From Cliona cf. orientalis (taxonomy: Eukaryota > Porifera > Demospongiae > Clionaida > Clionaidae), in NCBI GenBank assembly GCA_963930775.1, contig OZ005696.1:5518001-5582000 (forward strand): a DNA stretch of 64,000 nt, written 5' to 3'. Positions 1 to 64,000 of this stretch are shown here, in pieces; the stretch's first letter is position 1, and each line of letters opens with the position of its first letter. The notes beneath the pieces are model-generated. The model searched no databases and was not told where the DNA came from. It saw only the letters and a program-made list of their open reading frames with translations. The position numbers and the translations under genes are program-made.

Positions 1-2401
1 TGGTTGAGAGGTCAATTGATAGCTCATTCTGTGAGCTATCTGGTGAAATTTATTTCGTGATTGAACTCCTAACCAGAGCTGAGATATTGCAGATTATCTG
101 GGGACCCTTGGTGGCCCATAGTTAGTATATATGGTGCCATATCTGTAGTACTATAATATTATTATGCAAGGAGCAAAAAGAGAGACAGTAGTGAGTAACT
201 TCAAAAGGTTGTAGAACCAAGAAAACGGAGTAAATCCCCAGCAATATGCATATTGTTCGGCTGCTCTAAGGTTGCTCTTCATGCCTGTAGCATCCTTTTA
301 CCAGTTTTCAGGAATTTTCGAAATTCTTTGGACACGCTACTGATGGTAAGATACTTTTCGAGTGCTTGGGTGACTTTTGAGCTTGGCTAGTAGTATACGA
401 TCAAATGGATAGTATACAGAGATTTTGGCACATTTGCATGTAGTTGTTACCAGACTCTCTTTTTTCGTCCCCCAAGAAAGCCTGCCATGGGGACGAACTT
501 GAGCTAACACTCCACTAGATAGTCAGCCTTCGTAACCCGCTTGCACACTGGTGTAAGAACCAGGGGGGCTGGGGGGGGGGGGGGCAATTGCCCCCCCCCC
601 CCCCCCCCCCCCCCAGTCATAAGATTGGGGGGGCAGAGCCCCTCTGATTTTTAGACTGCTGTACAAGCCAGGGGGTGGGGCTCACCCTCTGAGGTTTGCA
701 CTTTTCTTTTTCATCTGTTGCCACAATCAGGGTTGAGTTATTCATGATTGTGGTGTATCTTAGCCCCACGGTGTGTAGATATCAATAATTGTCACATGTG
801 AACACTGATCAGTGGTCACTACTGATCTATGTTCACATGTGACAAGCTAAGAGTCCAGAATGTCCTCGAAAATGCACTAGAAAAGCTCTCAGGTCTAAAA
901 CTCCAAAATTTTCCTGGGGGAGCATGCCCCCAGACCCCGCTAGCTTTCGCACGCTACGCGCGCGTAAAGCGAGTCTTCACCCGCTTACTTTCAGCCCCCC
1001 TGCTCAAAAACATCTCCCTATGCCACTGTTGCATGGTTTTTGTTGTCATTTTATTTATATTAATTTCTCATCAGCCGCCATTTGAAATAATACCAGCTTA
1101 TTCAAAATTTTATTTTTTTCTTCAGAACCTCCCATTCTCCTATATTTCATGCAGATACATTGAAAAACTGGGAGGTTCTGTGGTATCCACATAGCATTGT
1201 AGTAGTGTGTCATGTACTGTACCGTGTACGTACAGGGATTTATCTGCATAGAGCCCAGCAGGGTGTGTTCCCCTCCCCCAAAGAGGTTCTGTTTCCCCCC
1301 CCTCCCCCCCCCCCCCCCCCAAAAGTATTCATGAGATTTCACAATTAAATGCATACAGCTCGTGTTTTAATTGTACTCCATATGTCCATTATTAGTGTGC
1401 ATGACTATCTGAATATAATAATAGTATCACCTGCCAGTGGACTAATTATGTTGAAGTGTTACTTAGATGCCTTTATGGGAACATTAATATTAATTTATGC
1501 TTTAGCTTCCCGTGCTTTGCGCGGGAGCTGAGGGGGCATGTCCCCCTCCCGCACCCACCCCCTTGGGCCGCCAAGGCAGCCCATTACTTCAACTTCTCCC
1601 ATATTTCCCCCCTAAAATTTTGGGCCAGATAAAACCGTGACGTATTATGTTGACCTTAATTATGTTCAGTCATATATAACTGGAAAACTGCGTGACATAT
1701 TACTGTAGGTATGGGTCATGATTTATGATACTCAATATACATCACTTGATTGGATAGATTTTGGTCTTTAAACACCTACATTTTCACCATTCTGGCTATT
1801 AGTGACAATGATTCTAAACAATATTGCAGTCTTGATCCTTGGTCTATAACAACACACAGTAAACAGGCCGCCGGGCTTAGGGCCTTAGGAATTAATCCTT
1901 GTGGGAGGTGATTACTGACAATAATTTTTTTCTTTTGTATCTCTCAGGTACTTCGTGAATGATATCAATAACTGAAAATTACTCTTCTGGTCGACTCACC
2001 ATCTTAGAATTTTTGAAAAATCGCTATACTTGGCCCTGCTCCGATCGATGGACTATCGTGAACGACAGCGAAGTCAGTTCGTTCGAGTCTCTGGTCTTCA
2101 AAAGTAACTTGCATTTTGTTTACATCTGGAAATGGTCGACGTTCGTTCGCGTTTCCTACATACGTGAATTGTGTCCGTGCGCAATCATTTATAAATTGCG
2201 CGTCGAATACTATCCCGTAAATTCCTCCTCTCATTCCTCTGCAGCTACATTAGCTAGCTGCTGCGCGTGCGGAAGTACTCACGAGCTTGCTAGTGCAGTG
2301 TGATGCCACACCCAAGGGCGCGGCGTACGAGTGCCACAAAACAGATTCAGAGTATTGCAAGGAGGGGAAGAGAACATCGGTGAATTTTAAGGTGGTTGAA
2401 G
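1..2401. other. Gene-free left flank
   Basis: I see no convincing exon here on either strand. The stretch holds long G/C homopolymer runs (about 568-614 and 1297-1320). It also has GC-rich fragments rich in GCGCG and CCCCC (about 905-985 and 1508-1560) that look like remnants of the same kinds of mobile-element ends seen elsewhere in the window. The promoter and 5' UTR of the Eph gene probably lie in the last few hundred bases, but I cannot place a start site. Confidence 0.5.
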
Positions 2402-3897
2402 ATGTCACTTGGGCTGAGAGTAGTGTTGCTTGCCTGTGTTATGTTAGCGATACAGCTGGCGGCTGGGATATCGATTGCCCCAGGGGACGAGGAACGAATA
2501 CTTTGCCAGGACTTACGATCTACGGGAGCAGCACCAACACCAGGCTATGCGCCCAACATGAGAGTATTGATGGATTCATGGAACTATCGAAATTTACTCC
2601 CCACGCGCATTGGAGCTGTGTGGTACGAGGTGGACAATGATACAATGAATGACGATTCATTAACGACAAATGTAAGTTAAATACAGTCAGGTATGTAAAG
2701 TGGGATGATGTTAATATTTTCCGTATGCAGTGGATTCAGCAATCAAACTTCGCTTGCCAGCAGACTGTCCAAGTGTGTGGCTTTAGTGCTGGTGCTCAGA
2801 GCAACTGGTTGTTAACACAGCTCATCAATAGGACAGTTGTTGGATCTCTGTTATCTCAAGTCAGTGTACAGATTGAGTTTGAACTACAGAATTGTGATGT
2901 CACCCTAAACTGCCAGAGAACATTCAATACTCACATATATGAGACGTCGTTAGCTACTAATGCTGCTAGGAGTAATATCAGTAATTATCGTCAAGTGCGG
3001 AGAGTTTCCCCTGATGTTACAACTGGTGCTAGAGTGAACGTAACTGTTGTCGTGACTTTTCAAACTAATGAACCTTTTTTCTACTTTGCTGTTGAAGATG
3101 AGACTACCTGCATAGTAATCACTCGAATGATTGTTTTCTATAATATTTGTCCAAATCAGACAATTGCTTTGGTTTCTGCCCCTGAAATTATCGCTCCAGC
3201 AACAGGATTTACCGAAGTGGAAGGAAGTTGTGCCAGTAATGCAGAGACAGAAGATGACAATGCTCCCAAGTTAATCTGTTCACCAGATGGAACCTGGACT
3301 GTGGTAGGCTCAGGCTGTCGATGTGAACCCGGCTCTGGTTTTGAGAATGGAAGCTGTTCATGTGAGTTATACAAGACTACTATATATAGTACATGTAGGA
3401 TATTTTCGAGAAGTCCAATTTTCATGGCTTTTGCGGATCAGCTACTGATTCTGTGAAAATTAGACCATGAAATGAACACTATTGTACAGTGTATAATGGG
3501 CATGATCGCACGCATCCACGAGAAGTTTGAAGACTAGCCTTCCACGAAAGTTGGACCCTGCGAAGATTTAATACTGTTTTGGTGGTGTAGTGCTAGCATC
3601 ATGCCTCAGGCATTTGGATATGGGTAACGGAGTATGTATCGGCTGTTATATATAGTGCTATTGGATGGTTACATGTTGAAAGTTCGTGGTTCATGGCTTA
3701 ATGTAATGTAATAGTCTTGTTTTTGTCTGATCTTCCTCATACAGTGTGTCCTATTGGAACGTACTCGTCCCCTACCAATAGAAATTGCTCATCCTGCCCG
3801 GACAACAGCGTCAGCACCATGGCTGGGCTACGTCAGTGTACTTGTATTCCACGCTACTACAGAGCAGAGACTGGGGAGGAGGACCTTCCATGTTCGA
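2402..3897 (+). CDS. Eph: Eph exons 1-3: signal peptide, ligand-binding and cysteine-rich regions
   Basis: Residues 1 to about 22 ([18 protein letters not shown]...) form a signal peptide. Exons 1 and 2 encode the jelly-roll ligand-binding domain. Recognisable Eph features are [18 protein letters not shown] (vertebrates have VCNV..P.QNNWLRT..I), [22 protein letters not shown] and MIVFYNICP, followed by the sushi-like EVEGSCASN...[11 protein letters not shown]. Exon 3 encodes the cysteine-rich segment [18 protein letters not shown] and [20 protein letters not shown], close to the Eph motif YYKA...C..CP..S...G...C.C..GF(Y)RA. Intron 1 is only 59 bp (2672-2730). Exon 3 ends in phase 1 at 3897, followed by a GTAAGT donor that opens the 13.8-kb intron. 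Confidence 0.92.
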
Positions 3898-6800
3898 GTA
3901 AGTACTCACCTTGTGCAGTGAATGTTAAAGATTCATAAAGGCAGGACATGTGCATTTATGTAGCTATACATTACTGCACAGCAGAAACATTTTGAAAACT
4001 AGAGCTCTGTAGAGCACATACCCCGCGCGCACATTGCGCAATTTATAGATTTACTTTCGGTGCATGGGCCTAAATTGAGAGAAATAGTGGAAATGCTGCT
4101 TAGTTGCTGGGGGTCCCGCCGGGTGACACTTGAAAAGCGCTCTCTGCACCCAGACATGCACTTTTACCTATATTAATTTTGTTGCAATATCAACTAGCTA
4201 TCTTACATTATGATTGGTTCCATAGGGCCTTCAGATTTCGGGACAGTCACTATAAGAGACGTCACGAGCATTGTTTAGAACATCGACGATCTTTACCATG
4301 GCCACTTAGTTGTGCGCATGAGCAGAGAGCACAATGGCATGCATAATGCATTGATGGGCACTGTCGATAGGCGTGGCTACGGTGGCCAACAAAAAAACCA
4401 CTATTTGTGACGCTCGTGGACCGTATCCCTCGATTTGACGCACACTGAAGCCAGTTTTTCGCCAAATTCGATTGATTCGTTGTACTTACGAGTCGCTTAG
4501 ACGCCTACATCTCGAGATATGGCGATTTTTGTGCTAACGACAACAACAACAACGACGACAACGACAAGACCTATTACTTTACCCCCTTGCGCATGCGCGC
4601 GGGGTAATTAAGCCTGATCATGTTTTATTAGCAAAGGTGATGAAATTGCTCTTCTGGTGGGAGAATGTGATTGGCTATGAATATCATTTTTTTCTGGTGG
4701 AAGTTATGGCATGCCTAGTGTTTGCTGATAGCCAAATGCAGACCCCACCAGTCCATGGCCACTTCCTTCTTTGTCCTGCCAGCAATGGTTGCTATTCCAC
4801 ACATGACCACTTTGATTACTACATGTATGTACTGTACGTAGTCTAATTATGACGTTGTAGTCACCTCTGAGCCCTTGCTGTCACTCGTGTAGGGAAGATT
4901 TGGCAATTGGGGCGGTGTATAGTGTGTCTATCAAAATAAATAGAATTTCTTTTCTAGTCCATTAGTTTGGTATGACAGGGATAAGTACATGTGTACTGTA
5001 TTATGATGTCACAGATGAGATTAATTTTTAGCCTTGATTGCCTGCGGCTGGCATTTGGATTTCCAAGCACCTATTTTTGTTTGTAGAAAAGAAAGAGGTG
5101 TGTGTACATATTATATAAAGCTGAGGCGTTGATTGGACCCTAATCTTGCGCAACCATAATAATAATTATTATTATCTTTGATCTGCCAAGGTAGCTAATT
5201 TCATTAAGTCATCCGCTGTTACACTCTCATTTTCTCCCAGTCACCTATTATTATTTTCATAGCATGCTCATGATCTGGTGGTAGCATTGTTGTTCACTAG
5301 TTTAAGCGACTCGTTAAAAAGAATGCTTGATCACTCTCACATAGGATGCTTCAAAAGGTGCTACATACCTTTGTATGTGCATGATCTATGACTGTTGATA
5401 AACCCCATAGCGCCTGTTGTTAACCATAGAGTGTGATCACCTGCTCATACACATGTAGCTGAGAGTAGTTCTTTTTATGGGCAGTTTGATTGAGGGCTAG
5501 GATGATTGGCCAAAATGGTTGTTGTTAGCTCCAGGCACTGATATGTGTGTTCACTATCTGTAATCTCTTACTTGGTTTCCTGGACCAGTGTTGGGTAACA
5601 TCATCTGCCTTTGTTTGGTTGACAATTCAGCTACTGTTTTGAAAGTCTTTCCCAATGTAGTTACTTACACCCTACGTGTTGAATTATAATAATTATTATT
5701 ATATTATGCAGTACCTATATAATATATAGAGCATAGTGTGTATTCATTCTTGAACAGTTGTATACATGTACATGTACATGTACATGTACGTACATGTATA
5801 GGGGGTGAGAGGGCTGGAAAGAGTGGGTGTGTGCCTGCTATGAATGAGTTGGTGGTGTGACTATAGTTGTTGTTTGTGCTGATGTCAGCATACCACACTG
5901 CCTAGTCAGTTGCAACATGCATTTCAGCAATCTACCAAAAAAGGATGCCTACACCCTATCACTGTCACTGTTGATGAAAATAATTAATATGCTCATTTGA
6001 TGGAGGTTTCCCCTGGGAAACCCCCCTATATCTATACACTGCACTATGATGTACCCTAGCTATTCTGTGTGTGGGTAAATAAAGGTGCCACAACCATAGT
6101 GACCATTTCTTTGGTCCAGAAGACATACATATAATTGAGTTTTGGGAACTTTTGTTGGGTTTTGCAAGCTATCTATTTCATAAAGGCCAGCAATTACACA
6201 TTACTCCCTCACCAAAGCTTCAAAGATGTTGTGTTTATATTAGCTATAGCCTTCCATTCCCCAGCTTTCAGTGTTATTATATGCTGAAAAGCTTATCAAG
6301 CTTGGTACAATGCTATCATGTGCTCACTATTGTATGACTCAAAATATGTGTTGTGTCTTTGTACATGTATGCGTATGAGATCAGAGAGAGAGAGTGTGTG
6401 TATGTGTTTATGTGTATGGGTGTGTATCAAGTGTGTACATGTATATTATTATTATAATTATTATGAGGACTTGTTTGCCTAGTTAGGTTGTAGCCTATTG
6501 TATGTAATGACTTTAATGCTTAGAAATCTCAAGATCTCCAACTTGACTGGCATATAATTTATGCCGCCCTATCAGTCGACCACAATCTACACACCAGGGG
6601 ATAAACACGACAGATGCATGCCAATATTGGCTGACCACCCAGCTGCAGCCCTGGCCCTATAGGCAGTCAGAAGCTACATGTACCCTAACCAGGCCAACCT
6701 CTGCTGCTGTTATTGTTGTATACACACAATGATACATGTACAGTAGCTGCTGTCAAAAGTTTCACCCCCTAGCTTGCACTGTTATAAGGGGTGACCTTTT

Positions 6801-9800
6801 TGAGTGAATTTTTTTGTCACTGTTACATCAACCAATCCCCTCCCCTTTCCCCACTCAAAAAAGAACCTTTGTCAAAAGATGATGCTTATTTTTGCTTTGA
6901 GTGTGCTTTTACTAATGGATCTGAGCAGTAATTAGATAGATAATTGAATTCTTTCAGACACAAAGCAATAATAATTACAGCCACTTATTGTTGTGGGTAA
7001 TTTGTCCTCTGTCTGTGAGTTTCCAGTCCTCCACTCCACATCTGCCTCTAGGTTTTAGGAGTGGTGGGGGCCTGGGAGTGTATTGCACATGAAAGTGAGC
7101 AGACTCTTTCCATGCAAGGCTGGTTTTGTGAGCCTTGGCTCTTACACTAGTAATTTATGGCCATATTGGTAGTAGGTTCAACTATAACTGGTGGGACCTT
7201 TCTGTCGTGACTTTGAATTAATGGATCATTTTATTCCCCATTACTCCGGCGTACAAATATATGTACCTAGAGGATCCAAATCCATTAAGGCTGGGGGGCA
7301 TGACCACATTTAGTCAGTACTTAAACCATTTGCCATTTTGTCTGTGTGTCATAATTGTGTATACATGTACTTCCAGCTCTATATGTGCCATAACCAATAC
7401 CTCCTACGATAAGTGTGTTATCCATGCATTTACGTGTACATTAGTTTGTGTTTATCTTGTAAATATACTTTAGCCTACATGTAGTACCAATGCCCTGGTC
7501 TGATATCCGGCCTATTATTGTACATCGATATCATCCAGCGTTGTGTATACATCTGATCCAGTGCGTACGTGTATTAATCAGTGTGTGTAGTCTAAGGTTC
7601 GTGTGTTGTGCCAGGTGTGAGTGCTGGTTTTGGACCCACCCTTAGCCTATTCTCTCACTACACAGTACTATTCTACTCTCCCTGCCTCCCTTCCTTGTGT
7701 GTATTCATTCATCGAGGTAGTATAGTAAAGTGCTTTGGCTTTGGAGTGCATTATCCCTGCCCCGTGTGTGAGTAAAGCTTTCCTTTTTCAGCTGTCACTC
7801 AGGATTTTGTAACATGTCCTAGATACTGGTGTTGATGCTGAGCTACATGTACATGTAGTGTGCATCTATTGTTCACGTGTGCATTGCAGGCAGGAATCAA
7901 TTATGGCTACCGGCCATGTTTAGTGTGAAACAGTGTCTTTGCTCTGCAAATATGCTTTGCCAACAGAAATCTGCCAAGTGGTCTGGTTCCCCATATTCCT
8001 ACTCATGAACAGCCTCTAGCTCTCACTTGACAATGGTTTTATGGTTATGTACATGTACATGATTGAACTGAGAATGGGCAGGGATGAGTATTCCCAGGCA
8101 ATGTAGCACTGTAGCTTTCTCTTAGTTGCATGTACATATAGTTGTATGAAAATCCTCTCCCAGTGTTAAAATAATATTCCATGACATCATAAAGGCTGAT
8201 GGGAGTTGGTTTGCAGTGTTCTGGTGTGTGTGTGCTGTGATTGTTCAGGCTTTTAAGTGGAATGTACATGTAAATGTAGGCCTTTATATTCATTCATGCA
8301 CGTCTGTGTTGACAGCAGCCAAACTGCACTCGAGTACCTTAGACCCTTCCATTCATGCCTCGGTTGATGGCAGACAAACTGTACTATATAGAGCACAGTG
8401 CACTGTTTGTGTGTGTGTATGACTGCCTATCCCACACTCACACACTATATATACATGTACATGTACCTATTCTGTGCTATAATATTATTATATTGCCGCT
8501 ACCAATATTATTATATCTGTCACACAGTACATAACCCCAATAAATATGTTTTTCTCTCCTTCTCCCTCCCCCCTCCCCCCCCACACTCTCTCTCCCTCTC
8601 TCACACACACACACACACATGCATGTACATGTACATGTATGTACAGTGTAGGTGTGTATGTGTTGGGGTGATCCCTGGTATTCCTGTAATGTCGCTAATT
8701 GGCGTGAATATTTTAGAAGCCACCAATGATTTGATTATTAGTCACACATGTTCTTAATGTGCATATACATGTTACCTACTAAGGCCCGAGTATGAACCCA
8801 CATGCCTGCATAATTAAATATGGGAAGCTCCCCTAATAGTTAGAAATGATAGTCCTTATTTCTAGCTGTTTTTCTTGATCTTCAGTTTAAACTTAATTAC
8901 ATGTGCATGTAGCTAAGGACACCTCCTATGTATATGTACATTATATGCACCGTATCCTCTCTCAATAGTATCATAGGGCAGGGAGAGAGATATTATCTCC
9001 AAAGCCGCATACATGTAGCTATGCTAGAGAATTTGACACTATCAATAATCTTATCACACTTTGCTGAGGTCTACGGACAACAATGCCTTATAAAGAAAAG
9101 CTATCCACTTTTCTTTGGCGTCTGTATAACATATTCAGGGCTTCTATGATTTGGGGAGGTTGGGGGGGGGGGGGGGGGGGGCAAAGGACTGCATTCCCCT
9201 CCCAGTAAGAAAAACCTCCTCCTGTAGGATTAATTCCATTCCAACTTCCAACTCTGTGATACTTGGCCAACCCCCCCCCCCCCCCCCCAGGTCCCTAGCT
9301 AGCTGAATAGCAAACTGTTCCTGTGTGTTAGTTAGTGTAACTACGTAGCTTCCTACAAGCCTTTTGCTGATATTGCACAATAGCACACTTTGTCACCAGC
9401 TGTCGTCCCCTTAGAAGGTGTGTGGGATTTGAGTGGACTAGCTTAGCTACTATACTCCTACTAAGCAGGCCGGATTAACCCTGGAGTGCTAGAACAAATT
9501 ACGCCTTGTAGCGTTACACCAATAAACAGAGAGGCTGAGTCTGTCTGCCTGCTCCAGTTGACGTCTGGAAAGTGAAGGCTCGGTCGTATGGAAATATAAT
9601 ATTTATTGAGCATCGTGTCTACATAATAGTTAGACACTGTTTAGGAGGTTTCTACGTGATTTAGAAGACCGAAGGGCCGTACGTAGAATCCCGAGCGAAG
9701 CGAGGGTTCTACGGGCCCTGAGGGCTTCTAAATCACGTGGAAACCGACTAAACAGTGTCTAGCATCTTTAGATCCTAGCAACCATATCTTATACGGCGCG

Positions 9801-12800
9801 CGCTAAACTATTGCATAGCAACGAAGTACCTTAGATACAAGTGAGTCTTGAGAAACAAAAAATGGCTAGCGAGGACCTGGTCGACTTCGATGTGAATACG
9901 CTTCGAGGCTACGTTTCTGACTCCATTCTTCAATTTTTCAGCGAGGATAACACCACGCCCCTAACCTCTGAACTTCCGTTTGGAACTACTAGCCACACCT
10001 CCGCCTTTAACGATGAAGAATTGGATGCATTACTGCTTGCCAGCAGCGATAGTTACGAGAACCCTGCGAAGAAATCTCGACTATCTTCACCCGTTAAGGT
10101 TGAGATAGCCTCCTACCCAGGTCCTTCAACTAGTCTAAGGGCTTTTGCTCCTCCAAAATCCAAGGAAGAAGTGGAACAAGCTCGAAAAAACACAGTACCA
10201 AAGAAGACCCGTGATGATATGAAGTACTGTGTAGGTATATGGAATGAATGGAGATATTACAGAGAGATAAGCAGTGGCACAGTGATTCCTGCAATTGACG
10301 AGCTTGATCTACCAATTCTAGCAAGTCACCTAAGTAACTTCATTTTGGAGGTTCGTAAGAAGAATGGTGATGAGTTTCCTCCTAATTCACTTCACCATAT
10401 CATCAGTGGGCTTCAGCGCCACCTACGATTCAATGGAAAGCCAGCTGTTGATTTTTTTAACGACACTGCTTTTGCTGATTTTAGGATGAATCTTGATGCC
10501 GAAATGAAGCGGTTGCAGAGAAAGGGTCTAGGATCGAAAAAACGGCAAGCCGAGCCTCTAACTTTAGAAGAAGAGGAACTACTTTGGAACAAAGGCTTGC
10601 TTGGTTCTACTAACCCACAGGTGCTTGTAGATACCATGCTTTTCATGAATGGGCTATACTTCGCTCTTAGAAGTGGTGATGAACACCGCCAATTGAGGTT
10701 TGATCCATGTCAGATAGAGCTAATTGAGCAAGCAGGGCAACGATCTTATCTGAAGTACACCGAAGATATCTCCAAGAACCGACCGGGTGGACTCAAGGGA
10801 CGGAAAGTGAAGCCCAAGATTGTCACACACCATGCTAATGAAGAAAATCCAGATCGATGTTTCGTACGTTTGTTCAAGTTGTATAACAGTCTTTGCCCTG
10901 CTGAACGGCCATCAGCATCCTTCTATCTTCAGCCACTGACAAATCCTAGGCCTGGTTGCTGGTTTTCAACAAGACCGATAGGCCGAAACACACTTGATCG
11001 CACTGTAGCTAGGCTGTGTCAGCAGGCTGGTATTCCCGGATATCGAACTAACCATTCCTTGCGTGCGACCACAGCAACACGACTCTATCAAGCAGGTGTA
11101 GATGAACAGCTCGTCATGGAGCGTACTGGTCATCAAAGCATAGAGGGTGTGCGCAGCTATAAACGTACATCTGAGATGCAAAGAGAAGGTCTCTCTGATA
11201 TCCTCAATGGCTGCACAAGCTCTTCTATTACTCTACCTCATGAGAACTCTAATGCCGAAATGTCACTGGTTGTTAGGCCTGAGATTGATAGCACTGATAG
11301 TAGCCATGGACACAGCAAGGAAACAGGCAACAACTTCATCACTCATAATCACTGCTCTTCCAATGTAGCCATGAATGTCGTCCGGCCTCCATCTTTCAAC
11401 TTCCACTCCTGCTCTGTGACCATCAACTACACTACTCAACAGTAACTATATTAATATTATAGCTAACAGCAGGCCAAACTTCTAGCATAGTATTAGCTAG
11501 CTATAATAATAATATTATCATTGGTACTTACTGTGTCATACAAAACATGATAATCATGTCCAACTACTATTATAAATGCTATATTTAGCAACTTGCTCAA
11601 GGCACTTTATTTACATGATTTTCTATGAGAGATTACATGATTTTCTACAGGGTTACATGATTTTCTACACAGGATAGAAACTTCACAATGACCAATCAGA
11701 TCACAGTATTTGTTACAACTAGGATCTAAATGTATGTAATATTATGTGTACATTACACGTTAGCGTTTATACACCTGTCCTTTGGCACGAATTGGCGTGC
11801 ACAGCTGCACATGGTTGACATGCACCAATGTAGATACTTGTACATTATTTATTGCGATTTATACCCCTTGATCAAGTGCTATGAAAAATGCAAACATGTA
11901 CATTGTGTATTGACATACGACTGTTGCCCTACAGTGAGCGTTCTGTGGTATATGTACACGTACATAATAATAATAACTTAAAGCCTTTTTGACTTCTGTG
12001 TGGTGTACGTTTTGCGTGTGTGTGCATGTGCATACGTGTGTGAAGTAGTTGTCCGAGTTTAGTATTGAAGCTAGATACTAGGGAAAAAAAACTTAATTTT
12101 GTATATATTCAGGTGTCGTATCAGCGATAAATGTCCTTACATAGCCTATCATGTAATCTGGGTAGAGTGGTTAGCAGCTGTTTTGTTGTTGCTCTGGTAG
12201 TACCGGTATGAGTGTGGGTTGCCAAGTGTGTGTATGTAGCATCTGCTCGATGGCTACGTACATGAAGCTACGTATATTATAATACGTACATGTAGTTGGG
12301 TCAACGTCTTGAGCGTGTTTAATACCCAATGCCTTACTGGCTTCCTAAGCTGGTGGCTATTGACGGATTGGGAGAGGAAAAGAAGACGCTAAGCTCGTGT
12401 TTATAGTGTGTGTATATGCGTGCATGCACGCCTTGTGTAAGTGCATGTGTGTGTGCATGTGTGTAGATTTGTGCGAGTGCATGAGTGTGTATTATGTGTG
12501 CATCCATTCGATTCGTGTGTTTATTTTGTTTCAATCACGAGATAAACGTTACTTTGTTTGATTATTCTGTCCATCATCCAATAGAGTAAGCTTGCCAAGA
12601 GCTGTTAGGAAAACGGCAGTGTCCACTGCAGCAGCTGCTGTAAACACTGATCAACACCTATTAATCACAGCTGTGGGCACATTGGGTTTCCATCACCATG
12701 GATACCACTGACCACTACCCATATACTGTCACATGCATGTTAGTTACCATCATAGGTACTGGGTGTACATGTTGATGTGCATGCATGTACATGTACATGT

Positions 12801-15800
12801 ACATGAGGCAGACATGTGCAGTAGTTACCCCTTACATGTATCTTTTGTGTCCATAGCCCTTATGAGGGTATGTTACATGAGCTACACTGGGCACCTCGTG
12901 GTGACACTGGCCCAGCCTGTGGATTCTAAAGCCCTAAGTGCACATAAACATTATAATGATGGTTTCTTTTGCTTTCAGGATTGGTTGACACTTCTAAGTT
13001 AAAGGTAGCTGCATGTATCCTAGCTTGTCCTTTCCTAATATTAGGGTTCAGAGAGCTAAATAGCTAATTGTATGTACTATTAGGAAACCACGATTTTTCA
13101 TTCTGAAAGGTACCAGGTTTGATGTGGAATATCGGTGCCATCTTGGGACTGCATGATATAATTATTCTCTCACTCCAGTATTCAACACAAACATTGTGGA
13201 GTAGTCTTCCACAAATGAGCATGCCAGTTTGCCTAGTTGCTGCCTCATAGGGAAGAGCTTGTGCACACTATTGACATGTTTGGTATGCACTAGTGTAAAC
13301 AAGTTAAGGCTGCTCACACCTGCCTCAGCCCCTACTATGCTGTTTTGAGAGTAGGCGGCCGAAATTCTGTGCTATTAGAGGCTATGATGGGACAAAGGTA
13401 CGCTCTAGATCTACATTATTTTTATAGCTCTTCTACCCCAGTTTTAGTCAGTACCTATAGGTGTGTTTCATGTATTAGGGCACGAGCTGCCCTTTTTGTG
13501 TGTGTGTAAAAATGAACACGCTATTCAGTACGCTGTTTTTACTGATAGTAACTTTTGCTTAGATCTTATTTGTTTGAGCAGGCACCCGTTTCAAACCATT
13601 ATCCTTAGCGTGTCTGACAGCACAGACATCATACTCCATTGCTTGTTCACTGGCATCAGACAAAAGAAAAATTATATTTTACCCTATACATACATAATAC
13701 ACACACCTACATGTTCATGCATGTACAGTATGTAGTAGACAAATTGGATGCCAAAAATTTAGTTGTAGCTGTAAATTATCCGTTGGAATAAAACAAACAG
13801 CCTTAAAATGTTTGTGACTCCTAGTCTGTAACTGCCAGCTCCACACCGGGTCACCTGCCAAATGCCAAATCATTTTGTGTACAGTGCAGCTGTAGTGGTT
13901 GATCAATGCCACTACTGAGAATTATGAATACAAATCAAAAGGTGTAACTGTTGTTAGTATAATAACATGTATAATAATAATATTATATGATACCTGTGTA
14001 TCGCTGAAGAATTTAAGATCTAGCTGATTGCAGTGACAGAGTCAATAGTCAGTGCCAAAAGCAAAACTTTCATGTCAATATAACATACTGCAATTGACTG
14101 TTTAGTATATTGTGCATGTGTACAATGTATGTGTAGCCATTGGAATAGTTTTGAGTCGATTGTCCCTTGCTGATTTCATTGCTGTTGTGCATGGGTGTAT
14201 ATAAACACAACTGTTTGGCCTAATTACCACTAATTTTGGGAATGCAGAAACTCTAAACGTTTTTGTGCAATGTCATCTTTCTGAACCAACACTTTTGTCC
14301 CTTGTCCTAGCTTGAACAATCAAACCTGATGACTGAAGCTCCAAATGGCAATCTCTATACACTGTACACCTCTTGAAAAGCAGCCACCTCTCTACTCGTA
14401 GCCACTTAGTCTAGCTACCCCAGCCATGAGGGACAGTTGTCAATAGGTTACACTGTGCATACCTACTTTGTGTGTAAGGCAGCTGGCCCATTAGCAGCTT
14501 ATACTGGATGCATGACTCCCATAGTGTGGGAATGTGATCATGGCCAGCTAATCAATTTCATTTTCATGCCATTAGCCCTCTTGCTCTCATGACTTACCCT
14601 CAGTATAGAGCCCAGTGCTGAGTGGACTAATAGCCAGCAGGAAACATCCACCTCCACATCCTGGCTGCCTTGAGTCAGCAAGATGCCCTAGCTTACTTTG
14701 GTTATTGTAGTTCCTACATGAACATATTTAATTTGCTGGGACAATCCACAATAATGATAATATTGTGTAATCTTTTAGGAAAGGTGTACATGTTTGTATA
14801 TACAAGTAGCTCCAGTTAAGGTCTTGTAAGTATTTTGATGGCCTAAGTATGACTCTTTCATCATGCATTGGTCTATCCTATGATCACCCTCAACCCGGCA
14901 ACTTCCCCTATGAACTTTGGTTACCGGGCAATGACCAACAAATAATTATTGGTCATATTATCATTATTATGTGCTTGTAGCACATTTTAGGGAGACACTT
15001 CGCCCACTTACAAATATACGAGACTAAATATTATGTTCCAATTAAGGTACACCAGTAGTCACTTTGAAATCAACAACTGTTTATTATTGCGCAGTTTGCG
15101 TTCAGTGAAAAGCCATCCTGCAAGCTGCAGGTACACATGTACATTGTACATGTGATAGTGTACAACCCAATGTACATGTGTACTTTTATAATTTTATAAT
15201 TATTCTGTAGCATCATCTGTGCGTGTGTACTGTTAAAACTACATGTGATTATAAAAAGAGGGCAGAATTATCAATGATTGTACACGTATGCTGTTTCTCA
15301 TCTTCATGATAATTCACGTGCCTGGTTGATAGGGAGCCTAATTGTCACTAGGATACTTTGATTGTGCATGATTTACTCGTACTAGCTGGAGAATGATTGA
15401 GATTCTGATCAAACGGTTTTGAAAACAGGTATTGTGCACTGTCTATATCATGTTCGTTTTAGGGCATTACGATTGAGTGCTCTAATTCCCACAAATAACA
15501 TGGATACATGTACATATACATGTGTGTAGGTAGATGTGCAGTATGTACATGTACATATCATGTATATTATGTACGAGGATTTTTATTCATTGTATTGACA
15601 ACACGAGTAACAAGAGCACATAGAACTATGAAAGAAGGAAGAGCGTGTGATTCTTCAAAGCCAACTGGGCAAAATCTTTGAACCGTAAAGTTTATCGATC
15701 CATGGACCATGGGTACTCAAAACTAATTCTTTGGCCATTCAAATTATTACCCTATGGTTTTGCACACGATCAGGCATACGTTCTATTTTAGTACCATTCA

Positions 15801-18800
15801 AATAGATGTATATTTTGCCCTATAAACTACATGTAGTATCTATGGGAGTTGCATACTCTTCCTCTCCTTGTATTTTTTCTTACTGCGTATTCAGTGTACA
15901 CAAATTCAACTGAGCTATCAAAACAATGCTTGCCAAGTTTATTCTAGAAACTACTATGAGAGTGAGGGCCACTAGTGTATCAAAGGTTTCATACTACCAA
16001 GTAGCCATTCCCGTAGTAGCTACTAGCTGACCAGCTTGCCGATTGTTCATCCCGTAACTTTACGACAGCATAGCTATAGCCTGTAACAGTGTTTATATCA
16101 ATATGTGCATGTGGGTTTGCTGTTCCAACTGATACGGCTATTATGCAGCAAATATTATGCGTTTCCTACTACTAGAGTTACACATGTGTGTGTACATGTA
16201 CATGTACATGGACGTGCATGACCAGAGCCAGACCAAGCGTATGGGCCAATTGTTTCATGGGTCTGCTCAACCATGCTATTCGTTATTGGCCGAGTTATTC
16301 TGTGCACTCAAATACATTATGATAATTTATACATACATTTGGCTACGTGGTGTACGCATGAATGGCCTTTCCTTATTTAGTGATCAGGTGGGCTGCTCTA
16401 TGAATACCCTCTCAGTGGTGTAGAAATCATTCAGCTGTTGTTTAAGGAAGTCAGTATGATATTCATGAGCTGTGCGGACTAGAGGGAGTGTTAGGCCAAG
16501 AGCAAAATCCAATGCATGTACATAATATGTGATATTGTACATTTACCGTAATGCATAAAGTTGGTGATGAGAGGGTACGTATTACCGTACCCTCGCGAAA
16601 GAGGGCCCATGGGCGGTGCACCTTACATTGGGTCAAAATTGGGGGGTGGGCCGATATTCGAGGTATCTGTATCGCGTTTATACTCGAAAGAGCGCCCAGG
16701 TAAGTTACTCACGCTAGCTTCATAATTTGAATAGTAGCAGCGGCTACTATTGATTTCAGCCTTATTCAAGCACGGTTACCAATCCAGAGCAAGGGCGGCC
16801 GCGATACTTCACCGTGTATCGTTGAGTGCAGCCGTATTCAGTGGGCGTGGCTACGATCGCTAGCCGTGTACGATCGTTCATTTGTGCTGAAACGTGGCAT
16901 AAAGTTAGTTTTACGGCTGTTTAGCACGTTATTTATCGATCTTACATAGATTATTCGAAGTACAGTCCAGCAATTTCATGCATTTGAGCTGCGCTTTCAA
17001 GGGCAGCTATGCATGGGCGCATATTCGAGTAAACACTAGACCTTAGCAGGAAATTGAGCCCAAAGTGAGGGGTGGGCCGACATTCCGTAGTGGGCCCTCT
17101 TTCGCGAGGGTATATTTTTATCTCTCTCTCTCTCATCTGTGCAAGGTAACATGTACACTGTATATATACTGTGGCTATGGAGTATGTGATCTATAGTTGC
17201 CAAATTGGCTACAACATTTTCATACCTTTGGGAACCCCTGTTTTTGGATTATGAGGCTGCCACAGTTTCCCCTCTCCCCCAAAGAATTGAGTGATAGATG
17301 TGTTCGGGAAACTTTTGTGCAACTACAGTGTATAATGGAAGTGGGTCTGACATTCGATGTAAATGTACAGTAGGTGTGCACACTGTACATACGTACATGC
17401 AGTATCGTTGTTTTGGTCACATGAAGTGCACAGAATATTATATGATGTCATTGATATCATACTGGCTGGTAGTACATGTTTACGTACAGTGTAAAATGAA
17501 TTTTATTGATAATCACTCACAATCCTTTTCCTGGATAAATTTACATGTTTCCTTGATCTCTGTGTCTTGATACAAGAACTCACAACCTTTAATTTATCAC
17601 TCATAGAAATTGTTTGTGAAACCAGAATCATAGCTCATGTATTTTCCTACTCATTCACACACACACCCACCCCATCCCATCCCACCCCACCCCACCCCAC
17701 AGTGCCTCCTCCTCCACCAACGGATATCCGTTTGATGGTCGTATCGGACACCTCCATATTGGTGACGTGGGAGCCTCCAGCAACAAATCCTAGCAATCGT
17801 CCCCTCATGTACAGTGTCTACACTGCTCTTGCAGATGGTGGGGTGAGATCCCGTAGGGCAGAAGGCATCAATGCTACAAGTTATACCATCATGAGTAAGA
17901 AATGGCACAACTATTTTATGTGTGCACATGCATGCATATAAAACAGCAAAGCAGACTGACAGCCCCCCTCCCCTCCCCCCTCCCCTCCCCATAAAGCTAT
18001 GTATATGTTTGCCCCCTCTTGAGTGAAATCTTGAAATAAACCCTGAATGTCCCTTTGCTTACATACATGTATAATTGTACAATAATATGTTTATCCTAGA
18101 CTTGTGAGGCAAAATAATTGACGTTTTCTGTTGTACACCAGATCTCATCCCCGGGAGGATGTACACTGTGTTTGTCACTATATCCACCAACTTCACTGAT
18201 CAGCTACCTGACGATGTTTTTACTGACTCCTCTGTGTCTGGTGCGGCTATGACTGGGTCTAGTGGAGGGAGCATCTCCACCGTTGCCGTACCAGTGGTTG
18301 TGGTTATAGTGGTACTCTTTGTGATAGGGGCTGTCATCTGTGTCGTTGTGTTCCTTGTCTGGTACGTGAGATGATATCGTGAATTGAATGATACTAACCT
18401 CATGCATGCATACGTTGCATATGTGTGTACAAGCAAAAAGGAGTGTAATTATTGTGTACATGTAACGTAACAGTTGACATTTTTCTTATAGGTTTTTGCG
18501 AAAGGCTAATGATGGCTCAAAGGACCGTGAGTTAATCTGTTTGTCTGTACTACATGTATATGTCATTATTGTATGCATGCTATATGCATACATGTACAAT
18601 ACCGTAGAAACTGGTTGTTAAGCGCTGCTCGCTGTTAAGCGCATACTTTTTATTAAGCGCATAGTTTTGTGCGAGCTTTACCGCTCTTTGTTAGGCGCAT
18701 ATGCCCAGCAAACCACCTGAATGACGAGCGATCGGTTACACGATCCCAGAAAGAAGGCTAGAAGTAGGCTGGAGAAGAAAACGTCGAGAATTACGCTCTC

Positions 18801-21800
18801 TGATCGCTTCTTGGCCATCGCTGTAGGCCTTTCTTCGTTCTTTACGCATGCCCCACCTACCGTGTTTTAGCACTTTTAATTAAGCGCATGCTTCCTGTTA
18901 AGCGCATACTTTTTGTTAAGCGCATATTTTCTTGCTGCCGCGTGTTATAAGCGCATGCGCTTAACAACCAGTTTCTACGGTAATATTATAGATCAGTGTG
19001 TAGTGGTGCATATCATTTTGACGACCATTACCAAATATCCTTACACCACCACTGCAAGCTTATACTTTAATGATAATGCAAATGGATCCTAGAAACCCAC
19101 ACATACCTTTAGCTCCCTCTGGACCACAAATTTGCATCATGTACCCTTACATACATGTATGTGTGTGTGTATATACGTATGTATTCTCTCCCCCCCCCCC
19201 CCCCTTTCCTCTCTCCCTCCCCGACTCCAGTGATAGCCCAGTATCATGAAGTGGCTGAGTTGGCTGAGGCTACTGGTCGCAAGATGTATGTTGATCCGTC
19301 CATCTATGCCAGTGCTGATGAAGCAGTGCGGGACTTTGCCAAAGAGATCCCACCCAAGTTCCTCTCTATGAAGGAAGAGATTGGACGAGGTAAATTACTC
19401 AACATATGAAGGACTAATATAGTATATTATATTAAGACTACTGATTTAACCTGACAAAGCATTCCCCTGTCCTAGCTATTGTCTACTATTATTATTGCGA
19501 TTATACTCGTATACAAGACAGTTAGTTTGTCCACATGTAGTTTTACTGACTACTGCTATTCTGTGCAGGTGAGTTTGGTGCAGTGTACAAGGGAGTATGG
19601 AAGAGTGGAGGGAAGCAAGTACCTGTTGCTATCAAGACCCTCAAGGTAAGAGAGACAATTCAACAATTCCTGTTATATTGAAAGCAGGTACATGTACATT
19701 TACATATACATGTGTATACATGTATGTACGTGTAATACTCTCTCTCACACTCTCTCACTCCTCTCTCCCATCTATTCAGCCCCATTCATCTGCTAAGCAA
19801 AGGAATGATTTTCTCTCTGAGGCCTCCATCATGGGTCAGTTCACTCACCCTAACGTGGTCAAGCTGTATGGCGTCGTCACAAGAGTGGACCCTGTCATGA
19901 TCATCATGGAGTTTCTGGAGAATGGTTCTCTATACCACTACCTTAGAGTGAGTCATACATGTACATGTATCTACATGTACGTGTACGTGTATTGATGAAA
20001 CGGCTCCTTTTTAAGATTAGATAGATTCATACATGTACATAATTATGATGTGTATGTACATGTATGTTATAGTTTTGTACATGTATATTGTTCATCCGAC
20101 TCCATGCACAGCTACGCAGAAGTATCCATATAGTTTGACATCATGGGCATGTTGTTGTTGATGCAGGACAATGATGAAAAACTGGGATATGAACGTCTGC
20201 TGAAGATGGCCAGGGGCGTGGCTCAAGGAATGGACTATCTCTCCACCATTGGCTTTGTCCATAGGGTAAGACCCCCTCATAATTTCATGTATTTGGCCTC
20301 CTATTCCCAGAAGTCCTAATGTATTGACACAAAACATGGTGGTTGATACTGACTGTATAGTGGCTTATGAGCAGATTTAAGACGTACATGTACTTGTACT
20401 GTAGTGGCTTATGAGCAGATTTAAGACGTACATGTACTTGTATTGTACCTCAGTCATCAAAGGTTGTCCTGCATATATATGGGAATAGGGTGCACACATA
20501 ATATATAATGTATATCTGCCTCTAAAAGGTGGGCGAGGCTTGAGTGTACTTACATGTATGATTATTTTTGTTCCGAAATAATCTGGTGTGATTATTACCT
20601 GTAGCTGCACTATAATGTCATGCCTATTTTCTATATCCCAATATTTCTTGGGGGCATCCCCAATTTTGGACTGAAATTTTATTTCACATGTACGTACATA
20701 CATGTGTATTTGCAATATTATAGGATTTGGCTGCTCGTAACATCCTAGTGTCAAAGAATGAGATGTGTAAAGTGGCTGACTTTGGTTTGTCTCGAGAGAC
20801 GGTCGATGAAATCTACAAAGTTAACAAGGTAATCTACATGGGCACATAGTTTCATAGTTTGTGTGTATTTTACCACAACCTCTGCTTTATGCCTCAATTA
20901 TTGATTTGATAGGGTTCTTAATGGTGTATGTTTCACTTGCATGTAAATGCCTTTGTTACTTAGGGTGGGAAAATCCCTGTCCGATGGACTGCTCCAGAGG
21001 CTATCTTTAGACGAAAATTTACAGTTAGCAGTGATGTCTGGAGCTTTGGTGTACTTCTCTGGGAGATCATGTCATACGGACAGACACCCTATGATGAGAT
21101 GGACAACCAGGAGGTGAGTCTACATTGTATGTGCACATGCATTAATTTGTTGAGTGCAAGTGGCAACAGTAACACAGTCACTCACTGCATCCTCGTCCAT
21201 CTACTGCTGTGAAGATTGTTGAAATTAACTTTTATTGCTTGATTGAGCCAACTGTCAATGGATGAGTCTGGCCATACTCCCCTTATTGAGGGATCAAAAT
21301 ATCTCTAAATTTGATGTAATAATTATGAGGCCCATTGTTATGACACACCCCTCATTGTATTACCAGTAATATTCTGTGTGAGTATAATTACGTCCAGAGT
21401 CCCAATTAGAAACTAAGAATTCCGCTCTCGCTATGATGAAATTATGATGAAATGATGATGAAATCTATGATGAAACCTATGATGTAATTGCTGTGAAACT
21501 GTTTCAAAATGTTTAGCTCACATGATAGGGTGTTGGGACCCAGAATTCGAACCTAGCGTAGAAGACATCGTGGACTATCGATGAGATATGGCGATTTTCT
21601 CGGTTCGCTTTCTTTGGCGAGCTCGCACTCGGGAGGATTTCCCTATTCAGTCGAGCACATGGCAGGTGCACCGGTGAAGGTCAACCGGCTCAAGCCGCGC
21701 GCCCCGATATTGTACGCGTATACGGAGCATGCGCAGTTTGTCGATGTGTCCTAGTTCGAATTTATGGCGGCGTATTCATGAGGGACTCTGGACGTAGTCT

Positions 21801-24275
21801 CCAAGTTGTTCATTATCTCCCCAGTAGCAATTTACTTTTCTGTGGTTATGAGGTAATTATGGTGTAATTATGATGAAACCTATAGTGTAATCTATGAGGT
21901 AATTATGAGAAAATTCAGGGCCTCGCTGGAGCCTTTCTGGGACTTGAAAATCAGTAAATATGTAGAGTATCTTACGCGTGTATCCAGCGAATACATTACA
22001 AGCTGAGCGCTACTTTCTCTGAGAAGTACTGTCGGTTGAACTTCATGTGTTTTCTTGGCTTACGTAATGCCGTGGATAAATAAAGCTAGCCTTGCGCTAT
22101 ATATAGCACGCATTGTCATAAGGGGCTGTCCCGCACGCGACTGCAGCAGCGTGACCAACCTGAAGTTCGGAAGGAATACTGTACTGTCGAGTTCGTCTCT
22201 GTGATTGAAGCATCGAAACTTGTCGCTGTCAAGGCTGAGAGTCGATCTTAGACGCCATCTCCATGACTTCTGGGGCGAGCATCGATTGATGTGTACGCAT
22301 TCTATTGACGACCTTTTACCACATACACCATTACACTATGCAGCTACTGGGGAGATCGTCAAGGGTTCATAAATATTATAATATACACAGTATGTTATTA
22401 TTATACCATTCTCTCCACAGTTGCTGGATAAATTGGATGATGGATATCGTCTTGAAAAGCCTCACGTGAGTTGGTACACTATCCGTGCATAATTATATGT
22501 AATAGATAAACTATGGTTGCCCAGGATATACCATTCATATATATACCACCCTGAGCTCGAGGGCATAGCCCGAGAGCGAAGGTGGCATATGAACGGTGTA
22601 TCCTTGGCAAACATAGTTTATCTGTTTAATATCTTGACCATGATTGGTCAGTGTAATCAGCAGACTGTTTACTTTTTCGTATTTGAATTGGAGTGGTAGG
22701 TAGCTAGATTCTATCATAATGACAATCTGTACAATAGTTAATCTATCAAGCTGGAACCCTCCTAGTGATTGTATTATGTGTGGGAGCTACTGGCTATAGC
22801 TAGTGAAAAGCTAGTAGCTACAACACAAACTTGGTATGCCAGTGCAACTGTATTATTGGACTATTGTCAGGGGTAGGGAGTTATAATGCCTGAGGGCTGG
22901 GGTATATGGGAGTTATATCATGGTTGTTACCTAGGATACAAGGCTAAGTCATGATATTAATAGTGATATACGTAGTATACAAGTATGTTTAATGTCACAA
23001 TCATGGGATAATGTGGCTAGCATGCATGATCATGTATTAGTACATGCTCACAAACATAGCCATTAGTACCGTGCGCATGCGCAGATGGAAGCGGTTGCAG
23101 AGGCCACACCCCTCCAACTAAGTGTGCAATGGCGACGTTCTCGCTCTGCTCTAACGTTGATACCGGACTACTGACAGGTATGACAAAGAACAGACCTTGC
23201 CTCTCGCTTCGCTCGAGGCTCTGTGGCTAGCGCCAGCGCCTGCTCAGCAAGCCGGCGCGCTGCCTCTCGAAACGCGCGGTGCTTTTGCGCGGATCGTTCG
23301 ATCGACAAAATGCGTCTCTAGCTGTAGCTATGGCCCGAGGCATTAAGGCCACTCTTCTTTGTGCACACGGCCCTACAGTTCTGACCAATCCTGAGCCTTG
23401 TAGTGCGGACTTTTTCTCTGCCCGCGCCGCGCGTTCATAGCAACCGGGCGCTTCCAAGACGCGTATCCATGCCCTCATGTAATGACACGGACTATATCAG
23501 AAAATTGTCGCTCTGAAAAATATTTTTCGTTGTATATATATAACAAGCTTGCATGCTTCAGTACATACTAAGCTTGTTCCACTGCAAAATTTAGGCATCG
23601 GCATGCACAAACACTATGTGTGCGCAATAGCCAACCTAACGTTCATTATATTTACAGAATACTCCTGACGATGTGTACAAGCTGATGCTGGAGTGCTGGA
23701 ATGAAGACCACATCAAGCGACCCACCTTTGCAGTCATTGAATCAAAGATTGAGGATCTACTCAAGTCTGACAAGTATGTATGCAACTTATGCAGTGCCCT
23801 TTCCTTCCACTGTACATGTACATGTACATGGCATTTCTCCAAAAAAAATCCTAATAATAAAGTGAATGGCTAAGTAACCTTCTCAGAGTACAAGTTTTGA
23901 ATTCTTTGGTTGATCCTTTTCAATTGATGCATTGACTGCATTCGACTATCTTATGGTGTTGACTGTTTTATGATTGATTTCTACAGTTCCAAACTGCCTC
24001 CCAAGAAGCCCAAGACCTACATGTACTCATCAACCGTTGCCACCAGCCCCCTTGACTACAACACGGTCAACGAGTGGCTGGATGGACTCAAAATGGGAAA
24101 ATACAAGCCCAATTTCGAGGAGCGGGGCATCACAACAACCAACGAGGTGCTGAACCTCGATGAGCAACAGCTTAGGAAGATGGACATCACTCTTGCTGGC
24201 CACATCAGCAAAATCACACGCAGCATCGCTGTTGGGAACCAGAAGCTAGGAAGAGAACCCTCCGTTCGAGTATGA
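2402..24275 (+). CDS. Eph: Eph receptor tyrosine kinase, whole gene (15 exons)
   Basis: Exons: 2402-2671, 2731-3361, 3745-3897, 17703-17894, 18142-18361, 18492-18526, 19231-19389, 19569-19645, 19780-19947, 20167-20265, 20724-20828, 20964-21113, 22421-22465, 23658-23773, 23987-24275. They sum to 2709 nt, i.e. 902 aa plus stop, with matching phases and GT-AG borders throughout. Order: signal peptide, Eph ligand-binding domain, cysteine-rich region, one fibronectin III domain, transmembrane helix, juxtamembrane segment, tyrosine kinase, SAM domain. This is the diagnostic Eph order; such receptors bind membrane-tethered ephrins at cell contacts and signal by tyrosine phosphorylation. Bilaterian Eph receptors usually have two FN3 domains and nearly 1000 residues; the difference here is about one FN3. 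The start is ATG 2402, which begins a good signal peptide and has A at -3. The C-terminus SVRV resembles the PDZ-binding end of vertebrate EphB2 (SVEV). No frameshift or missing catalytic residue is seen. Confidence 0.93.
4019..4606. mobile_element. MITE-like element with TA ends
   Basis: The left end reads TACCCCGCGCGCACATTGCG and the right end is its imperfect reverse complement (TTGCGCATGCGCGCGGGGTA, ending 4606). TA lies at each border, as expected for a Tc1/mariner-type target. There is no coding capacity. A short (CAA)n/(ACG)n run lies near the right side. It sits in Eph intron 3. Confidence 0.6.
4610..9620. other. Eph intron 3, left part: no gene seen
   Basis: This is AT-rich intron sequence without convincing exons. 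It carries repeated ACATGTACATGT tracts (for example about 5763-5800, 7843-7860, 8048-8060, 8452-8466), a CA/CT-rich microsatellite around 8575-8640, and poly-G and poly-C runs at about 9162-9181 and 9271-9289. I searched for a second FN3 exon (W, L-P, Y-x-V pattern) and did not find one. Confidence 0.55.
9631..9761. repeat. 131-bp imperfect palindrome upstream of the recombinase ORF
   Basis: TAGACACTGTTTAG at 9631 pairs with CTAAACAGTGTCTA ending at 9761. The pairing continues inward through TTTCTACGTGATTTAGAAG with CTTCTAAATCACGTGGAAA, around a centre rich in CGAAGGGCC/GGGCCCTGAGG. It can fold into one long hairpin. It ends about 100 bp before the recombinase ATG. It could be an independent MITE or belong to that element; the sequence does not decide. 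Confidence 0.7.
9862..11445 (+). CDS. Crypton-like tyrosine recombinase, intact ORF
   Basis: A 527-aa single-exon ORF from ATG 9862 (context AAAAATGG) to TAA 11443-11445. The C-terminal half is a tyrosine-recombinase catalytic domain. The first catalytic Arg probably lies in [11 protein letters not shown] (about residue 270). The H-x-x-R box is [15 protein letters not shown] (about 397-411), the second His is in [15 protein letters not shown], and the nucleophile Tyr is probably that of SYKR (about 433). Residues about 115-230 resemble a helical core-binding domain. The HSLRAT..T.L...G....V.ERTGH motif is typical of animal Crypton elements and their domesticated relatives (KCTD1, QRICH1, ZMYM families), which cut and rejoin DNA through a covalent phosphotyrosine. 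The ORF lies inside Eph intron 3 on the sense strand, with no stops or frameshifts, so it is recent or under selection. I could not define element ends. Confidence 0.85.
   Translation: MASEDLVDFDVNTLRGYVSDSILQFFSEDNTTPLTSELPFGTTSHTSAFNDEELDALLLASSDSYENPAKKSRLSSPVKVEIASYPGPSTSLRAFAPPKSKEEVEQARKNTVPKKTRDDMKYCVGIWNEWRYYREISSGTVIPAIDELDLPILASHLSNFILEVRKKNGDEFPPNSLHHIISGLQRHLRFNGKPAVDFFNDTAFADFRMNLDAEMKRLQRKGLGSKKRQAEPLTLEEEELLWNKGLLGSTNPQVLVDTMLFMNGLYFALRSGDEHRQLRFDPCQIELIEQAGQRSYLKYTEDISKNRPGGLKGRKVKPKIVTHHANEENPDRCFVRLFKLYNSLCPAERPSASFYLQPLTNPRPGCWFSTRPIGRNTLDRTVARLCQQAGIPGYRTNHSLRATTATRLYQAGVDEQLVMERTGHQSIEGVRSYKRTSEMQREGLSDILNGCTSSSITLPHENSNAEMSLVVRPEIDSTDSSHGHSKETGNNFITHNHCSSNVAMNVVRPPSFNFHSCSVTINYTTQQ
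11446..16587. other. Eph intron 3, right part: no gene seen
   Basis: About 5 kb of AT-rich intron with scattered TACATGTA tracts (for example 12784-12804, 15138-15178, 15535-15560) and (TAA/TTA)n stretches. Three short direct repeats of TTACATGATTTTCTA lie at about 11611-11667. I see no exon, RNA gene or bounded element that I can support. Confidence 0.5.
16588..17112. mobile_element. MITE with 22-bp terminal inverted repeats
   Basis: The left end TACCCTCGCGAAAGAGGGCC is matched in inverted orientation at the right end (GGCCCTCTTTCGCGAGGGTA, ending 17112). Both borders carry TA. Subterminal GGGTGGGCCGA occurs on both sides. About 525 bp, no ORF, so a non-autonomous TA-target element in Eph intron 3. 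Confidence 0.75.
17703..18526 (+). CDS. Eph: Eph exons 4-6: FN3 domain, transmembrane segment, juxtamembrane start
   Basis: Exon 4 (17703-17894) joins exon 3 in phase 1 and starts [10 protein letters not shown], then [16 protein letters not shown]; exon 5 (18142-18361) continues [16 protein letters not shown]. Together they make one FN3 of about 90 residues. Next comes a Ser/Gly-rich linker and the hydrophobic helix [19 protein letters not shown], about residues 460-489. Exon 5 is best ended at 18361, because the split codon TG|G gives [13 protein letters not shown] across the junction; ending it at the nearby GTGAGA would put a stop in exon 6. Exon 6 is only 35 nt. Confidence 0.88.
18600..18982. 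mobile_element. MITE with about 26-bp inverted termini
   Basis: TACCGTAGAAACTGGTTGTT at the left is exactly mirrored by AACAACCAGTTTCTACGGTA at the right. The interior repeats TTAAGCGCAT several times. The flanks allow a TA duplication, or AAT if the outermost T/A are host sequence. It lies in the Eph intron between exons 6 and 7. Confidence 0.78.
19231..23773 (+). CDS. Eph: Eph exons 7-14: juxtamembrane region and tyrosine kinase domain
   Basis: Exon 7 holds the Eph juxtamembrane signature [20 protein letters not shown] (two regulatory tyrosines in the Y-x-DP...Y context), then the kinase start. Glycine loop [11 protein letters not shown] lies at the exon 7/8 junction. The VAIK lysine is about residue 576. 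The hinge is [11 protein letters not shown], with Met as gatekeeper. Catalytic HRDLAARN is split between exons 10 and 11 (Asp about 669). DFG is about 687-689. [13 protein letters not shown] and [17 protein letters not shown] follow, and the C-lobe ends with [15 protein letters not shown]. Every catalytic residue is present, so an active tyrosine kinase is expected. Exon 13 (22421-22465) is only 45 nt. Exon 14 ends AA|GTATGT in phase 2. Confidence 0.93.
21389..21796. mobile_element. MITE with TACGTCCAGAGTCCC termini
   Basis: TACGTCCAGAGTCCC at the left and GGGACTCTGGACGTA at the right are perfect inverted repeats with TA at each border. About 408 bp, no ORF. It lies in the intron between the 150-nt and 45-nt kinase exons. 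Confidence 0.75.
22130..22345 (+). repeat. Dispersed repeat, copy 1
   Basis: The segment containing AACCTGAAGTTCGGAAG, GATTGAAGCATCGA, AAGGCTGAGAGTCGATCTTAG and GACGACCTTTTACCACATAC recurs in inverted orientation at about 24625-24905. This copy is in an Eph intron; the other is just downstream of the gene. No coding potential. Confidence 0.65.
22504..22623. repeat. 120-bp palindromic MITE-like element
   Basis: AGATAAACTATGGTTGCC at the left pairs imperfectly with GGCAAACATAGTTTATCT at the right, around a centre CGAGGGCATAGCCCGAG. The same CGAGGGC..AGCCCGAG centre appears in the palindrome at 37368-37470, which suggests one element family. Confidence 0.65.
23987..24275 (+). CDS. Eph: Eph exon 15: SAM domain and C-terminus
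   Basis: A Lys/Pro-rich linker ([15 protein letters not shown]) leads to a sterile alpha motif at about residues 828-893: [20 protein letters not shown], then [20 protein letters not shown]. That matches the Eph SAM pattern (V..WL..I.M..Y...F, L..LGI.L.GH..KI). The reading frame ends EPSVRV-stop, a hydrophobic-x-hydrophobic C-terminus able to bind PDZ domains as in vertebrate EphB receptors. Confidence 0.93.
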
Positions 24276-25373
24276 ACAATATTCACCGCCTTCTTTTTTT
24301 TGTCACTGTCTCTCTCTCTCTTATTCTAAATATTGGCCTTACCAAGAGTTAGGTAAAGTATTTTAGATTTTGTTGTAGACACAATTTTTTGTTGTTGTTG
24401 CTAAAGACTTCATGACATTGTGTATGAGCTAACAAATTAAATTTGCATTATGTTAAATGGATATTTTCCTTTGATTGTTGTACAGTATCATGCTGTACAT
24501 CATTGTATACTGTAATGCCATTAAGTGTATGATTATAACACTTTCAATTTTTTTGTATCTTGCATAATGTTTTCTGCAGTTTATGAATATCTATTAAAAA
24601 ACTTGACCACGTTCCTAGTATAAAGCTGCATAGTTTGATGGTGCATGTGGTAAAAGGTCGTCAACATACATGTCGATACTGGTCGCCTCAATCGCAGAGA
24701 TGGAGTCTAAGACCATAGATCATATAGACTACCGTGCGTAACATAGTCTATAATATGATCTATGCTAAGACCGACTCTCGACTTCGACATGCAGCTGCAG
24801 GAACAAGTTTCGATATCGATGCTTCAATATCCCAGGAGATGAAGTCAACAGCACATGTCACAACAGTACAGCTTCCGAACTTCAGATCGGTCGTGGCATG
24901 ATACCATCAGCACCTTCAATACAATGTCATAGCATTTCTATGGTCTCATTAAATTTGTACAAGTAACTCTATGTAGAGCCGGGCCTTCAGTCTTCTGCTT
25001 GAATCAACAATAATTAAAACGTAGCATATTATTATGCGAAAGGCATGACCTTATGATGAAAATGAACATGTACAGTTCAAAGTTAATTAGAGGAAGAAAA
25101 CTTAGTCCACATGCAGTCATAGTAATAGTTGATGAGCGACAGTTACTGTTACTGTGAGCCTGAGAACCTTTTGCACCTTTATAGTTGTAATATTATTCAG
25201 ACTTCAGAACTTTCTCTCTGTCAGTAGCTATTGCCTAAGTTTAACTTAGCCAGCTCAGTAGCTACGTATACCATACTGCTTCTTGTGTTATGGTGCATAC
25301 ATTCTGACAAAAGTTTCTTCGATTCATGATGTGGATCGTGTTTTTTTTATAAAATTTAATCATTATTACAGAA
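24276..25373. other. Eph 3' UTR and intergenic spacer
   Basis: A likely poly(A) signal variant ATTAAA is at 24593-24598, about 320 bp after the stop, in AT-rich sequence. A second, inverted copy of the dispersed repeat at 22130-22345 follows at about 24625-24905; it has a small palindromic insertion around 24713-24770. The next gene starts at 25374, so the spacer is about 1.1 kb. Confidence 0.55.
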
Positions 25374-28300
25374 ATGGAGAGCTTCAGTGTGTTCATGAGT
25401 ACAGTATTGCTGAGTGTCACCGTTAACATGATTAATGCACAAGGTGAGGTGAATATGCAATGAATACTGTATATGCCAGTGACTCAGAAATATTATAATA
25501 TTATTATAATGTTGTTTAATAATAATATGCATGAAGACGATAATAAATAGCAGCCCAGATCTACTGCAGTGTACTACAGCACCACAGATTCTTCATTCTA
25601 TCATCTGTATTAATAATTAATTTTAGTAACCAAGTCGAAAGAGGAAAAAAAACATGAACAGGCAGAAAGCCACAGCAAATCAAACTCATGCATGCCCCAG
25701 ATTATAGCTGTAAATAGCTAGTCCGAAGGCATACTCCATATTAAGGGGCTCATGGGCTTGTCCAAAGTCCTCGTGGAAAAATTAACGCCATTATGATGTT
25801 AACATTAATAATTATTTTATCCCCCTCCCCCCCTGTCATAACGTCACAGCATTTCAGTATTGAATCAACACTGAAACCCTGATTCTGCTCCATTTAGCCT
25901 ACACATTCAGTATTTTACTTGCATTCCACAGTGCTAGCTATGCTTTCATGGATTCATTGCATACCTGTGTTTTTGACAGTTTCTTGCTTGCCTGTAGCTC
26001 TGTATACACTTGACACCGCTATCACTAAAATGCAAATTTTGATACTGCTGGAGGCATATCCAGGCTTATTCAACCACAAGAATGCATAATCACAACTAAA
26101 GCTAAAGTCTGCTGACAATGCAGTTGTAAAACGTCATGGACCAAGACCCCCTCCCCTTCTAACATCATAATGACGTTAATTTTTCCACAAGGACTTTGGA
26201 CAAGCCACCTTATAGTTTGCATCCTTGGATATATCCCCATTGCCAGGGGCGTACCCAGGATTTAATACAGGGGGTTTCTAAGTAGTTGCGCGCGAAGCGC
26301 GCGCGAAAAATTGAGCGACCACGCCCACTTTTGGGGCCACGCCCTCTAATTAACGATCGCCGTTTAGCATGTTTTAGTAACAGTTTGTCAGATTCTCGAA
26401 GATTTTAGCAAAGAAACACAAGGAAAAACACCAGAGGAGAGTTCTAAGCTAAGTTTTAAGAGATTTTAGTGCCTGCAGATGGAGTCTGGAAACCAAGGGG
26501 GTTTCCTATAGCAGCTAAGTCATACTAAGATAATGCTGAATCTGACTGCCAAGGGGGGTTTCCGGGCAACGAGGAAACAACTAAGGTACGCCCCTGATTG
26601 CTACGACAATTTGAGCAAAACTGTCATTGGTATGTATGTGGCACTATATTAATTTTCTGTACTCTGAACACCATAATTATACAGCCCCCCTCCATCCTCC
26701 CACTAACCTGAGGGCAACCATTGGTACCTCACCTATTTCAATCACTTTGACCTGGGAGCAGCCAGAGGGAGCTAATGCTGTGGACAGATATGAGATCAAC
26801 TATCATTATACGATCAACGAGTGTGTAAATGAGGAAGGGAGCTTCCCCCCAGTCATTGTATCAGTGAATGACGGCACTCTGAGGAGATTCACTCTGAACA
26901 ATAGTGCCTCAACTCCAGTGGAGGAGGATAGTGAGTTCCGGATCACACTAACAGCTGTCAATAGCGAGACAAGGAGTTTACCATCACAGCCTGCCATGAT
27001 CGGAACTGCTGATGCAGGTACTATCCATGCTGTACATAATTCATTAGCTAAACAAATAACTGTTTCATTTCTTCAGCCCCTGGATTAGTGCAGTCTCTCA
27101 CTGCCAGTTCTGTGAATGTTACTGGTATTAGCATCCAATGGGATCGAGTTCACTGTCAGGAGCGCAATGGACGCATTGATGGCTATAGAGTTGTCTACTA
27201 TCCCACTTTAAGCTCTGATAATGATCAAATTGCTCGTACAATTGCTGGTACTGAAGGTAGTGACAGAATGTTTAGTATCACTGGCCTGCCACCTCGGACC
27301 AATTACACATTTGAGGTGCAGGCTTTAAATCTCTTTTTTGCAATGCACAGCGTACCAGCTGTTTATAATTATACAACCAGCACCACTGCTCCACAGGGTA
27401 AGTGCCATTAATACTATAAGAATTAAATAATAGGTAAAGTGACTTAAATTGTTTCTTTTATAGACCTTGGTTTCCTCCTCAACGGTCAACTCCATCTATA
27501 TCGTAACAATAGTATTGTCACTGTGACTGATATCGGTACTAGTTTCTTCATGTCAGCTCTGTTTTGCCTGACTCCCAGCTTGGAGTGTTGTAGCTAGTGA
27601 CAGTGAGACACCCAATGCAGCCAGTGTAATTAGGGAGTGGTATCTACCTGATGGTAGACCTCTCACATCTGATAATTCACCATTCATCAAAAGTCGAGTG
27701 TCCAGTGCTGTGAGCCTGCACCGTGATCGATTCAGTTTCAACAGAGCTCCAAGTCCAGGCGTGTATCGCTGTGAGATACCTGATGATAATGGAACCAGCC
27801 AAAGCATCTATATCGGAATATACCCTCCAGGGGATGGTGAGATTGACAAGCATAATAATTTATTCATACTATAGTGTATTGAGTTGACTCAAAATTTTTG
27901 CATACAGGTTCTCCCTCAATTACATCTCTCCTGTTTGACAGAAATACTACCACCCTTACCTGTACCTCCACTGGTAGTCCTCCTACCACTGTCTCTTGGA
28001 GGAAGAATGGCATCCGAGTTGACCTATCTCTCTATGAGCAAAGCCAGAGGCTGCTAGATGCAGTGCAAGCTACCTACCACAGCGTTCTTTTCAGTGATAA
28101 TATTACAAACTTTGTGGGTATCTTCACCTGTGTAATCAGTAATGCTAGAGTCTCAGTTCCAATTCAATCTACTTTGGAGCTAAACGGTAAAATTTAATAG
28201 TTGACTGTTTCATCAATCCTTAATAATTCTTGTGTCTACGATAATTATAATGTTATGTAGGTGTATTAGTAGTTCACGATCAGTTCAATGTTGGTGAATC

Positions 28301-29661
28301 AGCGAATGTTTCATGTAAGAGTGATTCTCCAGCTACGATGATAGAATGGCTGAGGAATGGGATGGTAGTGGAGAGTGCTGCTTTCACTGGCATCCAGCAA
28401 CTGGATCTAGTATTCTCTCCGGTCAATGATAGCATTCATAACCAGGTCTACTTGTGTAGGGTGACTAGAGATGGAGAAAATGGAAGGATGGCAACAGCAG
28501 CACAAAATTTTACTGTCAATGTTGATGGTAAGATGATGATGGTATTGCTATGATAATCTTTATGCACCTCTCAGTAGTACCTTAAGGATACTTTTGTTTG
28601 CGGGTACTAAACTTAGCGAAAATAGCGATTTGCCTAATTTTATAATACTATTGTACCCGCGAATATTAAAATTTTCAACATTTTCGAATGTTGATTTTGA
28701 AAAAAGCACTAAAAAGAGTACCCACTAAATGCGCCATTTCTGAAATCTGCTAAAATTTAATTTGTACCGGGCCCGCAAATAATCGTAGCTCTAAGGTAGT
28801 TCCCCTTGCATGCCCTTTGATGTGATTACATAATTATATCTTGTATTTGTGCAGTTCCACCTAATGCGATCACTACCACTGTTAGTAGTTCAGGCACAGC
28901 CACAGCTGGGGTAGTCTACAGTCTGATCTGTATTGTATCAAAGACAGTGAATGGTTTAACTAACTCTCCCATTGCCACTTGGTCCACTGGGGGAGGGGCT
29001 ATCTCCAATGCAACTGGAATCACTGTATCTACCAATTATAGTGAAGTTACCCTTTCAACACTGACCTTTGACCCACTGAGAACGTCTCATAGTGGACAGT
29101 ACAGGTGTGATGGAATTTTGATATCTCAGGCTCTGGATGAACCACTAAGACCTTCAAGGATGGTGGAGCTACGTGTGAAAAGTATTAAATAATTTTCAGT
29201 GTATTTTGATACTCTTTCTTTTCCTATTACACATGCATCTGCTCTTGACTCTATGCAATAATTATGTAGCTGTGTTTATCATCATCCTTTCTTCCAGTCT
29301 CAACTCCTGATGTGGTCATCACTGTTCCATCGGGTCCTCTGTTTGCTGGTCGTATAGCTCCTCTCACTCTCACTTGTACCATCTCCATCAAATCTGCCAC
29401 TGATACTGACATAGCCATATCTACTACAGACATCACTTGGCTGACGCAGAGAGGAAGCACACGATTATTCAACGGTGATGCAAGGGTGACCATCTCTTCA
29501 ATAGCTGGCTCCAGACCATCATTCACCAGTACCCTCACCTTAGACCCTCTGAACACAGCTGATAACACTACCTTCACCTGCCAAGCTAGAGCAAGATCTC
29601 CTACTGGTGTATCAAACTTTGTCATTGCAAGTGAAGTGGGAGAAGGAGCTGTCTCAGTCAT
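25374..29661 (+). CDS. Secreted or surface FN3/Ig protein, exons 1-8 (one frameshift)
   Basis: Exons: 25374-25443 (signal peptide MESFSVFMSTVLLSVTVNMI), 26685-27017 and 27077-27397 (FN3 modules with TLTWEQP and IQWDRV, then Y-x-V/Y-x-F strands), then Ig modules 27464-27836, 27908-28186, 28261-28527, 28855-29181 and 29298-29661. All internal borders are phase 1, so each module is one interchangeable exon. Ig examples: LTCTSTGSPPTTVSWRKNG...IFTCVISN and LTCTISIK...TFTCQARA. Exon 4 (373 nt, one base over a multiple of three) has a +1 frameshift near 27565-27590. Its first half ends at TAG 27595, while the second half (SVIREWYLPDG...GVYRCEIPD) is open in the next frame. Exon 8 ends in phase 2. 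A recognition or adhesion role is inferred from domain type only. It may be the N-terminal half of the receptor whose C-terminal exons lie at 52858-58043. Confidence 0.75.
26244..26596. mobile_element. 353-bp element with CAGGGGCG ends and 5-bp duplication
   Basis: It starts CAGGGGCGTACCCAGGATT and ends GGTACGCCCCTG, and is flanked on both sides by ATTGC (26239-26243 and 26597-26601). Its subterminal region has GCGCGAAGCGCGCGCGAAAA and GCGACCACGCCC. The right end of the 18.6-kb element (34291-52857) has closely similar terminal and subterminal sequence in inverted orientation and also a 5-bp duplication. I infer this is a non-autonomous relative. It sits in intron 1 of the FN3/Ig gene. Confidence 0.75.
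28576..28801. repeat. MITE-like inverted repeat in an Ig-gene intron
   Basis: ACCTTAAGGATACTTTTGTT followed by TGCGGGTAC at the left is loosely mirrored at the right by CCCGCAAATAATCG and CTCTAAGGTAGT. The match is imperfect. No coding potential. Confidence 0.45.
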
Positions 29662-30044
29662 GTGAGTGTAGCAACAAACCATTAATTTTAAGGACGTAGT
29701 ATTATAGGCAATTTGCCCTTGATATTAAAACACACTATATATAATTTTGTCATTTTCTATGTTATTTTTTTGGAAAATTTTCCTAAATATTTGAGAGATT
29801 TACTCAAGAAAGTAGCCTATATAGAGAGACCCTTCTCTGAGAAACATTGAAATATATCTATATTTGTGAGTACCCCTCAAAGATATTGCAAAAATAGGAA
29901 GTTGTGCTCAAGGATTTGTACAATTTTTTGCAGTGATAAAAACCTGTACCTTGAAATCAGTGTTATACTAAATAGCAAGTTACGTGGGAAAGGCCAATGT
30001 TGAAATTAGAGTATGCAGTAATCAATACAAAGTAACACCTCTGC

Positions 30045-30373
30045 CTCAAATTTGAGAATTTACCTCTCTGATAAGCGCATTTGGAAAAAATGTAGTTCTC
30101 AAATTTGAGTCCCTAGTTAAAGGTAGCCAATACAAAGTAACACTTCTTGCTCAAATTTGAGAACTTATACTCTCTGATAAGCCTTGAGAAATACATTTGG
30201 CAGAAATTCACCTCTCAAATTTGAGGCCCAAGTTAGACACATAACCACATTCAAATGGTATGAAATACAGATTGGTCTCAAATTTGAGTAGTAGGCTCGT
30301 ATTGTACTCTCAAATTTGAGTCCCTATGGTCTAAAGGACATGCTACAATTTGTTTGCATTACTCAAATTTGAG
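30045..30373. repeat. Seven copies of the palindrome CTCAAATTTGAG
   Basis: The exact 12-bp palindrome occurs at 30045, 30098, 30150, 30214, 30277, 30309 and 30362. Some spacers are also related (ATACAAAGTAACAC and CTCTCTGATAAGC each occur twice), so part of the cluster arose by local duplication. It lies just after the last Ig exon of the left gene block. It could be a cluster of protein-binding sites or a decayed tandem repeat. Confidence 0.8.
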
Positions 30374-30754
30374 TCCTAATGTGCACATGCCCTATACTAG
30401 CTGTGTGGCCGGGCAGTATAACAATGCACTATAATATTATTGATAAACAAAAACATTAGTTACTAAGCACAGTGTATATAGCTACATACTGTAAGAACGT
30501 TTATGAATGCATGACATTGTGCAATAATACAGTTAAGATGGTTATTGTTATGTAATAGTACTATACTCTTTGATGTAATGACAAAGATGATTCTTGCTTG
30601 ATGACTTGAGTTAGAGATACAATGGCCATGATTCTCCGAGCAGATTGATCATATTTTACAGGGAAGCTATAATATAAAAGTAATGAAGCTATGAATGGCA
30701 CGCTATAATATTGCATCAATAATATACTTACCATGCATGTGTACATGTGCACAG

Positions 30755-30995
30755 ATCTTGGATGACTGAATTCAGTGTTGCAATGCATAACTATTCAGGA
30801 GTTAATCATGTGGCAAGATTCCATGGATGTCTAAATTTGAAGTGTCCTGGAGATATTATTTCACCACAGGTTATAGAATATCTGTGCATGAGCAGAGCAA
30901 TTGTTGACTGTACTGACTCAGAGCTAGACCATCTTGAGAATTATGTACGATATGGACAAGCTCCATTTGCTCTTCACTGGACGCCACTTGTCTAA
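30755..30995 (+). CDS. Candidate 3' terminal exon (uncertain)
   Basis: A TGCACAG acceptor precedes an open frame of about 80 codons to TAA 30993-30995. It enters in phase 2, which matches the phase-2 donor of the Ig exon ending at 29661 (AT|A = Ile). The peptide (SWMTEFSVAMHNYSG... CLNLKCPGD... ending FALHWTPLV) matches no domain I know. If real, it would end the left FN3/Ig gene as a secreted protein. A chance open frame cannot be excluded. Confidence 0.35.
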
Positions 30996-31543
30996 TCACA
31001 TGCAGTATACAGATAACTAACTGCAGCGGAGAAATGTAGTACAATTGCAGCGTAAACTACTGGAGTAAAATTGTACTGTAGCATGCATACATTATGAGTG
31101 TCACTACTGAAGTTGGAGTAAGCTTACACATTGGCATGCAATAAGATGAGTTTCAAATGTTATTTAGATGCTGGTATGTAGCTATTGTATACATTAGTCC
31201 ATTGGCAATGTGCCACAATCAATTGTATTTGTAATGGTTAAGGAATGGCTGGCATAATGTTGAGGCATATAGACGTCTAATATTATGCTTTTATAAGCAT
31301 TAGAGAATAATGCTAGCATTAAATTTTTAGGCTCCACTTTGCAGAGATGATCACTTGAAAAATTTATGCTGTTGCATGCCTATGAATTCATAACCAGTGT
31401 AGCTAATAGAGAAGTATTTGACAAAGTAGATAATAATGTATCCAGTATATGTAAAAGAATACATGTCTAGTACAATGTCGTTGAAAGGCCTTTCAGTAAG
31501 TACATGATAGCTATGAGTTTCTGGCATATTTATATCCAACTTA
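30996..31543. other. No gene seen
   Basis: AT-rich spacer with no exon, repeat border or RNA gene that I can support. Confidence 0.5.
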
Positions 31544-31804
31544 TGCACCTATCAATGCAAATCCCCACCCACCCCCTCCCGGGCACAAGTGGGGATTTGA
31601 GCGTCTCTTGATCCTCAAGCCCTGCCCCAGGGGTGGTGCTTTTGTATACTCAGAGTATCGTGTACTACATGCTCCGTATACTTATACTATAGGGTTATTT
31701 GCCAAAATATTTGCCCCCCGGGGAGCGTCTTTTGCACCCCCTCCGTGGCAAATCCCCACCCATGCCCGGGAGGGGGTGGGTGGGGATTTGCATTGATAGG
31801 TGCA
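31544..31804. mobile_element. MITE with about 41-bp perfect inverted termini
   Basis: It starts TGCACCTATCAATGCAAATC and continues with CCCACCCACCCCCTCCCGGGC; the exact reverse complement ends at 31804. Both flanks are TTA, the target preferred by PIF/Harbinger elements. About 261 bp, no ORF. Confidence 0.82.
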
Positions 31805-32884
31805 TTACCGTCAAGGATACTGTCAGTCTATCAGTCCTAGCCTCGTCCAGTAAAATCTTGGGTATCTTGCTAGAGACATTCAAAATCGTCTCAGATATGA
31901 TTCTCCATTATTTGAAAACTAGCGGCAGCTGCAGAGCATCAAGGGACACGTGACACCCGTATGATAGAAAATGGGTGGGACAAAGACTGCGCATGCGCAC
32001 GTGCAATTCAAAATTGCAACAGCTGCATTTTCAATAATGGTAATACCCGCCCGCCCGCATGGTATGTTGGGAAACTACCTGATGAGAAACTAGTAATCAA
32101 GGAATTGGGGCCTAATAGTGGATGTGATTATCCCTACAAGTCTTGTTCATGTACTTTTTGACCCTGCCGTCCCTACTTCATCCTTCAATTATATATATTT
32201 TTATACTTGTTTCTGTTCTTTTTTTTTATTGCTCTCAGAATAATTCATCTTTCATGAAATTTGCTGTCAATATTCCAGTGTAGAACGAAGATCATATCTG
32301 CGCAAAATTCGGTCTTAGCCACGCCCCTCGTTAAAGGCTTGCGTTCCTGAAGAAGTTGACAAAGAAATGCAGCGTTAGGCGGCCGATATCGATGTAGCAA
32401 TGAGACTCTTTCGATTAGGGAGAAAATCAAGTTCTAAGTTTTATTGTTGGCAGCAGCTAATTTGTACGTTAGGCTCCTCGAGCCTTGCGCAGGCTTCATG
32501 TCCATGATCTATCCAGCGGAGCACTAGCACTGCACGCGCTAGCGAGTAGCTCGCTTATGCCTAGCGCCTTACCGTTCCTCGAGCCTTGTATCCTTGATCG
32601 ATCCAGCAGAGCACTAGAACACCAGCGCTATCGCCGAGGCCCAGGGCGCTGTCACATGACTTCACCATGGCAACACATTCTGAGCATGCGCATTATATCA
32701 CAAAATGGCGTATCAGATACGCCCAATTGAACCGTACACACCCACTATTACGTAACTATCAAGATAACGCAAAATTAGCGTGCCCCTGCACTGCGCGCTA
32801 CTAAATGGAATAGATTTATGCTTAAACTAAGATGAGAGGTCAAGGCAATCTTGAGCTATCCGAAGAAACTGGAAAGAAAGAAAG
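31805..32884. other. Spacer with GC-rich patch, no gene seen
   Basis: Positions about 32460-32720 are GC-rich, with partly repeated pieces: CCTCGAGCCTTG occurs twice, and GATCTATCCAGCGGAGCACTAG / GATCGATCCAGCAGAGCACTAG form a diverged pair. I see no exon. Confidence 0.45.
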
Positions 32885-34110
32885 AAGAAAGAAACCTTGA
32901 TCTAAAGAAGGCTTTCGATAGTGTCCCACACCATCTTCTGCTGCAGAGACTACTCCAGATCAATACTAACCCATTCATTGTGCAATGGGTCCGTAGTTAT
33001 CTTACATGCAGATCTCAATTGGTGGTTGTTAGTGGTGAACATTCATCTTCCCTTTCTGTTCTTTCAGGGGTGCCGCAAGGCTCTGTACTTGGCCCTTTAT
33101 TATTTTTAATATTCATCAATGAAGTTACCTACCAGATCTCCCCTGGAAGTACAATGTCTCTATTTGCAGATGACATTGCTCTATATAGACCGGTCTCCTG
33201 TATAGAGGACTACACCATCCTACAAAGCGATGTCATTGCAATAGAGAAATGGGTTGCGAATTCTCTTCTTTCTCTATAACCAGCTAAGTGTTGCTACATG
33301 GTCATATCGAGGAAACGCAATTTGAGACTTCATCCCCCTCCTATCTTAGTCAATAATTCTCCTTTGGTGCTTGTCAACAATGTAAAGTACCTAGGCATCC
33401 AGATCAATTCTGACCTGTCCTGGTCTGCACATGTCACCAGTCTCTGCACTGAATAAAGCAAGGCGTCTAATAGGATTACTATACCGACGCTTCTATAAGC
33501 ATGCTGCATCGTCCACCCTGCTGCAACTTTATAAATCATTTATTCGACCTCATTTAGAATACTGCTCTGTTGTATGGAACCCCTATCTAGTTTGTGATAT
33601 TGAGGCATTGGAAAAGGTTCAAAGATTTGCTTTAAGAGTTTGTTTAAAGAACTGGTCAGCTAGCCATGACCAACTCTACAATCAAAGTAATGTTCCCCCT
33701 CTTTCGGCCAGGCGTACTACTAGATGCTAGTCTCTGCCACTTGTTCAAGTTGGTCAACAATATGATTGTCTATCCGGATCCTCCTCTCCATTTTAAGGTC
33801 ATCCAGTACAGTAGCAGGCATTCTCACGTCCAGCAACTGCAAGATGTTCACTGCAGGACAGCTCAATTCCAGCATTCTTTCTTTCCTGGGACTATTGCTC
33901 AGTGGAATTCCCTACCACACTATGTGCTATCTTCACCTTCCCTTCCCTGTTTTAAATCTCGTTTATCATAAACTCATTAGTCTTATTATACCTGTTTATC
34001 TACCTCATACTATATCTGGTTGCGTGCCTGTATTAGCTGCAATTTCAGCTACTCACGTTAACCTCTGTCATTTATTGTACAGAAATTGTTATAAATAAAT
34101 AAATAAACCT
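32885..34110 (+). mobile_element. 5'-truncated, decayed LINE (non-LTR retrotransposon)
   Basis: The conceptual protein contains reverse-transcriptase motifs: LKKAFDSVPHHLL, SGVPQGSVLGPLLFL and the catalytic box FADD (SLFADDIALYR). Next comes the typical thumb and C-terminal region KYLGIQINSDLSWSAHV, KARRLIGLLYRRF, SFIRPHLEYCSVVWNP and AQWNSLP. The frame is broken by a stop at 33277-33279 and by at least two later frameshifts (about 33450 and 33700). It ends in an (AAAT)n tail at about 34088-34108. The upstream endonuclease and ORF1 are missing. The family group is probably CR1/Jockey-like, but I am not certain. Confidence 0.85.
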
Positions 34111-34389
34111 TGACAAATGGCTATTTTTTGAACATCTGGTTCTGGCATGTACAATTGAATTGATGGATGGTCTTGGTCTTGTTAGATAGATAATTTGCTG
34201 GAGATTCTGATTTTCACACTTAAAAATTTCACAAAATTACCTATTTTGAGATATTTGGGTATTACTGTTGATCTTGTCTCTGCAGCTCCCCATAGGCGGA
34301 TCCAGCATAGGGGCACAAGGGGCACGTGCCCCCCCTTTTTGGAGAGCCACACATGCAAACTATATAGCTACAAGAGAGGCACACATAGA

Positions 34390-34900
34390 TGTTTATGTAA
34401 AAGTGTAGAAATTGCCATGATTATATCATGGGAAGATTTTACGTGACTTGTTCCTTGAGTTAATCATGGGAAGATTTTACGTGACTTGTACCTTGATTTA
34501 ATCATGGGGACATTTTACAGCACATGTAATGAAAGCTCAGTTTTTAAATGGATTGTATACATGGGAAGATTTTACGTAAGGTCAAAGTACTTACGTAAAA
34601 TCTTCCCATATAATAGGATCCAAGAACACAGTAATCAGGTGAGGATTTATGTGTGGACTTTGATCTCACGTAAAATCTCCCCAGGTAAATAACACACTAC
34701 ACTCTGGGCTGACATTATCGAAATTTGATCCTGCCATACACAGAGACCTTTGACCTCACGTAAAATCTTCCCATATAATAGCATCAGAGAACACAATAAT
34801 CAGGTGAGGATTTATGTGTGAACTTTGACCTCACGTAAAATCTCCCCAAGTAAATGACAGATTACACTCTGGGCTGACAATATTGAAATTAGATTCTCTA
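34390..34900. repeat. Left arm of outer element: GGGAAGATTTTACG repeats
   Basis: ATGGGAAGATTTTACGTGA and its reverse complement recur many times here, including an internal palindrome around 34560-34608 and a tandem duplication of about 170 bp. The arm is matched in inverted orientation by about 52320-52615. The motif is related to the GGGACGATTTTACAC motif of the foldback at 52983-55628. Confidence 0.7.
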
Positions 34901-35784
34901 CCGTGCACAGAGAGCTTTGACCCCATGCCTAGTATAATACTACCAATGGGGGTGGGGGATCAATACAATATTAAACAGTATATTTGGCTACTGTAACAGT
35001 ACATGTATTATCTGATAGTTCATGTGTGATAGCTAACAATATAAGACCAAGATCTTGAGGTTCTTGGTTGGGTAAATAGATACTAATACGCATAGCAAGT
35101 ACGCTCGTTCTTGTTACACCAACACTGGCAGAATTGAATAACAATATTCTTGCCAAGAATATTATTATTCAATTCTGCCAGTGTTGGTGTAATATAAGAC
35201 CACATGAAATTATTATAATAAATTAATTATAATCATTATTAAACAGTTATGATAGATAATGAATAAGGAGTTAGTTGCATGCTAACTGTTGCATTAATTT
35301 TGTAGCTAGCTATTTAACACACTCAAGGTCCTCATCATCCAGTCCTGCATAATATCGTATACTGTTTCTTTATCAGTAGGGAAGTATATTCCATGTTTTT
35401 CTGTTTTTCCATTATAATTATTATGATGAAACTCGGACAAGAATGAGAAACAGGCGCATGGTAAACTTGCAATAAGCCATGGCTATGTCACATCTAGATA
35501 CCTTACAGTGCGGAGGTGTATGCAGAATCCCGCGCCCGCTTAAAAGAACAACCAACCAGATTAATTTCAAAGAGTGCATACTGGGTGGAGCTGCTAGCTA
35601 GATCCAGAGTGATGTCACTGTGCATTGTACGCATGCGCATGCGCAAGCAGCTGCCGCTAGCCACGCGCACGCTAATAATACCTGGCATTATGATTAGCAT
35701 CTTCGAGTCTCTGATCTGGTTAATTTGAACAATAGCATTCGGCCTAGAATCTGGCAAGTACAAACTATGTAGCTAGCTATAGGG
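34901..35784. other. Outer element interior, no gene seen
   Basis: AT-rich, with an 80-bp perfect-looking palindrome at about 35113-35193 (TTACACCAACACTGGCAGAA mirrored). Nothing coding that I can support. Confidence 0.5.
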
Positions 35785-36250
35785 TAATTCCATATCAGTT
35801 CACCGAAGTTTCGCACATGACCCCCTCTGATTTGGACGAAATTCGGTTTGTGGGTAGCCCAAGTGGACATATGTAACCCGAAGAAATTTTATCTTCATTG
35901 CTAGTATGACTTCCCAGAAATGGCTCATTAAGTTTTCTACTTTTTCGCTGTACCCGTGACCATTCAAACCCTCATAACTTCGCCATTTTTTGTTGTTTTG
36001 AAAAACGAATTGCACCACCTTAAAGCTTGAAGAATGAGCTTTCATATGGTATATTGAATGGCTTCATTTGACAAAGTTGTTAATAGCTATGCCCTCCTAA
36101 ACTTTGACCTTTGATCTCTCAAAAAGTGCTGATTGGAATTTTTTATTACTTTTTGTGGATAATTACTAGACATTCACCTATTAGCTGTAAAAGTTTCAGT
36201 TTGGGGTCTGCATGGGATTCCAAGATAGGTGCTCTTATGTAGCAGTGTGT
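35785..36250 (-). repeat. Inverted internal repeat, left copy
   Basis: About 465 bp, closely similar in inverted orientation to 51165-51670. On the minus strand it holds a short open frame with HSSSFKVVQFVFQNN and EKVENLMSHFWE; the right copy keeps the same peptide on the plus strand. This may be a conserved untranslated or internal segment of the outer element rather than a gene. Confidence 0.65.
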
Positions 36251-36706
36251 AGGGTACTATAATAGAAAGTATTAGCTACACACCTTCAAGCCCATTGTAC
36301 TTATAGATACACAGTTGCATACACTAGTTAATAAGGGTGTTAAATTCTCCATGGAAATAGGACTTACTAAAGCTGTTATTTTATTACACCTTTAATGCAT
36401 TGGGTACTAATTCGCAAATAAAGTCAGTCGTGTAACTGCTACATGTATATACTCTGGGTAGTGTTGTTTGAAACTAGTTCCCTTAAGGCTTGTCTGCAAG
36501 ATAATTTCCTTTTTTCTAGAAAATTGATAATCTTAAACAAATAATGTCATGCTTTCAATGTACACTAGCTGACTAGACTACAGAATATTTTTGTGGTTAT
36601 ATCATTTCTTGTTTTTTGTATTTAAGTAGACGATTACTAGCTAGTTGTATTCATTGAGTTTGGTGAAGTATAGTTTGGTGAATTTCTAATCCTTGACATA
36701 GTCTTC

Positions 36707-37216
36707 ATGGCTCAATCCTTATGCAATCCCTTTGACATACCTGGCCATACCTGGAGCAGCCGTAGAAAGAATCTCAGACCTGTCACAGCCTGGATGTGTG
36801 AAAGAGCTCCACATATTTCCATTGGTTCAAAGATCTGTGACACATGCAGGAAGAAGCTAAGTAAGGAATTACAGGATGTTACTGAGCCTATCCTCTCTGA
36901 GTCTGATCCTCCCAGTCCTCCTAGTTCACAAGCCACAAAATCTGATCCTCTCTTCTCCAGTGCTTCAGAAGCAGCATCTTCATTCAACATGTATCTAGCA
37001 GAAATCGGTGAGACACCATATTCTCAGAGTAAAGCCCGTTCAAAGAATTACTCCAGACAGAAGGTGAAGAAGATTAGCTACTGAAACTTTGCAGCGTACA
37101 GTTACGTTATCACAGGGGTGCCTATTGATGATGGAACTGAGATGATCCAGCAGCTGAAAGAGAAATTTCAGGAAACAAAGAAAAGAAATGAGCAAATTCA
37201 AGTGCTTACAGTTTTG
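36707..37216 (+). pseudogene. Outer-element transposase-like gene, 5' part (decayed, interrupted)
   Basis: ATG 36707 opens MAQSLCNPFDIPGHTW, then a Cys-containing segment (WMCERAP...ICDTCRKKLSK) and a Ser/Pro-rich linker, to a stop at 37084. Coding continues in shifted frames (ETLQRTVTLSQG, then EMIQQLKEKFQETKKRNEQI and QVLTVL) until 37216. There the 12.7-kb element interrupts it. After that element the frame resumes with PKSWS, giving VLPKSWS, a hallmark of a multi-copy mobile-element protein family I know from cnidarian and other animal genomes but cannot name with certainty. At least two frameshifts besides the insertion make it non-functional. Confidence 0.7.
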
Positions 37217-37240
37217 TACGGTGGCCGAGAGGGGCCATTC

Positions 37241-38627
37241 ACACAGCTTCAGACACCTTGGTGTACAATGTGTAAACTACTTTGTTCACTCTAGTTTACA
37301 ACTTAGGCTACACAGTTGTATACTGGACATTCCTATGCTGTACACCTTTTGTATGTAATAGATATCGCATGGTAGCTAGGCAGTGTATTATGGATTATAA
37401 AGCCCACGACCCCGAGGGCGCAGCCCGAGGGGGAGGGGCTTTATAATCCATAATACGCGTGCCTACCATGTGACATCTGATATATATCCTGATTGGTCAG
37501 TTTCTTAGTGTTTGTGTTTAGATGGTAGGAAATCGTTGGCTGGCATATTTTTAGTGCAGTGCACTATAGTGTTCACAGGGGATTATAATTGCCTGAGGGA
37601 GGTCAATATTTTAGTTATAACACCCCTGTTACCTAGGATACAAGGGTGAATCAGGATATATATGAACCAAATCTACTACAGCAGTAAACAGACATTGTAA
37701 ACTACCATTGTAAATGATTGTAGACTACTAGTAAACTTCAGGTTTACATGCATGCAGACTCAACATTGTAGATTTGATTGATGACATCATTAATTTTCAT
37801 AATTTCATTCCAAAAATCAATGAATATTATAATATTATGAATTTTTGATGTAGTCAGCCAACAAGGTTCAAACATAGTAACGTTCACAAGTCTTATAATT
37901 ATAGTGTTCAGATCCAGAAATATTCAAGATGCACCTGCAGGTCAAATATATAATATATTATAACCATCACAGTAAGTATTATAATCAGATTCTGTAGCAA
38001 ACGATAAACATTAGGAGATTAATTCCTAGAGTTATGTATACTCATGGTTGCACAGGCCATGAATTATTTGTAGCTACAAATACTAGGCATTTTTACAATC
38101 ATGACATTGTGCTATCAAAGAGAGAGACTTGCGTACCATAATAATTATTATTATAGTGGGAAATCTTCGCATGGTGCAAACTTCAGATATACAAATGGGT
38201 TGTATGCCGTAAAAATAAGAGGCGTGAAACTTTATTGGGTGGAGAAACCGTGACATCATGACCATACATGCAGCCAGCTATGTAGCTAAGCTGCACCGAT
38301 CAATACAAGATGTGTCTACCACTACTGATGAAATCCTTTGGCCTCTCTCTTTCTGATTCAAGAGGGCTACTGTTGGAGAAATTGACCCATCTTAGCAATA
38401 GTGAAAGGAATTGAAGCTAATTTTGTTGACAATAACAGTCCAGACATGCTTGTAAATGTAATAGCCTCTGACCATCGCTTCAAGCTCTACAGTAAAAGTA
38501 CATTATCTTAATCTGTGGTACTATAATATCTACAGTTGCTCCAGCGCGCTGTATGGTTAACAAGCAATTTCGTGAAATTTTGCACCAGTGAAAATTTCCC
38601 GCTATACAGTACCTATGGTTATATCCT
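37241..38627. other. Inner element, left non-coding end
   Basis: It holds a 103-bp palindrome (37368-37470; CATGGTAG...CTACCATG with centre CGAGGGCGCAGCCCGAG), probably a nested MITE. A cluster of TTGTAAAC/GTTTAC motifs lies around 37690-37755, echoed near the other end (about 48355-48460), which suggests subterminal binding repeats. No exon seen. Confidence 0.5.
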
Positions 38628-41326
38628 TCACTCACTTTCAAGGTCATGATCATTCTCGGCATCAGAATGTTGAGCTGCTACAGATGTCTTAACCGCCCAA
38701 CGGGGAGCTTCCTTTGGAGGAACTGATGTGGAGGGTAAACCAAGCTTCCTCTCTTTCTTAGCCACAAGACCTGGTGCCTCCTTGGCAGTTTTTTCCAGCC
38801 TTTTATCCAGAGCATGTATGAACTCGTTTAGTTCTATATAAATGAGCAAATACAGCAACATAAAGGCAAGGTTAGATTTCAAGTCTGCATATACTCACTA
38901 TCTGATCTCCATGGTAACTTGTGTATAACTAAATTGTTAGAATTTTCCGGGTCATCAGACTCTTCAGTCATGTATGAGTATGACATAGCTTTCCACAGTT
39001 TCATCTCCTTCTCAGTTACAACTGTTTCTCTCCTTTCATATTTCTGAAAATTGAACATAATACATGCACTAGTAAGATTGAGTTACTATAATACATCACA
39101 TCTATGGAATAAAAGCTTGACTGTGCAACCATGCCCACTCACTATAATATTATATGCCTGTAAATTTGTCTTTTCCTGGGAAGAATCCAGACTTATTATA
39201 TTGTGTACATGCAATGAGAATTATGTGGACACTGGAGAGAAATGCTGATAAAATAATAATAGCTTACTCTTTGTCGGCGGGATCGGTACTTTCTACGTTT
39301 TGATTGGTCTTCGACATAGTTTTCTTTACCCTCTTGACTCTCAGTGAAGGTCCTTCGAACGTTTTGGTAACAACGCTTCACTGCAGCTAAGAAAGATGGA
39401 TATATGATAAACATGTAGCAGAGATAGATCTGATTCAATGGCATACCTGCTACAGTCTCCTCTGCAAATTTGCAATTTGGCTGATCTAGGATATTTTGCA
39501 TGATCTTCTTCTTCACTTCCTGGTTGTGTTCTGCTGTTGAGCTGTGTAAAAAATAAATTAGTGACATAAATATCCTGGTTACATGATTATAAATCTTGTA
39601 ATAGAGCGGTGGGATGCAGGCTCCCAGACCCCCTGCAGATTAGCATCCAAACAATGACATATCCCAGTGAAAAAACCGGTGAAAGCCAGACTGACATTAA
39701 CATAAAGGATCCGGTTACTTCTCTTTACATCATGTGTGCAATGACATATTACCTTTCTTCTGGATTGAAGCCACTTTCCAAAGACTTGTGCACTTTCATA
39801 ACCTTATCCTACATCAACATAAATTAATATTCTCAAAGATGATGGTGGATTATAAAATCTACGACTGTACATTCATAGATACAGACAACAGAAGCATTAA
39901 TAATCAGTGAAGTGGGTGGTTAATACTCTGTACATGCATGATAGCTATATAGACCCATTGCACATGACGTCACGGAGCATGCACAGTGGGCTGCCCTGGA
40001 GGACAACTGGAGCCGTTTTCTATGGCGAAAATGTACAGAGACTGCCTCTGCCACTCGTTCGCAAAGAAGGTAAGTATCCATTTTTCTTGTGGTTGCAGTA
40101 TGTTAGACTAGCCATAGTGTGCTTCAAAGTATCATTGAAAATTTTAGTTGGCTGGCATCCATGCATAATGATAAAGCAATAGCACCATTTAGCGCTCGCT
40201 AGTACAAGTTTGCACATACAAGAAAAATCTGTAAAACGTCCTCCAATAGCTGCCATGTTGGAGTACAAGCGTCTATGTAATGGGTCTATATTACTATAAT
40301 TATGTGAGTAGAAATTCTCTTTGCAGATGCGGCTTTGTAGCAAAAATTGAGCGAGATCAAGTGTATATGAATTACATCATTGTTTGTGCAGTGCCATACC
40401 TCTGGACTGGTTTTTTGTCATGAAATTTAAAATTAAATACAGAGGGCCTCCCCAAATTACCTTCCATATTATGGTACTTTAATACCGTATAGCGGGGAAA
40501 CTTTCGAGGGAGAAACTTTTACGAATTTCGCAATTTTTCAGCCATCTGTGAAAGTTTTCTCCATGAAATTCTAGGCATGCCACACCCGTTATGTGACCAG
40601 TTTTAGCATTCTGCGAAAGTTTTCTCCATGAAATGCTCCTTTCCTACCGATCCACGAAAATGTTCTCCCTCAATAATTTCCCGCTATACGGTACCCTACA
40701 CCCTTTTCCAAAAATTTCCCTAAAATTAATATGCAACTTACAGAAAGATCTCTAGTAACAACACGTTTCCTCTTGCGACCAGAAGTATCATCGGATGACG
40801 GAGAAGATGTTGGCGTAGCTGCAGATAGACATTTCTGTTCTATTTCAGCTAGCTTTGCTTCAAATCGAGAATGTTTGTCTTGGAGAGCCTCCTGGCTTTC
40901 TAGTATGCGTTGAAGCATTGCCTGCTGTTCTTGTAACATTGTGCAAAAGTTCATGCCCCTGTCATCACGGCCACCATGATCCATCGCAAGGGAGTCTTGC
41001 CTATGACGCAATCGGCTTTGTGTAGGCTCAAAAAAATCAAATCTCGATGGCGTAGCATAGGATGAGTTTAAACCTAACATCCCGGATCCCAATGGTGTAC
41101 GAAGAGGCGACTTGTCCCTCCGCGTTCTCTCATCTTCCTCGTATTCGTCGTCAAATTCGTCACTTAGGCTAACACCATCTTTATCTTGCAATCTATCACC
41201 AGGGTTGTAGTGAGAATCCCTCTCCAAATATCGAGAAGTCTCACGTATTCGAGCGTTTGCTAGCGTCAAGGGAGTTCGATGGTTTGAGCTTGAGGACTTG
41301 GAGCCATAAAAACGCCTTGAAGACAT
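38628..41326 (-). CDS. Transposon accessory protein, 6 exons, intact (401 aa)
   Basis: Minus-strand exons in order: 41326-40742, 39808-39753, 39541-39447, 39386-39268, 39043-38899, 38833-38628. They sum to 1206 nt (401 codons plus stop) with matching phases and GT-AG borders. The N-terminal 195 residues are Ser/Arg-rich and acidic (DEFDDEYEEDERTRRDK), followed by a coiled coil (MLQEQQAMLQRILESQEALQ) and a basic nuclear-localisation-like RKRKR. The C-terminal half has HNQEVKKKIMQNILDQP, then VKRCYQNVRRTF, a basic KRRKYRSRRQRKYERR and WRSDKLNEFIHALDKRLEK. Such W-R-S...L-x-x-L-D-x-R endings occur in animal transposon-associated and C14orf93-like proteins; that link is from memory and weak. It lies divergent to the transposase, about 1.45 kb apart. 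It is probably a DNA-binding partner of the transposase. Confidence 0.75.
39948..40290. mobile_element. MITE in accessory-gene intron 1
   Basis: TATAGACCCATT at the left is mirrored by AATGGGTCTATA at the right. About 343 bp between exon 1 and exon 2 of the minus-strand gene. No ORF of interest. Confidence 0.65.
40483..40693. mobile_element. MITE with TACCGTATAGCGGG termini
   Basis: TACCGTATAGCGGGGAAA is mirrored by TTTCCCGCTATACGGTA with TA borders. The interior repeats GAAAGTTTTCTCCATGAAAT. It ends about 50 bp from the exon-1 donor of the accessory gene (minus strand). A partial relative (TTTCCCGCTATACAGTA) is visible near 38596-38612. Confidence 0.75.
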
Positions 41327-41682
41327 GGCACACCTTGACACTGAGATTCACCAGGCAGCTTCAAAACCCATAAGGGTGCAGGATTGGATCAATATACAAA
41401 ATATACTAAAATATATCACAAATATGCGTATAACTGTCTAACCAATGGATTATACAAATATACATAAGTATACCTCAAGTATGCGTATAATTGTCTAATC
41501 CAATACTATGCCTAAATATATAGTCCATATAATATGTAATTGTATCAGTGTTGAAGGCAAGTATAATTTGCATAAAGTGCATAATTATATAGACGTTATA
41601 CAACAAATATGCAATAGTATACCCTATACAGTCTAACTGTATAATGTATAATATGTATAATTAGTATACTATTAATTTCAAT

Positions 41683-42447
41683 GTCTGTGTCGCCTGTCAG
41701 ATAAAGTTTAATTGTCTGAGTCGCGTGTCAGATGTAGTTAAGTTTAGACGTCCGTGTCGAGTGTCAGACGTAATTAAGTTTAGACGTCCGTGTCGAGTGT
41801 CAGACGTAATTAAGTTTAGACGTCCGTGTCAGACGTAATTAAGTTTAGACGTCCGTGTCACGTATCAGACGTAATTAAGTTTAGACGTCCGTGTCACGTG
41901 TCAGACGTAATTAAGTTTAGACGTCCATATCCAATGTAATTATAACAACATCTCCAAGAGGGGCGAGATATGATTTTATGCAAATCGGACATTATACAAA
42001 TATACTGTATAATTATACATAATGTATACATGTAATCTAAAGATGTATAATTATGCAAATTATGCATTTTATACACCTCCAAGAGGGTGAGATATGACTA
42101 TGCAAATTAGACATTATACAAATATACTGTATAATTATACATAGTGTATAAATGTAATCTAAAGATGTATAATTATGCAAATTATGCATTTTATACACCT
42201 TTGAGAGGGTGAGATATGACTTTATGCAAATTAGACATTATACAAATATACTATATAATTATATATAATGTATAAATGTAATCTAAAGACGTATAGTTAT
42301 GCAAATTATGCACTTTATACACCTCCAAGAGAGTGAGATATGACTTTATGCAAATTAGACGTTATACAAATATACTGTATAATTATACATAATGTATAAA
42401 TGTAATCTAAAGACGTATAGTTATGCAAATTATGCACTTTATACACC
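41683..42447. repeat. Two tandem-repeat arrays between divergent transposon genes
   Basis: At 41683-41930 a unit of about 36 bp (GTCAGACGTAATTAAG + TTTAGACGTCCGTGTC) repeats about seven times. At about 41950-42447 a unit of about 124 bp (TATGCAAATTAGACATTATA ... GTAATCTAAAGACG ... GAGGGTGAGATATGAC) repeats four times. They lie between the start of the minus-strand accessory gene (41326) and of the transposase (42779). So they probably hold a shared bidirectional promoter and perhaps transposase binding sites. ATGCAAAT-type octamers recur in every long unit. Confidence 0.75.
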
Positions 42448-42778
42448 AAGGGAATCACAAAAGACTTAATATAGAATACAGTTATACAGTATAGTGTATA
42501 ATATATATTATAGTAATAAGAGAAGCACACTACTCAAATAGACAAATTATGCTGGTCATATACGAATTTAAGCTTTATTATACAGTATATTATACATATA
42601 ATATGTATAATTAAGTAATAAACCTTAATAGTATAATAATGTAAGAGTATAACTAGTATAAAGATCCATTACTGCACAGCTCTCTCAAAACCATAACCCG
42701 CCAAAAGTAGACCTGTCTCGTGATAGTCACATGTTTTGTGCGCACGCGCAATCAGCACAAAGGCTAAGAGAGCTGGAC

Positions 42779-45700
42779 ATGGCAAGTTCTACGACCAAGC
42801 GTTACTTCTGTGATCATTGTGAGCAGGAACTGTCGAAGACCTCGTACTTCAAGCATAAGAGGTTATTTTATGATCGAACGTCTGAAAGTTGGCAAAAGGA
42901 ACGAGTACATTACAACTTGACAGCTCAGAAGACTTCAAGGAATTCGAATTCCAAGAAACTGAACCATTTCAGCCTGAGAGATGTGATGCTAGTGAGTTTA
43001 GTATTCCACTACTCAAAACATGATTTAGCAAGGGTGGTGAGAGACACTGGATTTAGCCATCAGTAGTGTAATAAGGCATCATGTGTCTACTATGACTAGC
43101 CACACACCGCCGGTCCCCCCCCCCCCCCCCCGGGCTAGAAATCATGCTCATGTTTTGATCAGACATTGCTAGTACACAGTATAAGACTTTGTGGCGTTGC
43201 ATGGGGAATTTGATCTGTCATTTCAACAATTTGGTCGGAAAATATCTGATGACCAGCTGTTATTTCTAGCTCTGCCCTCCCCCCTCCCCCCAAAGAAATT
43301 GTGGTCTAAATCTAGCCCTTAATTAAAAACTTGACCGTATCTGTTCGTCACTTTATACTGCTGTTTATTAGAGATGCATTTTACATTTCAGATCTAATAG
43401 ACAACTTGGACACAGCAATGGACAATGAAAACTCAAGTGAGCATCTACATGATCCTGAATGTCCTACCAACAACTCTTCAAGTGATGAGTCTGATTTCGA
43501 CATTGTAAGTGTTCACATCTAATAGCCGCAGTACATATCTCATGCTGGCACACTACCAATTAAATTTTTATAGAACACCATATATACTAGGTAGGACAAC
43601 TTTTGGTAATAGTTTGTGGCATTCTTTCAAGACTGATTGTAAGGCGCATTATGTGGACATGGTTTGGGTAGAGCCTGCTATACCAGAGCTTTTCCCTGTA
43701 CCCCATTTTGTGTCAGAGAAATATCAGTGTACATTTTTGGGCATGCTTGTTTGCTAGTTCAAGTGTAATAATTGTGAATGTCTCATATTAACTTTGTGTA
43801 GGAGGAGCAAGATGATGATATGGTTGAAATTGTCTTTGATGAACTTGATTTAGAAGATACGAACGTTAAAGAAGCTGAAAAACCCAACCGTATCCTGCAG
43901 TTGTATCTTATGTTCCTCCTCACCTGGCAAAAGTTGTTTAGGATCTCAACTGTGGGTATGAACATACTCTTCAGGTTTATTGCTCTCTTCCTGATAACAC
44001 TAGCAAAGTTACTGGGCTTAACATCATTGCTAACCTTTGCCTCTACACTTCCCAAGAGTGTGGCTGCTGCTCAACGCCTTATCGGAAGGAAGGAATATTT
44101 TTATAAATGGGTCTGCTGTCAAAAATGTAGTACACTCTATTCAATTGAAGATGCAAAAAGGGTGTCGAATGGTACTTGCGTCTCCAAATTATGTGGTCAT
44201 GTGCGGTTTCCGAATCATCCACAACGTCAACATCGAAAATCTTGTGGTTGTTTATTACTTAAGACTGTTCGAAGCTCAGGGACTTCAACCATGCTTTATC
44301 CGAAAGCATTATATTGCTACCAAAGTTTGATACGCTCTCTAGAAACCATGTTGCAGTGTCCTAATTTTATCACAAAATGTGAATCTTGGCGTTTCAGGAG
44401 TACTTCCAGTGTTTTGAGAGATGTATACGATGGACAAATCTGGAAAGATTTCATGCACTATGATGGTCAACCCTTCCTTGCCCTTCCGTACAACTTTATG
44501 TTGATTGGTTCCAGCCATTTAAGCGTACGACACATTCAACTGGAGTTATATACATGTGTGTTCAGAACCTTCCTAGAAATGAACGATTTCTAAGTGAAAA
44601 TATTATACTAATTGGTGTAATTCCTGGACCTAATGAACCAAAATTGACAATCAATACCTACCTTGAGCCACTCGTAAAGGAGCTTCAGCGTCTATGGAAA
44701 GGAGTTGTGATGAAGAATGCAGCTGGGTCAGCTATCATCGTGCGTGCTGCTCTTACTTGTGTTGCGTGTGATATTCCGGCAGCAAGGAAGGTGTGTGGCT
44801 TTGTGGGCCATAATGCTCGACTAGCATGTTCTAAGTGTTTGAAAGTATTCGAGACTGAAGTTTTTGGTGATAAACCAGACTTTAGTGGCTTTGATAGGTC
44901 ACAATGGGTGCCACGAGAAAATTCTTCTCATCGTCAGTATGCATATGAGCACAAATCGTGTAATACACTCAGCGATCAGAAAAAAATTGAACGTGACCAT
45001 GGTTGCCGATATTCTGTTTTGTTGGAGCTACATTATTTTGATCCCATCAGGATGTGTGTCGTCGATCCTATGCATAATCTGCTATTGGGGTCAGCTAAGC
45101 ATATGGTATCAGTTTGGACTGAACTAAATCTCGTCACTTCACATCACTTGAAAATCATTCAAGATCACGTCGATTGCTTTGTGACACCCAGTGATATTGG
45201 AAGAATTCCAGGAAAAATTTCTTCTGGATTTTCAGGATTTACGGCAGAACAGTATCGTAATTGGACACTCATATTTTCATTAAGTGCTCTTAAAGACATA
45301 TTACCACGTCAGCACTTTGACTGCTGGCACTACTTTGTTAAAGCGTGCTACCTTATCTGCCGACGAGAAATTTCACTTGAAGAAGTGGAAGAAGCTGATG
45401 GTTACCTGAACTTGTTTTGTAAGAGGTTTGAAGAACTATACTCCAAAAAATACTGTACAATCAATCTTCATCTACATGGTCACCTGAAATCGTGCATTCT
45501 TGACCACGGTCCAGTATACTCGTTTTGGCTATTTGCATTCGAGCGCTTGAATGGAATTATGGAATCGTTTCATACCAACTGTCACGATGTGTCGCTTCAG
45601 CTAATGAGAAGATTTACTGAATTACACAGTCTTGGAATTGAATCATGGCCTCAAGAATTTCGACAAGATTTTGCACCACTATTAGAAAGCCACAAATACA

Positions 45701-46317
45701 ATAAAGGATCACTAATGCAATCGTCATTAGAAACACATATGAAGGAACACTGTGAGTCAGATTCAAGGATTCAAACTCTCCCTCCCGTGCTTGAGTGTGC
45801 TTTTGAGCCCCTACTTCTTGAATCTTTAAAGCGGACGATCATTCAAGCTAAGCTCATCTCTCATGATCGCTTTACGATTTTATCTTTAGTGTGTAAGTGT
45901 GGTGCATTGAAGATTGGTGATTATGTGCTTGGATCCAAAAAAAGCCGCCATTCTACATCATGTATTGTGATGGTGTGTCCTGACTTAACAGATAAATCGA
46001 AGGTTAATTTGGCCGAAATTGAGTTCTTTTTTCGTTGTGACGTTTGTGTATCATCTCACAGTAAAGATGTGGTTAGCTTTTGGTTTGTTGCTGTCAAATT
46101 ATATTCAGGCCATTTGTGTAAAGTATGGTTTGGTTCCCCCACAGAAGTGTGGTCAGCTGTTACTACTCCTGATATGCATTTTTTACCTCTTACATGTATC
46201 AAATCTCGTGTTGCTTACTGTAAAAAAACTGTTGATTTTGGTCGTGTAATAGGAAATGATTCTGTAATATTAGCTGTACCCCTCAGTTCTGGTGCATTTC
46301 ATTCTGATTCATGTTAA
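42779..46317 (+). pseudogene. tnp2/EnSpm-type transposase gene with one frameshift
   Basis: Exon A from ATG 42779 encodes a zinc-finger-like start (YFCDHCEQELSKTSYFKHKR); its 3' border is unresolved. Exon B is 43392-43504 (acidic, DESDFDI) and exon C is 43802-46317. Exon C reads FLLTWQKLFRIS, KWVCCQKCSTLY, CGHVRFPNHPQRQHRKSCG and DVYDGQIWKDF. Between about 44480 and 44503 the frame shifts, and VDWFQPF, IYMCVQNLPRNERF, GVIPGPNEPKL, VVDPMHNLLLGSAKHM and GPVYSFWLFAFERLNGIM follow, open to the stop at 46317. These are hallmarks of animal EnSpm/CACTA transposases (tnp2 family), whose cut-and-paste reaction uses DDE-type catalysis. Apart from the single shift the gene is open, so it is a recent loss or a sequence error. 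Confidence 0.85.
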
Positions 46318-46456
46318 ACCATAGATAATAATTATATCAATACAGTACAAAGTACAAGCGTTAAACGTGCATTGAGCTTTGTCACGTGAAAGGCACATGG
46401 ATATGCCTGCTGTTTGAGTTTTGCGCGCGCCAATCCCGGGAAGGGAGCTAGCCAAC

Positions 46457-47640
46457 ATGGAGAGTGTTCGAGTACAAAAGAAACGTAGGAACAAGGATCG
46501 ACGGCGTCGCAGAAGCCTAAAGCAAAGACTCAACCATCAAAAGGACGTACTTTTAGATGAATTGCATAAAGCTCACGCTGAAAGGGATATCTTGATGACC
46601 ACAGCTGCTAACTTAAAAAAGTATGGCAGTGAGTTCTCTAGCTCTCTCACACGTACACACACGCACACAATATGTATTTATTTATACAACGATCACTGAG
46701 CACTGTATAAACGTTCCCTCTTCATTGCTGCCCCTGCAGAGAATGTGCATTGCTCAAGGCAGAATCAGCATGTGTGCGAAGCCGAGCTACGTGCACAAAA
46801 GCCACCACTATGTTTGCATCCCGATCAACTCGCAACTCATCATTGCCTTCCAACATTCGCCATATTTCTGAGCCTGATATAAAACATGACTACAAGAATC
46901 GTGAGTTAATCGGAAAAGGAACATTCGCTAAGTGTTATTTAATTCAGATGGGTGCTATGAAGGTGTGTTTTAAACAGCTGTCAGCAGACACTAAGTACAA
47001 GTCCTTATTTTACACTGAGGCTAGGATTCTTTCAGAGTTATGTCATCATAATCTTCCATGGCTGCATGCATTCTGTGATACCTCAAATGTCACAGCAATA
47101 ATAATGACCTTTCACCCTTATAATCAAGAACATAATAGATCGTTGAACATCTTTGATGCATTATACTGTGCACAGCAATACGGGGATGTGTCAGTTACTG
47201 TATGCGACTGGAAACAGGTTCTATTAGGCTCCACATCTGCGTTAGTGTACCTCCAAGCTAAGGGCATTCTGCACAATGATATTAAGACTGATAACATACT
47301 AATTGAAAGATTATCTGGCAGTGATGTGCGATCAGTACTTATTGATTTCAATAAGGCATGTCATTCAGATGAGGGTCAGGTGTACAAACTGTCACATAAA
47401 GAGAAGGATAAATATGCAAAACATCATCCACAGGTAGCTCCAGAAGTCCGTTGTGGAATCGAGAAGCAATCTTTTGCCAGTGACATGTATTCTTTTGGAA
47501 GAGTCCTACACAAGATCAACAGCAAAGTATTGCAGATTCCATGCCTTGGTAGTATGTCGGCCATGTGCTTAAGTGTGAAATCTAGTGAGCGACCCAGTGC
47601 TAATGAGCTTAGCACCTTTCTTGTTAATTTGTTCACATAG
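46457..47640 (+). CDS. Basic coiled-coil plus protein kinase fusion, intact, transposon-borne
   Basis: Two exons, 46457-46620 and 46740-47640 (phase 2 join, AA|A = Lys), 354 aa plus stop. Residues 1-75 are strongly basic then helical (KKRRNKDRRRRRSLKQRL, LLDELHKAHAERDILMT), like a DNA-binding region with a coiled coil. A protein-kinase domain follows: glycine loop GKGTFAKCY from about residue 113, lysine in KVCFKQL, alpha-C Glu in FYTEARIL, catalytic HNDIKTDNIL (HRD as HND), metal-binding LIDFNKA (DFG as DFN), APE in QVAPEV, SDMYSFG and SSERPSA. Most residues needed for catalysis remain. The ATG is 140 bp after the transposase stop. Similar 'LHND(I/L)K..N(I/V)' kinases are multi-copy in cnidarian genomes as I recall. 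Its role is unknown: regulation of transposition, or phosphorylation of host factors, are guesses. Confidence 0.82.
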
Positions 47641-48535
47641 CTACTAGCTATAATTATTCATAATTAACATTTTGTTATTTTGCAATAATAATGATGACAT
47701 TGTATCATGGTAAATAATAATTATTAATAATACTGTAATTCATTATTAACACTGGCTGTTGTAGCTTACACTTGATAATGTTATACCCAGGTTGAATGAT
47801 GAGAGATGGTGGTGTGGTTGGTAAAGTAGGTGGCCGAAACGGGTTTGGGCAATGTTTTGCCTTTGAACCTGTGTCTGGCCAGTTACTATAATAATTATTG
47901 TGTTATAATAATAATATTATAATGAGCATACAAGCTTAAAGTTTTGTAATGAGCATGTAGAATGATGTAAGATTATTAGTACTTCAATAATAATATTATG
48001 CCAATTCTGAATAGTAATCTGGCCGAAATGGGTTTGGATACACATCTTTGAACCTATGTCTGGCCAGTGTATAATAATAATTATGATGAGCCTCCTGTAA
48101 TGCATGTATGGTGAGTGCATAATAATTATTGAGCATGCATGCTTGCATGGGCCAAGCTATAAGCAATAATTATTATAATAATTGTGTTGTTGGAAAACTG
48201 GTGCCCTAGCTATCTCAAGATTATTTACAGTAATGTGGCTTTATAATAATAATAATAATAATAATAATAGTAATAATGCAATATCTCTATAGAGGCTGCT
48301 GAATAATAACAGATATAATTAATTTTTGTATAATAATATTATTTCACTGATGTGTGTAAACTATAACGTATAGCATTGTAAATGCTACATATGGAGGCTA
48401 CAAATTCGTAAACTTTTGATACATGAAGTTTACACCTGTTGTAAACTTTCAGTTGTAAAACATTGTATACTAGCCTGAAACCTTCAAGTATACGATTTTG
48501 TATACTGTTGTAAAACACCCTCTGTTGAGCTGTGT
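47641..48535. other. Inner element, right non-coding region with repeated pieces
   Basis: AT-rich. GGCCGAAACGGGTTTGG ... TTTGAACCTGTGTCTGGCCAG (about 47832-47882) recurs slightly diverged at about 48020-48068. A (TAA)n run is at about 48244-48270. TTGTAAAC-type motifs at about 48355-48515 mirror those near the left end of the element. No gene. Confidence 0.5.
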
Positions 48536-48680
48536 CAATTGTCATTTTCGATACTTTCCAAACTTGACAATTTCCAATTTTCAAAGTTGCATATTTCCAA
48601 ACTGGATTATTTCCAAAATTGCATTTTTCCAACTTCGATCGTTTCCAAAGTTTTATATTTCTAAAGTTACATGCATCTCT
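48536..48680. repeat. TTTCCAAA array, left copy of an inverted pair
   Basis: (T)TTCCAAA recurs every 16-19 bp about seven times (TACTTTCCAAACTTGACAAT, ATATTTCCAAACTGGATTAT and so on). The array is matched in inverted orientation by about 49700-49850, which runs up to the right terminal repeat. A few more copies lie at 49428-49480. Confidence 0.75.
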
Positions 48681-49699
48681 AATCCTTGATGCCGCCGCGC
48701 TTTACTAGGCGTATGGGGTTGGGTAGTTTTGTTGCCGGACCAGACCACTCCCTCTGCAGCGCTAGATCATCAGTGTATTGCCACTAACGGACATTCCGTG
48801 GCAGCGCTGCGTTGGGACGAGACTAGGGGCAGGAGCAGCTGTCCGAGTCGGGCGCTTTGCTCTCGCTTATTACGTATGATAGTAACAAAAAGGACATTGC
48901 ATACACTTCGTAAACCATTGGTAAATTTATGGTGGGTGTGGCTTGTATTCGTAGACGTTTCATACAATGTCATGAATTCTTCGGTGGGTGTGGTTTGTGG
49001 ATTTAGCTCTTGCGTTTAGCTAGTTACTCAACTTGCATTATGCATCTTTCCATTTTTGAGTATTTCCATTCTTATCCATTTCTGTTATTTAGCATTTCCA
49101 TACTTCCTGATTTCCATTCTTAGGGCCAATGAAACTACATTATTAGTTTCTCGTCCACCCGTGTTTGTATTTTCATGCGGGCGGGCGGTCATTATTCACT
49201 ATTCATTATTCATTATTTTGGCATTTTGGGGGTGTGGCTTCCTGGAACCGCCCAATTAATTAACAAAATGGAGGCGTGGCTGGCATTTCAAGGCAATAAT
49301 GAAGGCAGATGCGGTAGGTTGAAACACTGAGACGTGGGCGGGGACGAGAAACTAACAATCAAGTTTGTGTGGCCTAGCTGGTCAAAGAACTCTAGCTTCC
49401 TATCATTGGCTATGGAAAATTATTGCATTTCCAAAGATATAGATTTCTAAAATTTATATTTTCCACACTTTAGGTATTTCCAACTCATTCACGTCATATC
49501 CATACCACTGTGCGTATTCGGTTGCACACTACTAAAGTGCGCATGCGCACCAAATATTTACCAGCGAAGCGAAGCTCTCGGCGACTACGCCAGTCCGATC
49601 CCATAGTAGCCACGTCCCCAGATTAAGGGTGGGGGTCTGAGGGGGGGGGGGGGCGAGACTACGTCCCCAGCCTCCTCAGGTTCTGAGTGGGATCCGATC
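48681..49699. other. Between the TTTCCAAA arrays: no gene seen
   Basis: About 1 kb with a GC-rich part and (CATTCATTATT)-like repeats near 49190-49215. No convincing ORF on either strand. Confidence 0.45.
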
Positions 49700-49850
49700 A
49701 ATAACTTTAGAAAATTACAACTTTGGAAACGATCGAGTTTGGAAATGATACAGTTTGGAAAAATACATCTTTGGAAATAATAGAGTTTGGAAAAATGTAA
49801 CTTAGGAAATTGGAAATTATCAAGTTTGGAAGGAATCAAGATTGACAATT
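49700..49850. repeat. TTTGGAAA array next to the right terminal repeat
   Basis: This is the inverted partner of 48536-48680: ACTTTGGAAACGATCGAG, GAGTTTGGAAATGATACAG, CAGTTTGGAAAAATACATC and further units. It lies within 25 bp of the terminal inverted repeat, which is where transposase-binding subterminal repeats would be expected. Confidence 0.75.
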
Positions 49851-49874
49851 GGATGGCCCCTCTCGGCCACCGTA

Positions 49875-50817
49875 GTTTTGCCTAAGAGCTGGTCAGGGAA
49901 GAAAATACAATATTAGGAGTTTGCAATTGGTGTCTCGAGTATTTGGTATGGCAGTCAAAGAAGCTAGTAGAGGAGAGAGGCATTCTTTCTCTTCCTGCTC
50001 CATTACGTGGACCTTCACTGCCATCAGAAACAGTAGACACTCTTTGTATGTTCTACGAATCTGATGATATCAGTCGTGTAACGCCTGGAAAGAAAGACTT
50101 CGTATCAATGAAAAAGGATGGTGAACGTCAGCATGTTCAAAAGCCATTGATTCTGAGCAATCTGAGGGAGGTGCACCGTGAGTTCAAGGAGAGATTTCTA
50201 GATTGCAAAGTTGGATTCTCAAAATTTGCTGAACTGAGACCTAAACATTGTGTTTTAGCAGGAGCGAGTGGTACACACTCAGTATGTGTGTGTGCAATAC
50301 ATCAAAATATCAAGTTGATGTCATTCGAAATGCAGATACCTGAGCTACCAACATACCACCACTGTTTAGCAAAGATAATATGCAATCCTCCACATGCTAG
50401 ATGCTATTTGGGTGAATGTGATGTCTACCAGCTGTTTACTTTGGGTATTGTAGCAATGAAGATTATGCAAAGGAATGGAGTAGTTTGGAGCAACGCTTTC
50501 AACTCCCACGCACGATCTCTGGCACAAGAAAACTGCACTCTTTTGTACCAATCTCCAATAGCACAGTGGAAGTCAGACACTACTCAGCCTCAGATGCATC
50601 CAGGAAAGAGAGAGTCACTCTAGCAAAGAATGACATTCCACCGGAATCAATTGCTGGGTTTGTCACTTGTCTATATGAATGGAATTGGTGGTTAGCTTAT
50701 GTGCTTGAAGTCTGCAGTGATACCAAGAAAGTGAAGCTGACATTTCTGCATCCTCAAGGTCCCCCAAACTCAAGTATCCAGAGCCCCGCAATATTCACAA
50801 CATACCAACCACTGGCG
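49875..50817 (+). pseudogene. Outer-element transposase-like gene, 3' part (decayed)
   Basis: It restarts at the duplicated GTTTTG with PKSWS, meets a stop (TAG) and a frameshift within 80 bp. It is then open from about 49943: WQSKKLVEERGILSLP, TPGKKDFVS, GFSKFAELRPKHCVLAG and GTHSVCVCAIHQNIKLM, up to LGECDVYQL. The part after about 50450 seems shortened. A final frame (about 50485-50817) with GFVTCLYEWNWWLAYVLEV and VKLTFLHPQGPP looks like the family's C-terminus. Together with 36707-37216 this is one pseudogene. The usual central catalytic region appears to be deleted. Confidence 0.72.
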
Positions 50818-52615
50818 TAGGAAGCATGGGTGCACTGGGTGCTGGTGCACCCATGAAATTTCTGAGTGGAATACAAAGTAATACTGTGTTCTGAAGTGTT
50901 TCAGTTTATATTATTAAGCACCAGAGCACCCGTTCACCAAGTCATCTTCCTACGCTTATGCCAATGGATGACATTTTAACTCTTGTAGACCCACGAACAA
51001 GAAGTGTTTGTGTGTATTCTTTGACAAAAAAAGAAATGATTTTTACATCTAATTTTTTCTGTGTCCTTTTCAGTTGATATGATTTATACAGCAACTGTAG
51101 TTGAATCAATGAGTCTTGTGTGTCAGCAAGCTTAAATCAACAGCAAGGTGTGTACTACTGCATGGGATTCCACTATAGGTACCGTACACACTGCTACATA
51201 AGAGCATCTATCTTGGGATCCCATGCAGACCCCAAACTAAAACTTTTACAGCTGATAGGTGAATGTCTAGTAATTATCCACAAAAAGTAATAAAAAATTC
51301 CAATCAGTACTTTTTGAGACATCAAAGGTCAAAGTTTAGGAAGGCGTGGCTATTAACAACTTCGTCAAATGAAGCCATTCAATATACCATATGAAAGTTC
51401 ATTCTTCGAGCTTTAAGGTGGTGCAATTCGTTTTTCAAAACAACGAAAAGTGGCGAAGTTATGAGGGTTTGAATGGTCACGGGTATAGCAAAAACAGCGA
51501 AAAAGTAGAAAATTTAATGAGCCATTTCTGGGAAGCCATATATACTAGCAGCAGTGAAGGTAAAATCTCTTCGGGTTACATATGTCCACTTGGGCTACCC
51601 ACAAACCGAATTTCGTCCAAATCTGAGGGGGTCATGTGCGAACCTTCGGTGAACTGATATCACCCTATAGTCTAATAAACAGTGTAGCCTATTATGCATG
51701 AAAAATATCTGAGATCTGAGCTTAATATTACTAAAAATTAATGACATTGCTGTAGCTAGCTAGTTTAATACATAATAATAGACTAATGCCCCTGCATGCA
51801 ACCTATACTATTCTATTATATATATGGTACAGAGATAAAGAAAACACACCAGCCGGGTAACTATGGTATAGGTATCTGCAAGAGTACATAATAGGAAGAG
51901 AGGGAGAGTATCTTACTCTGTATACTGCTGTGCAAACACACTGCGGATAATTAAATCCGTATATCCTTGTAAACTGTAGTATATTACACATACCACCTTG
52001 TAGTTAGTGAGTGTTTGGCCAATAATTGGTCTAGGACAGCCCACCTGGGTACTACCCAGCTACAGTACTGGTGGGTTTCACAGTTTGTTTGAGTCAACCA
52101 CTCAAATTTAATTATCCGCAGTGCGTTTGCACAGCAGTATACAGAGTAAGATACTCTCCCTCTTTTCCTATTATGTACTCTTGGTATCTGGTTATTGATT
52201 GTCCCCTCCCACCCCCCCCCCCCCCCCAACAGTTAGCATTAGATTTTATGTGGATCAAAGATCTCTGAGTACGGCACAATCGTATTTCGATATCGTCAGC
52301 CCAGAGTGTAATTTGTTATTTACTTGGGGAGATTTTACGTGAGGTCAAAGTCCACACATAAATCCTCACCTGATTACTGTGTTCTTGGATCCTATTATAT
52401 GGGAAGATTTTACGTAAGTACTTTGACCTAAGGTCAAAGTACTTACGTAAAATCTTCCCATGTATACAATCCATTTAAAAACTGGGCTTTCATTAGCTAC
52501 ATGTGCCATAAAATGTCCCATGGTACAAGTCACGTAAAATCTTCCCATGATTAACCCAAGGAACAAGTCACGTAAAATCTTCCCATGATATAATCATGGC
52601 AATTTCTATACTTTT
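50818..52615. repeat. Right arm of outer element
   Basis: 51165-51670 is the inverted partner of 35785-36250 and keeps a short open frame with HSSSFKVVQFVFQNN. A palindromic insert (about 51885-52195; GAGAGTATCTTACTCTGTAT mirrored) lies between. 52320-52615 is the inverted partner of the left GGGAAGATTTTACG arm. No functional gene. Confidence 0.65.
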
Positions 52616-52857
52616 ACATAAAGAACTGTAGGACCATTCTAGGGCTATCAACTGTGGAGTAAAACTATCTATAAACCAACTTAGCCACTTAGTGCTTTTT
52701 AGCTCAAATGGCTGAGCCACTTCCATTTACCACGTGTCGACTAGCGTTGAGCGGCAATTTAAGGGGTGTGGTCAAGCGTTAGGGGGCGTGGTCGCAAAAT
52801 TTTCACGCGCGCTTTGCGCGCGTGCCCCCTCCTATCACAATCCTGGATCCGCCACTG

Positions 52858-55800
52858 CTCCCTTCCCTCCAACTGTGAATATATATCAATCCTTTCGATC
52901 GCTTGGAGACGGCTGGACAGCCTCTCACACTGAACTGTTCAGCATCAGTACAAGAAGGAATCAGAGGCAGCCCTGTGCTGACTGGTCCTGTAGAACTTAG
53001 ATAGTGTAAAATAGAGTTTTATCCCTAGAGTAACTCATGGGACGATTTTACACCAGCAAAACCTAGAGTAACTCATGGGACGATTTTACACCACATGATA
53101 CAACCTAGAGTAACTCATGGGACGATTTTACACCAGCAAAATTAGTGTAAAATTCTGAGATTCTGAGTATTTATTGTATACCAAGCATAATATTATAAGG
53201 GAGGATTTTACACGTACCACATCAAAATTAAGGGGCTTACTCATGTAAAATTCTCCCATATAACTTACCTCTGCTATATATAAGGGACGATTTTACACCA
53301 GTTGCCACCACAGGTACTGAAGTGGTGTAAAATCATGCCATATAATACTGATGGCTAACAGTAACTGGAGCAGAGATTAATTTTACATGTCACCTTTGAC
53401 CTCACTTAAAATTCTCCCATAATAATGAGAATGTACATCCATACTCTGCTAAAACTTTAAGTGTGAACTTTGACCATGTGTAAAATGCTCCCTTGTATAT
53501 AGCCACTGAATCCGTACTCAGGTGGGTTTTTAAGTGCGTTCTGAATGCTCGCTTGCTGTGGGTGTGGCTGCAGAAATTGAATGGTAGGTGGGGCTCACTA
53601 TGTACACGAGTTACAATGCATGCAATGTACAGTTCCTCATCAGGACATCTCTGCTTCACGTTCTTGCTAATAGAATGGTACTCACCACGTGCACAATTGT
53701 TCGTGAAGCATGTCTGGGAGTAATGCCATTGTGAATTGGTTGAAAGAAGATGAGTATGAGAAGGAAATAATTATAATTATGCATAGAGTATCAGAGTGTA
53801 CAAGATTAAGATATGAGACACTTAACTATTGACTGCTTTTAGACAGTTTTTTTAGGAGTAGCTATTTTATGTGGGTTTTTAGCTCAGACTACCTATGGCC
53901 TCTAATACACGGATTAGAGGCCATAGGTAGTCTGAGCTTAAAAAAACACATGAAGGCCTAACTATTGGAGTACCAACCCCATGTGCGCATACGTGCCTGT
54001 GTGCTTTCAAAGAAATCTTGTAAGTTTTGCGAAGGCTCGCCCCGCACAGATGATTTTCAAATATAAATTTTTTTGTGATCATTAGTATTATGGGACACCT
54101 GTCCCTATTATGAGATACGTACCACATGAGGTGTTTTATTTAAAATTGATATCCTAGCCTTTGGTGTTAGCTAATGACAAAAAAAATAGCTACGTAGCTA
54201 ATTTGATGTGCCAAATAAGCAAATTTGCAAAATTGATACACCAAAAACCGTGTTTTACCACAAAAACCCATATCGAAATAACTTAAAGGTATATAGATAG
54301 CTAGCAAATCCAACTTTGTAGGAAGGTAGCTAGCTAATTAGGTGTAATGCAAATTACCCCCAAACCCATCTTCGTTAGTATGGATGTCCGACAGTCTCGT
54401 AATAATTATCTGCATAATATAGCTACTTTAATACCAAACACATGAGTGAGTCGTGCTGGTGATGCAATACATCTAATGCTGCGGAAATAGGAGGGTCTGG
54501 GTTCGAGATTAGCCATGAGTGCATGATTCCTGATAGCAGCTACTATAGTGATTTAGCTACATCTCTTTTTAATGTGATAGCTATTTCTCTTTGAGTGAAA
54601 TGTGATTTAGCTATAATAATTATAGCTATAATATTATTATTATTATCAATGTATTCATTAAGGAGAGTAAAACACTACCAAATAAAATTATAGGGTGCAA
54701 TTGAGTGAGTTCACTCCCATGTATAAGGTATCTAGCTATGGACAAACTGAAGAGGCATCTTTTGATGATGAAGAGTTAGAAAGATTAGTATAAATTAGCT
54801 ACAATAGCATCCAAGTGAGCGAATGTACCGGCATTTATATAGTCACAGAGTCATGATTACTATAGTATAAACTCTAAAACAGTAAAATTAATACCCGGTA
54901 TTATAGCTATAGCATGGTGATCATATCATCATTTCTACCCTTATCACTCTAAACATAAGGTTGTACTGCAGAAATTACCCTGACATGCTTTACACAGAAC
55001 TCTAACTCGTGCACACAGTGAGCCCCCGGCCTACCATTCGATTAGCACAAGCCCAAAATAGTGTAGCGGCTGCAGGATAGCCCCACCCACCAAGTGCATG
55101 CACTACAGCCACACCCACAGCAAGCGAGCATTCGGAATGCACTTAAAAACCTACCTGAGTCTGGATTCAGTGGCTATATACAAGGGAGCATTTTACACCA
55201 GGTCAAAGTTCACACTTAAAGTTTTAGCAGAGTGTGGATGCACATTCTTATTATTATGGGAGAATTTTAAGTGAGGTCAAAGGTCACATGTAAATCTTTG
55301 CTCCAGTAACTATTAGCCATCAGTATTATATGGCATGATTTTACACCACTTCAGTACCTGTGGTGGCAACTGGTGTAAAATCGTCCCTTATATATAGCAG
55401 AGGTAAGTTATATGGGAGAATTTTACACGAGTAAGCCCCTTAATTTTGATGTGGTGTAAAATCCTCCCTTAATAATATGCTTGGCATACAATAAATACTC
55501 AGGATTTTACACAATTTTTGCTGGTATAAAATCGTCCCATGAGTTACTGTAGGTTTTGCTGGTGTAAAATTGTCCCATGAGTTACTCTAGGGATAAAACT
55601 CTATTTTACACTAAAATATGTAGGACCATGCTGACTTGGACTAGGAAAGACACTAGTCTATCAAGTGAAGTTACCTCAGTACCTCCTCTCCTCTCCTTCC
55701 CCTCCCTGCGGACCAGTCATGCTGGGAGATACACCTGCACTGCCAGGTTCTCCATCCCAGAGGCTGGGGTGGATGTCTCTGGAGACAGCACAACTAACAT

Positions 55801-58043
55801 TTCTATTCGATGTACCGGTATACTTTTATGCTAATAACAATTATTATGGCACTGCATTACATAATAATAATTTTGTTTTGTCACATGCAGTTACGCTTCC
55901 ACCTCCCATCATCTCTGGATCTCCACGAAACACCAGTTTCTTCCAAGGTCTGGATCTCACTTTAACCTGTTTCATCACTCTGGGTATAGTGTGGTGGACA
56001 CTCTAGTCACAATACAGGGAATCTGGAATAGGAATGGAATTGAGCTAATGAATGATGGAAGAATTACTGTCAGCCCTTCAAGGAGCTCACCTCCATATGC
56101 CCTTGAATGTCACTGATGCTGGAACATACGAGTGTCATGTGACTGTAACTCCTCAAGACTCTACCTTTATTTCTACTGCCACCATATCTAATTCAAGATC
56201 TATCAGTGTTTCTGGTATGTATAATACAATTGTCTCATAATACATGTATGGGAGTATGTTTAATATTTCCCTTACAGAGTTTCCGACTCAAGTTGCTGAT
56301 GTCACTGCTGAAGGCATGTCCATAGCTGGATTCTCTGGCTATACACTGATATGCAGATCCAATAGGGAGCCTGACCTCCCACCTACATCCACTCTAGCAG
56401 TGCAGTGGCTTGGTCCAAGGGGAAGTATCATCAGCAGTGGAGAAAATTTCACCGTTTCTGGAGTTGGTCCTACCACTGATGCTGGTCTCATAAGCAGACT
56501 GGTCTTCAATAGGCTCTACACTTCTCAAAGTGGACCTTACATCTGTAGAAGTCTTCAAACCATACCTGGAAGAATTATCAACCATCCTGAATCTGTGATG
56601 TTCTCTGTTCAAGTTAAATGTGAGCTCTCAGTTCATGTAATGTAGATCTATAAGTGATTATCTTTACCCACAAATGCAGTGCCTGCTCCTATTTCGCCTT
56701 TGACCTTCCGTCATAGTCACACCACAGCCCTCAGTGCTGGCACCTCCTTCTCCCTCACTTGTATCATTATCACTAACTCAACTGGAGTGGATATGGATAT
56801 TGAAGTGAAGAGTAGCATCATGGGCAGTGCAATATCGGACACTGACCGAGTCACTGTTTCCCCACAGCCGGTTTTAGTTGGTGAAAACATGTTTGAGATT
56901 ACTGTGACATTCAGACATCTTCTTGAAACCGATACTGGTGCATATAGCTGTTCAGCCTATGTAACATCTCCACCATCACAGCCAAATGTGATCACTAGTG
57001 ACTCTACCTCTGGCTCAGAATCTATCAATGTTGGCCGTAAGTGTGGCTACTAAAAGTCAAAGTTGATAATTATTATGATGTCTCTGTACTACTTTTTATT
57101 CTGTAGCTCTCCTAGCTCCTACTGTCTCCGTTTTCCCTATCCAAGGGATATCTATTGAACCTGGTGGTCAAGATATCGTAACCTGCACAGCTCATTTTGA
57201 TGAGCATGCACCTAGCAGAGAGACCAACCTTGGTGTGGGAATTCCCGGGAAGTGATACTGCTACAACTATAGGTGACCAGTTAGGGATCCACAGCACTAC
57301 AACTAGGACACTGACTTTTAACAGCATACACACATCCCAAGCAGGTGTGTATACGTGCAGAGCTACTATAGATATACAAGGAATTGATTCTCTGAGTCGG
57401 TCAGCCAGTCTAACTGTCCGAGTTCAAGGTAAGTTGACAGTCCCAGAATGTCTGCTGCAATACAATGTCTACCCCACTACCACACAACCAGCAGCAGGTC
57501 CCAGTGCAGCTAGCTCATCCTCTGACAACACTGTGGCCATCATAGGAGGAGTGGTCGCCATCGTGATTGTGCTAATCATTGCAGTAACTACAGCCATAAT
57601 AGTTGCTGTGGTACTCAGATATCGAAGAGCTGAATTCAGTCCCAACCAAAAGTGAATCCCAAATTCAATACATCACTTCTAGTATGTTTCAATTAATGCT
57701 GTTACTATGCAGGCCCTTGCCCCATGAAGCACCAGGGAGTGTGATGTTGAGTGATCTGTCTCCCAGTAACAAAGAGAGAGAGGTTTATGAAGCTATTGAA
57801 GCTGATAATGAGTACGAGATACTAGACAAGTACAGTCAGGCTTATGACAATATAAAAATTCCACCTACGGCTAACTTGCTGAAACCAGAGGCCGATGCAG
57901 TGAAGCTGCAATCATTTCCAGCGGCTGGAGACTATGAGTTCACACAGTGCCCAGCTTATGTCACTGTGGCAACCACCAATGTTGTTGGAAACACCAGTAA
58001 ATCTCCTTCAATTCAACCAACTGCTGCACAAGATGATCAATGA
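52858..58043 (+). pseudogene. Ig-repeat transmembrane receptor with ITAM-like tail (broken by insertions and frameshifts)
   Basis: Exons: Ig-a 52858-52982 plus 55636-55817 (split by a foldback); Ig-b 55891-56214; Ig-c 56278-56619; Ig-d 56680-57036; Ig-e 57107-57428; transmembrane exon 57495-57651; cytoplasmic exon 57713-58043 (stop TGA 58041-58043). All Ig borders are phase 1. Ig-c (GYTLICRS...YICRSLQT) and Ig-d (SFSLTCII...AYSCSAYV) are intact. Ig-a (PLTLNCSA...RYTCTARF) and Ig-e (DIVTCTAH...VYTCRATI) each carry a one-base excess, and Ig-b has two compensating shifts. The membrane helix is AIIGGVVAIVIVLIIAVTTA, then basic RYRRAE. The tail (about 110 aa) contains DNEYEILDKYSQAYDNI, which fits D-x-x-Y-x-x-L/I-x6-Y-x-x-I, plus REVYEAI and AYVTV. 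It is either the C-terminal half of the gene starting at 25374 or a neighbouring paralogue. Confidence 0.72.
52983..55628. mobile_element. 2.6-kb foldback element inserted in an Ig exon
   Basis: Ends are TGGTCCTGTAG at 52983 and TGTAGGACCA ending 55628. TGCTGAC is duplicated on both sides (52976-52982 and 55629-55635); it counts as 8 bp if the next T is included. Arms of about 600 bp (52995-53610 and 55020-55615) are inverted copies. Both are built from repeated GGGACGATTTTACACC and its reverse complement. The 1.4-kb centre has no convincing ORF but holds a 62-bp palindrome at about 53879-53940. Deleting the element plus one duplication restores the Ig reading GSPVLT|WTRKD. Confidence 0.82.
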
Positions 58044-59624
58044 CAGTCCATGATTCATCATGCAAATATAACATTTACTAAGTTGTGGATAATCGTACCA
58101 GTAGCGAAAGTAATTTTATAGTGAGCTGAATAGTATAATTTTTGTATCATGATCAGCTGTTTATATTAGCAATAACTGATACCTAAATACTGAGCCTAAT
58201 ACATAGTTCATATTATAATTATAATGTCATGTACGTACAAAATTAATGATCTTCAACAAAAACACCATAATACATTTACAGTGTGAGGTAACATTGTTCA
58301 CAGTTACTATCTGCATATATATAGATCTAAAATTTAATACAATTCTCTGTGGACAACTGTACTTGATCATCCAGTTGAAACGTTAACTAAAGTTTACTCA
58401 TCAGTTTTGCTGTCCACAGAGAATGTTCATTAATTTTGTTTCTATGCACAATCTGTGTAGTATTACTGCTATTATTATTATTATAATTTATTATTATTAT
58501 TATTATGCACTACTACGAAGTCATGATAGCTAATATTAATTATTATTGTACGATAATCGCAAGTATGTAGCTAAATTAATAGAGTTACCCTGTCATGTAG
58601 ACACAAACATGTTACTGACGTTAAGTTGGACTTGACTGTCGTGTACTGTTGTTACGGGGACTACTTATATCTTGGAAGAATAGTAATTGTACCAGCATGA
58701 TCAAACGAGTGCATGTGTGTCTATGCTATAATTTCTTTTCATTGATCAGATAGTTTAACATTCATTCAGTGTCAGACCATTCCCAGCAAGAGACCTGGGG
58801 ACATGGCATTGCTTGCTATCTCACCCTAAATGGAGATAAATTGCTTGCTTAGCCATTTGGCCATAAAGCCACAAGGCCAAAGGCCATTAGGCCGTCTTGT
58901 TCTATAACCCCACTCGCCCCACCAAGCTATAGTGGGCTAAATGAAGCCTTTTGTATGTATCAAAGGTGAGTCCAGTACATGTATTCCAGTCCAGTAGTCC
59001 AGTCCAGTGGTCCAGTCCACTGAATAGAGACTGCCAGGGCATCAGTGGGTTGATGACATGTTCAGACAGCCCAAGGGGTTTATGTAGTGGCCGACTCTCT
59101 GGGCTTGGTGTATGGCACACAGCCAGATGCAGAATTCACTTGATCAGACGTCATGGCCACTATTTATTTCATTACTTGAGTTTGTGTGGTATTTATTCGA
59201 AAGTGATGACTTCTATTTGAGAGTGGTGTTTATTAATATCAGTAGCTGCCAGAGAGGCAATCCATAGAGAACGGTCAATATTGACACCACTAATTCGGAC
59301 CCCTTTGCTGATGACAGCTTGTTCTAGAAGACTGCTAAGTATTTAGTTACTTAGAACGAGTCACGAGGCATGTTCAAATGCTAATGTACTTCTCAAATAG
59401 TAGGTGTGGTACGGCTACTATTCAAGATCGGCATCTATTAATTTTTGTTCAATACTTCCGGAGGTGTGGCGACCAATCGAGAGAGGCGTCTGTTCAAGTG
59501 AATAGAGTAGTTAGAGAACCAACGAGTGTTACCAAACCTTAAATTAATAGCCACTATCAGAAACTCCAGTATATTAATTTTAGTGTCATGGGTCATGGTT
59601 CATGGTTGGCAACCAGCTCTATAT
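58044..59624. other. 3' flank and intergenic spacer
   Basis: AT-rich, with (ATT)n runs near 58470-58505. A short hairpin at about 58342-58424 pairs TTCTCTGTGGACA with TGTCCACAGAGAA. A GTCCAGT-rich stretch lies at 58972-59022 (GTCCAGTCCAGTGGTCCAGT). No exon seen. Confidence 0.5.
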
Positions 59625-60644
59625 TTAAGGTACCATTTAATTGCGTGGGCGTGAGCGTCAGGATTGGCTAATTCAATTAGCGAATCGTGAAGGGGCGTGG
59701 CCGAAGAGGCCATACGAGTGCTTTTGGTCGAAGGTGGGCGTGTCCAGAATCGGCCAGGGATGATTATGCGCGTGTAATTAGCGACCGGAAATGGCCCCTG
59801 AAGAAAACACCGGTAATTGCCCACATCAAAGCAAGATCAAAGCATTCTTTCTTAACTATTAACCGCAACGACAAAAAAAAAAAAAAAAAAAGCTTAATTA
59901 GGCCTAATTAAGCATGTGGGCGTGTTCCTGGCACTGTGTGGAGTGTGTGCATGTGCGTTAATGCAGGTTTTATTGCTTCCGATTGGGCGTGGCTTCACGG
60001 GCCAGTGCTTGGATATCGGCGCCTAAGACTTGACCTCGGCGATAGGTGGGCGTGTCCCGGATGCGGTGGTGACCTTTGAACCCTGCCAGGAGGCTTTGGG
60101 GGCGTGGCAGGAGGTCAAAGGTGAGGCCATGTCAGTTAATGAGGCACTGTACGCCGGTGCGATCGAGGGGACCGTACGGCTGGACGGAAGCTGACGATGG
60201 TTTGAAGCGGATGTGGTTGCGATGACGTGTTGTTACTCCGCCCACACAGGAAATGAGGTGAGCTCTGGTGTGGGCGGTGTGGCAGAACGGCCTCTAAGTA
60301 TTTGTGTGTGTTTTGGCCTTGAGGAAGCTGTGGGTTTTAATTGGGATTGATTGTGGGCTTCCGGTGGACATCCGGTGGCCAGTCGGCACTTGATTGAGAA
60401 TGGTGGTCCTTGACCTTGAGGCACAGGGTGGTGCTGTTTTGGGCGTGGCCTGGCCCCTCCCTTCCGGCTCGGCTTCCGGTCCATGGAGGATATTAAATGA
60501 ACACTTCCGGCTCTAGCAGCCACACCCCTGAGACCTGTGCAATTAAAAGGGCGTGGTTACCCAACATGCACCTCACTAATGACTTTGATGTGGTTTAGGT
60601 GTCATATCCCCACCTCACGCCCACGCAATTAAATGGTACCTTAA
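59625..60644. mobile_element. 1.0-kb TTAA-flanked element with 27-bp inverted ends
   Basis: TTAA precedes GGTACCATTTAATTGCGTGG, continuing GCGTGAG. The exact reverse complement ends in GGTACC followed by TTAA at 60641-60644. TTAA duplication is typical of piggyBac and Kolobok elements. The inside is unusually GC-rich and repeats GGGCGTG about nine times (for example 59695, 59734, 59929, 60048, 60102). A run of about 20 A lies at 59872-59891. No transposase ORF, so non-autonomous. Confidence 0.8.
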
Positions 60645-61752
60645 TAGCTATATCAAGGCCTTAAAGGTGTCTAATGTGTTTTGTCAGTAATACCTCAATG
60701 ATGCCCTTGTGTCCTTGATATGCATGTAGGGGATCAGAATAGCTTATAGGCGTGTGGCTACATACTCGATTAAATATTCTTTGCCTTGTACGTAACTAGC
60801 TATCTTAAATTGCTTACCAGAAGGCTGGTGCAATCCTTTGATTAACCAGTGAGCTGAGTCAGAAGAGATGGAATAAACATCAGTATGGCTGTGCCAGCTG
60901 CAGGGACACAAAATTTAGATAGCTATCACTTGATCAGCAACTTAGTGAAAAGCAGGCATGCCAAACTTACTTCTTGTCATTATTAGGTTATCATGAGCAC
61001 CATCCTTTTGGCCCATTCTTTGGAGATCAGCTATACAAACTTGCATGCTTGAACTTGATTTTTTGAATTTTTATCACATGTCTGTCATGTGACCATAGTA
61101 ATATCAGATATTTTTCTGATATTCTGGGTTTGATGTTTTACAAATACTTTAGAGTTGTATATGAAAATTTTCCAATATATTAACAACACATCAAAAATTA
61201 CTATACGTTTTATAGACAACTTAGAAAAAGATCTCCAAAATTTATCACATGTACTCCAAGTGATAGTATATTCCAACACTATGAAATAATTTCCCACAGT
61301 CACACACCAAAAAATTGGGCTCTGCAAGACTATTCCAGCACTAAGAGCTCAGCACATATGATTTTCTCATACTTCCATTACACTTTTCATAGAATTGGCT
61401 TCCAGTAGTGTGTGTAAGAGCAACGATAATTATGAACGACTGCTTATTTTATTAATATTAATTGCCATAATATTATTATACTCTTGACTAACAATAAAAT
61501 GTACATTATAGTTCATGTAGTTATTGTTGGGCATAAATGGCTACATACTGCCATATGTAAGGATTTTTCTCTTGTGTAAGGACACTTGTCACTGGTAGCT
61601 ACTCTTGTCTCACAGCCCCATTGTATACATGTAGCTACAATAACTATGTATGTGTAAGGAAATTTCTGTTGTGTAAGGATTTTCAGCATAGCTACATGTA
61701 GCTAGATAGCTATGAACCGCATACTACCAACACAGAAAATATTTACAATAAT
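60645..61752. other. No gene seen
   Basis: AT-rich spacer. Degenerate forerunners of the 91-bp tandem repeat (GTAAGGATTTTTCTCTTGTG) appear from about 61557. Confidence 0.5.
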
Positions 61753-62262
61753 GTGTAAGGATTTTTCTCTTGTGTAAGACTTTTTAAGAGCACATGGGCA
61801 CTCCTATCTGTCCCTGCACAGCCCCACTGAGCATGGAAATAATGTGTAAGGATTTTTCTTTTGTGTAAGACTTTTTAAGGGCACATGGGCACTCCTATCT
61901 GTCCCTGCACAGCCCCACTGAGCATGGAAATAATGTGTAAGGATTTTTCTCTTGTGTAAGACTTTTTAAGAGCACATGGGCACTCCTATCTGTCCCTGCA
62001 CAGCCCCACTGAGCATGGAAATAATGTGTAAGGATTTTTCTCTTGTGTAAGACTTTTTAAGGGCACATGGGCACTCCTATCTGTCCCTGTACAGCCCCAC
62101 TGAGCATGGAAATAATGTGTAAGGATTTTTCTCTTGTGTAAGACTTTTTAAGGGCACATGGGCACTCCTATCTGTCCCTGCACAGCCCCACTGAACATGG
62201 AAATAATGTGTAAGGATTTTTCTCTTGTGTAAGATTTTTTAAGGGCACATGGGCACTTCTAG
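61753..62262. repeat. 91-bp tandem repeat, about 5.6 copies
   Basis: Units start at 61753, 61844, 61935, 62026, 62117 and 62208, exactly 91 bp apart. They begin GTGTAAGGATTTTTCTCTTG and contain GGGCACTCCTATCTGTCC and ACAGCCCCACTGAGCATGG. Units differ by only a few bases. The last is truncated after about 55 bp. Function unknown; no ORF spans it in a convincing way. Confidence 0.9.
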
Positions 62263-62728
62263 CCATCTTAATACTACATTGTCTAGCTAAGGACTTTTCT
62301 CTTGTGTAGCTATGTAAGATTTTTGAAGGGATACATATAAAACTTTCGGAGGGCACAATCATATATACAATATTATTATGAAGTGTATAAGGATGTTTTT
62401 CCTGTGAATAGGTTCTGAACATATTATTATGCACTCATAAATATTTTATACTAGTAATGTATGATTATCGCTCTTGCATGTTACAGTAATGAGGACATGC
62501 CCGAACTACTGGCTCAGTATAGCTATATAAGTGATCTTAGAGAAGAAATATTAATGATGGAGCTATTTTGTTGCAGTGGCATCTCAACTCTAAATACAAA
62601 ATTTAATATTTCTCTACTTCTGGCATTACTTGCATACTCCACCCAGAATCAGAAAACGCAAATGTGTGATTATATCATTCCGTGATCACGCGTACGGAGT
62701 TAATGATGCGGCCGAGCCATTCCAGCAC

Positions 62729-63550
62729 GGAGCCACTTAGTCTCGTGCCCAGCCCCCTTCATGCACGCGCGAGAAAGGGTCGCATTTACGCGTCCGGCTG
62801 GAATGCAATAATTGGCAATTCAGGTGTGCGTACAATAGAAACTAACCGCCACTTCCGTACCGTGTGCATACTGACCGAGCGCACGCGCGTACGTACGGAT
62901 CGAATTCCGTTATGTGCCGAGAAAGTGAGGGAGGCGCGCGCCACACGTGATCAATAGAACGTCATCTTGACGCGCGGGTTTCTCGGTACATAACGGGATT
63001 CGTACGGATCACGCATAATTACATTCCACTAATGTCATGGGACCATGGTTCTGCAATCTGATTGGGCCGCAATATACGTACCTCGAGGACAAGGAAGTGC
63101 AACAGCAGAGGAGGTAGGACACGCTTGACCTTTGGCTAATAGTTCACTGATTAAGTCGCTAGTAGAGGCTTTCGTGAAGATTTTTAGAGGACATTGTTAC
63201 GATTTTCGAACTCAGTGCTATTGATTTAGTGGGGGAGCCCCTCTTAGTTAGCACTATAGAGCAATTTTTAGGTCCTTGGAATGTTAATCAGCCACTTTGA
63301 TTAACATTCCAAGGACCTAAAAATTGCTCTACAGTGCTAACTAAGAGAGGCTCCCCCACTAAATCAATGGCGCTGAGTTCGAAAATCACAACGATATTCT
63401 CTAAAAACCTTCACAAAAGCCTATACCAGCGATTTAATTAGTGAACTATTAGCCAAAGGTCAAGCGTGTCCTACCTCCTCTGGTGCAACAGACCCGTTCT
63501 CGCGTGTGCATGAAGGGGGCTGGGCACGAGACTAGGAGCCACTATACTAC
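62729..63550. repeat. Large hairpin with an insert in its left arm
   Basis: The inner arms, about 63100-63290 and 63298-63486, are about 190 bp, near-perfect inverted copies around a 7-bp centre (GCCACTT at 63291-63297). Outer arm segments (TCTCGTGCCCAGCCCCCTTC near 62740 and its reverse complement near 63510) show the hairpin originally extended further. About 315 bp (62777-63095) was inserted into the left arm. That insert has its own inverted repeat (CGTACGGATCGAATTCCG with CGGGATTCGTACGGATC). Confidence 0.8.
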
Positions 63551-63774
63551 AGCACGCTACAAACTTAGTCTCGCGCGCCCGCGCCAGCCCCTCCTACGCA
63601 AAAAGCGCTGGCACGCGAGACTACTATATACAAACTTCAGTAAGTCCAAGAGTCTGTATCGTGAAGGAATATGAGTCCTTTGGTCAAGTCCACCTCCAGA
63701 CCAACGTGGTAGGACACTGGTGCCTAGCAACACCAAAGAAGGATAAAGCTAGTGTAACGATTTCAAATCTGTAG

Positions 63775-63883
63775 GCAGCGCATCCCTCCAAAGAACGTAT
63801 TCTACTACCGCTGCCCTGACCACCAGAAAAACTATATCCTCTCGTTTGCCTTCGCCTTTGATAGAGAAGATGATGTCTATCAG
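63775..63883 (+). CDS. AGBL4: Exon of a cytosolic carboxypeptidase 6 (AGBL4)-like gene, partial
   Basis: A TTTCAAATCTGTAG acceptor and a CAG|GTGAGA donor bound a frame reading QRIPPKNVFYYRCPDH, then QKNYILSFAFAFDREDDVYQ. This is the conserved N-terminal domain of M14-family cytosolic carboxypeptidases, closest in memory to CCP6/AGBL4 (YYRCPDH.KNY..SFAF.FDRE.D.YQ). These enzymes trim polyglutamate side chains or C-termini of tubulin and other proteins. Upstream exons were not identified with confidence and the catalytic exons lie beyond 64000. The rest of the window (63884-64000) is the start of the next intron. Confidence 0.8.
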
Positions 63884-64000
63884 GTGAGATTTTAGTATCT
63901 TGATTTTTATCATAATTCAGTAAATTATCCGTTTTCTATAGAAGAAATGTTTATCATTAATTTTTATGTCACTATCATTATCAAATTTTGCAATTTCTCT

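Follow-up and report, generated by a model that had tools for sequence, protein, structure and literature searches.

Transposons of the CACTA and IS3EU types are the described systems closest to the locus presented here. CACTA elements have a two-ORF anatomy and a 3-bp target duplication (PMC4158355, in part), and IS3EU elements have TACGG..CCGTA ends and 6-bp duplications (PMC12730594 and PMC10045372, in part). The passages of PMC12730594 used here also report that fungal IS3EU elements bearing TET carry an alpha-kinase gene. In the Mos1 mariner transposase, both activity and nuclear entry are controlled by phosphorylation through host PKA (PMC3902898, in part).

The locus lies in a 64-kb window, the whole stretch of DNA that was analysed, and had been read as a single 12.7-kb transposon, perhaps of an undescribed, kinase-bearing lineage. 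According to our analysis, the 12.7-kb feature almost certainly consists of two elements, namely a CACTA/EnSpm element inside a non-autonomous IS3EU-type element of about 1.4 kb, which in turn lies inside a gene.

Results

The outer element

All coordinates are positions within the window (Table 1), and A denotes the window copy of the kinase-bearing element. The outer boundaries of the original prediction were confirmed. TACGGTGGCCGAGAGGGGCC is found at 37217 (+) and 49855 (-), and the inverted arms span 25 nt at 96% identity, the first 22 of them perfect, with the predicted 6-bp duplication GTTTTG on either side. Joining the flanks restores an open reading frame (...QVLTVLPKSW...), as had been claimed, and C1 has an uninterrupted relative of this gene, to which the joined flanks align gap-free across the joint. 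The termini TACGG..CCGTA fit both the TA..TA of IS3EU/GingerRoot and the fungal TAYGG..CCRTA pattern, and GTTTTG has the 6-bp length of an IS3EU/GingerRoot target duplication. A transposase gene is absent from the 1.4 kb, and the outer element is a non-autonomous element of IS3EU type. Its remainder carries an inner inverted repeat (48536-48668 versus 49719-49851) and matches a relative, L005 (C1:13473503-13474909), at 84-89% identity over 48535-49123, 49375-49568, 49566-49696 and 49697-49874.

The ends recur throughout the genome, where an 18-mer of the TACGG end has 576 sites with up to two mismatches versus 7 for the reversed control, far more than chance would give. Exact 6-bp duplications flank seven of ten other pairs with TACGG ends; of the remaining three, one shares 7 bp, one 5 bp and one 6 bp with a single mismatch. 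Among L001-L008, five pairs are complete, two of them with exact duplications; in the other three a match of 6-7 bp is offset by 1-3 bases (by eye). The expectation that other copies of these ends would show 6-bp duplications was thus largely borne out; linkage of the kinase to them was not, as among 25 exact TACGG sites only the window's pair has a listed kinase locus within 30 kb (by eye).

Table 1. Features of the nested locus, in window coordinates.
Feature	Position	Strand	Basis or remark
Outer 6-bp target duplication GTTTTG, left copy	37211..37216	.	sequence and empty site
Outer element, left 25 bp (TACGG... end)	37217..37241	+	25/25 bp identical to L005
Inner 3-bp target duplication TCA, left copy	37239..37241	.	
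Inner CACTA/EnSpm element, 11,293 bp, ends CACAGCTTCA...TTGAGCTGTG	37242..48534	+	empty site; right end exactly as in copy B
Accessory gene, two exon pieces (...YMTEESDD...LPWRS / ...FIHALDKR...PPKEAPRWAV...)	38628..39082	-	pairwise matches to C, N
Coiled-coil-like ORF (...RVVTRDLSVS), directed away from transposase	40673..41347	-	likeness to C, copy B
Tandem repeats, spacings 29-36 and 122-124 nt	41688..42469	.	in stretch missing from copy B
Open frame 5' of transposase (MASSTTKRYFCDHC...), candidate 5' exon	42662..43066	+	ORF list; window only
Transposase N-terminal part, frame 2	43802..44497	+	tblastn with C, H, I transposases
Transposase catalytic part, frame 1 (Transposase_21); frame break versus N-terminal part	44485..46317	+	profile match, tblastn
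Kinase exon 1: arginine-rich stretch, then coiled-coil-like stretch	46457..46620	+	ORF; similar stretches at I, K
Kinase exon 2: protein kinase domain to stop	46740..47640	+	Pkinase match, alignments
Inner 3-bp target duplication TCA, right copy	48535..48537	.	
Outer element remainder, ending ...CCGTA	48535..49874	+	pieces matching L005
251 bp with 33-nt inverted ends, no match in L005	49124..49374	.	candidate for an additional small insertion within the outer element
Outer 6-bp target duplication GTTTTG, right copy	49875..49880	.	

The inner element

After its first 25 bp the outer element is broken by an inner element of 11,293 bp. L005 is continuous from ...GGCCATTCA into ATTGTC..., exactly where the window has these extra bases, flanked by TCA/TCA. 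Because of this exact empty site, its own TCA duplication and its termini, which start with CACAG and finish with CTGTG, the inner element represents a separate insertion. The terminal CAC..GTG, the 3-bp duplication and the tnp2 transposase of CACTA/EnSpm elements are all present, and its ends and duplication place the kinase-bearing element among CACTA elements. Set against the ten or more bases looked for in a terminal inverted repeat of this superfamily, that of the window's element is short, with 7 perfect bp (10/14 counted by hand). Ten loci, the window among them, were searched blind for pairs of CAC..GTG ends that have 3-bp duplications and match at 11/14 or more terminal bases. A single candidate emerged, in I, which is not the true end of I; the window's element was missed because its repeat is so short. 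All seven GTTTACA/TGTAAAC motifs, a motif picked after inspection, fall within the first 507 and last 180 bp of the inner element.

A second transposase-kinase block on C1, copy B, is about 95% identical and finishes at the same CTGTG. It matches the window only in the inner block and at this right end, and no TACGG end with up to four mismatches was found in the 20 kb around it. The transposase, the kinase and the accessory gene all lie inside the inner element, so that a tnp2 transposase no longer seems at odds with a 6-bp duplication, since the genes belong to the inner element and the duplication to the outer one. The IS3EU-type element had entered the gene with a 6-bp duplication, and the 11.3-kb CACTA/EnSpm element then inserted into it with a 3-bp duplication.

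Genes of the inner element

The accessory gene runs in one direction, and the tnp2 transposase and the kinase in the other. Pairwise matches of the accessory-gene pieces reach 1.6e-14 and 4e-13 with C, and 1e-7 and 3e-4 with N. The coiled-coil-like ORF, which we take as another piece of this gene on our own reading, shows 31.5% identity to the corresponding ORF of C (1.1e-14) and 97.4% DNA identity in copy B. The transposase matches Transposase_21 at 3e-14, above the curated cut-off, and its DDE triad with C(2)C and H(3-4)H motifs (as defined in a part of PMC12730594) was read by eye in the alignment (DWFQPF, CDIPA, CSKC, HLHGH, FER). The gene is not intact, with a frame switch near 44485-44497 and no intron there, and because of this break the window copy may not be able to move itself.

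The kinase is intact, with two exons coding for 354 aa, an intron at 46621-46739 (splice sites by our reading) and a Pkinase match of 9.8e-18. The predicted contents, a tnp2-type transposase, an accessory gene and an intact kinase, are therefore all there, the first with a broken frame; a fusion of kinase and transposase is ruled out, as they occupy separate frames.

Alignment of six kinases (A, C, D, E, H, I) shows no change at the catalytic Lys, Glu, HxD Asp, Asn or DFx Asp; the five besides A are 41-56% identical to the window's, and K and N carry the same residues (by eye). The DFG motif is kept as such in H, I, K and N and takes the form DFN in A, C, D and E. Unsound copies also occur: F has Lys for the helix-C Glu, G is without the N-lobe, and many kinase loci in the genome are fragments or contain stops. 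Between A and B, the kinase exons are 98.5-98.9% identical and the 3' non-coding part 93.5%. The dN/dS of close pairs is unremarkable and based on few changes (A/B 0.17 from 10 changes, E/F 0.35, I/J 0.55, C/G 0.60; K/M without changes). A basic and coiled-coil N-terminal stretch is present at A, I and K; a motif search for the basic part recovered two of ten loci (A, I), K's lying inside its own frame.

Linkage of the kinase to tnp2

Among the matches listed, 14/35 merged kinase-like loci lie at most 3 kb from a tnp2 locus, and only 0.84% of the genome lies within 10 kb of one. General PF00069 kinases, represented by the 129 best-scoring rows (125 of 2,399 candidates scored), gave 0/129 within 10 kb of tnp2 and 1/129 within 30 kb. 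These counts disfavour chance neighbours of a common domain. The linkage count took in all 34 rows of one kinase search and the best 33 of 87 of another; an extra linked kinase locus (C1:33700138, beside the transposase C1:33698412) stands outside it. The other 21 listed kinase loci are not near tnp2, some of them resembling host kinases or fragments. Counted from the transposase side, again among the matches listed, 14 of the 58 loci that the window transposase retrieved, and 14/88 tnp2 loci in all, have a kinase within 10 kb. These genome-search counts are lower bounds, as 71 of 211 candidates were scored in one search and 148 of 282 in another. The majority of detected tnp2 relatives are without a detected kinase.

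Further copies and lineages

Three further copies (I, J, M) have CACTG ends (CACTG...CAGTG), matching 3-bp duplications and both transposase and kinase. I, on C1, is flanked by CTA/CTA, and J, on C6 and about 99% like I, by AAT/AAT. M, also on C6, spans 10.1 kb between inverted ends CACTGGACGAA with a terminal inverted repeat of 11 perfect bases and a CAT/CAT duplication. K on C2 is a 99.5% copy of M, its left end without the CAC start and its target duplication not recognisable. C and G have exactly the same CTGTG end, and D has a CACAGCTCAA end directly past its kinase, for which no left partner was found. The ends of H and the left ends of B and C were likewise sought and not found. A separate set of duplications around the kinase had been named as grounds for giving up the kinase-transposon link. 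Such a set exists in part, but TCA flanks transposase and kinase together, and the three further copies with duplications of their own uphold the recurrence of the kinase.

In A, C, H and I the kinase lies downstream of the transposase; in K/M it lies upstream, and in N on the opposite strand. Accessory-gene matches connect A, C, H, I, K/M and N; the A accessory exon is not significant against I or M, their link going via N, and the coiled-coil ORFs of H and N show no significant likeness to those of A or C, being linked through the other accessory exon. No accessory-gene match at 0.01 was found in D, E and F. Since the same three genes adjoin, in varying orders, in divergent CACTA elements, the kinase is a repeated, old component of a CACTA group rather than one accidental capture. 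The predicted undescribed lineage therefore does not exist as one with TACGG ends and 6-bp duplications, and survives in altered form as a kinase recurring in several divergent CACTA lineages.

Kinase and transposase trees, built with one member from each of six lineages, are in conflict (clades chosen after seeing the trees). Because the trees disagree, kinases may have moved between elements. The conflict also counts against a strict partnership of the two genes.

Discussion

Nesting, the kinase as a repeated component, and phosphorylation directed at the element itself together probably make up the best explanation of the locus. With considerable confidence, we regard the kinase as a selected component of these elements. 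We posit that the enzyme would have a basic, coiled-coil front end that could target it either to the nucleus or to the complex of DNA and protein formed by the element itself. Once there, it might phosphorylate the transposase and the accessory protein of the element, each of them with acidic, serine-rich stretches, and thereby set when or where transposition occurs. This mode of action, in which the kinase controls transposition through the element's own proteins, is put forward tentatively. The wider picture is also tentative: a large animal CACTA group with its own kinase as a selected third gene, the module being swapped between lineages and using phosphorylation to switch transposition or host defence.

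The kinase might instead target host silencing or DNA-repair proteins, as is thought for fungal TET/JBP acting against methylation. Such a role in counter-defence is rather unlikely, as the sequence points to no host target. It would agree with the conflict between kinase and transposase trees, which fits a cargo useful with any transposase, and with what is described for TET/JBP, accessory enzymes believed to act against silencing, which spread passively among unrelated lineages of transposons (PMC12730594, in part).

It is less likely still that a host kinase was captured once or more by CACTA elements and has been hitch-hiking without function. CACTA elements are known to acquire gene pieces, and the many broken kinase loci, the varying gene order among lineages and the loss of the helix-C Glu in F would suit a passenger. 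Against this stand the catalytic residues held invariant at 41-56% identity to the window's kinase, exons better conserved between A and B than the adjoining non-coding DNA, and the retention of the kinase by six divergent lineages, with its catalytic residues and the third (accessory) gene. The single 12.7-kb transposon with 22-bp TACGG ends is refuted as originally stated and hardly conceivable in any form, for although its ends and duplication are real and paired with each other, and the nest could in principle have moved as one unit, it is contradicted by the exact inner empty site in L005, TCA/TCA with CACTA-type ends, copy B without TACGG ends, the mostly 1-2 kb spacing of the other TACGG pairs examined, and the lack of a listed kinase locus within 30 kb of any other exact TACGG site (by eye).

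The nesting illustrates that two ordinary elements together can mimic a new superfamily. If the kinase does act on the element's own proteins, the element would hold a self-contained control circuit and offer a test case for the timing of transposons or their reply to host defence, and some odd kinase genes of animal genomes would be transposon genes and not host signalling genes. It would then be, to our knowledge, the first CACTA element to carry a kinase in order to regulate itself. Among the open-licence papers listed in our searches we saw no description of a protein kinase in a CACTA/EnSpm element, and one may exist elsewhere.

In its CAC..GTG ends, 3-bp duplications, tnp2 gene, second gene of unknown role and repeated subterminal motifs, the inner element resembles CACTA/EnSpm elements of the CMC group, to whose usual two open frames it adds a protein kinase gene as a third. 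The outer element resembles IS3EU/GingerRoot in its TACGG..CCGTA ends and 6-bp duplications, and is itself non-autonomous. Carriage of a kinase by transposons is already known from the fungal IS3EU alpha-kinases, as far as the cited part of that work goes; these are of another kinase family and sit in elements with no relation to CACTA, and what sets the present case apart is a protein kinase in CACTA. In fungal TET/JBP DNA transposons, some of them EnSpm, an enzyme gene likewise recurs beside the transposase and seemingly passes between lineages (PMC12730594, in part), but that enzyme is a dioxygenase and not a kinase, and the hosts are fungi and not an animal. In Mos1 the regulating kinase is the host's, whereas here the kinase gene is the element's own.

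Two nested elements

Within the 217-Mb genome the window is part of contig C8. The DNA at 37211-49880, which the original prediction took for a single 12.7-kb transposon, proved to be two elements, one nested in the other. The TACGG repeats proposed as its ends are present at 37217 and 49855 with GTTTTG beside each, and removal of the insert restores the interrupted gene as had been claimed: the joined flanks carry the reading frame through the joint and align there without gaps to a related copy of this gene on contig C1 that has no insert, so the outer ends arrived in one insertion. The split gene (36674-37216 and 49881-50623) may itself be a repeated gene, judging from its related uninterrupted copy at C1 25749482-25750019.

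The reading as one transposon did not survive comparison with L005, a 1.4-kb element on C1 with TACGG ends at 13473503 and 13474909 and nothing in between, which matches the opening 25 bp of the 12.7-kb stretch and most of its final 1.34 kb. At the inner site L005 reads ...GGCCATTCA|ATTGTCATTTTCG..., uninterrupted, and the window reads ...GGCCATTCA, 11,293 bases, TCA, ATTGTC..., the 11,293 bases starting with CACAGCTTCA and ending with TTGAGCTGTG. They are thus a separate insertion, CACTA-type at its ends and flanked by its own 3-bp duplication, TCA, which resolves the puzzle of finding a 6-bp duplication around a tnp2 transposase. The second copy of this inner block (copy B, C1 31547819-31554514) shows about 95% identity over the pieces that both have and stops at the same CTGTG, and no TACGG end with up to four mismatches was found in the 20 kb read around it. 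The only stretch of the outer pieces unmatched in L005 is 49124-49374; these 251 bp have 33-nt inverted ends and may represent a further small insertion, the third of the nest.

The 18-bp outer end occurs genome-wide, with up to two mismatches, at 289 forward and 287 reverse sites (reversed control: 1 and 6). Ten inverted pairs, 1-2 kb apart, were picked from the sites listed first, before their flanks had been seen; in seven the 6-bp duplication is exact, and in the remaining three the flanks share 7 bp, 5 bp or, allowing one mismatch, 6 bp. Among the five complete pairs in loci L001-L008, read by eye, two duplications are exact and three are 6-7-bp matches offset by 1-3 bases. Further copies of these ends with 6-bp duplications do exist, but the kinase belongs to the inner, CACTA-type element. 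Since IS3EU elements are described with TAYGG..CCRTA ends and 6-bp duplications (PMC12730594), or TA..TA ends with 6-bp duplications (PMC10045372), the outer element is classified by its ends and duplication as non-autonomous and of IS3EU type. At L008 (C1:18473229-18473398) one TACGG element has its right end in three tandem copies at 75-bp spacing, 9.5 kb away from a left end.

Genes of the inner element

The inner element carries three genes, namely an accessory gene, a tnp2 transposase and a kinase; its ends, 3-bp duplication and transposase are those of CACTA/EnSpm, and its inverted repeat is short. The transposase alignment shows the acidic triad together with the C..C and H..H motifs. 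Relative to three relatives, the window transposase switches from frame 2 to frame 1 near 44485-44497 without an intron, and this copy is therefore probably broken; that of copy B is broken at another place, and a 0.5-kb inversion is present. The kinase was rightly predicted to be intact, its frame being open in the window and likewise in B. At another locus, H (L022/L023, C1:36923385-36925910), Lys apparently stands in place of the triad's last acidic residue (FKRYNG, other aligned transposases reading FERxNG), so that this transposase may be inactive despite its open frame.

Features annotated in the window
Feature	Position	Strand	Remarks
Frame	2653-3453		Match to ephrin receptor ligand-binding domain; the host is thus most probably an animal, perhaps a sponge
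ORF, tyrosine-recombinase-like protein	9835-11445		536 aa; matches DUF3504, Phage_integrase, QRICH1
Accessory gene	38628-39082; also 40673-41347 (our reading)	minus	Pieces
tnp2 transposase	43802-46317	plus	Transposase_21, 3e-14
Kinase	exons 46457-46620 + 46740-47640		354 aa; splice sites are our reading

Association of the kinase with the element

The kinase belongs to the element according to four lines of evidence: linkage, whole mobile copies, conservation and company. All 34 kinase matches of one set were merged with the 33 best of another set's 87, giving 35 loci, 14 of which have a tnp2 locus within 3 kb, while 0.84% of the genome lies within 10 kb of tnp2; among the 129 best-scoring matches to the general kinase family, none is within 10 kb and one within 30 kb. 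A fifteenth linked locus (C1:33700138) falls outside this count, and two more, C and G, are tied to tnp2 via copies. These two have an exact CTGTG end in common; at G the kinase stretch continues directly from the last ~50 bases of the transposase frame, and at C an 11-kb insertion separates the two genes. That insertion (L011-L013, C6:311907-322897) has the ends AACAGTATCC...GGATACTGTT and is missing from G.

Whole copies were found at I (C1:9229105-9242010) and J (C6), which are ~99% identical, contain both genes, start with CACTGGGCG, finish with CAGTG and are flanked by CTA/CTA (I) and AAT/AAT (J). Both genes are also present at M (C6:5326717-5336857), with 11-bp perfect repeats and CAT/CAT. 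Its copy K (C2) is 99.5% identical, with a damaged left end where no duplication was seen; a third copy on C3, read at the right end only, has that end in common. Linkage in several copies was found, with CACTA-type rather than TACGG ends. The kinase is not universal among tnp2 loci, being within 10 kb of 14 of the 58 found with the window transposase and 14 of 88 overall. By our count, 44 of 77 Transposase_21 matches fall on C1 (37.5 Mb, 17% of the genome), which may be a transposon-rich or special chromosome.

Six kinases (the window's locus A, and C, D, E, H and I, the latter five 41-56% identical to A) all retain the catalytic Lys, Glu, Asp, Asn and Asp, which, by eye, also occur in K and N. 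In a nine-sequence alignment Asp and Asn of the catalytic loop and Asp of DFx are invariant; Lys and Glu vary, G being truncated and F having Lys at the Glu position. Copies A and B are 98.5-98.9% identical in the kinase exons, 98.8% in the transposase core and 93.5% in the 3' non-coding part; dN/dS of close copies, with few changes, is indecisive.

Accessory-gene matches connect A, C, H, I, K/M and N, placing the three genes together, in differing order, in all six lineages read that have transposase and kinase. D, E and F have the kinase, with no accessory-gene match and no Transposase_21 match nearby. E (C4) and F (C1) are related ~10-kb loci (L016-L019) where an ORF without Pfam match adjoins the kinase; by our reading it resembles the N-terminal portion of a further tnp2-like transposase.

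The kinase tree makes H and I sisters (support 98/99). The transposase data join I to K (100/99) and reject the H-I grouping (p 0.009), while rejection of I-K by the kinase data is only marginal (p 0.048); branches are long, and clades were named after the trees had been seen. Exchange of kinases between elements is the simplest reading of this disagreement.

Possible role of the kinase

Members of the family are known to move by cut-and-paste, the transposase acting at the element ends (PMC4158355). For the kinase, we posit a nuclear enzyme that would phosphorylate proteins of its own element. This would fit the arginine-rich and coiled-coil-like stretches at or just before the kinase start in A, I and K, and the acidic serine-rich stretches in transposases and accessory proteins (ESESESDSETED in K, YMTEESDD in A and C). 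The main rival is a role in counter-defence, for which TET/JBP cargo offers an analogy (PMC12730594). The reading that the conserved catalytic residues fit least is that of a mere passenger.

DNA transposons with a kinase are already known, an alpha-kinase being described inside fungal TET-bearing IS3EU elements (PMC12730594); searches of open-licence papers listed no description of an ordinary protein kinase as a recurring CACTA gene. The present genome also has a cluster of four alpha-kinase matches (C12:7938110-7985652), one of which has a distant tnp2 locus, at 7974063, ~3 kb away. That phosphorylation can control an element is shown by Mos1, which is phosphorylated by its host (PMC3902898); there the kinase is the host's, whereas the element described here brings its own kinase gene.
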